Shown piece after piece: positions 1 through 45,578 of a stretch of DNA of 45,578 bases. The stretch comes from Acidimicrobiia bacterium. Lineage in GTDB: Bacteria; Actinomycetota; Acidimicrobiia; IMCC26256; PALSA-610. Within the stretch, counting starts at the first letter, position 1; each line of letters starts with the position of its first letter. A program made the translations under genes and the position numbers. The notes under the pieces are model-generated. The model had not been told where the DNA came from, ran no database searches, and worked only from the letters and a program-made list of their open reading frames with translations. The stretch spans positions 1-45,578 of the forward strand of contig JADGOO010000023.1 of NCBI GenBank assembly GCA_017882905.1, in the 5' to 3' direction.

Positions 1-887
1 CACTGCAGACCCTGCAGATCGGCGAGCGTCTTGTCGCCCACCTTGCGTTCGTTCATGTAGCCGACCGCGTATTCCAGCGCGCCCTGCGCCGCGCCGACGC
101 ACATCGCGGCGTTACCGCAACGCTCGTGGTTGATGTGCGCGATCAGGGTCTTGAACGAGTCGCTCGTGGCCGCGTCGCCCGCGACGAGCACGTCGTCGGG
201 TTCGATGCGCACGTCGTCGAAGGCGAGCTCGGCTTCGCTCGTGCCGCGCAAGCCCATCTTCACGTGCGTACCGGCCACGCTCACGCCGGGCTGTTCGAGG
301 TCGACGACCACTGCGCCGATGCCCTTCGTGCTGCCCGCCGGGCTGTCGGGGAAGCGGCACCACACGAGGCAGACGCGCGACTTGTGCCCGCCGGTCACGT
401 AGTTCTTGTAGGCGTTGAGCCGGAAGCCGTCGCCGTCGGGGGTGAGCCGGGCGCGCATGTGGTTCACAGCCGAACCGGCTTCGGTCTCACTGATGCCGAT
501 GCAGAACAGGGCGTCGCCGGCTGCGGCCATCGGCAACCATTTGCGGCGCATGGCGTCGGAACCGAGATGCTGGATCGCGCGCGGTGGACCGTTGAAGATG
601 AGCTGGGCGAGGATCGCGCTCGACACGTCGGCACGGGCGAGCTCTTCGAGGACGATCGCCGCCTCGATGTCGCCGAGCCCGGCGCCGCCGTACTCCTCGG
701 CGATCGTGATGCCGAGCAGGTCGGCCTTGCCCAGCGCCTCGAAGCTGCGCTGGGGGAACTCCTCGGTCTCGTCCCAGTGACGGGCGTGGGGGAGCAGCTC
801 TCGTTCGGCGACGTCGCGCGCGAGCTGGCGCAGCGCGGCCTGATCGTCGGTGTCGGCGAGAGGGTTCGTGCCACGAGCAGTAGCCAT
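1..887 (-). CDS. Acyl-CoA dehydrogenase (C-terminus beyond window)
   Basis: An FAD-dependent acyl-CoA dehydrogenase that would introduce the alpha,beta double bond into an acyl-CoA. The visible 295 residues start MATARGTNPLADTDD and carry family landmarks: an N-terminal helical domain, EEYGGAGLG, a mid-domain FCIGISETEAGS segment that contacts flavin and substrate, and KMGLRGTSEAEL. The gene is cut by the window edge, so the region with the catalytic Glu and the C-terminal helical domain is not visible. The ATG at 885-887 has no Shine-Dalgarno sequence. A TAGGTT -10 element lies 9 nt upstream, preceded by the inverted repeat at 912-927. The substrate cannot be read from the sequence. Branched-chain or steroid acyl-CoA is an inference from the FadD19-like and racemase genes further along. 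Confidence 0.9.
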   Translation of the reverse strand, partial: MATARGTNPLADTDDQAALRQLARDVAERELLPHARHWDETEEFPQRSFEALGKADLLGITIAEEYGGAGLGDIEAAIVLEELARADVSSAILAQLIFNGPPRAIQHLGSDAMRRKWLPMAAAGDALFCIGISETEAGSAVNHMRARLTPDGDGFRLNAYKNYVTGGHKSRVCLVWCRFPDSPAGSTKGIGAVVVDLEQPGVSVAGTHVKMGLRGTSEAELAFDDVRIEPDDVLVAGDAATSDSFKTLIAHINHERCGNAAMCVGAAQGALEYAVGYMNERKVGDKTLADLQGLQ

Positions 888-896
888 CGCGGGCGC

Positions 897-902
897 AACC
901 TA
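897..902 (-). promoter_or_regulatory. -10 element of the acyl-CoA dehydrogenase gene
   Basis: TAGGTT on the minus strand, 9 nt before the ATG at 887 and 9 nt downstream of the inverted repeat at 912-927. It matches the TAnnnT pattern found before many starts in this window, implying a leader of only a few nucleotides. Confidence 0.5.
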
Positions 903-911
903 GTCGCCGAT

Positions 912-927
912 CTGACGGTGCCGTCAG
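912..927. promoter_or_regulatory. Perfect inverted repeat, probable operator
   Basis: CTGACGG and CCGTCAG form a perfect 7-bp inverted repeat with a 2-bp spacer, just upstream of the acyl-CoA dehydrogenase -10 element, where a repressor would block the -35 region. Nearly the same element lies before the amidohydrolase gene (24065-24085) and a looser one at 1177-1194. The size and symmetry suit a TetR-family dimer. The regulator is not identified. Confidence 0.6.
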
Positions 928-959
928 GTGGACGGCGCCGTCCCGGTGGCCGCTCGGGG

Positions 960-1124
960 CTAGGAGTGGACGCCGATGATGGCGTGCAGCGCGGTGAGCG
1001 CGGCCGCGCCGATCAGGCATGGGCGCGCGACGGTGGCGATGCCGAGCCGGTGGGTCTTGGCCGGCTTCTCGCTGCCGTCGCCCTCGTCGTCGGATGTCTC
1101 GGTCTCGGCCGCCTCGTCCACCAT
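960..1124 (-). CDS. Small protein of 54 residues, unknown function
   Basis: An open frame on the minus strand from ATG (1122-1124) to TAG (960-962). Nearly every codon ends in G or C, as in the surrounding genes, which is good evidence of coding. The first 20 residues are acidic (MVDEAAETETSDDEGDGSEK). The rest has a short basic stretch followed by an alanine-rich hydrophobic segment (CLIGAAALTALHAIIG), which could be a weak membrane helix or an amphipathic helix. I recognise no family. It lies between the acyl-CoA dehydrogenase and the divergent P450, with the inverted repeat at 1177-1194 about 50 nt upstream, so it may share regulation with them. Confidence 0.55.
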   Translation of the reverse strand: MVDEAAETETSDDEGDGSEKPAKTHRLGIATVARPCLIGAAALTALHAIIGVHS

Positions 1125-1176
1125 GCGACGCGATTGTCGGCGCGCCCGACGGGGTGCTTGACGGGCACTCCCGAAA

Positions 1177-1194
1177 CCTGACTACCGTGTCAGG
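1177..1194. promoter_or_regulatory. Inverted repeat CCTGAC-N6-GTCAGG, possible operator
   Basis: Perfect 6-bp arms around TACCGT, in the divergent region between the 54-residue gene and the P450. The CTGAC/GTCAG arms with a 6-bp centre match the geometry at 912-927. The centre TACCGT also fits a TAnnnT -10 element reading towards the P450, which would give a leader of about 120 nt. Confidence 0.45.
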
Positions 1195-1228
1195 CAACGG
1201 ACCTGGCAACGGACCCGGCCACGGTTCT
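1193..1228 (+). repeat. Three imperfect 12-bp tandem units
   Basis: GGCAACGGACCT, GGCAACGGACCC and GGCCACGGTTCT follow one another directly after the inverted repeat, inside the presumed P450 leader. No protein or known RNA motif explains them. Confidence 0.6.
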
Positions 1229-1316
1229 GGTGAGCGCAGGGGTCGCTCAGCGATCCGTGCGCTCGAGCAAGCCGCGTGCGCAGCGGGGGTTCCGGCCAGG
1301 CGATCGAGGAGCACAC

Positions 1317-2501
1317 ATGGCATACGACCGGGCTGCAGCGACCGACTTCTTCCACGGTCAGCCATACGCCATGTGGGACGAGGAGCGTCAGCACGCACCC
1401 GTCATGAACATGGACGGCATGAGCCTCGGCCAGGGTGACGGCGGCTCGTACCACGTGCTCGGTTGGTCGGAGGCCGAGCATGTGCTGCGCGACGCCGAGA
1501 CGTTCTCGTCGTCGATCAACATGGCGCACATCGGTGAGTTCATGGGCGAGCTCATCGTGGGGCTCGACGGCGACGAGCACCGCAAGTACCGCAACCTCGT
1601 CGCCAAGGCATTCCGCCAGAGTCAGCTCGAACGGTGGGACGACACCCTCGTGCGCCCCATCATCGCCAAGCTGATCGACGAGGTGGCGCCCCACGGCCGC
1701 GGCGACCTCGTGCGCGACATCACGAGCAAGTACCCCGTGCAGGTGATCTGCGGCATCGTCGGCGTTCCCCTCGAAGACGCCGAGCAGTTCGCCGACTGGG
1801 CCGTCAAGATCAACACCGGGACCCTCGACCGCGAGACCGGTTTCGCCGCGAAGAAGGCGATGACCGACTACCTGCGCCCGCTGGTGGAAGAGCGGCGCGA
1901 ACACCCGACCGGAGACTTCCTCTCCGACCTCGTGCACGCCGAGGTCGACGGGCACGGCCTCGAAGAAGAGCGCCTCTGGGGCTTCTTGCGCCTGCTCCTC
2001 CCCGCCGGCGCGGAGACCACCTACCGCGTGATGGGCAACGCGCTGTTCGCGCTGCTCACGCACCCCGACGTGATGGTGCGCGTGCAGGCCGACTTCTCGC
2101 TGCTGCCCGCGGTGGTCGAAGAGACATTGCGCTGGGAGTCGTCGGTCACCATGGTGAGCCGAGTCGCGATGCACGACACCGAGATCGCCGGCTGCCCGGT
2201 GAAGGCCGGCTCGCCCGTCAACGTGATCTGCTCGGCTGCCAACCACGACCCGGCGCGCTTCGACCACGCTGACCAGTTCGACATCGACCGTCCGCCCGCG
2301 CTCCACGTGGCGTTCGGCACCGGGCCCCACCAGTGCCTCGGGATGCACCTGGCCCGCCTCGAGCTGCGGGCCGGGCTCGAGGAGATCCTGTCGCGCCTCC
2401 CGAACCTGCGCTTCGATCCCGACGCCGGCGACCCGGCACCGCTGATCGAGGGCTTCGCCTTCCGTGGCCCGAACCGCCTCCCGGTCATCTGGGATCGCTA
2501 G
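1317..2501 (+). CDS. Cytochrome P450
   Basis: A soluble bacterial cytochrome P450 of 394 residues, a heme-thiolate monooxygenase. The heme-binding loop FGTGPHQCLG places the thiolate ligand at Cys340. The I-helix reads AGAETT, with Glu in the acid position, and the K-helix ExxR is EETLR. Length and the lack of a membrane anchor fit class I enzymes that take electrons from a ferredoxin, but no ferredoxin or reductase gene is nearby. ATG 1317 is preferred because GAGGA sits 6-7 nt upstream; an in-frame GTG at 1230 would add an unconserved-looking extension. Many actinobacterial P450s of this kind oxidise steroids or terpenoids. The substrate here is not known. Confidence 0.93.
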   Translation: MAYDRAAATDFFHGQPYAMWDEERQHAPVMNMDGMSLGQGDGGSYHVLGWSEAEHVLRDAETFSSSINMAHIGEFMGELIVGLDGDEHRKYRNLVAKAFRQSQLERWDDTLVRPIIAKLIDEVAPHGRGDLVRDITSKYPVQVICGIVGVPLEDAEQFADWAVKINTGTLDRETGFAAKKAMTDYLRPLVEERREHPTGDFLSDLVHAEVDGHGLEEERLWGFLRLLLPAGAETTYRVMGNALFALLTHPDVMVRVQADFSLLPAVVEETLRWESSVTMVSRVAMHDTEIAGCPVKAGSPVNVICSAANHDPARFDHADQFDIDRPPALHVAFGTGPHQCLGMHLARLELRAGLEEILSRLPNLRFDPDAGDPAPLIEGFAFRGPNRLPVIWDR

Positions 2502-2557
2502 CCGGATCACTTCACTCTTGGGGCCGCCGTGCCGAGTAAAGGTGCGGAGGAACGGCC

Positions 2558-2800
2558 ATGGGTAACAAGCGAGACTGGCACCACACGCGCTCGACGCACG
2601 CCGACGTGCTCGAAAGCCTCGAGCGGGTGATCCGTGCGCATCCTTCGGGCTCCGCGGGCCGACCGCCCGCCATGGCTGCCGACACGATGGGCACGGTGGT
2701 CGATCTGCGATCACGCCTCGTGGTGGCGCGCAGCGGCGCACCCGAGTGGGCGGCGAGCTTCGGCTCCGGCCCGCAGTTCGACGGCGACGACGCCGCGTAG
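2558..2800 (+). CDS. Hypothetical protein, 80 residues
   Basis: A small open frame starting at ATG 2558 with GGAGG about 8 nt upstream. Codon use is strongly GC-ending, like its neighbours. The protein begins MGNKRDWHHTRSTHADVLES, with a helical basic/His-rich first third, a Pro/Gly break, and a C-terminal part containing TVVDLRSRLVVARSGAPEWA. No transmembrane segment, signal peptide or recognised domain is visible. It follows the P450 on the same strand after 56 nt and ends 19 nt before the convergent MBL hydrolase, so it is probably co-transcribed with the P450. Confidence 0.6.
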   Translation: MGNKRDWHHTRSTHADVLESLERVIRAHPSGSAGRPPAMAADTMGTVVDLRSRLVVARSGAPEWAASFGSGPQFDGDDAA

Positions 2801-2819
2801 CGACTCGAGCGGTGACGTT

Positions 2820-3539
2820 TCAGCTGTCGCCGAACATCACCATCCACTGCTGCAGCGTCGCGAAGCGAAACACGTAGTTGCGGCCCCGCAGCTCGCCGAG
2901 CGTCGCCGACTCCTCGGGCGAGTAGCGATGCCCCGGGAACAGCACCGTGTCGTCGGGCATCCGCGCGAGCACGTCGTGCACCGAGTGGTAGAGGGCTTCG
3001 GGATCGCCGCCGGGAAGGTCGGTGCGCCCACAACCGTCGAGGAACAGCGTGTCGCCGGCGACGAGACGACCGTCGACCACGAAGCACTGTGAACCGGGCG
3101 TGTGGCCGGGCGTGTGCACGAGCTCGATCGGTATCGCACCGACACTGATCACATCGCCGGGGGAGTGCTCGACGATGTCGCCCGCGCCGAGGCCCGTGAC
3201 GCGTTGGATGCCCCACGCCTCGTCGTGCTGGCAGTGCACCTTCACCTCGGCGTCGAGCTCGAGCAGCTCACGCGCACCTTCGATGCCGTAGCCCATCATC
3301 GATCCGCCGACATGGTCGGGGTGATAGTGGGTGGCGAGCACGCCGGTGAGCCGCATGTCGTCGGCGGCAAGCACATCGAGGATGTCCTGCACGCCGTACG
3401 CGGGATCGACCGCGATGGCCTCACCCGTCTCGCGGTCGCCGATCAGATAGCAGAAGTTCACCATCTGATGAGCGAGCTGATCCTGGCGTGCGAAGTCGCG
3501 GCCCGACAGGAGCTGGCGGAAGTAGAGACGATCGGTCAT
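2820..3539 (-). CDS. MBL-fold hydrolase (glyoxalase II/ETHE1-like)
   Basis: A 239-residue metallo-beta-lactamase-fold protein. The metal-binding motif THYHPDHVGG gives His71, His73, Asp75 and His76. Further ligands are His146 (HTPGHTPGS), Asp163 (AGDTLF) and His204 (FPGHRY). The GCGRTDLPGGDP stretch is typical of the glyoxalase II/persulfide dioxygenase branch, so the likely substrates are thioesters or glutathione/mycothiol-type conjugates. Actinobacteria use mycothiol, and a mycothiol-type gene lies at 31040, but this link is an inference. Its ATG overlaps the stop of the upstream zinc alcohol dehydrogenase by 4 nt (ATGA), so the two are translationally coupled and may act in one detoxification route. 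Confidence 0.85.
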   Translation of the reverse strand: MTDRLYFRQLLSGRDFARQDQLAHQMVNFCYLIGDRETGEAIAVDPAYGVQDILDVLAADDMRLTGVLATHYHPDHVGGSMMGYGIEGARELLELDAEVKVHCQHDEAWGIQRVTGLGAGDIVEHSPGDVISVGAIPIELVHTPGHTPGSQCFVVDGRLVAGDTLFLDGCGRTDLPGGDPEALYHSVHDVLARMPDDTVLFPGHRYSPEESATLGELRGRNYVFRFATLQQWMVMFGDS

Positions 3540-4795
3540 CGCTCGCCCCGGAAGTCGAACGCCACCTTGATCGCGCCGGTGGCGTGTTGCTTGGCGATCG
3601 TGGTGAACGCGTCGCGCCAGTCAACGAGTCGGAAGGTGTGAGTGAGCATCGCCGAGATGTCGATGCGGCCGTCGCGCACCATGTCGAGATAGTGGGCGAT
3701 GGCGTGTTGGCGCACGCCGTCGATCTCCTCCACGCCGAACGCGTTGGAACCCGCGATGCGCGCGTCCTTGAAGTAGAGCGGCGACCATTCGAAGCGCCCG
3801 GGCGCGTTCACTCCGGTGACGACCACCTGCCCGCGCGCGCCGAGCACGCGCAGTGCCATCTCGATCGTGGACGGCGTGCCGATCGTGTCGTACACGCTCG
3901 CGACGTGACCCGGATGGCACACCGGCAGACCGGCCCACGGTTGATGGAGCACGCCACCCGACCAGTCGGCAATCGCGACGACCACGTCGGAGCGGTCGCG
4001 CTCGCTGTCGAACACCGTGGCGCCCCAGCTCGCGACGAGCTCTTGCTGGGCGCGGTGGCGCGCCACGCAGCCCACCTCGACGGTGGGGTAGAGCGCGCGC
4101 AGGATCGCGACGCTCGTGGAGCCCAGCGCGCCCGCGCCCCACACGACCGCCTTGCTGTGCGGCGGCGGAGGGTTGCGCGTGATCGCGTGGAGCGACACGG
4201 CGAACGGGTCGGCGAGCACCGCGACCTCGTCGGGGATGCCGTCGGGCACCGGGATCGCCATCGAGTCGTGCGCCGGGAGCAGGTCGGCGAACCCGCCGGT
4301 GGCGTCGGACGAGTTGCCCGTGTGGATGCCGGGCGTGAGCCGGCCCGCCGTGAAGCTCCAGCAGCTCGAGTAGTTGCCCATCTGGCATTCAGGGCACTGC
4401 AGCGTGATGCCACGCGGCCCGCACGAGAGCCAGCAGTTCAGCGCGACCCGCGTCCCGGGCGCGACCGACGATTCGGGACCAGCCTCCACCACGTCGGCGA
4501 TGACCTCGTGGCCGAGCACCTGCGGGAACGAGATCAGCGACGTGAACGCGAAGTCGGAGCTGTCGCCACCGGTGTCCATGAACACCTGTTTGCTGTCCGA
4601 CCCGCAGATCCCCGTCATCCGGGTGCGCAGCACGACCCAGTCGGGTCCGAGCAGCTTCGGATCGGGCAGCTCCTGCAGTGCCATCGGCGTGTTGTGGAGG
4701 TTCGCCAACAAGTGGCTGCCGGGAGAGTCGGGATCAGCGTTCGGTGCCGCGATGTCGGACAGGTCCGACGGCACCCCGAAGACGAGCGCGCGCAT
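3536..4795 (-). CDS. Zinc-dependent alcohol dehydrogenase family protein
   Basis: A 419-residue medium-chain dehydrogenase/reductase. The catalytic-zinc region shows GICGSDSK and LGHEV. A cysteine cluster (LNCWLSCGPRG and QCPECQMGNYSSC) occupies the structural-zinc lobe but is more spread out than usual. The nucleotide-binding fold has VVWGAGALGS. The start is placed at ATG 4795 (MRALVFGVPSDL), because the longer in-frame start at 4846 would lie inside the divergent molybdoenzyme gene. Its start is only 20 bp from that gene's start, so promoters must overlap. It overlaps the downstream MBL hydrolase by 4 nt. NAD(P)-dependent oxidation of an alcohol or a thiol adduct such as S-hydroxymethyl-mycothiol is possible, but the substrate is not shown. 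Confidence 0.88.
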   Translation of the reverse strand: MRALVFGVPSDLSDIAAPNADPDSPGSHLLANLHNTPMALQELPDPKLLGPDWVVLRTRMTGICGSDSKQVFMDTGGDSSDFAFTSLISFPQVLGHEVIADVVEAGPESSVAPGTRVALNCWLSCGPRGITLQCPECQMGNYSSCWSFTAGRLTPGIHTGNSSDATGGFADLLPAHDSMAIPVPDGIPDEVAVLADPFAVSLHAITRNPPPPHSKAVVWGAGALGSTSVAILRALYPTVEVGCVARHRAQQELVASWGATVFDSERDRSDVVVAIADWSGGVLHQPWAGLPVCHPGHVASVYDTIGTPSTIEMALRVLGARGQVVVTGVNAPGRFEWSPLYFKDARIAGSNAFGVEEIDGVRQHAIAHYLDMVRDGRIDISAMLTHTFRLVDWRDAFTTIAKQHATGAIKVAFDFRGER

Positions 4796-4815
4796 GGCGT
4801 GGGAGACTAGGCGCC

Positions 4816-7029
4816 ATGACCCAGATCGCGTTCCGCACGTGCCCACTGTGCGAAGCCACGTGCGGGCTCGAGATCCATCACGACGGCGAGCGCGTCACGC
4901 TCGTGCGCGGCGACCGCGACGACGTGTTCAGCCACGGGTTCATCTGCCCGAAGGGGAGCGCGCTCAAGGACCTCGAACACGATCCCGACCGGCTGCGCTC
5001 GCCGCGCATTCGCGACCGTGCCACCGATACCTGGCGCGACGTGACGTGGGACGAAGCGTTCGCGCACATCGACGCGCACCTCATGCCGCTGCTCGCGACG
5101 CACGGTCGCGACGCGCTCGCCGTGTACATGGGCAATCCGAGCGCGCACAACCTCGCGGCGTTGATCTACAACCGGGTCGTCAACCAGGCCGCCGGCACGC
5201 ACAACGTGTACAGCGCGTCGACGGTCGATCAGATGCCGAAGCAGGTGTCGGCCGGGCTGATGTTCGGCACCGCGCTGTCGATCCCGATCGCCGACATCGA
5301 CCGCACCGACTACCTGCTCATGCTCGGCGCGAACCCGTACGCGTCGAACGGATCCCTCATGACATGCCCCGACTTCCCCGGACGCCTGCAAGCGCTGCGC
5401 GCGCGCGGCGGCAAGGTCGTGGTCGTGGATCCGCGGCGCACGAAGACGGCCGACGAGTCCGACGAATGGGTCGCGATCGTGCCGGGCACCGACGCGCACC
5501 TGCTGCTCGCGATGGCGAACGTGCTGTTCGCCGACGGCCTCGTCGCGCTGGGCGATCACCTCGAGCCGGTCGTCGACGGCGTCGACGACGTGCGTGCGCT
5601 CGTGGCGGCGTTCACGCCCGAAGCCGTCGCGTCGATCACGGGCATCGAAGTCGCCACGATCCGGCGGCTGGCCCACGAGCTCGCCGCGGCGCCCACAGCC
5701 GCGGTGTACGGGCGCATCGGCACGTGCACGCAGGAGTTCGGCACCGTTGCATCGTGGGCCGTCGACGTGCTCAACGTGCTCACCGGGAACCTCGACCGAC
5801 CCGGCGGCGCGCTCTTCAACCTCCCTGCTTCGGGTGGCGCCAACGTGGGCCAGACCGGCGGCGTCGGGCGCGGCGTGCGCTTCGGTCGCCGCGAATCGCG
5901 CGTGCGCGGCCTCGGCGAGGTGTTCGGTGAGATACCGGTCGTGTGCCTGGCCGAGGAGATCGAGACACCCGGCGACGGCCAGATCCGCGCCATGCTCACC
6001 GTGGCCGGCAACCCGGTCGTGTCGAATCCGGATTCGTTGCGTCTCGACGCGGCCTTCGACACGCTCGACTTCATGGTGAGCGTCGACATCTACCTCAACG
6101 AGACGACGCGCCACGCCGACGTGATCCTGCCCGCCGAGCCGGTCCTCGCACGGGGCCACTACGACCTTGCGTTGCGCTCGTTGGCGGTGCGGAACGTCGC
6201 GACCTATTCGCCGCCGGTGTTCGATGTCGAGCCGGGCATGCAGCGCGAATGGGAGACACTCTGCCGTCTCGCCGGAGTGTTGCAAGGTCTCGGGTCGGGC
6301 GTCGACATGATCGAGACTGTCGACGAGTTCGTCGTGCGCGGTCTCGTCGAGAAGAGCGCGCCGCGCATCGGGATGACTGCCGATGAGCTCTACGCGACGA
6401 TCTCGGCGGGTGGCCGGCGCGGCCCCGAGCGCATCCTCGATCTCATGCTGCGCACCGGTCCCTACGGGCTGAGCCTCGACGACCTGTTGGCCAACCCGCA
6501 CGGCATCGACCTCGGTCCGCTCGAACCACGACTCCCCGATGTGCTCCGCACGCCGAGCGGGCGAGTGGAGCTCGCGCCCGAGATCATCGCCGCCGACGTG
6601 CGCGACCGTCTCGTGCCGTCGTTGTCGCGCGAGCGCAACGGTGGCTTCGTGCTCGTGGGGCGGCGCGACCTTCGGTCGAACAACTCGTGGATGCACAACG
6701 TGCGCGTGCTCGTCAAGGGCAAGCCGCGCTGCACCTTGCACGTGCACCCAAGCGATGCCGAGCGCCTCGGGCTCGAGAACGGCAAGCTGGCGCGCGTGGC
6801 ATCGAAGACGGGCGAGGTCGAGATCGCCGTCGAGATCACCGACGCGATCCGCACCGGTGTCGTGAGCATCCCGCACGGCTGGGGCCACGGTGCCGACGGC
6901 ATGCAGATGGCAATCGCGCGCGAGAACGCCGGCGTCAACAGCAACATCCTTGCCTCGACCGACGACTACGACCCACTGTCGGGCAACGCGATCCTGAGCG
7001 GCATCCCCGTGGAGGTCGCGCCGGCCTGA
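4816..7029 (+). CDS. Molybdopterin oxidoreductase, DMSO reductase superfamily
   Basis: A 737-residue molybdenum/tungsten bis-MGD enzyme with a single 4Fe-4S cluster. Cys9, Cys12, Cys16 and Cys44 form the C-x2-C-x3-C-x27-C motif, and Lys46 in CPKG follows as in formate dehydrogenase-like enzymes. Later segments include the dinucleotide-binding domain (LMLGANPYASNGS, VVVDPRRTKTADES) and a C-terminal MGD-binding barrel (HGWGHGADGMQM). At the usual Mo-ligand position (YSASTVDQMPKQ) no Cys is evident, so Ser, Thr, Asp or no protein ligand is possible. There is no Tat signal, so it is cytoplasmic. No dedicated electron-transfer subunit is adjacent. It is divergent from the alcohol dehydrogenase with a 20-bp gap. 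Confidence 0.88.
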   Translation: MTQIAFRTCPLCEATCGLEIHHDGERVTLVRGDRDDVFSHGFICPKGSALKDLEHDPDRLRSPRIRDRATDTWRDVTWDEAFAHIDAHLMPLLATHGRDALAVYMGNPSAHNLAALIYNRVVNQAAGTHNVYSASTVDQMPKQVSAGLMFGTALSIPIADIDRTDYLLMLGANPYASNGSLMTCPDFPGRLQALRARGGKVVVVDPRRTKTADESDEWVAIVPGTDAHLLLAMANVLFADGLVALGDHLEPVVDGVDDVRALVAAFTPEAVASITGIEVATIRRLAHELAAAPTAAVYGRIGTCTQEFGTVASWAVDVLNVLTGNLDRPGGALFNLPASGGANVGQTGGVGRGVRFGRRESRVRGLGEVFGEIPVVCLAEEIETPGDGQIRAMLTVAGNPVVSNPDSLRLDAAFDTLDFMVSVDIYLNETTRHADVILPAEPVLARGHYDLALRSLAVRNVATYSPPVFDVEPGMQREWETLCRLAGVLQGLGSGVDMIETVDEFVVRGLVEKSAPRIGMTADELYATISAGGRRGPERILDLMLRTGPYGLSLDDLLANPHGIDLGPLEPRLPDVLRTPSGRVELAPEIIAADVRDRLVPSLSRERNGGFVLVGRRDLRSNNSWMHNVRVLVKGKPRCTLHVHPSDAERLGLENGKLARVASKTGEVEIAVEITDAIRTGVVSIPHGWGHGADGMQMAIARENAGVNSNILASTDDYDPLSGNAILSGIPVEVAPA

Positions 7030-7120
7030 CGCAAGCAGTCGTCCCGGTTCGCTCGTCGCCGGGCGAGAAATCGTCGCGAGCGTGTCAACCTGACTGCCGG
7101 TTCGGCGGTTGAAGAGGGTG

Positions 7121-7618
7121 ATGGTGGGCGGCGACGAGAGCTTCGAAGCGGACTTCGACGAGATGTTCCGCCGGGCGCAGCGCCTCGCCTGCCGTTTGCT
7201 GGGCGACCCGAGCCGTGCCGACGACGTCGCGGCGGAGGCCCTGGCCCGAACGTACGCGCACTGGCGCAAGGTCGCCGGCTACGAGCACCGCGAAGCATGG
7301 ATCGCCCGCGTCGTGACCAACCTCGCCATCGACGAGATGGCGAGGCTCCGACGGAGCGTTGTGACCGGCGAGCACCTCACCGACGAGGTGTCGGAGGGCG
7401 CCGTGTTGCGCGTCGCGCTCGCGCAAGCCCTCCGGTCGCTGCCTCGCCGCCAACGCGATGCGGTGGTGCTGCGCTATCTCGCGGATCTCGACGAGGCCCA
7501 CGTGGCCGCGGCGCTCGGCGTGAGTGCGGGCACCGTCAAGACCCATCTCCATCGGGCTGTCGCACGCATGCGCAGCACGCTCGGCCCCGGCTTCGATCCC
7601 AGCTTCACGGAGTTCTGA
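7121..7618 (+). CDS. ECF-type RNA polymerase sigma factor (module 1)
   Basis: A sigma-70 family factor of about 165 residues with only regions 2 and 4, as in extracytoplasmic-function sigma factors of the SigE-like actinobacterial group. Region 2 runs from FDEMFRRAQRLACRLLGD through EHREAWIARVVTNLAID. Region 4 has LPRRQRDAVVLRYLADLDEAHVAA and the helix-turn-helix ALGVSAGTVKTHLHRA. The start could be TTG 7109 or ATG 7121; ATG is chosen because GAAGAGG lies just upstream. The next gene starts with a GTG 1 nt after the stop and encodes a membrane-anchored protein, so the two are one transcription unit. This pair is the first of three such modules in the window. Confidence 0.88.
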   Translation: MVGGDESFEADFDEMFRRAQRLACRLLGDPSRADDVAAEALARTYAHWRKVAGYEHREAWIARVVTNLAIDEMARLRRSVVTGEHLTDEVSEGAVLRVALAQALRSLPRRQRDAVVLRYLADLDEAHVAAALGVSAGTVKTHLHRAVARMRSTLGPGFDPSFTEF

Positions 7619-7619
7619 C

Positions 7620-8459
7620 GTGGACGAGCACAACGAGATCGGTCGTACGCGGGACGCACTCGTGCAGAGTGTGATGGCGCGGGGTCGCACGCTGCGCCGG
7701 CGGCGCTATGCCGTGCTGAGCGCGACGGCCCTCGCTGTGACCGCGCTCGTGGCGGGAGGCATCGCAGTCGCGGCGCATGACGATGGCGGCAAGGTGCGCG
7801 TCGACTCACCGGTATCGCCGTCGAGCGCCGGGCCCGTCGACTCGACCACGTCGACCACCACCACGACCCCGCCGGCAACGGATTCGACGACCGGGTCGGT
7901 CGTCACGCAGCCGAGCGGGCCGCCCGGCGCGTCGACGACGACGGACGATCGATGCCACAACTCCTACGACCCCGCATGCGGTCCGTTCCACTGGGCTCCG
8001 GTGCCGCAGTCGACGATCTCGGTCGTGTTCAGCCCGGCGCGTCCAGTGGTGGGTGACACCGTTACGATGATGGTGACGGTCGACGGACTGACGATGCTCG
8101 GTCCAAGCGGCGTACGGTGCGACAGCAACAGCCAGTTTCCCTTCGCGTTCGATGACGTGGGCTGCACCTGGACGTACCACTACTCGTTGTGCTTCCCGCC
8201 GCCACAAGATCCCCCGCGCTACGGGTTGTGGGATCCGCCGCCAGCATCGCCCCTGCACTGGGTCTGGTCGGTGCGCAGTGTCGTCACTGGCCCGATTCCG
8301 CCCTCGGGCAACGTGCCGTGGGACGTCGGTGTGGAGCTCGACTGCAGGGCAGACAGTCCCTACCAGCAGATTCCGGAGGCCTCGGGTGTACTGCACGTGG
8401 ATCCGGCGCCCTCGACGTCGACGTCGACGACGGCCACCACGACCACGACGACGGGATGA
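7620..8459 (+). CDS. Single-pass membrane protein, partner of ECF sigma factor
   Basis: A 279-residue protein. The first 30 residues are cytoplasmic and basic (ending TLRRRRYAV), followed by one membrane helix (about 31-52), a Thr/Ser/Pro linker, an extracytoplasmic domain of about 150 residues with six or so cysteines (RCHNSYDPACGPF, VRCDSNS, GCTWTYHYSLC, DCRADS), and a final Thr-rich tail. The start is GTG 7620, 1 nt after the sigma stop. The layout resembles an anti-sigma factor, but the cytoplasmic part is too short for a zinc anti-sigma domain and lacks the HxxxCxxC motif. It may sense an extracytoplasmic signal. No family name can be given. Confidence 0.75.
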   Translation: MDEHNEIGRTRDALVQSVMARGRTLRRRRYAVLSATALAVTALVAGGIAVAAHDDGGKVRVDSPVSPSSAGPVDSTTSTTTTTPPATDSTTGSVVTQPSGPPGASTTTDDRCHNSYDPACGPFHWAPVPQSTISVVFSPARPVVGDTVTMMVTVDGLTMLGPSGVRCDSNSQFPFAFDDVGCTWTYHYSLCFPPPQDPPRYGLWDPPPASPLHWVWSVRSVVTGPIPPSGNVPWDVGVELDCRADSPYQQIPEASGVLHVDPAPSTSTSTTATTTTTTG

Positions 8460-8469
8460 CGGTCGCTCG

Positions 8470-9273
8470 TCAGTCCTTGCGCAGTGACGCACTGAACGCG
8501 GCCATGCCGGCGAGGTACTGGTCGCAATGCGCGGTCTTGCCGACGACCATCTCCTTGGCGTCGAGGCCGCCGGGGAACACCGGCGGCACGTAGTACTCGA
8601 AGCCGTCGCCGGCGATCGCGTCGACGATCCCGGCCGCGCAATCGGCAGCCGGAACCTTGTCGATGTCGAAGAGCGCGGGTTCGTTGCCGGGCTGATCCCA
8701 GATCTCGGTGGCGATCGGACCGGGTAGCACGAGCTTCACGTCGACGCCGCTGCCTTCGAGATCGATGCGCATCGCCTCGGTCCACCCGGCCAACGCGAAC
8801 TTCGACGCGTTGTAGGCCGACTCGTTGGCGATCGGCACGCGGCCACCCATCGACGACACGTTCACGACGAGGCCGTGGCGGCGGGCGAGCATGCCCGGCA
8901 GCACCGCGAGCGTGAGATACGTGGGCGAGAGGAAGTTGACGCGCATCGTCTCTTCGACCTCGCCCGTGGTGATGCGCGCCAGCGGTACCCGCTTCGGGAT
9001 CGCGGCATTGTTCACGAGGATGTCAACGCCGCCCCAGTGCGACTCGACGTCGCGGGCGAGCGCCTCCGTGGCCGCGAGATCGCCCAGGTCGACAGCCCAC
9101 GCGTGGGCCTCGCCGCCTTGCGCCCGGCACTGCTCGACGACGGTGTCGAGGCGGTCACGGCGGCGAGCCACCACTCCGACGGTTGCGCCGCGCGCCGAGA
9201 GCTGCGGGGCGAGGGCGGCACCGATGCCCGACGAGGCGCCCGTCACGAGGATCTTGGCTCCGGAGATGTCCAC
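8470..9273 (-). CDS. Short-chain dehydrogenase/reductase
   Basis: A 267-residue classical SDR, an NAD(P)-dependent oxidoreductase. The cofactor motif TGASSGIG is at residues 11-18, NNAA near 89, and the catalytic Ser140, Tyr154 and Lys158 (YNASK) are in place. GTG 9273 is taken as the start because a TACGTT -10 element lies 7 nt upstream and the fold begins at once (VDISGAKILVTG); an upstream extension would cross the promoter. It is divergent from the KstR-like repressor, whose candidate box is 58 bp away. In KstR regulons SDRs often act on hydroxysteroids or hydroxyacyl-CoA, but the substrate here is inference. It converges on the sigma partner gene with a 10-nt gap. Confidence 0.88.
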   Translation of the reverse strand: MDISGAKILVTGASSGIGAALAPQLSARGATVGVVARRRDRLDTVVEQCRAQGGEAHAWAVDLGDLAATEALARDVESHWGGVDILVNNAAIPKRVPLARITTGEVEETMRVNFLSPTYLTLAVLPGMLARRHGLVVNVSSMGGRVPIANESAYNASKFALAGWTEAMRIDLEGSGVDVKLVLPGPIATEIWDQPGNEPALFDIDKVPAADCAAGIVDAIAGDGFEYYVPPVFPGGLDAKEMVVGKTAHCDQYLAGMAAFSASLRKD

Positions 9274-9280
9274 GGTCGGG

Positions 9281-9286
9281 AACGTA
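9281..9286 (-). promoter_or_regulatory. Leaderless -10 element of the SDR gene
   Basis: TACGTT on the minus strand, 7 nt before GTG 9273, with no Shine-Dalgarno sequence. It sets the start of the SDR. Confidence 0.55.
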
Positions 9287-9330
9287 GTGGGAAGGCGTTC
9301 TCGGCGCCCAGTTCGTCGGCGCGCCGGGAC

Positions 9331-9344
9331 TGGAACGTGTTTCA
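9331..9344. promoter_or_regulatory. KstR-type operator before the repressor gene
   Basis: TGGAACGTGTTTCA matches the published mycobacterial KstR consensus TnnAACnnGTTnnA at all eight defined positions. It abuts the ATG of the KstR-like gene, as expected for autorepression, and could also affect the divergent SDR. Confidence 0.7.
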
Positions 9345-9950
9345 ATGCAGTCGGTGAGCGACGGTGACGACGGCTCGGAGATCGGTGGCGCGCTGGCGCG
9401 CAGCCAAGCCGCGCGTCGCCGCCGCGTCCTCGACGCGACGCTCGAGCTCGCGCGCGTGGGCGGCTTCGATGCGGTGCAGATGCGCGATGTCGCCGCCGAG
9501 GCGAACGTGGCCGTCGGCACCGTGTACCGGTACTTCTCGTCGAAGGAGCGGCTGCTGCTCGAAGCGATGGCCGAGCAGCTCGAAGATCTGCGCCGCTACC
9601 TCGAGACGCACCCGCCGACCGGCGCGACGCCCGGCGAGCGCATCACCGCCGTACTGCGCCGCGCCGACTCGGCGCTCGCGCGCCAGCCCGACGTCACGAT
9701 GGCGATGGTGCGCGCGTACGGCGCCTGCCGCGACGAGAACGCCGAGGTGATCGAGCGGGTGAGCGCCACGATGGGCGCCATCGTCACCACCGCGATTGGC
9801 GCCGACGGCACCCGGGAGCGGCGGGTGGCCCGCATCCTCACCCAGGTGTGGCTGTCGTCGCTGATCGGCTGGGCCGGCGGCGTCGATCCGATCAGCCGCG
9901 TCGACGACGATCTGTGGCACACCGCCCGCATGCTCCTCGCCGAGGAATGA
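9345..9950 (+). CDS. kstR: TetR-family repressor, KstR-like
   Basis: A 201-residue TetR regulator. The N-terminal helix-turn-helix (RRRRVLDATLELARVGGFDAV through NVAVGTVYRYFSSKERLL) and parts of the ligand domain (RAYGACRDENAEV, RILTQVWLSSLIGW) resemble mycobacterial KstR as I recall it. KstR represses cholesterol catabolism genes and is released by a steroid acyl-CoA. A full match to the KstR consensus lies directly before the start codon, and a 7-of-8 match overlaps the promoter of the next gene, a FadD19-like ligase. Together these make a KstR-like role likely, though the true ligand could be another steroid or isoprenoid CoA ester. Start: ATG 9345. Confidence 0.82.
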   Translation: MQSVSDGDDGSEIGGALARSQAARRRRVLDATLELARVGGFDAVQMRDVAAEANVAVGTVYRYFSSKERLLLEAMAEQLEDLRRYLETHPPTGATPGERITAVLRRADSALARQPDVTMAMVRAYGACRDENAEVIERVSATMGAIVTTAIGADGTRERRVARILTQVWLSSLIGWAGGVDPISRVDDDLWHTARMLLAEE

Positions 9951-10056
9951 CCCGCGAACGTCGCACCGTCCGCGCCCCAGGGGTGCGAGCGCAGGCGAGC
10001 GGGGTGAAGAACGGCCCGCCCGAACGGGCAGGCTGCCTGGGGAGTCGCGAGGCCGC

Positions 10057-10070
10057 GAGAACGTGTTCTA
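10057..10070. promoter_or_regulatory. KstR-type operator over the fadD19-like promoter
   Basis: GAGAACGTGTTCTA matches TnnAACnnGTTnnA except for its first base. It overlaps the -10 element at 10069-10074, so a bound repressor would block the polymerase directly. Confidence 0.68.
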
Positions 10071-10074
10071 GTTT
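10069..10074 (+). promoter_or_regulatory. Leaderless -10 element of the fadD19-like gene
   Basis: TAGTTT, 7 nt before ATG 10082, no Shine-Dalgarno. It overlaps the KstR-type box. Confidence 0.6.
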
Positions 10075-10081
10075 TGCGGGG

Positions 10082-11713
10082 ATGGAACGGCACTTCCACT
10101 TCGCAGACCTGTTCGAGCTTGCCGCCGACAAGGTGCCCGATCGGATCGCCTACTACGACGAGCACCGGTCGATCACCTTCGGTGAGCTCGAGGTCCGGGC
10201 CAACCGGCTGGCTCACGCGCTGCTGGCCTCCGGGGTGAAGCCGCACCAGCACGTGGGCATCTACGCGATGAATCGCATTGAGTGGATCGAATCGATGTTC
10301 GCGATCTACAAGATCCGCTGCTCGATCGTGAACGTGAACTTCCGCTATGTCGAAGACGAGCTCCGCTACCTCTTCGACAACTCGGATCTGGTGGCGCTCG
10401 TCTACGAGTCGGAGTACGAGCCGCTCGTAGCCAAGGCGCGCGATGCGCAGCCGGCGCTGCGCACGCTCCTTCGCCTCGACGACGACTCGGGCGCCGATCA
10501 TCTGATTGCCGACGCCGTCTCCTACGAGAGCGCGCTCGCCGCACAGTCACCGGAGCGCGACTTCTCCGAGCGCAGCGACGACGACATCTACCTCCTCTAC
10601 ACCGGTGGCACCACCGGGATGCCGAAGGGTGTGCAGTGGCGGATGGAAGACGTGTTCTACGCGCTCGGCGGCGGCGTCGACGTGTTCACGAACGAGAAGG
10701 TCACGTCGCCGTACGCGCTCAGTGAGAAGATCGATCCGAGCGTGCCGCAGGGCATCGTGATGTTGCAGACCGCGCCGTTGATGCACGGCGCCGGGCAGTT
10801 CGGCGCGATGCGGGCCGCGTTCGAGGGCAACACCTCCGTGCTGATGCGCAAGTTCGACGCGCGCGAGTGCTGGCGGCTCATCAACGATCTGCGCGTGAAC
10901 GTGGTCGGCTTCATCGGCGACGCGATGGCGCGCCCGCTGGCCGACACGTACGAGGAGATGAAGGACGAGCTCGACCTCTCGTGCCTCTTCTCGTTCGGGA
11001 GCACGGCGGCCGTCTTCTCGCAATCGCTCAAGGACTACTTCCGCAAGATCCTGCCCGAGCACACGATGATGATGGACGCCATCGGGTCGAGCGAGACGGG
11101 CATGAACGGCTACCGCCTCGTGACCGCGGGCGACGACCAGAAGGAAGGCATCACCACCGTCAACGCGTCACTCGATTCGGTGGTGCTCGACGACGATCTG
11201 CGTCCGGTGGAGCCAGGGAGTGGAAAGATCGGCCGTGTCGCGCGCGGCGGCAACATCCCGCTCGGCTACTACAAGGATCCGCAGAAGACGGCGGAGACGT
11301 TCGTCGTCGACCCTGAAGGTCGGCGCTGGTCGATACCCGGCGACAACGCGCGCGTCGAGGCCGACGGTCGCATCACGCTGCTCGGCCGTGGATCGGTGTC
11401 GATCAACTCGGGCGGAGAGAAGATCTTTCCCGAAGAGGTCGAACAGGCCCTTAAGGCACATCCTGACGTGTTCGATGTTCTCGTCGTCGGCGTTCCCGAC
11501 GTTCGCTGGGGCGAACGTGTGTGCGCGCTCGTGCAACCTCGGGGCGACGCGCGTCCGAGCGTCGAAGACCTTGCGGCGGCTGCCCGTCAGCGCGTCGCCG
11601 GGTACAAGGTCCCACGCGAAGTGATCCTGGTCGACGAAGTACCGCGGCACGCGAACGGAAAGCCCGATTACCGCGCGGCCAAGGCGCAGGCTCTCGCTCG
11701 CACCAACGACTGA
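10082..11713 (+). CDS. fadD19: Steroid/fatty acyl-CoA ligase, FadD19-like
   Basis: A 543-residue AMP-forming acyl-CoA synthetase that activates a carboxylic acid through an acyl-adenylate to its CoA thioester. The P-loop is YTGGTTGMPKG (174-184). Long stretches resemble FadD19 of Mycobacterium and Rhodococcus as I recall it: VNVNFRYVEDELRYLFDNSD, SPERDFSERS, GDAMARPLADT, IGSSETG, LGRGSVSINSGGEK and the C-terminal GKPDYR with the catalytic Lys. FadD19 activates the C26 acid of sterol side chains, mainly branched ones. The ATG is 7 nt after TAGTTT, overlapped by a KstR-type box, which supports control by the adjacent repressor. A closely related ligase for other branched acids cannot be excluded. 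Confidence 0.85.
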   Translation: MERHFHFADLFELAADKVPDRIAYYDEHRSITFGELEVRANRLAHALLASGVKPHQHVGIYAMNRIEWIESMFAIYKIRCSIVNVNFRYVEDELRYLFDNSDLVALVYESEYEPLVAKARDAQPALRTLLRLDDDSGADHLIADAVSYESALAAQSPERDFSERSDDDIYLLYTGGTTGMPKGVQWRMEDVFYALGGGVDVFTNEKVTSPYALSEKIDPSVPQGIVMLQTAPLMHGAGQFGAMRAAFEGNTSVLMRKFDARECWRLINDLRVNVVGFIGDAMARPLADTYEEMKDELDLSCLFSFGSTAAVFSQSLKDYFRKILPEHTMMMDAIGSSETGMNGYRLVTAGDDQKEGITTVNASLDSVVLDDDLRPVEPGSGKIGRVARGGNIPLGYYKDPQKTAETFVVDPEGRRWSIPGDNARVEADGRITLLGRGSVSINSGGEKIFPEEVEQALKAHPDVFDVLVVGVPDVRWGERVCALVQPRGDARPSVEDLAAAARQRVAGYKVPREVILVDEVPRHANGKPDYRAAKAQALARTND

Positions 11714-11730
11714 CCAACATTCGCAGACCT

Positions 11731-11744
11731 GGTGCGACCGCACC
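11731..11744 (+). terminator. Candidate terminator hairpin after the fadD19-like gene
   Basis: GGTGC and GCACC pair around GACC, followed by CTTT, 18 nt after the stop codon. The stem is short and the T run weak. Confidence 0.35.
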
Positions 11745-11768
11745 CTTTCGCTCGCCAACGATCGTGTC

Positions 11769-11774
11769 TAGGGT
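11769..11774 (+). promoter_or_regulatory. Candidate -10 element of the glucosaminidase gene
   Basis: TAGGGT, about 90 nt before the coding start. It would put the RNA start near 11781, giving a structured leader. Confidence 0.4.
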
Positions 11775-11780
11775 GCGCGG

Positions 11781-11860
11781 CGCAGGTGGAGCAGGGGTTC
11801 TTTTGGTGAACCCTTAGAAGGTCGCGGCTCAAGCCGCCGCCACCGAGTCCGATAGAGGTG
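11781..11860 (+). ncRNA. Candidate c-di-AMP (ydaO/yuaA) riboswitch
   Basis: The leader shows several pieces in the order of the ydaO element: GGAGCAGGGG, then GGTGAACCC closing a hairpin with GGGTTC (11795-11817), a GCGGCTCAAGCCGC hairpin, and CACCGAGTCCGATAG, close to the usual CCGAATCCGTCAG. The common CTAACCTCG end is not evident and the element is short, so it may be a divergent version. In actinobacteria this class controls secreted cell-wall hydrolases, which is what follows. The assignment is by eye and should be tested with the Rfam RF00379 model. Confidence 0.48.
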
Positions 11861-11864
11861 TTGC

Positions 11865-13322
11865 ATGCTCCGCCACCTGACCCGCAATGGCCGGCGTGCG
11901 GTCGCCGCGCTGACTGTCACGACCCTCAGCGTCGCGCTCCCGATCGCGGCATTGCCGCTGCATGCTGCATCGCCGACGACGCAGACGCCAGTGATGGGTC
12001 CGAGCCTGCTCAGCGCCGCCCAGCTCGCCGCGTGGTATCACCACAACCACAGTGGGGCCGCGAACTTGCCTGCGTTGCACAACGACGTGCAGGCGCTCGC
12101 GCAGATCTTCATCGACGAGGGTCGCGCGTACAACGTGCGCGGCGACATCGCCTTCACGCAGTCGATGCTCGAGACCGGCTGGCTCTCGTTCCCGTCGAAT
12201 GGTCAGATCCCCGCAACGTTCAACAACTACGCGGGTCTCTTCGCGTTCAACAACCGCGCGCACGGAACGACGTGCGCGGCGGAGACGGCGCCCTCGCGGT
12301 GCTTCGCCACGCCGACGATCGGCGTGCAGTATCAGATCCAGCTGTTGCGCGGCTACGCCGATCCGGCCTCCGTCAACATGCCGATGCTGATCCGGCCGCC
12401 GAGCGGTCGTATCGGCATCGCGCCGTACTGGGAGCGCTTCGGCGGTCAGCAGAGCCCGCTCGTATGGGCGTCCGCGCCCAACTACGGCGCGTACATCCTC
12501 GGCATGTACGCCGGCGCGCTGTCGTACAACGGCTTCAACATGTCGTGCCTGCCCTTCTACACGGGTGGCTCGGGCCGCACCTCTGGTACCGGCTACTGGG
12601 TCATCGGCAGCAACGGTGCGGCATACGCCTACGGCACCGCGCCGAACTACGGCAACGTGGCGAACCTGCACCTGCGCGGCCCGATCGTCAGCGCAGAGTC
12701 GACGCCCGACCATCACGGGTACTGGATGCTCGGCTACGACGGCGGTGTGTTCAGCTTCGGTAGTGCCCGCTTCAAGGGCTCGCTCGGAGGCGTGGCGCTG
12801 TGGGCGCCCGTGAACGACTTCGCGGCGATGCCCGACGGGCAGGGCTACTGGCTGGCCGCGTACGACGGTGGCGTGTTCACCTTCGGAAGCGCGCGCTTCT
12901 TCGGTTCGCTCGGGGGCCAGCACCTGAAGACGAAGGTGGTCGGCATCGAGAGCACCCGCAGCGCGCAGGGCTACTGGTTGCTCGAACAGAACGGAACCGT
13001 GCACACGTTCGGCGACGCGCACCTGTACGGCACGCCGCCTTCGACCCGTCCGATGATCGAGCTGAAGCGGACCGTCAGCGGCCGTGGCTACTACACGCTG
13101 CGTGATGACGGCACGGTGTACGCCTTCGGTGACGCGCACCTCTACGGCAACGCGGCCGGGTGCGGCATGGGCGCGGCGTCGCACATGCTCGTAACGCCGA
13201 GCGGCGCGGGCTACTGGATCCTCATGCAGAGCGGTGCGGTGCTGTCGTTCGGCGACGCCCGCCCGCTCGGGATGCCGTCGCTCACGACGTCGGGCATCTC
13301 CGGCTTCGCACTACAGAACTAG
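11865..13322 (+). CDS. Secreted glucosaminidase-domain protein with six GYW repeats
   Basis: A 485-residue exported protein. It has an N-terminal signal peptide (basic MLRHLTRNGRR, hydrophobic core, likely cleavage after LPLHA). A GH73-like glucosaminidase domain spans about 50-225, with the probable catalytic Glu103 in QSMLETGW and a NNYAGLF segment. The C-terminal half has six repeats beginning GYW or GYY at residues 243, 285, 327, 369, 408 and 449, a period near 42, each containing DGxVxxFGxAxxxG. Such repeats probably form a beta-propeller that binds wall or surface glycans. The first half would cleave peptidoglycan. A candidate c-di-AMP riboswitch in the leader fits the wall role. ATG 11865 has AGAGG upstream. 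Confidence 0.85.
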   Translation: MLRHLTRNGRRAVAALTVTTLSVALPIAALPLHAASPTTQTPVMGPSLLSAAQLAAWYHHNHSGAANLPALHNDVQALAQIFIDEGRAYNVRGDIAFTQSMLETGWLSFPSNGQIPATFNNYAGLFAFNNRAHGTTCAAETAPSRCFATPTIGVQYQIQLLRGYADPASVNMPMLIRPPSGRIGIAPYWERFGGQQSPLVWASAPNYGAYILGMYAGALSYNGFNMSCLPFYTGGSGRTSGTGYWVIGSNGAAYAYGTAPNYGNVANLHLRGPIVSAESTPDHHGYWMLGYDGGVFSFGSARFKGSLGGVALWAPVNDFAAMPDGQGYWLAAYDGGVFTFGSARFFGSLGGQHLKTKVVGIESTRSAQGYWLLEQNGTVHTFGDAHLYGTPPSTRPMIELKRTVSGRGYYTLRDDGTVYAFGDAHLYGNAAGCGMGAASHMLVTPSGAGYWILMQSGAVLSFGDARPLGMPSLTTSGISGFALQN

Positions 13323-13344
13323 CAACCTCACCCGGACCTCGGGC

Positions 13345-13350
13345 TACCCT
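13345..13350 (+). promoter_or_regulatory. Candidate -10 element of the thiamine operon
   Basis: TACCCT just upstream of the TPP riboswitch, giving an RNA start near 13357. TATAGA at 13362 is an alternative. Confidence 0.35.
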
Positions 13351-13365
13351 CGCTGTGAACCTATA

Positions 13366-13456
13366 GACGGGGGAGCTCGGGGAGCCGGGCTGAGAGGGTG
13401 GCCGATCCGCCACCGACCCCTCGAACCTGCACCGGGTAATGCCGGCGAAGGGAGTG
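13366..13456 (+). ncRNA. TPP riboswitch (THI element)
   Basis: The conserved parts are all present in order: CTCGGGGAGCC, GGGCTGAGAGGG, a P3 extension (GGTGGC/GCCACC), CCCCTCGAACCTG, ACCGGGTAATGCCGGCG and AAGGGAG. CTGAGA and the GGTAATGCC-type loop are the pyrimidine- and pyrophosphate-sensing arms. The last helix strand, AAGGGAG (13448-13454), also serves as the Shine-Dalgarno sequence of thiN at GTG 13458, so ligand binding probably blocks translation initiation. It controls the four-gene thiamine operon that follows. Confidence 0.95.
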
Positions 13457-13457
13457 A

Positions 13458-14117
13458 GTGGTGGCACGGATCGTGCACGCGGTGGTGTTGAGCGCGGCAG
13501 CTGCGCCGTGCCGGCCCCGGAACCTTCCGCCCGTCGACATCGTGATCGCGGCCGACGCCGGGCTGCACGTCGCACTGGCGCTCGATTGGCCGGTCGATGT
13601 GATCGTGGGCGACCTCGACTCGGTGCGCCCCGAAGCGCTCGCGCGGGCAACCGAACGCGGCGCGCGCATCGAGGCGCACCCACGCGACAAGGACGCCACG
13701 GATCTCGAGCTCGCGCTCGACGCGGCTCGTGCCGAGGGCGCCACGCACGTGACCGTGCTCGACGGTCGCGCCGGACGTCTCGACCACCTGCTCGCGACGA
13801 TGTTGCTCCTCGCGCATCCCCGCTACGCGGGCCTCGACGTGCACGCCTACGTGGACGACGCGTTCGTCACGGTCGTGCCGGCGGCGGCGGCGCGTGAGCT
13901 TGCCGGCGAACCGGGCGACTTCGTGACGTTGCTGGCCGTCGGCGGGCCCGCGAGGGGCGTGCACACGAAGGGGTTGCGCTTCGCGCTCGATGGCGACGAC
14001 CTCGACGCGGTCACCACGCGAGGAGTGAGCAACGAGCTGGTTGCTCCACACGCATCGGTGTCGATCGAGTCGGGCTCGTTGCTCGTGGTGCAACCGGGTC
14101 GGGAGATGGCGCGATGA
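13458..14117 (+). CDS. thiN: Thiamine pyrophosphokinase
   Basis: A 219-residue thiamine pyrophosphokinase, which transfers pyrophosphate from ATP to thiamine to make TPP. Visible motifs are AADAG, the metal-binding GDLDS, the HPRDKDATDLELAL segment, and the GRAGRLDHLLA substrate loop. The C-terminal part is the small beta-sandwich domain of this family. GTG 13458 (or the GTG right after it) is the start, served by GGAG inside the riboswitch. It is first in an operon with a thiamine ABC transporter, so imported thiamine is at once trapped as the cofactor. The stop overlaps the next start by 4 nt. Confidence 0.92.
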   Translation: MVARIVHAVVLSAAAAPCRPRNLPPVDIVIAADAGLHVALALDWPVDVIVGDLDSVRPEALARATERGARIEAHPRDKDATDLELALDAARAEGATHVTVLDGRAGRLDHLLATMLLLAHPRYAGLDVHAYVDDAFVTVVPAAAARELAGEPGDFVTLLAVGGPARGVHTKGLRFALDGDDLDAVTTRGVSNELVAPHASVSIESGSLLVVQPGREMAR

Positions 14118-15196
14118 ACCTGCAGCGAGCGGTGGCGGTGCTCGTTGTTGCCGGTTCCGCCGCGGCCGCGTGCGGAAGCTCGGGCTCGTCGACCGCCACG
14201 ACCGCCACGACCACCACGAAGGGCACCACGGTCACCCTGCTCACGCACGACGCGTTCGCGGTGTCGAAGCCGGTCCTCGCCGCGTTCACGGCCGAGACCG
14301 GGATCAAGGTGCGCGTGCTGAAGAGCGGCGATGCGGGCACGATGGTGAACCAGGCGATCCTCACGCGCGACCATCCGCAAGCCGACGCGCTGTTCGGCGT
14401 CGACAACACCTTCCTGACGCGCGCCGTCGATGCGGGCCTCTTCGAGCGCCGCAGCTATCAGGGTGCGTCGGAGCTGCTGCCCGAGGCGCAGCGCGCGTTC
14501 GCGGCGTACTCGCACGACGTGCTGCCCATCGACTTCGGCGACGTGTGCCTCAACTACGACATCGACTGGTTCGCGAGGCACCAGGTTGCGCCGCCGAGCA
14601 CGCTCGCCGACCTCACGCGAGCGGCGTACAAGAACCTCACCGTCGTCGAGAACCCCGCGACTTCATCGCCCGGCTTCGCCTTCTTGCTGGCCACGATCGT
14701 GCGCTACGGCGAGAGCGGCTGGCAGCCCTACTGGCGTGCGCTGAAGTCAAACGGTGTGCTCGCGGTCGACAGCTGGGACACCGCCTACGACGGCGACTTC
14801 ACCGCGGGCGGCGCCAAGGGCACGCGTCCGATCGTGGTGTCGTACGCGTCGAGTCCGCCGGCCGACATCGTGTTCGCCAACCCGCCGAAGACGAAGTCGT
14901 CGGTTGGTGTCGTGCTCGACGGCTGCTTCCGCCAGTACGAGTTCGCCGGGGTGCTCGCGCACGCAGCACACGCCGCCGCCGCGCAACAGCTGGTGGAGTT
15001 CATGCTCTCGGCGCGCTTCCAAGGCGACATGCCGTTGCAGATGTTCGTCTGGCCGGTCCGCCGCGACGTCGCGCTCCCGAAGGTGTTCCAGACATCGGCC
15101 GAGCTCGCCCCGCACCCGCTCAGCGTGCCGCCCGCCGACATCACCCACGGCCGCGACGGTTGGATCGCCGCGTGGACGTCGATCGTCGCCGGTTGA
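14114..15196 (+). CDS. thiB: Thiamine ABC transporter, substrate-binding lipoprotein
   Basis: A 360-residue extracytoplasmic binding protein of the ThiB/iron-type family. A lipoprotein signal ends in the lipobox SAAAAC, followed by a Ser/Thr linker. The mature part begins with VTLLTHDAFAVSKPVLAAFT, typical of this family, and contains ALFGVDNTFLTRAVDAGLF, DFGDVCLNYD and VENPATSSPGFAFL. ATG 14114 overlaps the thiN stop (ATGA). Its place under a TPP riboswitch between thiN and a permease makes thiamine (or its phosphates) the likely ligand. Confidence 0.92.
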   Translation: MNLQRAVAVLVVAGSAAAACGSSGSSTATTATTTTKGTTVTLLTHDAFAVSKPVLAAFTAETGIKVRVLKSGDAGTMVNQAILTRDHPQADALFGVDNTFLTRAVDAGLFERRSYQGASELLPEAQRAFAAYSHDVLPIDFGDVCLNYDIDWFARHQVAPPSTLADLTRAAYKNLTVVENPATSSPGFAFLLATIVRYGESGWQPYWRALKSNGVLAVDSWDTAYDGDFTAGGAKGTRPIVVSYASSPPADIVFANPPKTKSSVGVVLDGCFRQYEFAGVLAHAAHAAAAQQLVEFMLSARFQGDMPLQMFVWPVRRDVALPKVFQTSAELAPHPLSVPPADITHGRDGWIAAWTSIVAG

Positions 15197-16839
15197 GGCG
15201 TCGCGTTCCCACACCACCTGATCTCGCTGGTGGCGCGCCGCTCTCACCCGGCCGCGGATCCGGTGCCGGCATCCTGCTCGGCGCGCTGCCGTTGGCCTAC
15301 GTGGGATGGTTCCTCGTCTGGCCGCTCGTTGCCATCCTCGGCCGTGGGCTTGTGCCGCGCGGCCACGTGCAGCTCGGGCCGATGGTCGACGTGGTCGCGA
15401 ACGCCGCGACGCGCCACGTGGTGGTGTTCACGATCGCGCAGGCCGCGCTCTCCACGGTCGTGACCCTCGCGGTCGGTCTGCCGGCCGCCTGGGCGCTGCA
15501 TCGGTGGCAATGGCGCGGCGCGCGCGTCGCGCGCGCGCTGTCGCTCGTGCCGTTCGTGCTGCCCACGATCGTGATGGCCGCGGCGTGGGAGGCGCTGCTC
15601 GGGCCGGGCGGGCCGCTCGCGAGCTGGACCCTGGTGCCGTCGCTGACGGCGATCGTGTTGGCCCACGCCTGTTTCAACATCGCGGTCGTGGTTCGGGTGG
15701 TGGGTGCGTCGTGGAGCCGGCTCGACCCGCGCGCCGAAGACGCCGCCCGTGCGCTCGGCGCCTCGTCGTTCACGGTGCTGCGCACGGTCACGTTGCCGGC
15801 GCTCATCCGCCCACTGGTTGCGGCGGCCGCGATCGTGTACCTGTTCTGCTTCACGAGCTTCGGCGTCGTGCTCACCCTCGGCGGCATCAGCCGGAACACG
15901 ATCGAGACCCAGATCTACCGGCTCACCACACAGCAGCTCGCCCTCGACCGAGCCGGCGCGCTCGTGGTCGTGCAGCTGCTCGCGGTGCTGCTCACCTTGG
16001 CCGTCGCGGGGCGGGCGGAGCGGCGCGGTGCGCGCTTCGCGATCCGATCGGCTGCGGCCCGGCGGCGCCCCGATGGCGCGGCAGACCGGGTGGCGATCGC
16101 AGTCGCGTTGGTGCCCGCGGCTGCGCTCGTGGCGGTGCCGTTCTGCACGCTCGTCGCCCGTTCTGTGTCGGCATCCTTCGCGGGCTACCGCACGCTGGGC
16201 GCAACGTCGGATGTGCTCGGCACGTCGCCACTCGACGCCCTGCGCCATTCGCTCGCGGTTGCCGCCGTTGCTACGGCCATCGCGCTCGCGGTGGGTGGCG
16301 CGGCGAGCTTCGCGCTCGCCGGGCCGCGGCGCCGCGTGCCGGTGCTCGACGCAGTCGTGCTCCTGCCCCTCGGTGTGTCGGCGGTGAGCGTGGGTTACGG
16401 CTTCCTCATCGCGCTCGACCGGCCCATCGACCTGCGCGCCTCGTGGTGGATCGTGCCGCTCGCGCACGCCACGGTGGCCATACCGTTCGTGGTGCGGCTC
16501 GTGGTTCCGGCGCTCCGCGGCATCGACCCGAAGACGCGTGAAGCGGCCGCCGTGCTCGGTGCGCCGCCCCGCACCGTGCGGCGCACCGTCGACCTACCCA
16601 TTGCGCGGCGAGCGTTCGTGACCGCGGCCGGCTTCGCCGCGGCGATCTCACTCGGCGAGTTCGGGGCCACGGCATTCATCGCTCGGGCCGGCGCGCCGAC
16701 CGCGCCGCTCGCCATCTACCAGCTCCTCGGACGGCCCGGCACGGCGAACGTGCAATCGGCCTACGCGCTCGCCGCCGTGCTGGCCGCGGCCGTCACCGTG
16801 ATCATGCTCGCGGGCGAACGGCTCGAGGGAACGTTGTGA
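15193..16839 (+). CDS. thiP: Thiamine ABC transporter permease
   Basis: A 548-residue integral membrane protein made of two fused permease domains, the usual ThiP layout. Each half has about six membrane segments and an EAA-type loop that meets the ATPase: EDAARALGASSFTVLRTVTLP in the first half and REAAAVLGAPPRTVRRTVDLP in the second. The start is set at TTG 15193, which overlaps the thiB stop as TTGA, matching the 4-nt overlaps at the other junctions; GTG 15172 in the same frame is the alternative. It ends in a GTGA overlap with thiQ. Confidence 0.9.
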   Translation: MRRRVPTPPDLAGGAPLSPGRGSGAGILLGALPLAYVGWFLVWPLVAILGRGLVPRGHVQLGPMVDVVANAATRHVVVFTIAQAALSTVVTLAVGLPAAWALHRWQWRGARVARALSLVPFVLPTIVMAAAWEALLGPGGPLASWTLVPSLTAIVLAHACFNIAVVVRVVGASWSRLDPRAEDAARALGASSFTVLRTVTLPALIRPLVAAAAIVYLFCFTSFGVVLTLGGISRNTIETQIYRLTTQQLALDRAGALVVVQLLAVLLTLAVAGRAERRGARFAIRSAAARRRPDGAADRVAIAVALVPAAALVAVPFCTLVARSVSASFAGYRTLGATSDVLGTSPLDALRHSLAVAAVATAIALAVGGAASFALAGPRRRVPVLDAVVLLPLGVSAVSVGYGFLIALDRPIDLRASWWIVPLAHATVAIPFVVRLVVPALRGIDPKTREAAAVLGAPPRTVRRTVDLPIARRAFVTAAGFAAAISLGEFGATAFIARAGAPTAPLAIYQLLGRPGTANVQSAYALAAVLAAAVTVIMLAGERLEGTL

Positions 16840-17963
16840 CGCTCACACTGCGCGCCGTCGAAGTGGAGCTGGGCGGTCGGCCGGTCGTGTGCGGCGTGGA
16901 TCTCGACATCGGTGCCGGGGAGACAGTGGCGGTGCTCGGGCCGAGCGGCGCGGGCAAGACCACGCTCCTGCGCGCGGTGGCAGGGCTCACACCGATCGCA
17001 GCCGGTGCGATGCAGCTCGACGGTCAGGATCTCGCAGCGGTCCCCACGCACCGCCGCAACTTCGGTCTCATGTTCCAGGACCACGCACTCTTCCCGCACC
17101 GCGACGTCGCCGGCAACGTGGCCTACGGCCTCGAACGCCAGGGTGTGGATCGTGCGGCGCGCCGCTCCCGTGTTGGCGAGCTGCTCGACGCCGTGGGTCT
17201 CGACGGCTACCAATCCCGACGGATCGACACGCTCTCCGGAGGCGAACAGCAGCGCGTGGCCCTGGCGCGGGCGCTCGCGCCGCGTCCGCGACTGATGCTG
17301 TTCGACGAACCGTTCGGCGCGCTCGATCGGCTCCGCCGCGAGCAGCTCGTCGCCGACGTGCGCGCGCTCCTCGCCCGCACCGGCGTCCCCGCGCTGGTCG
17401 TCACCCACGATCACGACGAAGCATTCGCGCTCGCGTCGAGCGTGGCCGTGCTGCGCGCCGGGCGCATCGTGCAGCAGTCGTCGCCCGCCGATCTGTGGCG
17501 CGCTCCTGCCGACGAGTGGACGGCGCGCTTCGTGGGCCACGGCGATGCAGTCGACGGGATCGTCGGCGGCGCATCGCTTCTCGATGGGCACCGCGATGTG
17601 GCTACGCCGTGGGGCGACGTTCCCGTACCGAGCGGCGCGGCGCCCGGCGCCGTGCGCGTGGTGCTGCGCAGCGACGCGCTCTCAATCGCGCGGCCCGACG
17701 CGCACGCGCGGCGCGACTCGATGCCCACGCTCGTCGGCACGATCCTGGATGCGACGTTCCGCGGCGGCCGCACCGTGGCGCGCGTGCGGCTCGGCAGTGG
17801 TCCACCGGTGGCCGTTGTCACCGATGACGCAGTCACGCCGGGCGAGACGGTGCAGCTGGGCTGCGACCCCGATGCGGTGTTGCTCTACCGGAGCGGCGCG
17901 CCTCAGCCCGCTTCGACGTCGCTCGACGCAGAACCCGTGGCCGGCGACGAGAACGCCCAGTAA
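16836..17963 (+). CDS. thiQ: Thiamine ABC transporter ATPase
   Basis: A 375-residue ABC ATPase that powers the ThiBP importer. Walker A is GPSGAGKTT (35-43), the Q-loop is in FGLMFQDHALFP, the signature is LSGGEQQRVALARAL, Walker B is LMLFDEPFGALD, and the switch His is in VVTHDHDEAF. It is longer than ThiQ of enterobacteria (about 230 residues). The additional C-terminal 140 residues look like a TOBE-type regulatory domain of the iron/sulfate/polyamine transporter group. Start GTG 16836 overlaps the thiP stop. The last 61 nt overlap the 3' end of the convergent zinc-ribbon gene. Confidence 0.9.
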   Translation: MTLTLRAVEVELGGRPVVCGVDLDIGAGETVAVLGPSGAGKTTLLRAVAGLTPIAAGAMQLDGQDLAAVPTHRRNFGLMFQDHALFPHRDVAGNVAYGLERQGVDRAARRSRVGELLDAVGLDGYQSRRIDTLSGGEQQRVALARALAPRPRLMLFDEPFGALDRLRREQLVADVRALLARTGVPALVVTHDHDEAFALASSVAVLRAGRIVQQSSPADLWRAPADEWTARFVGHGDAVDGIVGGASLLDGHRDVATPWGDVPVPSGAAPGAVRVVLRSDALSIARPDAHARRDSMPTLVGTILDATFRGGRTVARVRLGSGPPVAVVTDDAVTPGETVQLGCDPDAVLLYRSGAPQPASTSLDAEPVAGDENAQ

Positions 17964-18268
17964 GCCTCGACGCGCTTCGTGTAGTCATCGTTCGCGAGGC
18001 TGCCGGCCTGCCACTGCTTCGTGATCTCCGTCATCTCCGCTGTGAGCGGCTCGGCTTGCTTCGGCACGTCGCGCGACCAGCGACAGATGGGGCACACGAG
18101 CAGGCGCTGACCGAGACCCAACGGGATCACCGGGATGAAGAACAACGTGAACCAGCGGCGCGTGTGCAGATGGTGCAGCACCACGGAGTTGTGGCAGCGC
18201 GGGCACGTGGCCGCCACGGCTGCGCCGTGATCGCCGACCCGGTTGCGGAAGCCGAAGATGAAGAACAC
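17903..18268 (-). CDS. Zinc-ribbon protein with a short hydrophobic segment
   Basis: A 121-residue protein that starts GTG TTC TTC ATC (MFFIFGFRNRVGD). Cysteine pairs CPRC and CPIC frame a hydrophobic stretch (WFTLFFIPVIPLGLG), the pattern of the zinc-ribbon family found in many actinobacteria and fungi. The C-terminal part is a charged helix. Function is unknown; membrane association is likely. TAGCCT lies 6 nt before the GTG with no Shine-Dalgarno, so the mRNA is leaderless. Its 3' end overlaps convergent thiQ by 61 nt. Confidence 0.8.
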   Translation of the reverse strand: MFFIFGFRNRVGDHGAAVAATCPRCHNSVVLHHLHTRRWFTLFFIPVIPLGLGQRLLVCPICRWSRDVPKQAEPLTAEMTEITKQWQAGSLANDDYTKRVEAYWAFSSPATGSASSDVEAG

Positions 18269-18274
18269 GGATCC

Positions 18275-18280
18275 AGGCTA
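18275..18280 (-). promoter_or_regulatory. Leaderless -10 element of the zinc-ribbon gene
   Basis: TAGCCT on the minus strand, exactly 6 nt before GTG 18268. Confidence 0.6.
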
Positions 18281-18331
18281 CCGCCGCCCCCGCTCCGTCG
18301 GACTGCGCTCCTCAGCAACGCGGGTTGATGT

Positions 18332-18374
18332 GATTGCGCCTGCGGCGCAGGTCTAGGCGATTGCGCCTGCGGCG
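18332..18374 (+). repeat. Direct repeat of 16 bp, two copies
   Basis: GATTGCGCCTGCGGCG occurs at 18332-18347 and 18359-18374, a 27-bp period. The second copy encodes the last residues of the racemase gene; its TAG stop lies between the copies. Each copy contains the near-palindrome TGCGCCTGCGGCGCA or part of it. Confidence 0.7.
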
Positions 18375-19504
18375 CGGGCCGCGGCGACCGCGTCGGGGTC
18401 CAGGCCCCAGCGCATGAGCGCGTCGTCGGTATCGGCGCCCGCACGGTGGGCCGAGTGCTGCACCGCGGCCGGCGTCCGCGAGAAGCGGGGCGCCGGCGCC
18501 GGCTGATCGACGGCGTCGACGGTGACGAACGTGTGACGGGCCACATGATGGTCGTTCGCGAGCGCGTCACGCGGTGCGAGCACCGGCGCGAAGCACACCT
18601 CGTAGCCCTGCATGTGCTCGATCCATTCGGGGCGGGTCCGGGTGGCGATCACCGCGGCAACCCGGTCCTTGAGCGCCGGCCATTGCGCGCGGTCGAACTG
18701 CTGCGCCGGATCGAGATCAGTGAGGCCGAGTCGTTCGCAGAACGCGGCGTAGAACTGCGGCTCCATCGCGGCGACCGACACGTACTCACCGTCGGCGCAC
18801 GCGTACACGCCGTAGAAGTGCGCGCCACCATCGAGCACGTTCGTGCCGCGCGGTCCCCAGCCGCCACCGGTCGCCGCGCCGATGAACGGCGCCATGAGCA
18901 GCGCGGTGCCGTCGATCATCGCCGCGTCGACCACCTGGCCGCGCCCGCTCGTGGCCCGCTCGACCAGCGCCGCGAGCACCCCCACCACGAGCAGCATCGA
19001 GCCACCGCCGAAGTCGCCGATGAGGTTGAGCGGTGGCACAGGTGGACCACCTGCGGCGCCGATCATGTCGAGCACGCCGGTGAGCGCGATGTAGTTGATG
19101 TCGTGGCCCACCTCGTTGGCCATCGGTCCGGTCTGGCCCCAGCCGGTCATGCGGCCGTACACGAGACGCGGGTTGCGATCGAGCGCCGCGTCGGGCCCGA
19201 TCCCGAGCCGCTCGGCCACGCCGGGCCGGAAGCCTTCCACCATCACGTCGGCGTGTTCGGCGAGCTGGAGCACGATCGGTGCAGCGCCCGGTTGCTTCAA
19301 GTCGATGCCGGCGCTCAGCCGGCCGCGGTCGAGGATCGAGCGAGCGGTGTACGGGCCTTGCAGGCCACTGTTCGCGTCGACGTGCGTCTTGCGATCGAGG
19401 CGCAGCACCTCGGCGCCGAGATCGGAGAGGATCATGCCCGCGTGCTGCAACGGCCCGATGTTCGGGATCTCGAGCACACGGACGCCTGCGAGCGGTCCGG
19501 CCAT
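18353..19504 (-). CDS. mcr: Alpha-methylacyl-CoA racemase (CaiB/BaiF family)
   Basis: A 383-residue family III CoA-transferase-fold protein of the racemase branch. MAGPLAGVRVLEI and GRMTGWGQTGP are typical. The catalytic acid-base pair is present as His134 (GHDINYIA) and Asp164 (GDFGGGS), the same spacing as His126 and Asp156 of the mycobacterial enzyme. It interconverts 2R- and 2S-methylacyl-CoA, which is needed before beta-oxidation of sterol side chains, phytanic-type and other methyl-branched acids. TAGGCT lies 8 nt before the ATG, and the LLM oxidoreductase starts 37 bp away on the other strand, so the two share a compact promoter region. Confidence 0.9.
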   Translation of the reverse strand: MAGPLAGVRVLEIPNIGPLQHAGMILSDLGAEVLRLDRKTHVDANSGLQGPYTARSILDRGRLSAGIDLKQPGAAPIVLQLAEHADVMVEGFRPGVAERLGIGPDAALDRNPRLVYGRMTGWGQTGPMANEVGHDINYIALTGVLDMIGAAGGPPVPPLNLIGDFGGGSMLLVVGVLAALVERATSGRGQVVDAAMIDGTALLMAPFIGAATGGGWGPRGTNVLDGGAHFYGVYACADGEYVSVAAMEPQFYAAFCERLGLTDLDPAQQFDRAQWPALKDRVAAVIATRTRPEWIEHMQGYEVCFAPVLAPRDALANDHHVARHTFVTVDAVDQPAPAPRFSRTPAAVQHSAHRAGADTDDALMRWGLDPDAVAAARAAGAIA

Positions 19505-19512
19505 GGTGCGGG

Positions 19513-19518
19513 AGCCTA
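19513..19518 (-). promoter_or_regulatory. -10 element of the racemase gene
   Basis: TAGGCT on the minus strand, 8 nt before ATG 19504. Confidence 0.5.
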
Positions 19519-19525
19519 CGGGGCC

Positions 19526-19531
19526 TAGCGT
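19526..19531 (+). promoter_or_regulatory. -10 element of the LLM oxidoreductase gene
   Basis: TAGCGT, 9 nt before TTG 19541 and back to back with the racemase -10 element. Confidence 0.45.
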
Positions 19532-19540
19532 GCGCGCCGC

Positions 19541-20467
19541 TTGGAGCACACGCGCGCCACGATCACATGGAACGTGCAAGGCCGGCCGGTCGACGGTGCG
19601 TCGTGGCGCGCGTTGGCGCAACGCGTCGATCGCGAGGACTACGGCGCGCTGCTCGCCGCCGATCATCCCGGGAGCACCGCGGCGCCGTTCGTGGCGCTCG
19701 CGGCCGCTGCCGCGGTCACCGAGCGCGTGCGGCTCGGCAGCTACGTGCTCAACCTCGGGGTGCGCGATGTGCTGCACACCGCCGTCGACGTGGCGACGCT
19801 CGACGTCGTCTCCGGCGGACGCGCCATCGCCGGAATCGGGGCCGGGCACACTCCCGCCGAATGGGCGATGCTCGGTCGCGAACGACCTGAGGCCCGGGCG
19901 CGCGTGGAAGCGTGCATCGATGCCGCCAGTGCGCTGCGGGCCTTGCTCGCCGGCGCCACCGTCGATGCGCCCGGCCTCCACGGTGCGCGCCTCGACGCGC
20001 CCCGCCCGGTGCAGGAGCCGGTGCCGATGCTGGTGGGCGGCAACAACTCGCGCTTGCTCGCGTGGGCGGCGGCCCACGCGGAGATCGTGGCCGTCTCCGG
20101 GCTCGGTCGCACCCGACCCGACGGTCACCGGCACGATGTGCTCTGGAGTGCAGCCGACATCGCCGCGCACTTCGACCTGGTGCGTGACGAGCTCGTCGCC
20201 GACGATCGCGACGTGCAGATCGATGTGCTCGTGCAACACGTCGAGATCACCGACGACGCACGTGGTGCTGCAGCACGCCTCGCCGAGACCATCGACGGGC
20301 TCGATGTCGACGCCGTGCTCGGCGCACCGTTCGTGCTGATCGGCACGGCGGCGCAGATCGCCGAGGAGGTCGAGCGCCATCGTGAGCGACTCGGCATCAC
20401 GAGCTACACGGTGCGGGAGTCGGCGCTCGATGCGGTGGCCGAGATCCGTGGCGTGCTCGGCGCCTGA
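19541..20467 (+). CDS. LLM-class (luciferase-like) F420/flavin oxidoreductase
   Basis: A 308-residue luciferase-like TIM-barrel oxidoreductase, resembling the actinobacterial F420-dependent group (beginning LEHTRATITWNVQGRPVDG). Motifs are ADHPGSTAAPFVALAAAAAVT near residue 40-60, GIGAGHTPAEWAMLGRE after the third strand, and PMLVGGNN before the last strands. F420 or FMN would be the hydride carrier; the substrate is not visible. The start is TTG 19541, supported by TAGCGT 9 nt upstream and lack of another in-frame start. It is divergent from the racemase and may be controlled with it. Confidence 0.85.
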   Translation: MEHTRATITWNVQGRPVDGASWRALAQRVDREDYGALLAADHPGSTAAPFVALAAAAAVTERVRLGSYVLNLGVRDVLHTAVDVATLDVVSGGRAIAGIGAGHTPAEWAMLGRERPEARARVEACIDAASALRALLAGATVDAPGLHGARLDAPRPVQEPVPMLVGGNNSRLLAWAAAHAEIVAVSGLGRTRPDGHRHDVLWSAADIAAHFDLVRDELVADDRDVQIDVLVQHVEITDDARGAAARLAETIDGLDVDAVLGAPFVLIGTAAQIAEEVERHRERLGITSYTVRESALDAVAEIRGVLGA

Positions 20468-20523
20468 GAATCTTCTCGTCGGGGTGGTAACGGCGGCGGC
20501 TTCGATGGTTTCGAAGGGTGGTG

Positions 20524-20994
20524 ATGCGAAAACGGCCCGACGACGAGTCGTTCGACCGGTTCGTGCGAGAGCACGAGCCGCGACTTCGGCGCGCGTTCAC
20601 GGCCGCGTACGGACCGGAACGGGGGACTGAGGCAGTGGCCGAAGCGCTGGCGTACGCATGGGAGCGGTGGGATCGAGTGCGAGCGATGGAGAACCCCGCC
20701 GGCTTCCTCTACCGGGTGGGCCAGTCGCGCACCCGGCGCATGGCCCGGCGCCCGGTGCGGTTCCCGGCAACGGCGGCCGTCGAGCTGCCGTGGGTCGAGC
20801 CGGCCCTCCCGGGCGCACTCGAGTCCCTGACCGACTCGCAGCGAGTCGCGGTCGTGCTCGTGCACGGCTACGGCTGGCAGCTGCGAGAGGTCGCCGAGCT
20901 CACCGGCATCGCCGTCACCACCGTGCAGAACCACGTGGAACGCGCGCTCACGAAGCTGCGCGCCGCTTTGGAGGTCGATGATGCCCGAACCTGA
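20524..20994 (+). CDS. ECF-type RNA polymerase sigma factor (module 2)
   Basis: A sigma factor of about 156 residues with regions 2 and 4 only. Region 2 covers FDRFVREHEPRLRRAFTAAYG through AMENPAGFLYRVGQSRTRR. Region 4 covers LPGALESLTDSQRVAVVLVHGYGWQLREVAELTGIAVTTVQNHVERAL. GTG 20518, GTG 20521 and ATG 20524 are possible starts; ATG 20524 fits the GAAGGG Shine-Dalgarno best. The region-4 helix uses VTTVQNH where most have VGTVKSR. The downstream membrane protein overlaps its 3' end. Confidence 0.88.
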   Translation: MRKRPDDESFDRFVREHEPRLRRAFTAAYGPERGTEAVAEALAYAWERWDRVRAMENPAGFLYRVGQSRTRRMARRPVRFPATAAVELPWVEPALPGALESLTDSQRVAVVLVHGYGWQLREVAELTGIAVTTVQNHVERALTKLRAALEVDDART

Positions 20995-22207
20995 CGAGAT
21001 CAACGAGCAGCTGCGCGCCTACGTGGAGCGCGCTGGTGTGCCGGTGGCCGCGAGCGAGGCGCGGGCGCGCGGCGAACGTCACATCGCCCGGCGCCGTCGC
21101 GCCGCCCTCGGCGCAGTCGCGGCTGTGGCGTTGCTGGCGGTCGGCGGAACGATCGCCATCGCGGGCCGTGACGGCGGCGGCAAGGGCGCTCCCGCGGCGA
21201 CCACCGTGTCGACGCCGAAGGTGTCGGTGAACGACAGCACGACGTCAGTGGGCACGGTGCCCTGTTGCGACGTGCCGACCACCACGTCGACGGCGCTCCG
21301 TGAGACGACGGGCACGTGGGGATCGATCGTGACCACCGGCGACGGCGTCTGGGCGCTGCGCCGCCAGCCGTCGGCGGAGCTCGTGCACCTCGACCCGGCG
21401 ACGGGCATCGTGCTCGAGAGGTCGGACGTGTCGCACGATCACGTCGCCTGGATCAACGCGTCGACCAGCGACGGCACGACGACGCTGGTCCTTGCCGGTA
21501 GTCGCCCGTCGCGGACCGCGCCCGGCACCGTCACGGCCTTCGACGGCATCACGCTCGGGATCAAGTCGCAGTTCCCCGTGGCGGACGGTCCCATCGCGAT
21601 CGCAGGCTCGGGTGGCGCCGCGGTGTGGATCGCCGGCGACCACACGCTGACGCGTGCCGTGCTCGTGCACGGGTCGCTCGATGTGGGTCCGACGCACTCG
21701 ATGGGCGGCGCTCCGATCGTCGACATCGCGGTCGACCCGGGCGGCCAACGGCTCTACGTGGAGCAGTTCGACTCGCAGCAACGCGTGTTGTTGAGCGTGC
21801 TGTCGGCCGTCGATGCGCACGTGATCGTGCCGGCCAAGGTCGTCGACGGTGGCCCCGGTCCGGGCCTGATCGCCGCGGGCGACAACGGTGTGTGGCTGGC
21901 GCAGCCGAGCGGCACGCAGGCGCACCTGCAGCGCTACCTGCCCTCGCTCCTGCAGGCCGGCCACTCGCTGAGCGGCGCGAACACCATGCAGGTGCGAGTG
22001 GACCATGGGCTGGTGCTCGTCACCCTGGCGGGCACCACGAACGAGATCACATGCGTCGACCCCGAGCTCGGCTCGGTGCGCGCCGCGATGTCGATGCCGA
22101 GCGGCGACGTGATCGAGTCGTACGCGAGCGACGGGCAGCGGCTCTACCTCGGCATCGTCGGTAAGGGGATCGAAGTGCGCCCGATCGACCCAGCGTGCCT
22201 CGGCTGA
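20981..22207 (+). CDS. Single-pass membrane protein with propeller-like domain, ECF partner
   Basis: A protein of about 408 residues whose start lies inside the sigma gene (overlap 14 nt; GGAGG 6 nt before ATG 20981). The cytoplasmic first 40 residues are charged and end in HIARRRR, followed by a membrane helix (AALGAVAAVALLAVGGTIAIAG). After a Thr/Ser linker, the extracytoplasmic part has repeated strands such as GVWALRR, AVWIAGD, RLYVEQF, GVWLAQP and RLYLGIV, suggesting a beta-propeller. The arrangement equals the 7620 gene. No zinc anti-sigma motif is seen. It may act as an unconventional anti-sigma or sensor. Confidence 0.78.
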   Translation: MPEPDEINEQLRAYVERAGVPVAASEARARGERHIARRRRAALGAVAAVALLAVGGTIAIAGRDGGGKGAPAATTVSTPKVSVNDSTTSVGTVPCCDVPTTTSTALRETTGTWGSIVTTGDGVWALRRQPSAELVHLDPATGIVLERSDVSHDHVAWINASTSDGTTTLVLAGSRPSRTAPGTVTAFDGITLGIKSQFPVADGPIAIAGSGGAAVWIAGDHTLTRAVLVHGSLDVGPTHSMGGAPIVDIAVDPGGQRLYVEQFDSQQRVLLSVLSAVDAHVIVPAKVVDGGPGPGLIAAGDNGVWLAQPSGTQAHLQRYLPSLLQAGHSLSGANTMQVRVDHGLVLVTLAGTTNEITCVDPELGSVRAAMSMPSGDVIESYASDGQRLYLGIVGKGIEVRPIDPACLG

Positions 22208-22221
22208 CTGCTCCATCCCTC

Positions 22222-22270
22222 CAACCGGCGTTGCGGATACGTCACCCTGACGTATCCGCAACGCCGGTTG
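22222..22270. terminator. Perfect 23-bp inverted repeat, bidirectional terminator
   Basis: The arms 22222-22244 and 22248-22270 are exact reverse complements around CCC. It lies between convergent genes ending at 22207 and 22278, so it should stop transcription from both sides. No T run follows, as is common in actinobacteria. The stem is unusually long and perfect. Confidence 0.85.
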
Positions 22271-22277
22271 AGTGGGG

Positions 22278-23159
22278 TCAGTGGAGGTTGAAGACTCGCT
22301 GCGCGTTCTCGCGCAGGAACTTCGGCCACACGTGGTCGCGGAACGGCACGTCGGGCAGCTCGCTGAAGATCCGGTCGAGGTGCAGGCCGGCGGAGTAGTA
22401 GCCCGCGTAGATCATCTTGTCGGCGCCGCGCTTGTTGGCGAACTCGATGATGTCCTTCGGGTAGTGCTTCGGTGCGAACGCCGACGTGGAGTAGTAGAGG
22501 TTCGGCCACTTCAGCAGCATCTTGCACATGAGCGCCGTCCACGGCTCGCCGCCATGGCGCACCACGATGCGCAGCTCGGGGAAGAACCAGCAGATCTCGT
22601 CGAACGTGGCCACGTCGAGCGGCGCGAACGGGATGCGCGGCCCGGGTACGCCGCCGTACAAGAAGATCGGGATGTCGAGCTCCACGCACTTGGCGTAGAT
22701 CGGGTACATCTTCTTGTCGTCGTTCGGCACCTGCGGGTTCAGGCCCGCGCCCCACGTGTGCGCGGCGATCGCCCCGTGCTCCTTCACGGCCTTGGTGAGC
22801 GCTCGCACCGCGTCCATGCCTTCGTTCGGATCCACGTTGAACATGCCGCGGAACCGGTCGGGTTGCTCCTTGCACGCCCGCCGCCCGGCGCCTTCCTGCA
22901 ATCCCGGCACCATCATGCGGATGTTGTGGTTGTCCATCAGGCGCAGCACCTCGGCGACGGAGTCGTCGAGCTCGTCGTAGTGCGGAACGTCCTTGAACAT
23001 GTACTGCGCGGGCATCTCCATCGACTGCGTCTCCGCGTCGTGGGAGATGGCCCGGATGTTGTCGTACTTCTTCGCCTGCTCTTCCCGCGGTGCGGGCATG
23101 GCGAGGAACGTGTCGATCACGCCGTCGGCGCGCGCGGCTTCGAATGCTTCGCGGCTCAC
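22278..23159 (-). CDS. Amidohydrolase-fold protein (PF04909-like), paralogue 2
   Basis: A 293-residue protein of the amidohydrolase-2/ACMSD-like TIM-barrel group. Conserved segments are NVDPNEGMDAVRAL, PIYAKCVELDIPIFLYGGVPGPR, RIVVRHGGEPW, LYYSTSAFAPKHYP and a C-terminal VWPKFLRENAQRVF. The usual metal-binding HxH after the first strand is missing: the strand reads GVIDTFLAMP. The later His (RHGG) remains. GTG 23159 is chosen because it follows the upstream stop by 1 nt. It is a close paralogue of its neighbour. In this superfamily such proteins decarboxylate or hydrate acids, but with the HxH gone the chemistry is open. Confidence 0.82.
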   Translation of the reverse strand: MSREAFEAARADGVIDTFLAMPAPREEQAKKYDNIRAISHDAETQSMEMPAQYMFKDVPHYDELDDSVAEVLRLMDNHNIRMMVPGLQEGAGRRACKEQPDRFRGMFNVDPNEGMDAVRALTKAVKEHGAIAAHTWGAGLNPQVPNDDKKMYPIYAKCVELDIPIFLYGGVPGPRIPFAPLDVATFDEICWFFPELRIVVRHGGEPWTALMCKMLLKWPNLYYSTSAFAPKHYPKDIIEFANKRGADKMIYAGYYSAGLHLDRIFSELPDVPFRDHVWPKFLRENAQRVFNLH

Positions 23160-23160
23160 G

Positions 23161-24045
23161 TCAGGAAGCCTGGTCGAGCTTGAACACGCGCGTGGCGTTG
23201 TCGCGCAGGAACTTCGGCCACACGTTGTCGCGGAACGGCACGCTCGGCATCTCACTGAAGATGCGCTCGAGCGACAGGCCCATCGGGAAGTACCCGGCGT
23301 ACATCACCTTGTCGGCACCGCGTGTGTTCGCGAAGTTGATGATCGCTTCTGGGTAGTACTTCGGGGCGAAGGCCGACGTCGAGTAGTAGAGGTTCGGCCA
23401 CTTCAACAGCAGCTTGGCGGCGAGGTCGGCCCACGGCTCGCAACCGTGGCGAGTGACGAACTTCAGCTCGGGGAAGTACCAGCACACCTCGTCGATGAGG
23501 CCCACGTACTGCGGCGCGAACGGAAGTCGCGGCCCCGGCACCCCTGCGCACACGCAGATGGGGATGTCGAGCTCCACGCACTTGGCGTAGATCGGGAAGA
23601 ACTTCTTGTCGTTGATCGGCACCTGCGGGTAGAGGCCGGCCGGGAAGGCCGTGGCGGCCTTGATGCCGAGCTCGTCGTGCGCTCGCTGCAGATCGCGCAC
23701 GGCGTCCATGCCTCGGTTCGGGTCGACTTCCAGCGATCCGAAGAAGCGATCGGGGTGGCGCTTCACGGCTTGGGTGCCGAGGTCGCCCGAAGCGCGGTTC
23801 GCGACGCCGACCATGCCCTTGGCGATCCCGAAGAGGTCCATCAGCTCCACGAGATGGTCGACCTTGTCGGCGTGCTCGTCGAAGTGCGGCGGCTGCTTGA
23901 ACATGTACTGCGCCGGGAACTCGAAGTCTTCCTTCGATTCCTTGTCGCGCAGTCCCTGCATCATGAACTTGTAGTGCTCGCGGCGGTCGTCGATCGGGAA
24001 GCCGATCATGAGGTCGATCACGCCGATGTCGGTGGGCATCGCCAT
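23161..24045 (-). CDS. Amidohydrolase-fold protein (PF04909-like), paralogue 1
   Basis: A 294-residue TIM-barrel protein that shares most motifs with the next gene: SLEVDPNRGMDAVRDL, PIYAKCVELDIPICVCAGVPGPR, KFVTRHGCEPW, LYYSTSAFAPKYYP, VWPKFLRDNATRVF. Again the HxH of the first strand is replaced (GVIDLMIGFP). The ATG lies 7 nt after TACCGT, and an inverted repeat (24065-24085) like that at 912-927 covers the -35 region. The two paralogues are 1 nt apart and so form one operon, possibly a heteromeric complex. Link to acyl-CoA breakdown is inferred from the shared operator and neighbours. Confidence 0.85.
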   Translation of the reverse strand: MAMPTDIGVIDLMIGFPIDDRREHYKFMMQGLRDKESKEDFEFPAQYMFKQPPHFDEHADKVDHLVELMDLFGIAKGMVGVANRASGDLGTQAVKRHPDRFFGSLEVDPNRGMDAVRDLQRAHDELGIKAATAFPAGLYPQVPINDKKFFPIYAKCVELDIPICVCAGVPGPRLPFAPQYVGLIDEVCWYFPELKFVTRHGCEPWADLAAKLLLKWPNLYYSTSAFAPKYYPEAIINFANTRGADKVMYAGYFPMGLSLERIFSEMPSVPFRDNVWPKFLRDNATRVFKLDQAS

Positions 24046-24052
24046 GCGGCCG

Positions 24053-24058
24053 ACGGTA
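24053..24058 (-). promoter_or_regulatory. Leaderless -10 element of the amidohydrolase operon
   Basis: TACCGT on the minus strand, 7 nt before ATG 24045 and 6 nt from the inverted repeat. Confidence 0.6.
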
Positions 24059-24064
24059 GCGGTC

Positions 24065-24085
24065 GATCTGACGCTCCGTCAGATC
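24065..24085. promoter_or_regulatory. Perfect inverted repeat, probable operator
   Basis: GATCTGACG and CGTCAGATC, a perfect 9-bp inverted repeat around CTC, at the -35 region of the amidohydrolase operon. It shares CGATCTGACG and CCGTCAG with the element before the acyl-CoA dehydrogenase at 912-927, with a centre shorter by one base. Confidence 0.65.
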
Positions 24086-24110
24086 CACCCTCGACAGCGG
24101 CGACGAGCGG

Positions 24111-24116
24111 TCGTAC
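24111..24116 (+). promoter_or_regulatory. Candidate -10 element of the secreted-protein gene
   Basis: TACAGT, giving a leader of about 28 nt that contains GGGGG before ATG 24151. Confidence 0.35.
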
Positions 24117-24150
24117 AGTTCGGCGCGGACGGCATGACATCGGGGGCGAC

Positions 24151-24687
24151 ATGCGGCGGGCAGGACTGGTTGGGGCAGTAGCACTGGTCGTGGCGCTCGG
24201 CGTCGCGCCGAGTGGTGCGTACGGCGCTGGGCACGGCGCTCGAGGTGCTGCGCCGGCGGGCGTCGACTACAGCTACGCGTGCACCGTGACGGGTCTGCCC
24301 GGCCTCGTCTACACGGTGGTGATCAACGTGGCCGGCCATGTTCCGGCGACCGTCCACTCGGGGAGCACGTTCGTGGCCACCGGCATCATGTCGACCACCA
24401 CGTACCCGCTCACCGTCACGGTGCTGCACGGTTCGCTCCCGGTGCGGGCGAGCGGTGCCACCGCGCTGACGCACACCGAGCTCGTCACGAAAGGCCCCGT
24501 GGTGATCAGTGGCGGGGTGCCGTTCACGTCGGGCCCGATCAAGGTCCGCTATCGAGTCACCGGCGCGCCGGGCTCGCGCGTGGTGCTGCGGCCCGGAACG
24601 GTCACGGCGGATCTCGTCACGTACGGCCATGCGACGTGCCTGCTCGCCGCCGGTCAGCCGGCGTTCGCACGCGCCACCATCGTCTGA
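24151..24687 (+). CDS. Secreted protein of unknown function
   Basis: A 178-residue exported protein. The signal peptide (MRRAGLVGAVALVVALGVAP) probably ends near the Ala-Tyr-Gly-Ala region. The mature domain is beta-rich with two cysteines (SYACTVTGLPG and HATCLLAAG) that could pair. It has alternating Val/Thr strands like an immunoglobulin-type fold. No catalytic motif is seen. It is divergent from the amidohydrolases and 75 nt upstream of the thiolase-like gene, which has its own -10 element. Confidence 0.7.
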   Translation: MRRAGLVGAVALVVALGVAPSGAYGAGHGARGAAPAGVDYSYACTVTGLPGLVYTVVINVAGHVPATVHSGSTFVATGIMSTTTYPLTVTVLHGSLPVRASGATALTHTELVTKGPVVISGGVPFTSGPIKVRYRVTGAPGSRVVLRPGTVTADLVTYGHATCLLAAGQPAFARATIV

Positions 24688-24747
24688 GCATCTCAACGAC
24701 GCGTCTCTTCTCGGGCGCACGACCTGACAAAGGCCGCCCGATGTCGC

Positions 24748-24753
24748 TACGGT
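24748..24753 (+). promoter_or_regulatory. -10 element of the Ltp2-like operon
   Basis: TACGGT, 9 nt before ATG 24763. No Shine-Dalgarno sequence is seen. Confidence 0.5.
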
Positions 24754-24762
24754 CCGCGGCAC

Positions 24763-25962
24763 ATGACGACAGCGGCTGATTGGGGTCACGCCGCCGAGCT
24801 CGACGACGTGAACGGCGAAGTCGCGATCGTCGGGATCGGCGAGACCGACTACACCAAAGCGAGTGGTCGTACGGCCGCGCAGATCGGTGCCGAGGCCGCG
24901 GAGCGGGCCATCGCCGACGCGGGCCTCGAGCCGCGCGACGTCGACGGGCTCACTTTCTCCGGCGCCTTCGCCGACTTCGGCGTGGCCGAGTTCCACGCGC
25001 ATTTCGGCACCGACCACGATATGTGGAGCTCGCCATGGGGCGGTGGCATGGCGTGGGCCGGAACCGCGCCGTACCTTGCCGCCGGCGCGATCGCCCGCGG
25101 CGAGGCCCGCCACGTGCTGAACGTGTTCCCCGTGGCGTGGGCCACGCAACGGTCGTCGATGACGGGCGGCCCTGGTGAGGTGCACGCGCAGCAGTCGTTG
25201 AAGCAGAACCTCGAAGTGCCGTTCGGCTTCTTCCCCCAGCCGGTGTACTTCGCGTCGATCATGCGACGCCACATGCTCGAGTTCGGCACCACGCGCGAGC
25301 AGTTCGGCGCCGTCGCCATCACGTTGCGCGAGCACGCGAATCGCACGCCGTCGGCGGTGTTCCGCGACAAGACGCTCTCGCTCGAGCAGTACCTCGGTGC
25401 GCCGATGCTCGCCGACCCGTTGTGCCTCTACGACTCGTGCCCGATCTCCGATGGGGGCGCGGCCTACGTGACGACGAGCCTCGAGCGGGCCCGTGATCTC
25501 GCGCGCGTCCCGGCGGTCGTGCGTGGCGTGGGGGAGGGGTACTCCGGGAGCGGCGGGCATTGGGCGCAACAGCGGGCGTTCACGAGCACGCCGCAAGTGT
25601 TCAGCACGCCCGGCGCGTTCGCGATGGCGGGGATCACCAACGACGACGTCGATGTGCTCACCTGCTACGACCCGTTCACCATCGTGTCGTTGATGCAGGT
25701 GGAAGACATGGGCTTCTGCGCGAAGGGCGAGTCGGGGCCGTTCGCGGAGTCGGGGGCGCTGCGCTTCGATTCGGGACGGCTTCCGTACAACACGCACGGT
25801 GGCCTCCTCTCGCACGCGTACGTGCTCGGGATCGCGCACGTGATCGAGTGCGTCAAACAGCTTCGGGGCGTTGCGGGCGCGCAGGTCCCCGAGTGCGAGG
25901 TGGCCGTGTACGGCGGCTACACGGGCCATATGGCGAGCACGCTCGTGCTCACGCGGAGCTGA
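24763..25962 (+). CDS. Thiolase-fold lipid-transfer protein, Ltp2-like
   Basis: A 399-residue thiolase-superfamily protein of the SCP-x/Ltp group. The N-terminal part (VAIVGIGETDYTKASGRTA) and the C-terminal YNTHGGLLSHAY fit. Where thiolases carry the nucleophilic Cys, this one has WGGGMAWAG, so it should not be an ordinary thiolase. Ltp2, a retro-aldol lyase of steroid side-chain degradation, likewise lacks it and uses tyrosines; Tyr302 (CYDPFT) and Tyr353 (SHAY) are candidates here. The next gene is a DUF35 protein, the known partner of Ltp2. Cleavage of a beta-hydroxyacyl-CoA to a ketone or aldehyde plus short acyl-CoA is thus the best guess. Confidence 0.82.
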   Translation: MTTAADWGHAAELDDVNGEVAIVGIGETDYTKASGRTAAQIGAEAAERAIADAGLEPRDVDGLTFSGAFADFGVAEFHAHFGTDHDMWSSPWGGGMAWAGTAPYLAAGAIARGEARHVLNVFPVAWATQRSSMTGGPGEVHAQQSLKQNLEVPFGFFPQPVYFASIMRRHMLEFGTTREQFGAVAITLREHANRTPSAVFRDKTLSLEQYLGAPMLADPLCLYDSCPISDGGAAYVTTSLERARDLARVPAVVRGVGEGYSGSGGHWAQQRAFTSTPQVFSTPGAFAMAGITNDDVDVLTCYDPFTIVSLMQVEDMGFCAKGESGPFAESGALRFDSGRLPYNTHGGLLSHAYVLGIAHVIECVKQLRGVAGAQVPECEVAVYGGYTGHMASTLVLTRS

Positions 25963-25964
25963 AC

Positions 25965-26417
25965 ATGGCGATCACTCGCGACGACTTCCCGCTGCCCGAC
26001 GTGCACGATCCCTTGACCGCACCCTTCTTCGCCGCCGCTGCGCGCGACGCGCTCGAGATCCCGCGTTGCACGGCGTGCGGCACCTACGTCTGGTACCCCG
26101 CGCCAACGTGTCCGGAATGCGGGTCGGGCGAGATCGAGTGGGTGGCGGTGAGCGGTCGGGCCACCCTGTTCACGTGGGTGATCGTGCAGCGTGCGTTCCT
26201 CCCCGCGTTCGAATCGATGGTTCCGTTCGTGACGGCATTGGTGGCCCTCGACGAAGATCCAGCCGTCCGGCTCTGCACGTACCTGGTCGACGTGGCCGAT
26301 CCCGCCGTGCTCACCGCGAATGCGCCGGTGCACGTGGAGTTTCGCGACCTCACCTTCGCCACAGTGCCCGGCCGTTCGGTGCGCGTGCCCATGTTCGCGG
26401 TGGGTGCGGCATCGTGA
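25965..26417 (+). CDS. DUF35 OB-fold/zinc-ribbon protein
   Basis: A 150-residue protein with an N-terminal helix, a rubredoxin-like zinc ribbon (Cys35, Cys38, Cys49, Cys52) and a C-terminal OB-fold (RATLFTWVIVQRAFLP and later strands). DUF35 proteins bind acyl-CoA and pair with thiolase-like enzymes; ChsH2 carries such a domain for Ltp2. It starts 2 nt after the Ltp2-like gene and its stop overlaps the following GTG by 4 nt, so the three are one operon and the first two probably form a complex. Confidence 0.9.
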   Translation: MAITRDDFPLPDVHDPLTAPFFAAAARDALEIPRCTACGTYVWYPAPTCPECGSGEIEWVAVSGRATLFTWVIVQRAFLPAFESMVPFVTALVALDEDPAVRLCTYLVDVADPAVLTANAPVHVEFRDLTFATVPGRSVRVPMFAVGAAS

Positions 26418-28615
26418 TCTACGACGATCTGCGGGTCATCGATCGCTCGCACACGCTCGCCGGCGCGTACTGCGCGAAGCTCCTCACCGACCTCGGTGCC
26501 GACACCGTGTGCGTGGAAGACGCCGCCGACATCGGCGCGCTCGATCCCGTGGCGCGTGCGCACCGCGACTACCTCCGCACGTCGCAACACAGCGTGAAGC
26601 CCGATGCCGCGGCGGCGCTCACGTCGCTCGCCGACGTCGTGATCACGGCGATGCCGCTCGACCGCGCCGATACGGACGGCGTGCGGGGCCCGCTCGTCTC
26701 GGTGTGCATCAGCGCGCTCGGCTTCGGTGGTCCCGACGATGCACTCAACTCGGTGGGTCTCACCGAGGAGCTGCTCCAGGCGCGCAGCGGTGCCCTCCTC
26801 GGCCACGGCCACATGACCGATGCTCCGCTCACGGTGGCAGGGCGCATCGGGGAGTACGTGGCCGGCGCGTTCGGCGCGCTGGGCGCGGCCACGGCGTGGC
26901 GGCGTGCATCACGCACCCGCCGTCCAGAACGACTCGACGTGTCGACGCTCGAGGCGATGCAGCTCACGATGCTCACGTTCCCGACGTTGTTCGCTCACTT
27001 CCCGGGCGGAGCGGCGCGGGCGCTCCGCTTCGTGATGATCCCGGGTAACGAGCCGTGTGGCGACGGTGACTACGTGGGCATCACCACGAACACGATCGCC
27101 CAGTGGAAGGGTCTGCTCCACGCCGCCGGGCGAGACGATCTCGCCGACGACAAGGACCTCTACACGATGCTCGGCCGGTTCCAGCGCGCCGACGACGTGC
27201 ACACCGCACTGCACGGATGGTCGCTGGCCCATACCGCGGTCGAGGTGGAAGCGGCGTGCGAAGCGAATCGTGTACCGGTCGCGATCGTGGGCAACGGGCG
27301 AACGTTGCTCGACTTCCCACACCTGCGTGAGCGGGAAGTGTTCGTGCCGCAACCGGGCCGCGAGGAGCTGCTGCGCCCGCGTGCACCGTTCCGCCTGCAC
27401 GGCGTGGCCGACCGAACGATGACACCTGCGCCGGAACCGGCGGCCGGCGCGCCGGCGTGGACGCCGCGCGAACGCGGCGTCGTCGACGACTCGATCGGCG
27501 ATGTGGAGCTCCCACTCGCGGGCACACGAGTGCTCGACTTCACGGCGTTCTGGGCCGGTCCGGCGGCCACGGCATGGCTCGCCGCGATGGGCGCCGACGT
27601 GATCAAGGTCGAGTCGGTGCAGCGGCCCGACGGCATGCGTCTCGCCGGTTCCACGAAGCACGGCGAGCCCGACGCCCACGAGGCTTCGCCCGTGTTCCAC
27701 GCCGCGAACCTCGACAAGCGCGGCATCACGATCGACTGCACTCGGCCCGAGGGTGTGCAGCTCGTGCGACGACTCGTGGCCACGTGCGATGTGGTGTGCG
27801 AGAACTTCACGCCTCGGGTGATGGAGGAGTGGGGACTCGACTACGAGGCGTTGCGCGGCGTGCGGCCCGACCTCATCATGTTGCGCCTCCCGGCGTTCGG
27901 GCTCACCGGACCGTGGCGCGACCGGCCCGGCTTCGCGCAGACCATGGAGCAGTTGTCGGGTATGGCGTGGTCGACCGGCTACGAGGGCGGCCCTCCGATC
28001 ATCGCCGGAGGTGTCGTCGATCCGATGGTCGGTGCGCATGCCTCGCTCGCCGTCGTCGCGGCGATCGCCCACCGCGACGCGACCGGCGAGGGTCAGCTCG
28101 TCGAGATGCCGATGGTCGACGTGGCCGTGGCGATCACCGCCGATCAGGTGCTGCGCTACCAGCTCACCGGCGACGTCGGTGGCCGGCGCGGCGCGGGTGG
28201 TGTGTACCGCTGCGCCGGCGGCGACAACGAGTGGGTGGCCGTGGCGCGCGAACGCGACCCGATCGATGAGTCGCAGCGCGCGGCGTGGTGCGCAACCCGC
28301 ACGAAGGAAGCCGCGGCGTCGGAGCTGATCGCCCAAGGGATCCCGGCCGTGCCTGCGACTCCCGGTTACGCCGCGCTCGATGATCCACAGATGCGCGCGC
28401 GCGGATTCTTCGAACGGTTGAAGCACTCGGTGGCAGGCGAGCAGCAGTTCCCCACGTGGCCGCTGCACAGCACGGCCGGTCCGCGCCGGTACGCACGACG
28501 GCCCGCCCCCACGTTGGGCGAGCACAACGATGAGGTGCTCGCCGAGATCGGCGTGCCGCCCGACGAGATCGCGAGACTGCGCGCCGACTACATCATTGGC
28601 GAAACCCCGCTCTGA
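26414..28615 (+). CDS. Fused double CaiB/BaiF CoA-transferase family protein
   Basis: A 733-residue protein with two family III CoA-transferase domains in one chain, about residues 1-340 and 360-733, joined by a Pro/Ala-rich linker (PAPEPAAGAPAW). The second domain is complete: GTRVLDFTAFWAGPAATAWLAAMGADVIKVE, NLDKRGITIDC, CENFTPRVM, and a candidate catalytic Asp in GGVVDPMVGAHASL. In the first domain the N-terminal strand is shortened and the corresponding position reads GRIGEYVAGAFGAL, with Glu rather than Asp. So one active site may be lost or changed. Start GTG 26414 overlaps the DUF35 stop. It would load CoA onto the acid metabolised by this operon, or accept it from a product. Confidence 0.87.
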   Translation: MIYDDLRVIDRSHTLAGAYCAKLLTDLGADTVCVEDAADIGALDPVARAHRDYLRTSQHSVKPDAAAALTSLADVVITAMPLDRADTDGVRGPLVSVCISALGFGGPDDALNSVGLTEELLQARSGALLGHGHMTDAPLTVAGRIGEYVAGAFGALGAATAWRRASRTRRPERLDVSTLEAMQLTMLTFPTLFAHFPGGAARALRFVMIPGNEPCGDGDYVGITTNTIAQWKGLLHAAGRDDLADDKDLYTMLGRFQRADDVHTALHGWSLAHTAVEVEAACEANRVPVAIVGNGRTLLDFPHLREREVFVPQPGREELLRPRAPFRLHGVADRTMTPAPEPAAGAPAWTPRERGVVDDSIGDVELPLAGTRVLDFTAFWAGPAATAWLAAMGADVIKVESVQRPDGMRLAGSTKHGEPDAHEASPVFHAANLDKRGITIDCTRPEGVQLVRRLVATCDVVCENFTPRVMEEWGLDYEALRGVRPDLIMLRLPAFGLTGPWRDRPGFAQTMEQLSGMAWSTGYEGGPPIIAGGVVDPMVGAHASLAVVAAIAHRDATGEGQLVEMPMVDVAVAITADQVLRYQLTGDVGGRRGAGGVYRCAGGDNEWVAVARERDPIDESQRAAWCATRTKEAAASELIAQGIPAVPATPGYAALDDPQMRARGFFERLKHSVAGEQQFPTWPLHSTAGPRRYARRPAPTLGEHNDEVLAEIGVPPDEIARLRADYIIGETPL

Positions 28616-28631
28616 ACGGCCTGCCGAGCGG

Positions 28632-29699
28632 CTACGGGGCGAAGGCCCTGAGGTCGGGGTGGAGCGCGACGCCGAGCGCGGCGTCGACCACGGCGGCCGC
28701 GCTCCACGGGCCGTAGGTGAGACCCGACGCACCGTGACCCGAGGCGACGAACACGCCGGGTCGGTCGGAAACGGCACCGAGATAGGGCCAGCCGCGCCGC
28801 GCGACCGGCCGCAATCCCACGCGCCACTCGAGTACCCGAGCGCGCGCAAGCCCGGGAGCCACGGCGAGCGCATCGTTCAGCACTTCGGCCTGGCCCGCCG
28901 CGGTGATCTCGGCGGCGAAGCCCGCCGCGTCTTCTCGTGTCGCGCCGCACACCACCCGCCCGTCGAACGCGAGCAGGTAGTTGTGGGCGAGTGGCGACAC
29001 CACGGGCCACCGTTCGCAGCTCGCGTCGTCGATCGCCAGGTGCAGGATCTGGCCGCGTTGCGGCACGATGTCGAGCTCGGGGAGCAGCGCGGGAGACCAC
29101 GCGCCACCTGCCACCACGACCGCGCGAGCATCGGGCACGTCGGCGAGCGACGCGACGGTCGCGACCTCGATGTCGAGCCCGTTGTCGGTGGCCGCGGCGA
29201 GGAGCGCCCGTACGAGGCGGCGGCCGTCGACGCGGGCGCCACCGTCACTCACGAACGCGCCGGTCACCTCGCCGAGCGGTGGGAACAGCCGGCGCGCTTC
29301 CGCGGGTGAGATCTCGCGCAGCGACGCAGCGTCGGCGGGCGCCGCGGCCCGCTCCGGGTCTCGGAGCGCGCCAAGGTAGGGAGCAATCCAACCGGCCTGC
29401 TCGTCGTTGCGGGCCACGACGAGCTTGCCGCAGCGCGCGTAGCCCGTGTCGGAGAACCCGGCCGCCTCGAGCGCCGAGATCATCTCGGGATAGAAGACGC
29501 GTGCCGCGGCCGAGAGCATGTGCGTGGGCGTGCGATCGCGCAGGTCGGTCTCGGGCGACACGATGCCGGCGCCCGCATCGGTAGCGCGTCCGGGCGCGCG
29601 GGCGTCGATGAGCAACACGTCGGCACCCCGCCGGGTGGCGTGCCATGCCGCCGCGGCTCCGACGATGCCTCCGCCGATCACCACGAGGTCGCGTCCCAC
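28632..29699 (-). CDS. FAD-dependent oxidoreductase (DAO family)
   Basis: A 355-residue flavoprotein of the D-amino-acid oxidase/glycine oxidase fold. The dinucleotide motif is VVIGGGIVGAAAA near the N-terminus, followed by LLIDARAPGRATDAGAGIVS. The C-terminal FAD-contacting segment is GLRPVARRGWPYLGAV and SGHGASGLTYGPWSA. It would oxidise an amine or amino acid; glycine oxidase ThiO is one possibility, but no thiazole-synthesis genes are adjacent. Start GTG 29699 lies 7 nt after TAGAGT, without Shine-Dalgarno. It converges on the CoA-transferase gene with a 16-nt gap. Confidence 0.87.
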   Translation of the reverse strand: MGRDLVVIGGGIVGAAAAWHATRRGADVLLIDARAPGRATDAGAGIVSPETDLRDRTPTHMLSAAARVFYPEMISALEAAGFSDTGYARCGKLVVARNDEQAGWIAPYLGALRDPERAAAPADAASLREISPAEARRLFPPLGEVTGAFVSDGGARVDGRRLVRALLAAATDNGLDIEVATVASLADVPDARAVVVAGGAWSPALLPELDIVPQRGQILHLAIDDASCERWPVVSPLAHNYLLAFDGRVVCGATREDAAGFAAEITAAGQAEVLNDALAVAPGLARARVLEWRVGLRPVARRGWPYLGAVSDRPGVFVASGHGASGLTYGPWSAAAVVDAALGVALHPDLRAFAP

Positions 29700-29706
29700 G
29701 GGATCG

Positions 29707-29712
29707 ACTCTA
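29707..29712 (-). promoter_or_regulatory. Leaderless -10 element of the DAO gene
   Basis: TAGAGT on the minus strand, 7 nt before GTG 29699. Confidence 0.55.
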
Positions 29713-29733
29713 AGCCGCCTCCTCTTCGACGCC

Positions 29734-29739
29734 TATCGT
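29734..29739 (+). promoter_or_regulatory. -10 element of the MFS gene
   Basis: TATCGT, 9 nt before ATG 29749, in the divergent region with the DAO gene. Confidence 0.45.
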
Positions 29740-29748
29740 GAGCGACCG

Positions 29749-31056
29749 ATGTCCGACGCGCGCGCCGCCCTCGACTCCGAGAGCGAAGCCGTCGCCGAAG
29801 CGTTCGAAGACGGGGATGTCGCGTTCGAACGGGGCACCGCCCGTGCCGCCCTACGCCACCGCAACTTCCGGATCTTCTGGGGTGGGCTGTTCGCATCGAA
29901 CATCGGCACGTGGATGCAGAACATCATCGTCGCGGCCTACGTCCAGACGCTCACCCACGACGCCCGCTGGGTGGGTGTGGTCTCGTTCGCGCAGCTCGGA
30001 CCGTTGCTGTTGCTCTCGAACCTGAGTGGCATGCTCGCCGACACCGTCGACCGCCGTAAGTACCTCATCACCATGCAATGCGCGCAGCTCGTCGGGTCGA
30101 TCGTGCTGGCGGGCGTTGCGCTGGCCAAGCATCCGTCGCCGTGGACGATCTTTGCGTGCATGCTCGCGATCGGTGTCGCCAACGCGCTGGGCGGTCCGGG
30201 GATGAGTGCGATCGCACCGTCGTTGGTTCCCAAGGAAGATCTCTCGGGTGCGGTGTCGCTGTTCTCGTTCCAGATGAACATGTCGCGCGTGATCGGTCCG
30301 ATCATCGGCCAGGTGCTGTTCACACAGAGCGGTCCGGCGCTCGTGTTCTTCGTGAACGCGCTCACGTACCTCTTCGCCGTCTACTCGCTGGTCGCAGCGA
30401 GCTACCCGCGGCGCGTGAACGCCAACGTGGCCGGTGGGGTGTGGAACCGGTTCGCTTCGGGGTTCCGGCTGGCCTGGCGAGATCCGCTGGTGCGCCGAGT
30501 GCTGTTCATCTTGTGGACGATGTCGTTCATCTCGCTGAACTTCATCTCGTTCATGGCCACGCACGCCCAGGTGAACCTCGGCATCGACCCCAAGTCGGAT
30601 CCGTACGGCGTGCTCTACGGCCTGTTTGGCCTCGGGGCCGCCGCGGGCGCGATGAGCGTGGGGTCCGTGTTCGCCCGCCGCGACAAGGCCGCGCTGGTGC
30701 GACCCGGATTGTTCGCGTTCGCAGCGTCGCTCGCCGTGTTCGCGCTCCTGCGCGGTCCGGTCGCGGCGTACTTCGTGGTGATCCCGCTCGGCTACGCCTA
30801 CTTCGTGGTGGTCACGTCGCTCTCGACCGTGTTGCAGCAGCACATCAGCGACGACGTGCGCGGCCGCGTGATGGCGCTTTGGATCATGGGCTTCGGCGGC
30901 TCGGTGGGCCTTGCCGGGCTCGTGCTCGGCCCGGTCGCACAATGGTCGGTGAGCAACCTGCTCCTGGTCGGTGCCGTGTGGGCCGTGGTGCTCGCTCTGT
31001 TCTCGGCGACGCGCCGCCTGCAATCGGAGGAAGCAATCGATGCTCATGCAGCTTGA
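29749..31056 (+). CDS. MFS transporter (enterobactin exporter/MFS_3 type)
   Basis: A 435-residue membrane protein with a cytoplasmic N-terminus of about 40 residues and roughly ten to twelve hydrophobic segments. LRHRNFRIFWGGLFASNIGTWMQ starts the first segment, and SGMLADTVDRRKYL is the conserved loop between helices 2 and 3. FQMNMSRVIGPIIGQ and HISDDVRGRVMALW are typical of the MFS_3 group, which exports siderophores and drugs. The substrate is unknown. The next gene overlaps its end by 17 nt. Confidence 0.88.
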   Translation: MSDARAALDSESEAVAEAFEDGDVAFERGTARAALRHRNFRIFWGGLFASNIGTWMQNIIVAAYVQTLTHDARWVGVVSFAQLGPLLLLSNLSGMLADTVDRRKYLITMQCAQLVGSIVLAGVALAKHPSPWTIFACMLAIGVANALGGPGMSAIAPSLVPKEDLSGAVSLFSFQMNMSRVIGPIIGQVLFTQSGPALVFFVNALTYLFAVYSLVAASYPRRVNANVAGGVWNRFASGFRLAWRDPLVRRVLFILWTMSFISLNFISFMATHAQVNLGIDPKSDPYGVLYGLFGLGAAAGAMSVGSVFARRDKAALVRPGLFAFAASLAVFALLRGPVAAYFVVIPLGYAYFVVVTSLSTVLQQHISDDVRGRVMALWIMGFGGSVGLAGLVLGPVAQWSVSNLLLVGAVWAVVLALFSATRRLQSEEAIDAHAA

Positions 31057-31750
31057 AGACGCGAGCGCCGACGAACGGGCCGCGGCCTACCGCGGCATCC
31101 GCGCTCGTGTGCGCGTGATCGTGGAAGCGGCCGCGGCGGGCACACTCGACGCGCCGTGCGCGCCGACACCGGCATGGAGTGTGCACGACGTGCTCGCGCA
31201 TCTCGTGGGCGTGCCGTCCGACATCCTCGCCGGGCGCCTCGACGGCGTGGCCTCCGACGCGTGGACGCAAGCACAAGTTGATGCCCGCCGTGACACCTCC
31301 GTCGGGGAGATGCTCGACGCGTGGGACGTCGATTCGGCGCTCGTCGAGCCGATGATGAGCGCGTTCCCGCCCGCCACGCTCGGCCAGATGATCTATGACG
31401 CGACCACGCACGAACACGATCTGCGCCACGGTCTGGGCGCGTGCGGTGCGCACGACACCGACGCGGTCGTGCAGTCGTTTGCGTGGCTCGTGCTCGTGGC
31501 GGGCGCCGGTCGGGACGCGGCGCTCGAGCTGCGAACAGAGGCCGGCGATGTGGTGGTGGGCAACGGCGATCCGGTGGCCACGATCGGCCTGAGTCGCTTC
31601 GAGTTCGTGCGGGCGGCGTCGGGGCGGCGCAGCGCCGAGCAGATCGCCGCCTACGACTGGCACGGGAGCGACCCGCGTCCGGAGCTGCTCCTCACCGCAC
31701 CGCTCTTCTCGCTCGCCACGGCCGCGCTGCACGAGGCGCCGACCGCCTGA
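31040..31750 (+). CDS. Maleylpyruvate isomerase/DinB-family, mycothiol-type protein
   Basis: A 236-residue protein of the actinobacterial maleylpyruvate isomerase N-terminal family, a DinB-like four-helix bundle that binds a metal and uses mycothiol. WSVHDVLAHLVGVPSDILAG and DATTHEHDLRHGLG carry the metal-binding histidines, and a C-terminal SCP2-like part (LELRTEAGDVVVGNGDPVATIGLSRFEFVRAASG) is present. It starts inside the MFS gene at ATG 31040 with GGAGG 9 nt upstream. The exact reaction is unknown; members isomerise or conjugate small electrophiles. Confidence 0.85.
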   Translation: MLMQLEDASADERAAAYRGIRARVRVIVEAAAAGTLDAPCAPTPAWSVHDVLAHLVGVPSDILAGRLDGVASDAWTQAQVDARRDTSVGEMLDAWDVDSALVEPMMSAFPPATLGQMIYDATTHEHDLRHGLGACGAHDTDAVVQSFAWLVLVAGAGRDAALELRTEAGDVVVGNGDPVATIGLSRFEFVRAASGRRSAEQIAAYDWHGSDPRPELLLTAPLFSLATAALHEAPTA

Positions 31751-31816
31751 CCGGGGCGCGTCCCGGCTCTGCGCGGTTCGCCGAACGCCTCGCGCCGGCC
31801 AGCGAGGAGCGGCTCG

Positions 31817-31822
31817 TACACT
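31817..31822 (+). promoter_or_regulatory. Leaderless -10 element of dinG
   Basis: TACACT, exactly 6 nt before ATG 31829. Confidence 0.6.
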
Positions 31823-31828
31823 CGGCCG

Positions 31829-33916
31829 ATGGCGCAAGTCGACGGTCGGGCCGCGCCCACGGCTCGAGCCCTCGACCTGCTGCATGCCGCGGTCGATTCA
31901 CTGCCGGGCGGCGTCGTGCGCGACGGGCAGCTGCAGATGGCCACCGCCGTCTCGGAGGCGTTCACCGACCGGGAGCACCTCTTGGTGCAGGCGGGCACCG
32001 GCACCGGCAAGAGCCTCGCTTATCTCGTTCCGGCGATCGTCACCGGCGAACGCGTCGTGGTGGTCACCGCTACGCGCGCCCTCCAGGAACAGCTGGCGCG
32101 CAAGGACCTCCCGTTCCTCGCCGCCGCGCTCGCGCCGCAAGGAGTCACGTTCACGGCGGTGCAGCTGAAGGGACGCTCGAACTACCTGTGCCGTGCCCGC
32201 CAGGCCGAGCTCCTGGCCGACCGGGCGGCCACGCTCACGGGCATCCGCGCCGACGACGACGTGCTGAGCGCCGTCACCGAGTGGCTCGACGACACCGACA
32301 CCGGCGACCGGGCCGAGATCCCGGTCACGGTCCCCGATCCGCTCTGGGACGTGCTGAGCATGGACTCGCGGGAGTGCCCGGGGCGTGTCCGCTGCAAGCA
32401 CGGCGACACGTGCTTCGCCGAGGCGGCCCGCGACCGTGCGCACAGTGCGCAGATCGTCGTCGTCAACGCCGCCTTGTACGCGCAGCATCTGGCGTCGGCC
32501 GGCAACGTGCTGCCGCCGCACTCCTACGTGGTCATCGACGAAGGCCACACGCTCGAAGAGATCTGCTCCGACGCGTTCGGCGTTGACCTCGGTCCGGGGC
32601 GCTTCACGCGCGTGGCCGCCCAGGTGCGCTCGTTCCTGACGTCGGAGAGCGGCGACGATCCCGCGGGGCGGCTCGTCGAACGCTCGATGCGACTCGGAAT
32701 GTTGCTCAACGAGTGCCGCAACGAGAGCCGCCTCGACCTCGATGCCACCGGTGTGCGCGGCGCACTCAGCGGCATCAACGAGGAGGTCGCGGCCCTGCGC
32801 GAAACGATCGCCAAGGTCGATGTTGCCGATTCCGACGACACGCAGCGAAAGCAACGCGTCGTGCGGCTCCTCGATTCGACGCGCGAAGACATCACCTACG
32901 TGCTCGGCGCGAAGGCGGATCGCGATGCCGTGTGGGTGGAGCGTCGCGAACCGCCGGTGTTGAGGGTGGCCCGCATCGATGTCGGCGTGCAGCTGCTCGA
33001 GCAGCTCTTCGCCAAGCGCACGGCCGTGCTCACCTCGGCCACCCTTGCGCTCGGCGACGACTTCAGCCACCTTGCCTGGCGCCTCGGCCTGCGCGACGAG
33101 CTCGCGGCCGCGTTCCTCGACCACGACCTCGACGACGAGCCGCCGGGGCCGGGCAGCGAGCGCGAACCCGACGATGGGGGAGCGATCACCGCAGATGCGG
33201 CCACGTTCGAACGCCCGCCGGCGCACCCGACCCACTACCGGTCGCTCGATGTGGGCAGTCCGTTCGACTACCGCAAGCAGGCGATCCTCTACGTCGCCGC
33301 GCACCTCCCCGAACCCCGCACACCGAAATACGAAGCCGCGTGGCTCGCCGAAGCCGTCGAGCTCGTGCGCGCCGCGGGCGGTCGCACCTTGGGGTTGTGT
33401 ACCTCGCTCGCCGCCGCCCGCGCGCTGCGCGAAGCCCTCAGCGCCGCGCTTCCCGACGTGCACGTGCTCGCACCCGACGACCTGCCGCGTGCCCGGCTCA
33501 TGGAGGAGTTCGCGGCCGACGAGACGTCGTGCCTGGTGGGCAGCCTCGGGTTGTGGCAAGGCATCGACGTCGCCGGACCGGCGGTCACGCTCGTGCTCAT
33601 CGACAAGCTGCCGTTCCAACGCCCCGACGACCCACTCGCGCTCGCCCGTCGCGACCAGGCCGCGGCCAAAGGCCATGACCCGTTCGTCACCTACGACCTG
33701 CCGCGTGCGGCACGCCAGCTCGCGCAGGGCGTGGGGCGCCTGGTGCGCCGCGATGACGATCGGGGCATGGTCGCCGTGCTCGACCCGCGGCTCGTCACCA
33801 AGCGCTACGGCGCGTCGCTGTCGGCCTCGCTGCCGCCGATGTACCGCATGACCGACCCGGTCCGGGCGCGTGCGGCGCTCGCTCGCCTCGCGGCGCGCGA
33901 CGCAACCGAAACGTAG
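31829..33916 (+). CDS. dinG: ATP-dependent DNA helicase, DinG/XPD family
   Basis: A 695-residue superfamily 2 helicase with a 4Fe-4S cluster. Walker A is AGTGTGKS (55-62), Walker B/motif II is DEGH (237-240), and the cluster ligands are Cys121, Cys183, Cys189 and Cys195. The second RecA domain shows GLWQGIDVAGPAVTLVLIDK and motif VI QGVGRLVRR. It unwinds DNA 5' to 3', probably at R-loops or other structures in repair. It is leaderless, with TACACT 6 nt before ATG 31829. The stop codon TAG forms part of the -10 element of the next gene. Confidence 0.92.
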   Translation: MAQVDGRAAPTARALDLLHAAVDSLPGGVVRDGQLQMATAVSEAFTDREHLLVQAGTGTGKSLAYLVPAIVTGERVVVVTATRALQEQLARKDLPFLAAALAPQGVTFTAVQLKGRSNYLCRARQAELLADRAATLTGIRADDDVLSAVTEWLDDTDTGDRAEIPVTVPDPLWDVLSMDSRECPGRVRCKHGDTCFAEAARDRAHSAQIVVVNAALYAQHLASAGNVLPPHSYVVIDEGHTLEEICSDAFGVDLGPGRFTRVAAQVRSFLTSESGDDPAGRLVERSMRLGMLLNECRNESRLDLDATGVRGALSGINEEVAALRETIAKVDVADSDDTQRKQRVVRLLDSTREDITYVLGAKADRDAVWVERREPPVLRVARIDVGVQLLEQLFAKRTAVLTSATLALGDDFSHLAWRLGLRDELAAAFLDHDLDDEPPGPGSEREPDDGGAITADAATFERPPAHPTHYRSLDVGSPFDYRKQAILYVAAHLPEPRTPKYEAAWLAEAVELVRAAGGRTLGLCTSLAAARALREALSAALPDVHVLAPDDLPRARLMEEFAADETSCLVGSLGLWQGIDVAGPAVTLVLIDKLPFQRPDDPLALARRDQAAAKGHDPFVTYDLPRAARQLAQGVGRLVRRDDDRGMVAVLDPRLVTKRYGASLSASLPPMYRMTDPVRARAALARLAARDATET

Positions 33917-33919
33917 AGT
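33914..33919 (+). promoter_or_regulatory. Leaderless -10 element overlapping the dinG stop codon
   Basis: TAGAGT: its first three bases are the TAG stop of dinG, and GTG 33926 follows 6 nt later. Confidence 0.55.
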
Positions 33920-33925
33920 CGCCGC

Positions 33926-35308
33926 GTGGCTGGGTATGAGGCGTTGAGCTGGTGGCTCGAGTCGTGCGGCGACGACCTCACCCCGCGCGAGCCGCTCGAC
34001 GGCGCGACCCGTGCCGACGTCGTCATCCTCGGCGCGGGCTTCAGCGGGCTGTGGACGGCGTACTCGCTGCTCGAGCGCGACCCGTCGCGCCGGGTGGTGA
34101 TCATCGAATCGGAGATCGCCGGGTTCGGCGCGTCGGGCCGCAACGGCAGCTGGTGCACGAGCGGCTTCGGAGCTGGCCCTGATGTGCTCGCCCGCCGGTT
34201 CGGGCCCGACTCGGCGCGTGCAGTGCACGCGGCGATGGTCGACACCGTCGACGAGATCGGCCGGTTCTGCGCCGCCGAAGGTGTCGACGCGCACTACCAG
34301 CGCGACGGCGAGCTGCTCGTGGCCATCGGGCCGCACCAGCTCCCGGCGCTCGACGCGATCGAGCACACGTACGCCGAGTTGGGTCTCTCCGACTTCCATC
34401 GTCGCCTCGACCGCGACGAGACCCAGGCCGCGTTGCGCATCGAGGGTGTGCAAGGCGCGCTGCATCACGACGCGACCGCTTCGCTGCATCCGGGGCGGCT
34501 CGTGCGCGGGCTCGCCCGCGCCGTCGAACGCCGTGGGGCGGTCATCCACGAGCGCACGCGCGCCACCGGCTTCACCGCCGGCCGACCGGCCGTGCTGCAC
34601 ACCGAACGGGGTGACGTGACCGCCGACGCCGTGGTGCTCTGCGGCGAGGGGTACCTCGCACGACTTCCCGGTCTGCGCCGCGCCATCCTGCCCGTGTACT
34701 CGCTCATCGTGCTCACCGAGCCGTTGCCGGAGTCGCTGCTCACCGAGATCGGCTGGACGCATCGGATGGTGACGAACTCGCGGGCGATCACGGTCGACTA
34801 TCTCGCGCGCACGGCCGACGGCCGCATCCTGTTCGGCGGTCGTGGCGCGCCGTACCACTACGGCTCCCGCATCGAGGGCAGCTTCGATCACGACGCCGCC
34901 ACCCACGATCGCCTGCGCCGCGCACTCGTGGAATGGTTCCCGGCACTCGACGGTGTGAAGGTCACGCACGCCTGGGGTGGCTGTCTCGGCGTACCGCGCG
35001 ACTTCATGCCTACCGCGTCGTTCGATCCGCGCACCGGCATTGCGACCGCTCGGGGCTACACCGGTGAAGGCGTGGCCGCCACGAACCTGCTCGGGCGCAC
35101 CGTCGCCGACTTGATCACCGGCACCGACTCGCCGCTCCGCACGCTGCCGTTCGTGAACCACACGAGCCGGGCCTGGGAGCCGGAGCCGTTGCGCTGGTTG
35201 GCGGTGCGCGCCGCACAGCGCGGCGCGCAGCGCATCGATGCGCATGCGGTCCGCACCGGCCGGGCCCCCACCGGGCGCACGATCACCGAGCGACTCATCG
35301 GCCACTGA
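33926..35308 (+). CDS. FAD-dependent amine oxidase-like oxidoreductase (DAO family)
   Basis: A 460-residue flavoprotein similar to gamma-glutamylputrescine oxidase (PuuB-like). The N-terminal part before the Rossmann fold (GYEALSWWLESCGDDL) and the motif VVILGAGFSGLWTAYSLLERD are typical, followed by AGFGASGRNGSWC. The C-terminal part has HAWGGCLGVPRDFMPT and GYTGEGVAATNLLGRT. It would oxidise an amine with release of peroxide. It is not clustered with polyamine genes here. GTG 33926 is 6 nt after TAGAGT. Confidence 0.88.
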   Translation: MAGYEALSWWLESCGDDLTPREPLDGATRADVVILGAGFSGLWTAYSLLERDPSRRVVIIESEIAGFGASGRNGSWCTSGFGAGPDVLARRFGPDSARAVHAAMVDTVDEIGRFCAAEGVDAHYQRDGELLVAIGPHQLPALDAIEHTYAELGLSDFHRRLDRDETQAALRIEGVQGALHHDATASLHPGRLVRGLARAVERRGAVIHERTRATGFTAGRPAVLHTERGDVTADAVVLCGEGYLARLPGLRRAILPVYSLIVLTEPLPESLLTEIGWTHRMVTNSRAITVDYLARTADGRILFGGRGAPYHYGSRIEGSFDHDAATHDRLRRALVEWFPALDGVKVTHAWGGCLGVPRDFMPTASFDPRTGIATARGYTGEGVAATNLLGRTVADLITGTDSPLRTLPFVNHTSRAWEPEPLRWLAVRAAQRGAQRIDAHAVRTGRAPTGRTITERLIGH

Positions 35309-35310
35309 CC

Positions 35311-35811
35311 ATGGCCCAGGCGCAGCCGGTGATCGTGACTGTGACCATGTGGCGGGCCGGGCGGGAGCAGCGCGGTGCCGACCTCTTGGCCGCGGCCGGG
35401 CTTGCGCATTCCGAGCCCGCGTCGCCCACGCCCTCGACGAGTGATCGCCACACCAACGTGAGCCACACGCGGGGCTGTTCGCTGCTCGTCGCCGCGCCCG
35501 TGCGCGTGGGTGTGGACGTGGAGATCGTGCGGCGCCGGCCGCTCGTGGACCATCTCGCCCGCCGCACGATGCACGACACCGAGCTCGCCGAGTGGCGTCG
35601 CGCCGCCGACGCCGACCGCGCGTTCCTGCAGCACTGGACGCGCGTCGAGGCGTACTTGAAGGCGATCGGCGTGGGGGTGCGCGGCGGCCTGCTCACGCGG
35701 CCACCGGCCGGCTGGTCGGTGCTCGACCTCGACCTCGGCGTCGACCACGTTGGTGCGCTCGCAGTGGAAGCGCCCCGTCCGATCGCACTACGCGTGCACG
35801 ACCTCGGCTGA
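35311..35811 (+). CDS. 4'-phosphopantetheinyl transferase
   Basis: A compact 166-residue member of the phosphopantetheinyl transferase superfamily, which moves 4'-phosphopantetheine from CoA to a carrier-protein Ser. The magnesium-binding GVDVE (67-71) and the WTRVEAYLKAIG motif (109-120; the usual form is W..KEA..K) are present, and NVSHTRG stands for the usual SHS motif. At this length it is shorter than Sfp (about 224). It starts 2 nt after the flavoprotein, so it is probably translated from the same message. Its target is not visible. Confidence 0.85.
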   Translation: MAQAQPVIVTVTMWRAGREQRGADLLAAAGLAHSEPASPTPSTSDRHTNVSHTRGCSLLVAAPVRVGVDVEIVRRRPLVDHLARRTMHDTELAEWRRAADADRAFLQHWTRVEAYLKAIGVGVRGGLLTRPPAGWSVLDLDLGVDHVGALAVEAPRPIALRVHDLG

Positions 35812-35833
35812 TCCGACCGGCAGCCGTCGGATC
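35810..35833. terminator. Compact bidirectional terminator spanning two stop codons
   Basis: GATCCGAC and GTCGGATC pair perfectly around an 8-nt loop. The hairpin contains the end of the phosphopantetheinyl transferase stop (35809-35811) and the start of the alkB stop (35832-35834). Confidence 0.6.
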
Positions 35834-36479
35834 ATTGGATCACGTCGCGGAACATCAAGCTGATGCGCGGGCCCGCGGCTCGACACTTCGGCACGGAGTG
35901 CTGCCATGTGCGCTGGCACGAGCCACCCATCACGAACACGTCGCCCCCTCGGGGCGTGAACGCCAACGACGCGCCGCCGCCGAGCGGCCGGAGCAGGAAT
36001 CGTCGCGGCGCGCCGAGCGACACCACGGCGACCACAGGTTCGTCGATATGGCGCGCGATCCGGTCGCCATGCCAGGCGACGCTGTCTCGGCCGTCGCGGT
36101 AGAGCGCCGCAGTCACCACGTCGAACCGCCGGCCGTAGTGATCGGCGAGCGCCGCGGCCAGCTCGCTCACGCGCGGCGGCAGGCGACGATCGTCGGCGCC
36201 GTCGAACTCGGCGACGAGCCGCGGCTCGTCGAGCAGGTTGCCGTACATCGTGACGGTCCGGGCCCGCCACGGTGCCGCGTCGGCCAGCACCGCGAACAGC
36301 TCGTCGGGATCCGGCGCCCACGCATCGCCGCGGTCGAGCCACGCGCCGCGGCCCAGGTCGGCGCGCACGAAGCCCGTGCACGACACGGGGCCGGTGGCGG
36401 GGCCGCCCAGTGAGGCCTGCCAGCACGCCGTCCCCGCACGGAACGGCCGGGCGACCGGATGCGAACGCACGTTCGCCAT
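35832..36479 (-). CDS. alkB: Alpha-ketoglutarate-dependent dioxygenase AlkB
   Basis: A 215-residue Fe(II)/2-oxoglutarate dioxygenase of the AlkB family, which reverses alkyl damage on DNA or RNA bases. The iron ligands are His137 and Asp139 (WHGDR) and His194 (WQHSV). Arg205 and Arg211 (RISLMFR) fit the 2-oxoglutarate and substrate positions. YGNLLDEPRLVAEF and PRRFLLRPLGGG are family segments. It is leaderless, with TATCGT 6 nt before ATG 36479. It lies back to back with a small acidic gene. Confidence 0.9.
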   Translation of the reverse strand: MANVRSHPVARPFRAGTACWQASLGGPATGPVSCTGFVRADLGRGAWLDRGDAWAPDPDELFAVLADAAPWRARTVTMYGNLLDEPRLVAEFDGADDRRLPPRVSELAAALADHYGRRFDVVTAALYRDGRDSVAWHGDRIARHIDEPVVAVVSLGAPRRFLLRPLGGGASLAFTPRGGDVFVMGGSCQRTWQHSVPKCRAAGPRISLMFRDVIQ

Positions 36480-36485
36480 GTGGTC

Positions 36486-36491
36486 ACGATA
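36486..36491 (-). promoter_or_regulatory. Leaderless -10 element of alkB
   Basis: TATCGT on the minus strand, exactly 6 nt before ATG 36479. Confidence 0.6.
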
Positions 36492-36520
36492 GCGCCGACG
36501 GAGCATCGCGCCAAGGGGCC

Positions 36521-36526
36521 TACCCT
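36521..36526 (+). promoter_or_regulatory. Leaderless -10 element of the small acidic gene
   Basis: TACCCT, exactly 6 nt before GTG 36533. Confidence 0.55.
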
Positions 36527-36532
36527 GGAGCC

Positions 36533-36862
36533 GTGGTCGACGACCGTCACTCCGATGAGCTCGACGAGGCCGAAATCGACGAAGCGGACATCGACGACGG
36601 GGAGCGTCTGGCCCGACGGCCACCGCCGATCCGCCGCTTCTACGCAAGCGCAACGGGTTCGGCGCTCGCCGCGGCGATGAGCGGTCTCGGCAACGTGCTC
36701 GAACCCACGAAGCGGGAACAGCCCGCAGTGATCGTGGAGTACACCGAGCCCGGCGAGCCGTTCACCGAACCGATCGTCATGCGACTCGATCCCGACGATC
36801 CCCGCGATTCGATCGTCTTGGTGCGGCGCCACCTCCTCGCCCACGACGACGACCCGGCCTGA
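36533..36862 (+). CDS. Conserved-looking acidic protein, 109 residues, unknown function
   Basis: The protein has a very acidic first 25 residues (DELDEAEIDEADIDDGE), a basic proline stretch (RRPPPIRRFY), a small-residue helix (GSALAAAMSGLGNVLE), and a beta-rich end (PAVIVEYTEPGEPFTEPIVMRLD, DSIVLVRRHLL). No family is recognised by name. GC-ending codons and a leaderless start (TACCCT, 6 nt, GTG 36533) support that it is real. Divergent from alkB with 53 bp between starts. Confidence 0.72.
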   Translation: MVDDRHSDELDEAEIDEADIDDGERLARRPPPIRRFYASATGSALAAAMSGLGNVLEPTKREQPAVIVEYTEPGEPFTEPIVMRLDPDDPRDSIVLVRRHLLAHDDDPA

Positions 36863-36865
36863 CGC

Positions 36866-36946
36866 GCTGCATCAACTGGCGCGCCTCCGGACGCTGCATC
36901 AACAGGCGCGCCTCCGGACGCTGCATCAACAGGCGCGCCTCCGGAC
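36866..36946 (+). repeat. Three tandem 27-bp repeats
   Basis: Units at 36866-36892, 36893-36919 and 36920-36946, identical except for one base (T or A at unit position 12). Each contains GGCGCGCC and TCCGGA palindromes. They lie right after a stop codon and before a terminator hairpin, with no open frame conserved through them. Confidence 0.85.
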
Positions 36947-36950
36947 GCGA

Positions 36951-36976
36951 CAGCGCCCCGCCGAAGCGGGGCGCTG
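36951..36976. terminator. Bidirectional terminator hairpin
   Basis: CAGCGCCCCG and CGGGGCGCTG pair perfectly over 10 bp around CCGAAG, between the convergent acidic-protein and HU genes. Confidence 0.75.
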
Positions 36977-36997
36977 CGAGTACGGAGCGAGTGCCGG

Positions 36998-37459
36998 CTA
37001 GCGGCGCTTCGCGGTCTTCTTCACGGCCTTCTTGGCGGGGGCCTTCTTGGCCGCAGCCTTCTTGACCGGTGCCTTCTTCGCGGCAGCCTTCTTGGCCGGA
37101 GCCGCCTTCTTGGCGGGGGCCTTCTTCGCGGCAACCTTCTTGGCCGGAGCCGCCTTCTTGGCGGGGGCCTTCTTCGCAACCTTGCCCGACATCACGGTGT
37201 CCTTGAACGCCTTGAGCGGGGTGATGCGCACCTTGCGGGTCGCACCCTTCTTGAGCATCTCGCCGGTCGCCGGGTTGCGCACCATGCGCGGACCGAGATC
37301 ACGCCGGGCGAACTTTGCGAAGCCCGAGATGGTCACCACCTCACCGGTTGTCACGGTGTCGGTGATCACTCCCACGACAGTGTCGAGGATCTCGCGGCCT
37401 TCCCGCGGCTTCACTTCGAGGCGCTCGGCGAGGGCGGTCGCCAGTTGGCTTCGGTTCAC
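36998..37459 (-). CDS. hup: HU-family DNA-binding protein with Lys/Ala-rich tail
   Basis: A 153-residue histone-like nucleoid protein. Residues 1-91 are the HU fold (NRSQLATALAERLEVKPRE, VVTISGFAKF, and the DNA-clamping arm with RNPATGE at 61-67). Residues 92-153 form a basic tail of AKKAP/PAKKA repeats ending KKTAKRR, as in mycobacterial HupB, which binds DNA non-specifically and compacts it. GTG 37459 is the start, with GGAGG 8 nt upstream, so this highly expressed gene is not leaderless, in contrast to many neighbours. Confidence 0.93.
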   Translation of the reverse strand: MNRSQLATALAERLEVKPREGREILDTVVGVITDTVTTGEVVTISGFAKFARRDLGPRMVRNPATGEMLKKGATRKVRITPLKAFKDTVMSGKVAKKAPAKKAAPAKKVAAKKAPAKKAAPAKKAAAKKAPVKKAAAKKAPAKKAVKKTAKRR

Positions 37460-37501
37460 AGTTCTTGCCTCCAAATAATGGTCGTCAGCGGCCGCATCCT
37501 T

Positions 37502-37526
37502 GCACGCGCGCGTGCCGCGCGCGCGG
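37502..37526. other. Alternating CG/CA tract, possible Z-DNA-forming segment
   Basis: Two adjoining palindromic alternating purine-pyrimidine runs (GCACGCGCGCGTGC and CCGCGCGCGCGG, sharing the boundary base) lie between the divergent HU and cupredoxin genes. Negative supercoiling between divergent promoters favours left-handed DNA at such tracts. Confidence 0.5.
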
Positions 37527-37543
37527 ATTCGGCGTCGGTTTTC

Positions 37544-37572
37544 TTGACATTTTTCTGCGGCACCGGTGAACT
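37544..37572 (+). promoter_or_regulatory. Promoter of the cupredoxin gene
   Basis: A full TTGACA -35 (37544-37549), 17-bp spacer, and TGAACT -10-like hexamer (37567-37572). The leader would be about 80 nt. Confidence 0.45.
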
Positions 37573-37658
37573 CAGCCTGTAATCGCTGCGTAATCGTGCT
37601 GCAAGGAATGGTCGACAGGCCGGTCGCCGACCGTCCGGACACGAGCACAGGAGACACG

Positions 37659-38081
37659 ATGCGCAGGTCGAGGACAACCGCAGCAGTGGCGGCGATCGGT
37701 GTGGCGCTGTTGTTGCTGGGCGCGTGCAGCAGCAGTAGCAGCAAAGCGGCGGGCGGATCGGCGCCGGTCAAGCTCAGCGGAACCGTCACCGACAAGGGGA
37801 CGAAAGCGGCGAGTGGCGGCAGCATCGCCATCTCGGTCGACGACTTCTATTTCGAACCCACGTTCATCACCGCCAAGGGCGGGAGCACGTTGAAGATCAC
37901 GTTGCACAACGAGGGCAAGCAGACGCACACGTTCACGAGCGCAGCGCTCGGCGTCGACAAGACCCTCGCGCCCGGCGCCACCACGGCGGTCACGGTCACG
38001 GTACCGGGCTCCGGTTCCGCACAGTTCCACTGCACCTTCCACGTCAGCCAAGGGATGCAGGGAGCGGTCGTCGCGACCTGA
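37659..38081 (+). CDS. Cupredoxin-domain lipoprotein
   Basis: A 140-residue exported lipoprotein. The signal peptide ends with the lipobox LLGAC (lipid-modified Cys23) and a Ser-rich linker. The following single domain is a type 1 copper fold: His90 (QTHTF), Cys125 (FHCTFH), His128 and Met133 (QGM) supply the full ligand set. It probably carries electrons or binds copper at the outer face of the membrane; no cytochrome or oxidase gene is adjacent. ATG 37659 has AGGAG 5 nt upstream. Confidence 0.9.
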   Translation: MRRSRTTAAVAAIGVALLLLGACSSSSSKAAGGSAPVKLSGTVTDKGTKAASGGSIAISVDDFYFEPTFITAKGGSTLKITLHNEGKQTHTFTSAALGVDKTLAPGATTAVTVTVPGSGSAQFHCTFHVSQGMQGAVVAT

Positions 38082-38169
38082 GCGGCCGTGCCGCGGGAAC
38101 CGTACGTGGCGGCGTCCGGTTCCCGCGGCGAACTCGCCTCGTCGACCTGGTTGCTGGGAGCATTCCCGC

Positions 38170-39627
38170 ATGCTCGACGACGTGCTCGATCTCGACGCAA
38201 CGGCGCAAGCCGCGCTCGTGACCCGCAAGGAGGTCGCGCCCGCCGAGCTCCTCGACGCCACACTCGAGCGCATCGAGGCGCGCAACCCGGCCCTGAACGC
38301 GGTCATCCACCGCCTCGACGACAAGGCGCGCGCCGCGGTGCGCGACGGATTGCCGAGTGGTCCGTTCACCGGCGTCCCGATGCTGGTCAAAGACGGCGTA
38401 TGCCACACGGCGGGCGACCCCTTCCACTGCGGGATGCGCGTGCTCAAGGATGTCGGCTGGACCGAGCGCGACGACGCGGCACTTGCCCGCCGGTTCCGTG
38501 CCGCGGGCTTCGTGATCTGCGGCAAGACGAACCTGCCCGAGCTCGCGACGATGGTCACCACCGAGCCGCTCGCCTACGGCGCGACCCACAATCCGTGGGA
38601 CCTCACCCGCACGCCGGGCGGTTCGAGCGGCGGCTCCGGGGCAGCGGTGGCGGCGCGGCTCGTCGCGGTCGCGCACGGCAACGACATGGGCGGGTCGATC
38701 CGCATCCCGTCGTCGTGCAACGGGCTGGTCGGCCTCAAGCCCACTCGGGCGCGCACGTCGCTCGCGCCGAGCTTCGGCGAGTACTGGGCGATGACGACCC
38801 ACGAGTTCGTGCTCGTGCGCTCGGTGCGCGACGCCGCCGGGATCCTCGACGCCGTCGCCGGCCCCGAACCCGGCGACCCCTACTTCGCGCCGCCGCCGCA
38901 GCGTCCGTGGCTCGCCGAGCTCGCCACGGAGACGCGCCGGCTGAAGATCGGGCTCCGCACCCGAGGTCGTGGCGAGCTGCCGCCGACCCACCCCGATTGT
39001 GTCGAGGCGGCCCAGCGCACCGCGACGTTCCTCGAGACGCTCGGCCACACGGTGGAGGAAGTGGAGCTCACCGCGCTCGACGACCCGGCGATCGGCAATG
39101 CGCAGGGCGTGATCTTCCCGGCCGCGATCGCACGCGACATCGCGCGCTGGAGCGCGAAGATCGGACGGCCGATCACTCTCGACGAGCTCGAGCCGCAGAA
39201 CGCGGTGATGGCCGAGTTCGGCGCGGCGCTGAGCGCCGTCGACTACCAGGAGGCCGTCGAAGCCGCGCAGGCGTGGGCCCGGCGCGCCGCGGCCTTCTGG
39301 GCCGGTCCGAACGGTCCCGAGACGGGATACGACCTGCTCGTCACGCCCACGCTCGGCGAGCCGCCCTTCCCGCTCGGCGCGATGGCCCCGCTCGAGCTGG
39401 CGGGCGTCGACGCGATGGTGCGCGCCGCCGCCGTCACCCAGTTCGTCGCTCCGTTCAATCTCACGGGCCAGCCCGCGGTGTCGCTGCCGGTGCACATGAA
39501 CGACGAAGGGCTGCCGATCGGCGTTCAGCTCGTCGGTGCCTACGCACGTGATGATCTGGTGCTGCGCGTCGCCGCGCAGCTCGAAGCGGTGTGCGACTGG
39601 AGTCAACGGCGCCCACCGCTCGCGTGA
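38170..39627 (+). CDS. Amidase, amidase-signature family
   Basis: A 485-residue amidase with the Ser-cisSer-Lys triad: Lys74 (MLVKDG), the GGSSGGSG loop with Ser152/Ser153, and the nucleophile Ser176 (DMGGSIRIPSS). It hydrolyses carboxamides to acids and ammonia. The substrate is not evident. No GatB or GatC gene is near, so it is not the tRNA amidotransferase. No signal peptide is seen. ATG 38170 has GGGAG 9 nt upstream. Confidence 0.9.
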   Translation: MLDDVLDLDATAQAALVTRKEVAPAELLDATLERIEARNPALNAVIHRLDDKARAAVRDGLPSGPFTGVPMLVKDGVCHTAGDPFHCGMRVLKDVGWTERDDAALARRFRAAGFVICGKTNLPELATMVTTEPLAYGATHNPWDLTRTPGGSSGGSGAAVAARLVAVAHGNDMGGSIRIPSSCNGLVGLKPTRARTSLAPSFGEYWAMTTHEFVLVRSVRDAAGILDAVAGPEPGDPYFAPPPQRPWLAELATETRRLKIGLRTRGRGELPPTHPDCVEAAQRTATFLETLGHTVEEVELTALDDPAIGNAQGVIFPAAIARDIARWSAKIGRPITLDELEPQNAVMAEFGAALSAVDYQEAVEAAQAWARRAAAFWAGPNGPETGYDLLVTPTLGEPPFPLGAMAPLELAGVDAMVRAAAVTQFVAPFNLTGQPAVSLPVHMNDEGLPIGVQLVGAYARDDLVLRVAAQLEAVCDWSQRRPPLA

Positions 39628-39658
39628 CATGTGTGGCGTGGCGCCTGTCGATCGGGGG

Positions 39659-39675
39659 GTGACCAAGAGCGTCAC
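39659..39675 (+). terminator. Candidate hairpin after the amidase gene
   Basis: GTGAC and GTCAC pair around CAAGAGC. The 5-bp stem is short; it could be a weak terminator or an operator just before the TAGTCT element at 39677. Confidence 0.3.
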
Positions 39676-39676
39676 T

Positions 39677-39682
39677 TAGTCT
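39677..39682 (+). promoter_or_regulatory. Candidate -10 element of the parA-like gene
   Basis: TAGTCT, about 70 nt before GTG 39753. Confidence 0.35.
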
Positions 39683-39752
39683 CCGACCCGGATCGACCGG
39701 AGGCTCCACGACCGGAGCGCTCCACGGGCGGCGATCCTTCGGTCGGTGCATC

Positions 39753-40583
39753 GTGCGCGTTCTCGGGATCTCTGCGGTCAAGGGCGGCGTCGGCAAGACG
39801 ACCGCGGCCGTGAACCTCTCGTACCTTGCGGCGCGCGGCGGCGCACGCACGTTGCTCATCGATCTCGACCCGCAGGGCGCAGCCGCGTTCATCTTGCGGG
39901 TGAGCGACGCGCAGATCGACAGTCCGGCCGACGGCCGCGCCCGCGCCACGGAGATCCCGCGTCTCGACGTGCTGCCCGCGCCGCCGGCGTGGATGGTCGC
40001 CGGCGATGGGCTCGACGCGTCGCTTCCCGACCCGTTCTGGCTGCGCAACACCCTCGACGCCGTCGGCGACTGGTACGACGAGGTCATCCTCGACTGCCCG
40101 CCCGGCCTTTCGGAGCTCACCGACGGCATCATCATGTTCGCCGACACGCTGGCAGTGCCGCTCGTGCCGTCGCCGCTGTCGGTGCGCACGCTCGAAGCGC
40201 TCCACGTGCGCATCCGCGAGCTCGGTGGGCGCGCGCCGGCCGTGTACCCGTTCTTCTCGCTCGCCGACCGACGCCGCCGGCTGCATCGTGAGCTGATCGA
40301 GTCGGTGCAGCTCACCCGGCCCGAGACGCTCTCCGCGCCCGTGCCGTACTCGGCCGACGTGGAGCGCATGGGCGTGGCGCTCGCACCGGTGGTGCGCTTC
40401 GCCCCGAGCTGCGCCGCGAGCCAGGCCTACGAGTCGATCTGGGACGAGCTGCAGATGCGGCGCCGCGACGTGGCGCCCCGCCACGGCTCGCCGCGCCGCC
40501 CGGACCCGGTGACGTCGCCCCGGGTCGTCGAGCTGCCCCACGCCCGCAAGGCCGAGCGCCACCCGGTCGCCGGCTCGGGTTAG
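39753..40583 (+). CDS. ParA-family ATPase (orphan)
   Basis: A 276-residue P-loop ATPase of the ParA/MinD group. The deviant Walker A is KGGVGKTT (10-17), followed by LLIDLDPQGAAAF (Walker A') and the Walker B region DEVILDCPPG. The C-terminal 40 residues are basic and proline-rich, which could bind DNA. No parB or parS is seen next to it, so it is more likely an orphan that positions some cargo than the chromosome-segregation ParA. Start GTG 39753. Confidence 0.88.
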   Translation: MRVLGISAVKGGVGKTTAAVNLSYLAARGGARTLLIDLDPQGAAAFILRVSDAQIDSPADGRARATEIPRLDVLPAPPAWMVAGDGLDASLPDPFWLRNTLDAVGDWYDEVILDCPPGLSELTDGIIMFADTLAVPLVPSPLSVRTLEALHVRIRELGGRAPAVYPFFSLADRRRRLHRELIESVQLTRPETLSAPVPYSADVERMGVALAPVVRFAPSCAASQAYESIWDELQMRRRDVAPRHGSPRRPDPVTSPRVVELPHARKAERHPVAGSG

Positions 40584-40733
40584 ATGGCCAGTTCGGAGCG
40601 CCGGCCGGAGCTTGCTTGAGCAGATGGGTTGCTCAACGACCCTTCTGCTCACCAGAACCGACGACGGCGAGCTTCTCGGCTGGGCTGTCGAAAGCGCACG
40701 CGAACTTCCGGCGGAGCTCGCGGCAAGTGGGGG

Positions 40734-41255
40734 ATGATGGATCGCATCGAGCCCCTCGATCTTGGCGTCGCCTTCGAGCAGCACTTCGACGCGATTCACC
40801 GCTTCATCGGCCGGCGCCTCGGCTCGGGCGCGGCGGACGACCTCGCGGCTCACGTGTTCGCGGAGGCGGTCGCGGGCGCAGCACGGTTCGATCCGCGACG
40901 CGGCGCCGTGCGGCCGTGGCTGTTCGGCATCGCCACGAACGTGATGCGCCGGCACCGTCGGCGCGAGGCGGCGATGTGGCGGGCGTACGCGCGCTCTGGC
41001 GCCGACCCGGCCTTCATCGACCCCGCGCCACGCGACGACGAGCGCGCGGTGGCACTCGCCCTGGCCACCTTGCGGCCGAGCGAGCGCGACGCGCTGCTGC
41101 TGTTCGCGTGGGCCGACCTCACCTACGAGGAGATCGCGGTCGCGCTCGCCGTGCCGGTCGGGACCGTTCGCTCGCGCCTCAACCGTGCCCGCACCCGGCT
41201 GCGCCGCGAGCTCGCCCCGCTCGTCGCGCTCGACATCGAAGGAGAGCCGGCATGA
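40734..41255 (+). CDS. ECF-type RNA polymerase sigma factor (module 3)
   Basis: A sigma factor of about 173 residues. Region 2 is in FEQHFDAIHRFIGRRLG through GAVRPWLFGIATNVMRRHRRRE, and region 4 in LRPSERDALLLFAWADLTYEEIAVALAVPVGTVRSRLNRAR. ATG 40734 or ATG 40737 follows GTGGGGG. The stop overlaps the start of the next gene by 4 nt (ATGA), and that gene encodes an LCP cell-wall protein, so it likely directs an envelope response. Confidence 0.9.
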   Translation: MMDRIEPLDLGVAFEQHFDAIHRFIGRRLGSGAADDLAAHVFAEAVAGAARFDPRRGAVRPWLFGIATNVMRRHRRREAAMWRAYARSGADPAFIDPAPRDDERAVALALATLRPSERDALLLFAWADLTYEEIAVALAVPVGTVRSRLNRARTRLRRELAPLVALDIEGEPA

Positions 41256-42367
41256 ACGAGCTCGACATCCTCGCCCAGATCCGAGCGGACGCTCCCGCGC
41301 CGAGCCCCGAAGCGCGCGAGCTCGCCCGCGTCGCGGCCGGCGAGATGACGGCGCCCGCCCCGGTGGCGCAGCGGCACCTCGCCCGCCGCTTCGTGGCTGC
41401 GGCGGCCGCCCTCGCGATCGCAGTCGGCGGTGCCTATGTGTTCGAACGCCGCCGCATCGACGCCGTGAAGCCGCAGCACGTGGTCACGATCACGACGTCG
41501 GCTCCGGTTCCGGCGGGCGGGCCGGAGAACTTCCTGCTCGTGGGCAGCGATGAGCGGGTCGGCGACCCCACGGTGCTCGGGCAACGCTCCGACACGATCA
41601 TCGTCGTGCGTCTCGATCCGAGCACCAAGCACGTGCTGTCGGTCTCGATCCCACGTGACCTCTTCGTCGACATCCCCGGATACGGCGTGAACAAGATCAA
41701 CAGCGCCTACTCGGACAACCTGCCACTGCTCGTGAGCACGATCCAGCAGAGTCTGCACGTGCCGATCCAGCACGTGATGGAGGTGCGGTTCGCCGACTAT
41801 GCCGCGCTCGTCGACGATGTCGGTGGCATCCGCGTCGACTTCCCGCGCCGCGAGCGCGACCGGTACTCGGGCCTCGATGAAGTTGCAGGCTGCCAGACCC
41901 TCGACGGCTCCGCGGCGCTGTCGCTCGTGCGGTCGCGCCATACTCAGTGGCAGGCGAGCGACGGGAGCTGGATCGACGATCCGGCCGCCGACTTCGGCCG
42001 CATGCGCCGCCAACAGCTCGCGCTGCGCCAGATGCTGGCCGCGGCCGAGCACAAGGCAGGTGTGGATCCGGCGCCCCTGCTCGCGCAGCTGTTCGCGCAC
42101 GTGATCGTCGACGACGGCTTCCGGGCGAGCGACGCACTCGCACTGGTCGCTGCGTTCCGGGGCGATCGAGCGCTCGACCTGCTCACGTTGCCGACGTCGA
42201 ACGAGATGCTCGGCTCGCAATCCGGTCTGCGGCTCGCGCCCGGCGCGCAGGCACTGCTCGACGCGCTCGCCGGCCGGTCGGCAGCGGCATCGTCGGCGCC
42301 CGCCCCCGGGCCCGCCACCGGCAACGTGCCGCCGATCACCGAGTCGGTCGTCGAGCAACCCTGCTGA
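41252..42367 (+). CDS. LytR-CpsA-Psr (LCP) family cell-wall protein, ECF partner
   Basis: A 371-residue membrane protein. An N-terminal cytoplasmic part of about 45 residues (MNELDILAQIRADAPAPSPE) precedes one membrane helix (FVAAAAALAIAVGGAYVF), then the extracytoplasmic LCP domain: NFLLVGSDER, RSDTIIVVRLD, SIPRDLFVDIPGYGVNKINSAYS and ALSLVRSRHT carry the conserved Asp/Arg residues. LCP enzymes attach glycopolymers to peptidoglycan. The N-terminus is similar in layout to the partners in the other sigma modules, and may double as a sigma-binding segment; that is an inference. A strong hairpin follows. Confidence 0.9.
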   Translation: MNELDILAQIRADAPAPSPEARELARVAAGEMTAPAPVAQRHLARRFVAAAAALAIAVGGAYVFERRRIDAVKPQHVVTITTSAPVPAGGPENFLLVGSDERVGDPTVLGQRSDTIIVVRLDPSTKHVLSVSIPRDLFVDIPGYGVNKINSAYSDNLPLLVSTIQQSLHVPIQHVMEVRFADYAALVDDVGGIRVDFPRRERDRYSGLDEVAGCQTLDGSAALSLVRSRHTQWQASDGSWIDDPAADFGRMRRQQLALRQMLAAAEHKAGVDPAPLLAQLFAHVIVDDGFRASDALALVAAFRGDRALDLLTLPTSNEMLGSQSGLRLAPGAQALLDALAGRSAAASSAPAPGPATGNVPPITESVVEQPC

Positions 42368-42371
42368 GTAG

Positions 42372-42408
42372 GCGTGACGATCCGACCGTCACGGCCGGAT
42401 CGTCACGC
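42372..42408 (+). terminator. Terminator hairpin after the LCP gene
   Basis: GCGTGACGATCCG and CGGATCGTCACGC pair perfectly over 13 bp around an 11-nt loop, 5 nt after the stop codon. Confidence 0.8.
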
Positions 42409-42448
42409 AGGTCGGTGGGCGGGGAGGTTTCGGGGGACTGAATCGAGT

Positions 42449-42477
42449 GTGACTGTGGAAGGTCGCGGCATTACACT
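42449..42477 (+). promoter_or_regulatory. Promoter of gltB
   Basis: GTGACT, 17-bp spacer, TACACT (42472-42477). The leader would be about 90 nt, from near 42484 to the ATG; it has GC-rich complementary stretches but no riboswitch that I recognise. Confidence 0.45.
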
Positions 42478-42572
42478 GGATCCCTCACCGCCGGCCGGCC
42501 AATGATGTCCAGCCCGCGGGCCTGAGCCTGTACCTGCACAGACCCGTTTCGAGCCCGAGGACATCAGCACCG

Positions 42573-45500
42573 ATGACCGAGCGCGACACCAACCGCCCGC
42601 GGTACCTGCGCGATCTCCCCACCGCGCACGGCCTCTACGACCCTCGCTTCGAGCACGACAGCTGCGGCGTCGGCTTCGTCGTCGACATGCACGGTCGTGC
42701 GAGCCGCGCCCTGGTTGAGATGGCGTTCCAGAGCCTCTGCAACCTCGACCACCGCGGTGCCGCGGGCGCCGAGGCCGACACGGGCGACGGCGCCGGCGTG
42801 CTCATCCAGATGCCCGACGCGTTCCTGCGCGCCAGCGTCGACTTCGACCTTCCGCCGGCGGGCAGCTACGTGAGCGGCATCGCGTTCGTCGCGCGCGACA
42901 GCGACGAGGAACGGGCCCTCGAGCTGAGCGGTGTCGAGAAGATCCTCGCCGACGAGGGCTTCACCGTGCTCGGCTGGCGCGACGTCCCCGTCGACGCGGC
43001 GGTACCGGGCGCCACTGCGCAACGGGCCATGCCGCACTTCCGCCAGCTGTTCGCGGCCAAGGACGAGCTCAGCGGCATCGAGCTCGAGCGGCACATCTGG
43101 TGCGCGCGCAAGCGCATCGAGCACGAGGTGGGCGTGTACTTCCCGTCGTTGTCGTGCCGCACGCTCGTGTACAAGGGCATGCTCACGAGTCGTCAGGTGC
43201 GCGAGTTCTACCTCGACCTGCAAGACGAGCGGTTGGAGAGCGCGATCGTGCTCCTGCACTCGCGCTTCTCCACGAACACCTTCCCGAGCTGGCCGCTCGC
43301 GCACCCGTATCGGGTCGTCGCGCACAACGGTGAGATCAACACCGTGCAGGGCAACCAGAACTGGATGCGTGCCCGCGAGGGTGTGATGCACACCTCGACG
43401 ATCCCCGGTGATCTCGAGCGCGCGTACCCGGTGTGCACGCCGGGCGCGAGCGACACCGCACGCTTCGACGAGGCGCTCGAGATGCTGCATCTCGCGGGCC
43501 GCCCGCTGCATCACGCCATCTTGATGATGATCCCCGAGGCGTGGGAGAACCACGAGAGCATGGACCGGGAGCGCAAGGCGTTCTACCGGTACCACTCGTG
43601 CCTCATGGAGCCGTGGGACGGCCCGGCGAGCATCGCGTTCACCGACGGCACTGTGATCGGCGCGGTGCTCGACCGCAACGGTCTGCGCCCGAGCCGCTAC
43701 TGGGTCACCGACGACGGCCTCGTGATCATGGCGAGCGAAGTGGGCGTGCTCGATGTGCCGCCCGAGAAGGTGGTCGAGAAGGGCCGGCTCGAGCCGGGCA
43801 AGGTCTTCCTCGTCGACACCACGCAGGGCCGCATGATCCCCGACGACGAGATCAAGTCGACGCTCGCGGCGGCGCTGCCCTACCAGCAGTGGCTCGACGA
43901 CGGCCTCGTGCACCTCGACGACCTGCCCTCGCAATACGCGCTCGTGCCGGTGCACGGCACCGCCGTGCAGGAACAGCGCCTGTTCGGCTACACCCTCGAA
44001 GACCTCCGGCTCATCGTGGCCCCGATGGCCAAGAACGGTGTGGAGTCGCTCGGCTCCATGGGCACCGACACGCCGCTGCCCGTGCTGTCCGACCGGCCGC
44101 GCAAGCTCTACGACTACTTCAAACAGCTGTTCGCGCAGGTCACGAACCCGCCGCTCGACGCGAACTTCGAGGTGCTCGTCACATCGCTCGCGTCGACGAT
44201 CGGTGCGGAGGGCAATCTGCTCGAACCCACCGCGCAGTCGTGTCGCCAGATCGTCGTGCCCTATCCGGTGATCGACAACGACGAGCTCGCCAAGCTGCGC
44301 TACATCGACAAGGACATGCCGGATCTCGGCTTCAAGCCGGTGACGATCCGCGCGTTGTTCGACGTGGCGCGCGGCGGCGACGGCCTGCGCGATTCCCTCG
44401 ACGAGATGCGCCGCGAAGCGAGCGCCGCGATCGCCGACGGCGCCAACATCCTCATCCTGTCGGATCGCTACGGCACGGCCGACCTTGCGCCGATTCCCGC
44501 GCTGCTCGCCACCGCGGCCGTGCACCACCACCTCGTGCGTGAGAAGACACGCACGCGCGTCGGGCTCGTGATCGAGACCGGCGAGGCGCTCGAAGCCCAT
44601 CACTTCTGCCTCCTGATCGGCTACGGCGCCGGCGCCATCAACCCGTACCTCGCCTTCGACACGATCCGCGACCTCGTCCGCCAGGGCGTTATCACGGGCG
44701 TCAACGAGCGCAAGGCCGTGAAGCAGTACGTGAAGGCCACGGGCAAGGCCGTCCTCAAGGTGATGTCGAAGATGGGGATCTCGACGGTCGCCTCCTACAC
44801 CGGCGCGCAGATCTTCGAGGCGGTGGGGCTGCGCAAGGAGCTCGTCGACGAGTACTTCACGGGTACCGCTACCCGTATCGAAGGTGTGGGCCTCGACGTG
44901 ATCGCCGCTGAGGTCGCGGCTCGCCATCGGTTCGCGTTCCCGGATCGGCCTGAGGAGCTCGCGCACCGTGAGCTGCAGGTGGGCGGCGAATACCAGTGGC
45001 GTCGCGAAGGCGAGTACCACCTGTTCAACCCCGACACGGTGTTCAAGCTGCAGCACAGCACGCGCGCCGGTCGCTACGACGTCTTCAAGCAGTACTCGCG
45101 GCTCGTCGACGACCAGGCCAAGCGGCTCGCGACGTTGCGCGGCCTGTTCGCGTTCAAAGACGGTGTGCGGCCTCCGGTGCCGATCGACGAGGTCGAGCCG
45201 GTGAGCGAGATCGTCAAGCGGTTCTCGACGGGCGCGATGAGCTACGGCTCGATCAGCAAGGAAGCGCACGAGACGCTCGCCATCGCCATGAACCGCCTCG
45301 GTGGCCGATCGAACACGGGTGAGGGCGGCGAGGACGCCGACCGGTTCCAGCCCGACGCGAACGGCGACCTGCGGCGCAGCGCGATCAAGCAGGTTGCGAG
45401 CGGCCGGTTCGGCGTGACCAGCGAGTACCTCGTGAACGCCGACGACCTGCAGATCAAGATGGCCCAGGGCGCCAAGCCGGGCGAGGGCGGCGAGCTGCCG

Positions 45501-45578
45501 GGCCACAAGGTGTACCCGTGGATCGCGAACACGCGGCACTCCACGCCCGGTGTGGGTCTCATCTCACCGCCGCCGCAC
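42573..45578 (+). CDS. gltB: Glutamate synthase large subunit (C-terminus beyond window)
   Basis: The large subunit of glutamate synthase, which transfers the amide nitrogen of glutamine to 2-oxoglutarate. The 1002 codons seen run to the window end. Cys31 (HDSCGVGF) is the amidotransferase nucleophile after a 30-residue propeptide. [15 protein letters not shown] and [12 protein letters not shown] belong to the glutaminase domain. The central domain follows, then the FMN-binding synthase domain begins ([43 protein letters not shown]). The iron-sulfur cysteines and the C-terminal beta-helix domain lie outside. ATG 42573 is preceded by GAGG at a longer than usual distance. Confidence 0.96.

Follow-up and report, generated by a model that had tools for sequence, protein, structure and literature searches.

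A predicted catabolic unit of a Cys-less thiolase-fold protein, a DUF35 protein and a fused CoA-transferase in an acidimicrobial genome

The window analysed here, a stretch of 45,578 nucleotides from an Acidimicrobiia bacterium (contig JADGOO010000023.1) of a lineage without cultured members, raises the question of which reactions would be served by a thiolase-fold protein devoid of the nucleophilic Cys when its gene is joined to those of a DUF35 protein and a double CoA-transferase. Thiolase-fold proteins that lack this Cys and pair with a DUF35 protein are numerous; annotations usually call them lipid-transfer proteins or thiolases, and the characterised aldolases of this type work on steroid side chains. 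The reading favoured here, with a probability of about 60%, is that the unit is a catabolic module in which CoA would be transferred to an acid, and a beta-hydroxyacyl-CoA would then undergo a DUF35-aided retro-aldol cleavage, with the activities and their order predicted. The combination is new; its parts (thiolase-fold aldolase, DUF35 protein and CoA-transferase) are already known.

Layout and conservation of the unit

The initial annotation had described an operon of a Cys-less thiolase, a DUF35 protein and a double CoA-transferase, and both the reading frames, all intact at the coordinates below, and the Pfam domains agree with it.

24763..25962, forward strand: P0001, thiolase-fold protein, predicted Ltp2-like retro-aldolase (ATG start, 399 aa; Pfam Thiolase_C_1, 4e-41)
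25965..26417, forward strand: P0002, DUF35 partner (ATG start, 150 aa; Pfam zf-ChsH2 and OB_ChsH2_C, zinc ribbon and OB fold)
26414..28615, forward strand: P0003, fused two-domain family III (CaiB/BaiF) CoA-transferase (GTG start, 733 aa; Pfam CoA_transf_3, 1e-112, several stretches)

The thiolase stop is separated from the DUF35 start by a 2-nt gap; the 4-nt overlap that had been reported to join the pair to the fused CaiB/BaiF protein was found at 26414-26417, and it belongs to the DUF35/CoA-transferase pair and not to the thiolase/DUF35 one, because its sequence, GTGA, spans the DUF35 stop together with the CoA-transferase start.

Regarding its conservation, left as a check by the same annotation, the triplet co-occurs in 26 of the 32 genomes of the class sample that have a thiolase of the P0001 clade, with the fused CoA-transferase adjoining it; five lack it and one is untestable. 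Two gene orders of the unit occur in this sample, and its genes mostly overlap by 4 nt; in the family of the window the orthologues have 73-83% identity for the thiolase and 57-65% for the CoA-transferase. The adjacency is more than chance, since orthologues in many genomes keep the same genes adjacent, and its conservation in two gene orders rules out a fortuitous arrangement. A nearby CoA-transferase is not always needed, because the five genomes that lack it (G163, G043, G101, G147 and G126) keep the thiolase-DUF35 pair alone; fused CoA-transferases also stand alone in Mycobacterium, Haliea and others. In the genome of the window there are 19 thiolase-fold and 21 DUF35 matches in all, and no CoA-transferase domain was found in the flanks (up to about 1.5 kb) of the 18 thiolase-fold/DUF35 loci that were inspected besides that of the window.

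Active sites and relation to known systems

P0001 has no Cys at the nucleophile position, as in the Ltp2 aldolase and as had been noticed at the outset: its nucleophile loop reads SPWGGGMAWAG, and in the alignment none of the thiolase active-site positions carries a Cys. The term Cys-less refers to the nucleophile position only, since the protein has six Cys (221, 226, 301, 319, 363 and 378), all outside this loop. The true thiolases in the alignment (6esq, 7yvy, BbsB 7pxp and, from a related genome, L050) keep the nucleophilic Cys, and the HDxF and GHP motifs of thiolase active sites are not present in P0001, which has YDPF and SHAYVLG instead. Tyr302 (in CYDPF) and Tyr353 (in SHAYVLG) align with Tyr294 and Tyr344 of TcLtp2, the catalytic base and the catalytic acid, respectively (PMC12329534), and this dyad has no exception among the alignable members of the clade. 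The active site is not identical to that of Ltp2, because the oxyanion His of the latter (YDHF) is replaced by Pro304 and the Glu preceding the second Tyr by His351. The AlphaFold model of P0001 has a pLDDT of 84.5, with values below 50 for loop 349-354, which carries Tyr353; its top structural match is Ltp2 (6ok1, Z 49.2), followed by 4u4e and Sal (Z 46) and by thiolases (Z about 44 or less), while among the PDB sequence matches 4u4e is the best (1e-58) and Ltp2 (6ok1) the second.

In the tree, P0001 belongs to a set of 33 sequences that form their own clade (UFBoot 100), marked by the motifs YDPFT and SHAYVLG, with the surrounding GGLLSHAYVLG kept throughout; Ltp2 groups with a YDAF clade (support 100), apart from the YDPFT one, whose sister group is uncertain (support 64-68). 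P0001 is therefore Ltp2-like and not Ltp2 proper, an identity ruled out by the tree, by the change from His to Pro and by the absent MaoC domain; the label Ltp2-like given initially holds for the Tyr/Tyr dyad, the missing Cys and the DUF35 partner, but not for the clade, the oxyanion residue or the hydratase. No further thiolase of the YDPFT clade was found at 1e-110 in a phylum-wide sample of 395 other genomes, which says little about the order of the window because few genomes of that order were drawn.

As for P0002, whose gene adjoins that of P0001 as had been stated, it has the CxxC...CxxC arrangement (Cys35, Cys38, Cys49 and Cys52), its closest PDB sequence is the ChsH2 DUF35 of the Ltp2 complex, and its Pfam domains are limited to zf-ChsH2 and OB, with no MaoC hydratase attached.

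P0003 is the fused two-domain CaiB/BaiF protein foreseen by the initial annotation, and the active-site Asp was found in one of its halves: Asp536, in the C-terminal half, is invariant across all aligned homologues and aligns with Asp178 of BbsEF, the CoA-adduct residue in structure 9fol. In the N-terminal half, the position of the Asp is occupied by Glu147 (Ser in L035 and L044); P0003 thus departs from the homodimer-like pattern with Asp in both halves, a pattern that is not required of two-subunit family III members. The structural comparison, which covers residues 363-732, matched the C-terminal half with YfdW (Z 30.2) and BbsEF (Z 29.4, 32% identity), and the N-terminal half, used as query against the PDB sequences, gave no match. 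In the favoured reading, the N-terminal half would be the degenerate partner of a pseudo-heterodimer, with the active site in the C-terminal half. A function of P0003 as alpha-methylacyl-CoA racemase was discarded, for the GHDxNY His motif is absent: P0003 has PGFAQTMEQ where W17, the racemase homologue of the window, has GHDINY.

Among the known systems, Ltp2-ChsH2, the steroid side-chain aldolase (TcLtp2, 6ok1), likewise combines a Cys-less thiolase fold, two catalytic Tyr and a DUF35 partner; it differs in having YDHF and GEAYIHG in place of YDPF and SHAYVLG, and its further partner is a MaoC hydratase fused to the DUF35 protein, whereas the unit has a CoA-transferase. The bile acid aldolase Sal-Shy (9myr) is also a Cys-less thiolase-fold aldolase with a DUF35 protein, but Sal has Tyr302/Cys304 (YDCY) and a Gln for the second Tyr, where P0001 has the Tyr/Tyr pair. 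The thiolase-like 4u4e from Sphaerobacter thermophilus, for which we know of no assigned function, has no loop Cys either and carries YDSF; unlike P0001, it reads THPGMYG in the region of the second Tyr and has no Tyr aligned with it. DddD, the DMSP CoA-transferase/lyase, resembles P0003 in being a single chain with a pair of family III CoA-transferase domains, but it splits its substrate itself and has no known thiolase or DUF35 partner. In the bbs pathway and operon of anaerobic toluene degraders, the BbsAB thiolase, with its Zn-finger/DUF35-type subunit, occurs with the family III CoA-transferase BbsEF (PMC10818641). The three families together are thus not unprecedented, and of the initial remark that such a three-gene unit was not known as described, only the novelty of the Cys-less combination stands; the literature search returned no paper joining DUF35, thiolase/aldolase and CaiB. 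It also returned no paper with both Rv1866 and Rv1867, which we take to be a possible mycobacterial counterpart of the unit.

Proposed reaction and alternatives

In the proposed mechanism, P0003 would load a carboxylic acid with CoA drawn from an acyl-CoA, most probably either succinyl-CoA or the one that the pathway releases, perhaps with other steps between this transfer and the cleavage. P0001 and P0002, presumably as a complex, would then cleave the resulting beta-hydroxyacyl-CoA by a retro-aldol reaction: Tyr302 would deprotonate the beta-hydroxyl, breakage of the C-C bond would yield a ketone or an aldehyde, and Tyr353 would protonate the enolate to give the shortened acyl-CoA. Counting against this mechanism are the two residue differences from the Ltp2 active site, the separate clade with its uncertain sister group, the low pLDDT of the Tyr353 loop, the five genomes whose thiolase-DUF35 pair has no CoA-transferase beside it, and the lack of a MaoC hydratase in the unit. 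A bolder version of the mechanism, held as doubtful, is that the unit works as a self-feeding acid lyase in which, after one priming CoA and with no ATP, P0003 would pass the CoA of the acyl-CoA released by the aldolase to the next hydroxy acid molecule, allowing repeated cleavage, and that the thiolase-fold aldolases have in the YDPFT clade a third branch, independent of steroids.

The strongest competitor, unlikely though a little less so than the self-feeding scheme, is that the two reactions are independent and share an operon because they belong to the same pathway, acting on intermediates several steps apart (e.g., a ring-cleavage acid and a side chain). The solitary thiolase-DUF35 pairs of five genomes and the solitary fused CoA-transferases are consistent with it, as is the content of the unit, which has no hydratase and no dehydrogenase to connect the transferase and aldolase reactions; against it, the tight linkage, with its two gene orders and 4-nt overlaps, argues for close coupling. 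A beta-oxidation module like bbs, with P0001-DUF35 thiolysing a 3-oxoacyl-CoA and the CoA-transferase activating the parent acid, by analogy with the roles of BbsAB and BbsEF towards benzylsuccinate, would account for the presence of the same three families and for BbsEF being the nearest solved relative of the CoA-transferase by sequence. It is nevertheless improbable: BbsB keeps its Cys (SACSAG) and LHDAF where P0001 has SPWGGGMAWAG and YDPF, the structural ranking of the P0001 model puts Ltp2 first, and according to the Sal study thiolytic cleavage is not possible without the nucleophilic Cys (PMC12329534); the classing of P0001 as a bbs-type thiolase was rejected on account of the missing Cys. 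Moreover, BbsEF consists of two polypeptides and P0003 of one, and the bbs operon adds further beta-oxidation genes.

Aldolases are reversible in principle, and P0001 might run in the synthetic direction within a biosynthetic pathway, joining a ketone or an aldehyde to the enolate of an acyl-CoA by aldol addition; this is about as improbable as thiolysis, or slightly more so, given that the CoA-transferase and the racemase and amidohydrolase-like genes described below look catabolic, as do the luciferase-type monooxygenase, SnoaL and SDR genes of relatives, with no biosynthetic marker seen among them. That P0001 is catalytically dead, a scaffold for the CoA-transferase or for the DUF35 protein, would fit the loss of its thiolase residues, but it is the least credible option: the Ltp2 tyrosines, GGLLSHAYVLG and YDPFT have been retained across the whole clade, a sign of selection acting on an active site.

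If the favoured retro-aldol module is correct, a clade tied to a CoA-transferase rather than to a hydratase would widen this aldolase chemistry to another class of acids. The unit is a compact three-gene set suited to expression, and YDPFT, SHAYVLG and Asp536 offer residue-level marks for annotating relatives.

Wider neighbourhood

The genes noted around the unit are the following.

18353..19504, reverse strand: W17, alpha-methylacyl-CoA racemase homologue (383 aa; GHDINY, GDFGGG, MEPQFY)
22278..23159, reverse strand: second divergent Amidohydro_2-like protein (293 aa when read from the GTG start that the gene caller chose; metal ligands lost as in the next)
23161..24045, reverse strand: divergent Amidohydro_2-like protein (294 aa; HxH and Asp metal ligands missing; neighbour conserved in the family)
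29749..31056, forward strand: MFS transporter (conserved downstream neighbour)
31040..31750, forward strand: mycothiol maleylpyruvate isomerase-like protein (likewise a conserved downstream neighbour; the Pfam match is weak)

W17 matches MCR (1x74) with an E value of 2e-102, and the His, Asp and Glu motifs of MCR are all present. This nearby homologue hints at a substrate with an alpha-methyl branch, whose cleavage would yield propionyl-CoA. Naming the substrate itself from the gene context was dropped, and no pathway can be named, because the neighbours differ between families: in that of the window, the unit faces the metal-ligand-less amidohydrolase-like genes and the racemase, and in another its neighbours are luciferase-type monooxygenase, SnoaL, SDR and GFO/IDH genes. 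The amidohydrolase-like genes and the racemase, absent from the initial annotation, lie in the same conserved neighbourhood; the racemase gene adjoins the amidohydrolase-like ones in relatives, and it is three genes away from them in the window.

The three-gene unit and its predicted active sites

The unit comprises three open frames, all confirmed at the coordinates of the initial annotation, and the GTG start of the third shares 4 nt with the stop of the DUF35 gene.

Genes of the unit
24763-25962: P0001, thiolase-fold protein (Pfam Thiolase_C_1)
25965-26417: P0002, DUF35 protein (Pfam zf-ChsH2 and OB_ChsH2_C)
26414-28615: P0003, fused CoA-transferase (Pfam CoA_transf_3, in repeated stretches)

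Regarding the active site of P0001, thiolases are marked by HDCF together with a nucleophilic Cys; TcLtp2 uses Tyr294 of YDHF as the base and Tyr344 as the acid, with the oxyanion hole aided by His296, and in CtSal Tyr302 and Cys304 of YDCY are in use (PMC12329534). In the alignment, Tyr302 (CYDPF) and Tyr353 (GGLLSHAYVLG) of P0001 match both Ltp2 tyrosines, and its nucleophile loop, SPWGGGMAWAG, has no Cys, as had been proposed. The same alignment separates thiolases from the aldolase-type class, since the Cys, HDxF and GH motif are all present in BbsB, in two archaeal thiolases and in the paralogue L050 of a related genome. Unlike Ltp2, P0001 has Pro304 in the place of the oxyanion His and His351 in the place of Glu.

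The AlphaFold model of P0001 (pLDDT 84.5, with low confidence in the loop bearing Tyr353) matched Ltp2 best (Z 49.2), followed by 4u4e and Sal (46), and by thiolases (~44 and below). In the maximum-likelihood tree, P0001 falls in one YDPFT clade (support 100) of 33 sequences, corresponding to slightly fewer independent genomes because some loci entered through two collections; Ltp2 and the YDAF clade group together apart from it (support 100), and the sister group of the YDPFT clade is weakly placed (support 64-68).

As for P0003, residues 363-732, its C-terminal half, adopt the family III fold; the top structural matches are YfdW and BbsEF, the latter at 32% identity. Asp536, invariant across all aligned homologues, is the counterpart of BbsEF Asp178, the CoA-carrying residue in entry 9fol. 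The equivalent place in the N-terminal half is variable: P0003 has Glu147 there, two relatives have Ser, and the remote paralogues differ again. Because of this difference, catalysis probably resides in one half, with the other having a structural role. The racemase His motif was not found in the P0003 sequence.

The component proteins all belong to known families, and the unit most likely operates like an Ltp2-DUF35 pair joined to a BbsEF-like CoA-transferase, in which CoA would be either loaded before cleavage or recycled after it. P0001 was rejected as an Ltp2 proper, given the missing oxyanion His, the tree grouping and a DUF35 partner not attached to MaoC, and as a bbs-type thiolase, the required Cys being absent. 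Among described combinations, that of the bbs operon comes nearest (PMC10818641); no description of the present one was found in the non-subscription literature searched, and its novelty holds within that scope.

Conservation of the linkage

A P0003 orthologue (about 59-65% identity) occurs in 12 of the 14 genomes of the window's family, its own included, and in one of the 12 it is split over two stretches. Across the class sample of 296 genomes, 32, all of one order, have a YDPFT-clade thiolase (at least 58% identity); a P0003 homologue adjoins it in 26, the thiolase-DUF35 pair stands alone in five (G163, G043, G101, G147 and G126), and the G010 locus ends at a contig edge. The expected conservation of the triplet was thus borne out, in two gene orders: in another family the CoA-transferase comes first, followed by thiolase and DUF35, and most of the junctions overlap by 4 nt. 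That the linkage survives rearrangement points more strongly than anything else to a common pathway.

Starting from P0003 homologues of at least 46% identity, the thiolase is adjacent or at most three genes off in 17 of 18 loci, the window included, the sole exception beginning at the edge of its contig; 16 of the 18 also have a DUF35 call, and L034 has room for one where the gene caller found none. The phylum sample of 395 other genomes yielded no further clade member; one is present in a MAG labelled Deltaproteobacteria (L124), which is possibly misbinned.

The window is one entire contig of a 4.36 Mb genome in 259 contigs; the genome has 21 DUF35 and 19 thiolase-fold matches, and none of the 18 other fetched DUF35 or thiolase loci (flanks up to ~1.5 kb) has a CoA-transferase domain. 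One thiolase-like match outside the window (G000:C239:6532-7617) contains an in-frame TGA, perhaps as a pseudogene or an assembly error.

Neighbouring genes

18353-19504 (-): clear alpha-methylacyl-CoA racemase homologue
22278-24045 (-): two amidohydrolase-like proteins
24190-24687 (+): 165-aa ORF without Pfam match, within the divergent gap

Divergent from the unit, genomes of the window's family carry one to three amidohydrolase-like genes and mostly also the racemase homologue, which in relatives adjoins them; downstream come genes for an MFS transporter and an MDMPI-like protein. In relatives the divergent gap can shrink to 54-60 bp (L036, L037), which suggests a common control region. Given the racemase, the substrates may be CoA esters with an alpha-methyl branch, and we therefore infer propionyl-CoA as a product.

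In the amidohydrolase-like proteins and all their locus relatives, DLM/DTx and AGY/SGY stand where the metal ligands, HxH and the last Asp, would be expected, but an RHGCEPW-like motif is kept; these proteins may be metal-free enzymes or non-enzymatic. In L039, L075 and L124 a longer Amidohydro_2 protein is placed between DUF35 and the CoA-transferase.

Related gene sets elsewhere

A paralogous set with a YDAF-type thiolase-like protein and a fused CoA-transferase occurs in L046 (182-17558), L045, L047, L049 and L051, with an Amidohydro_2 protein carrying DADCHILEPPDIW or near; DUF35 was called in L045, L046, L047 and L051. In L046 a CoA_trans gene and two further genes resembling ipdB and ipdC follow, hinting at a link to steroid ring degradation. 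Acidimicrobiia and Prescottella also have thiolase-DUF35-fused CoA-transferase triplets in which the thiolase-like protein is of a third kind (YDPFS, MSFSH/MSYSH; L076, L085, L122, L127, L170). Finally, L139 and other Mycobacterium loci (L141-L173) have neither thiolase nor DUF35; there, the fused CoA-transferase is accompanied by a tandem pair of Amidohydro_2 genes, by SDR and AMP-ligase genes, and by genes matching the window gene at 1317-2501, which we read as a cytochrome P450.
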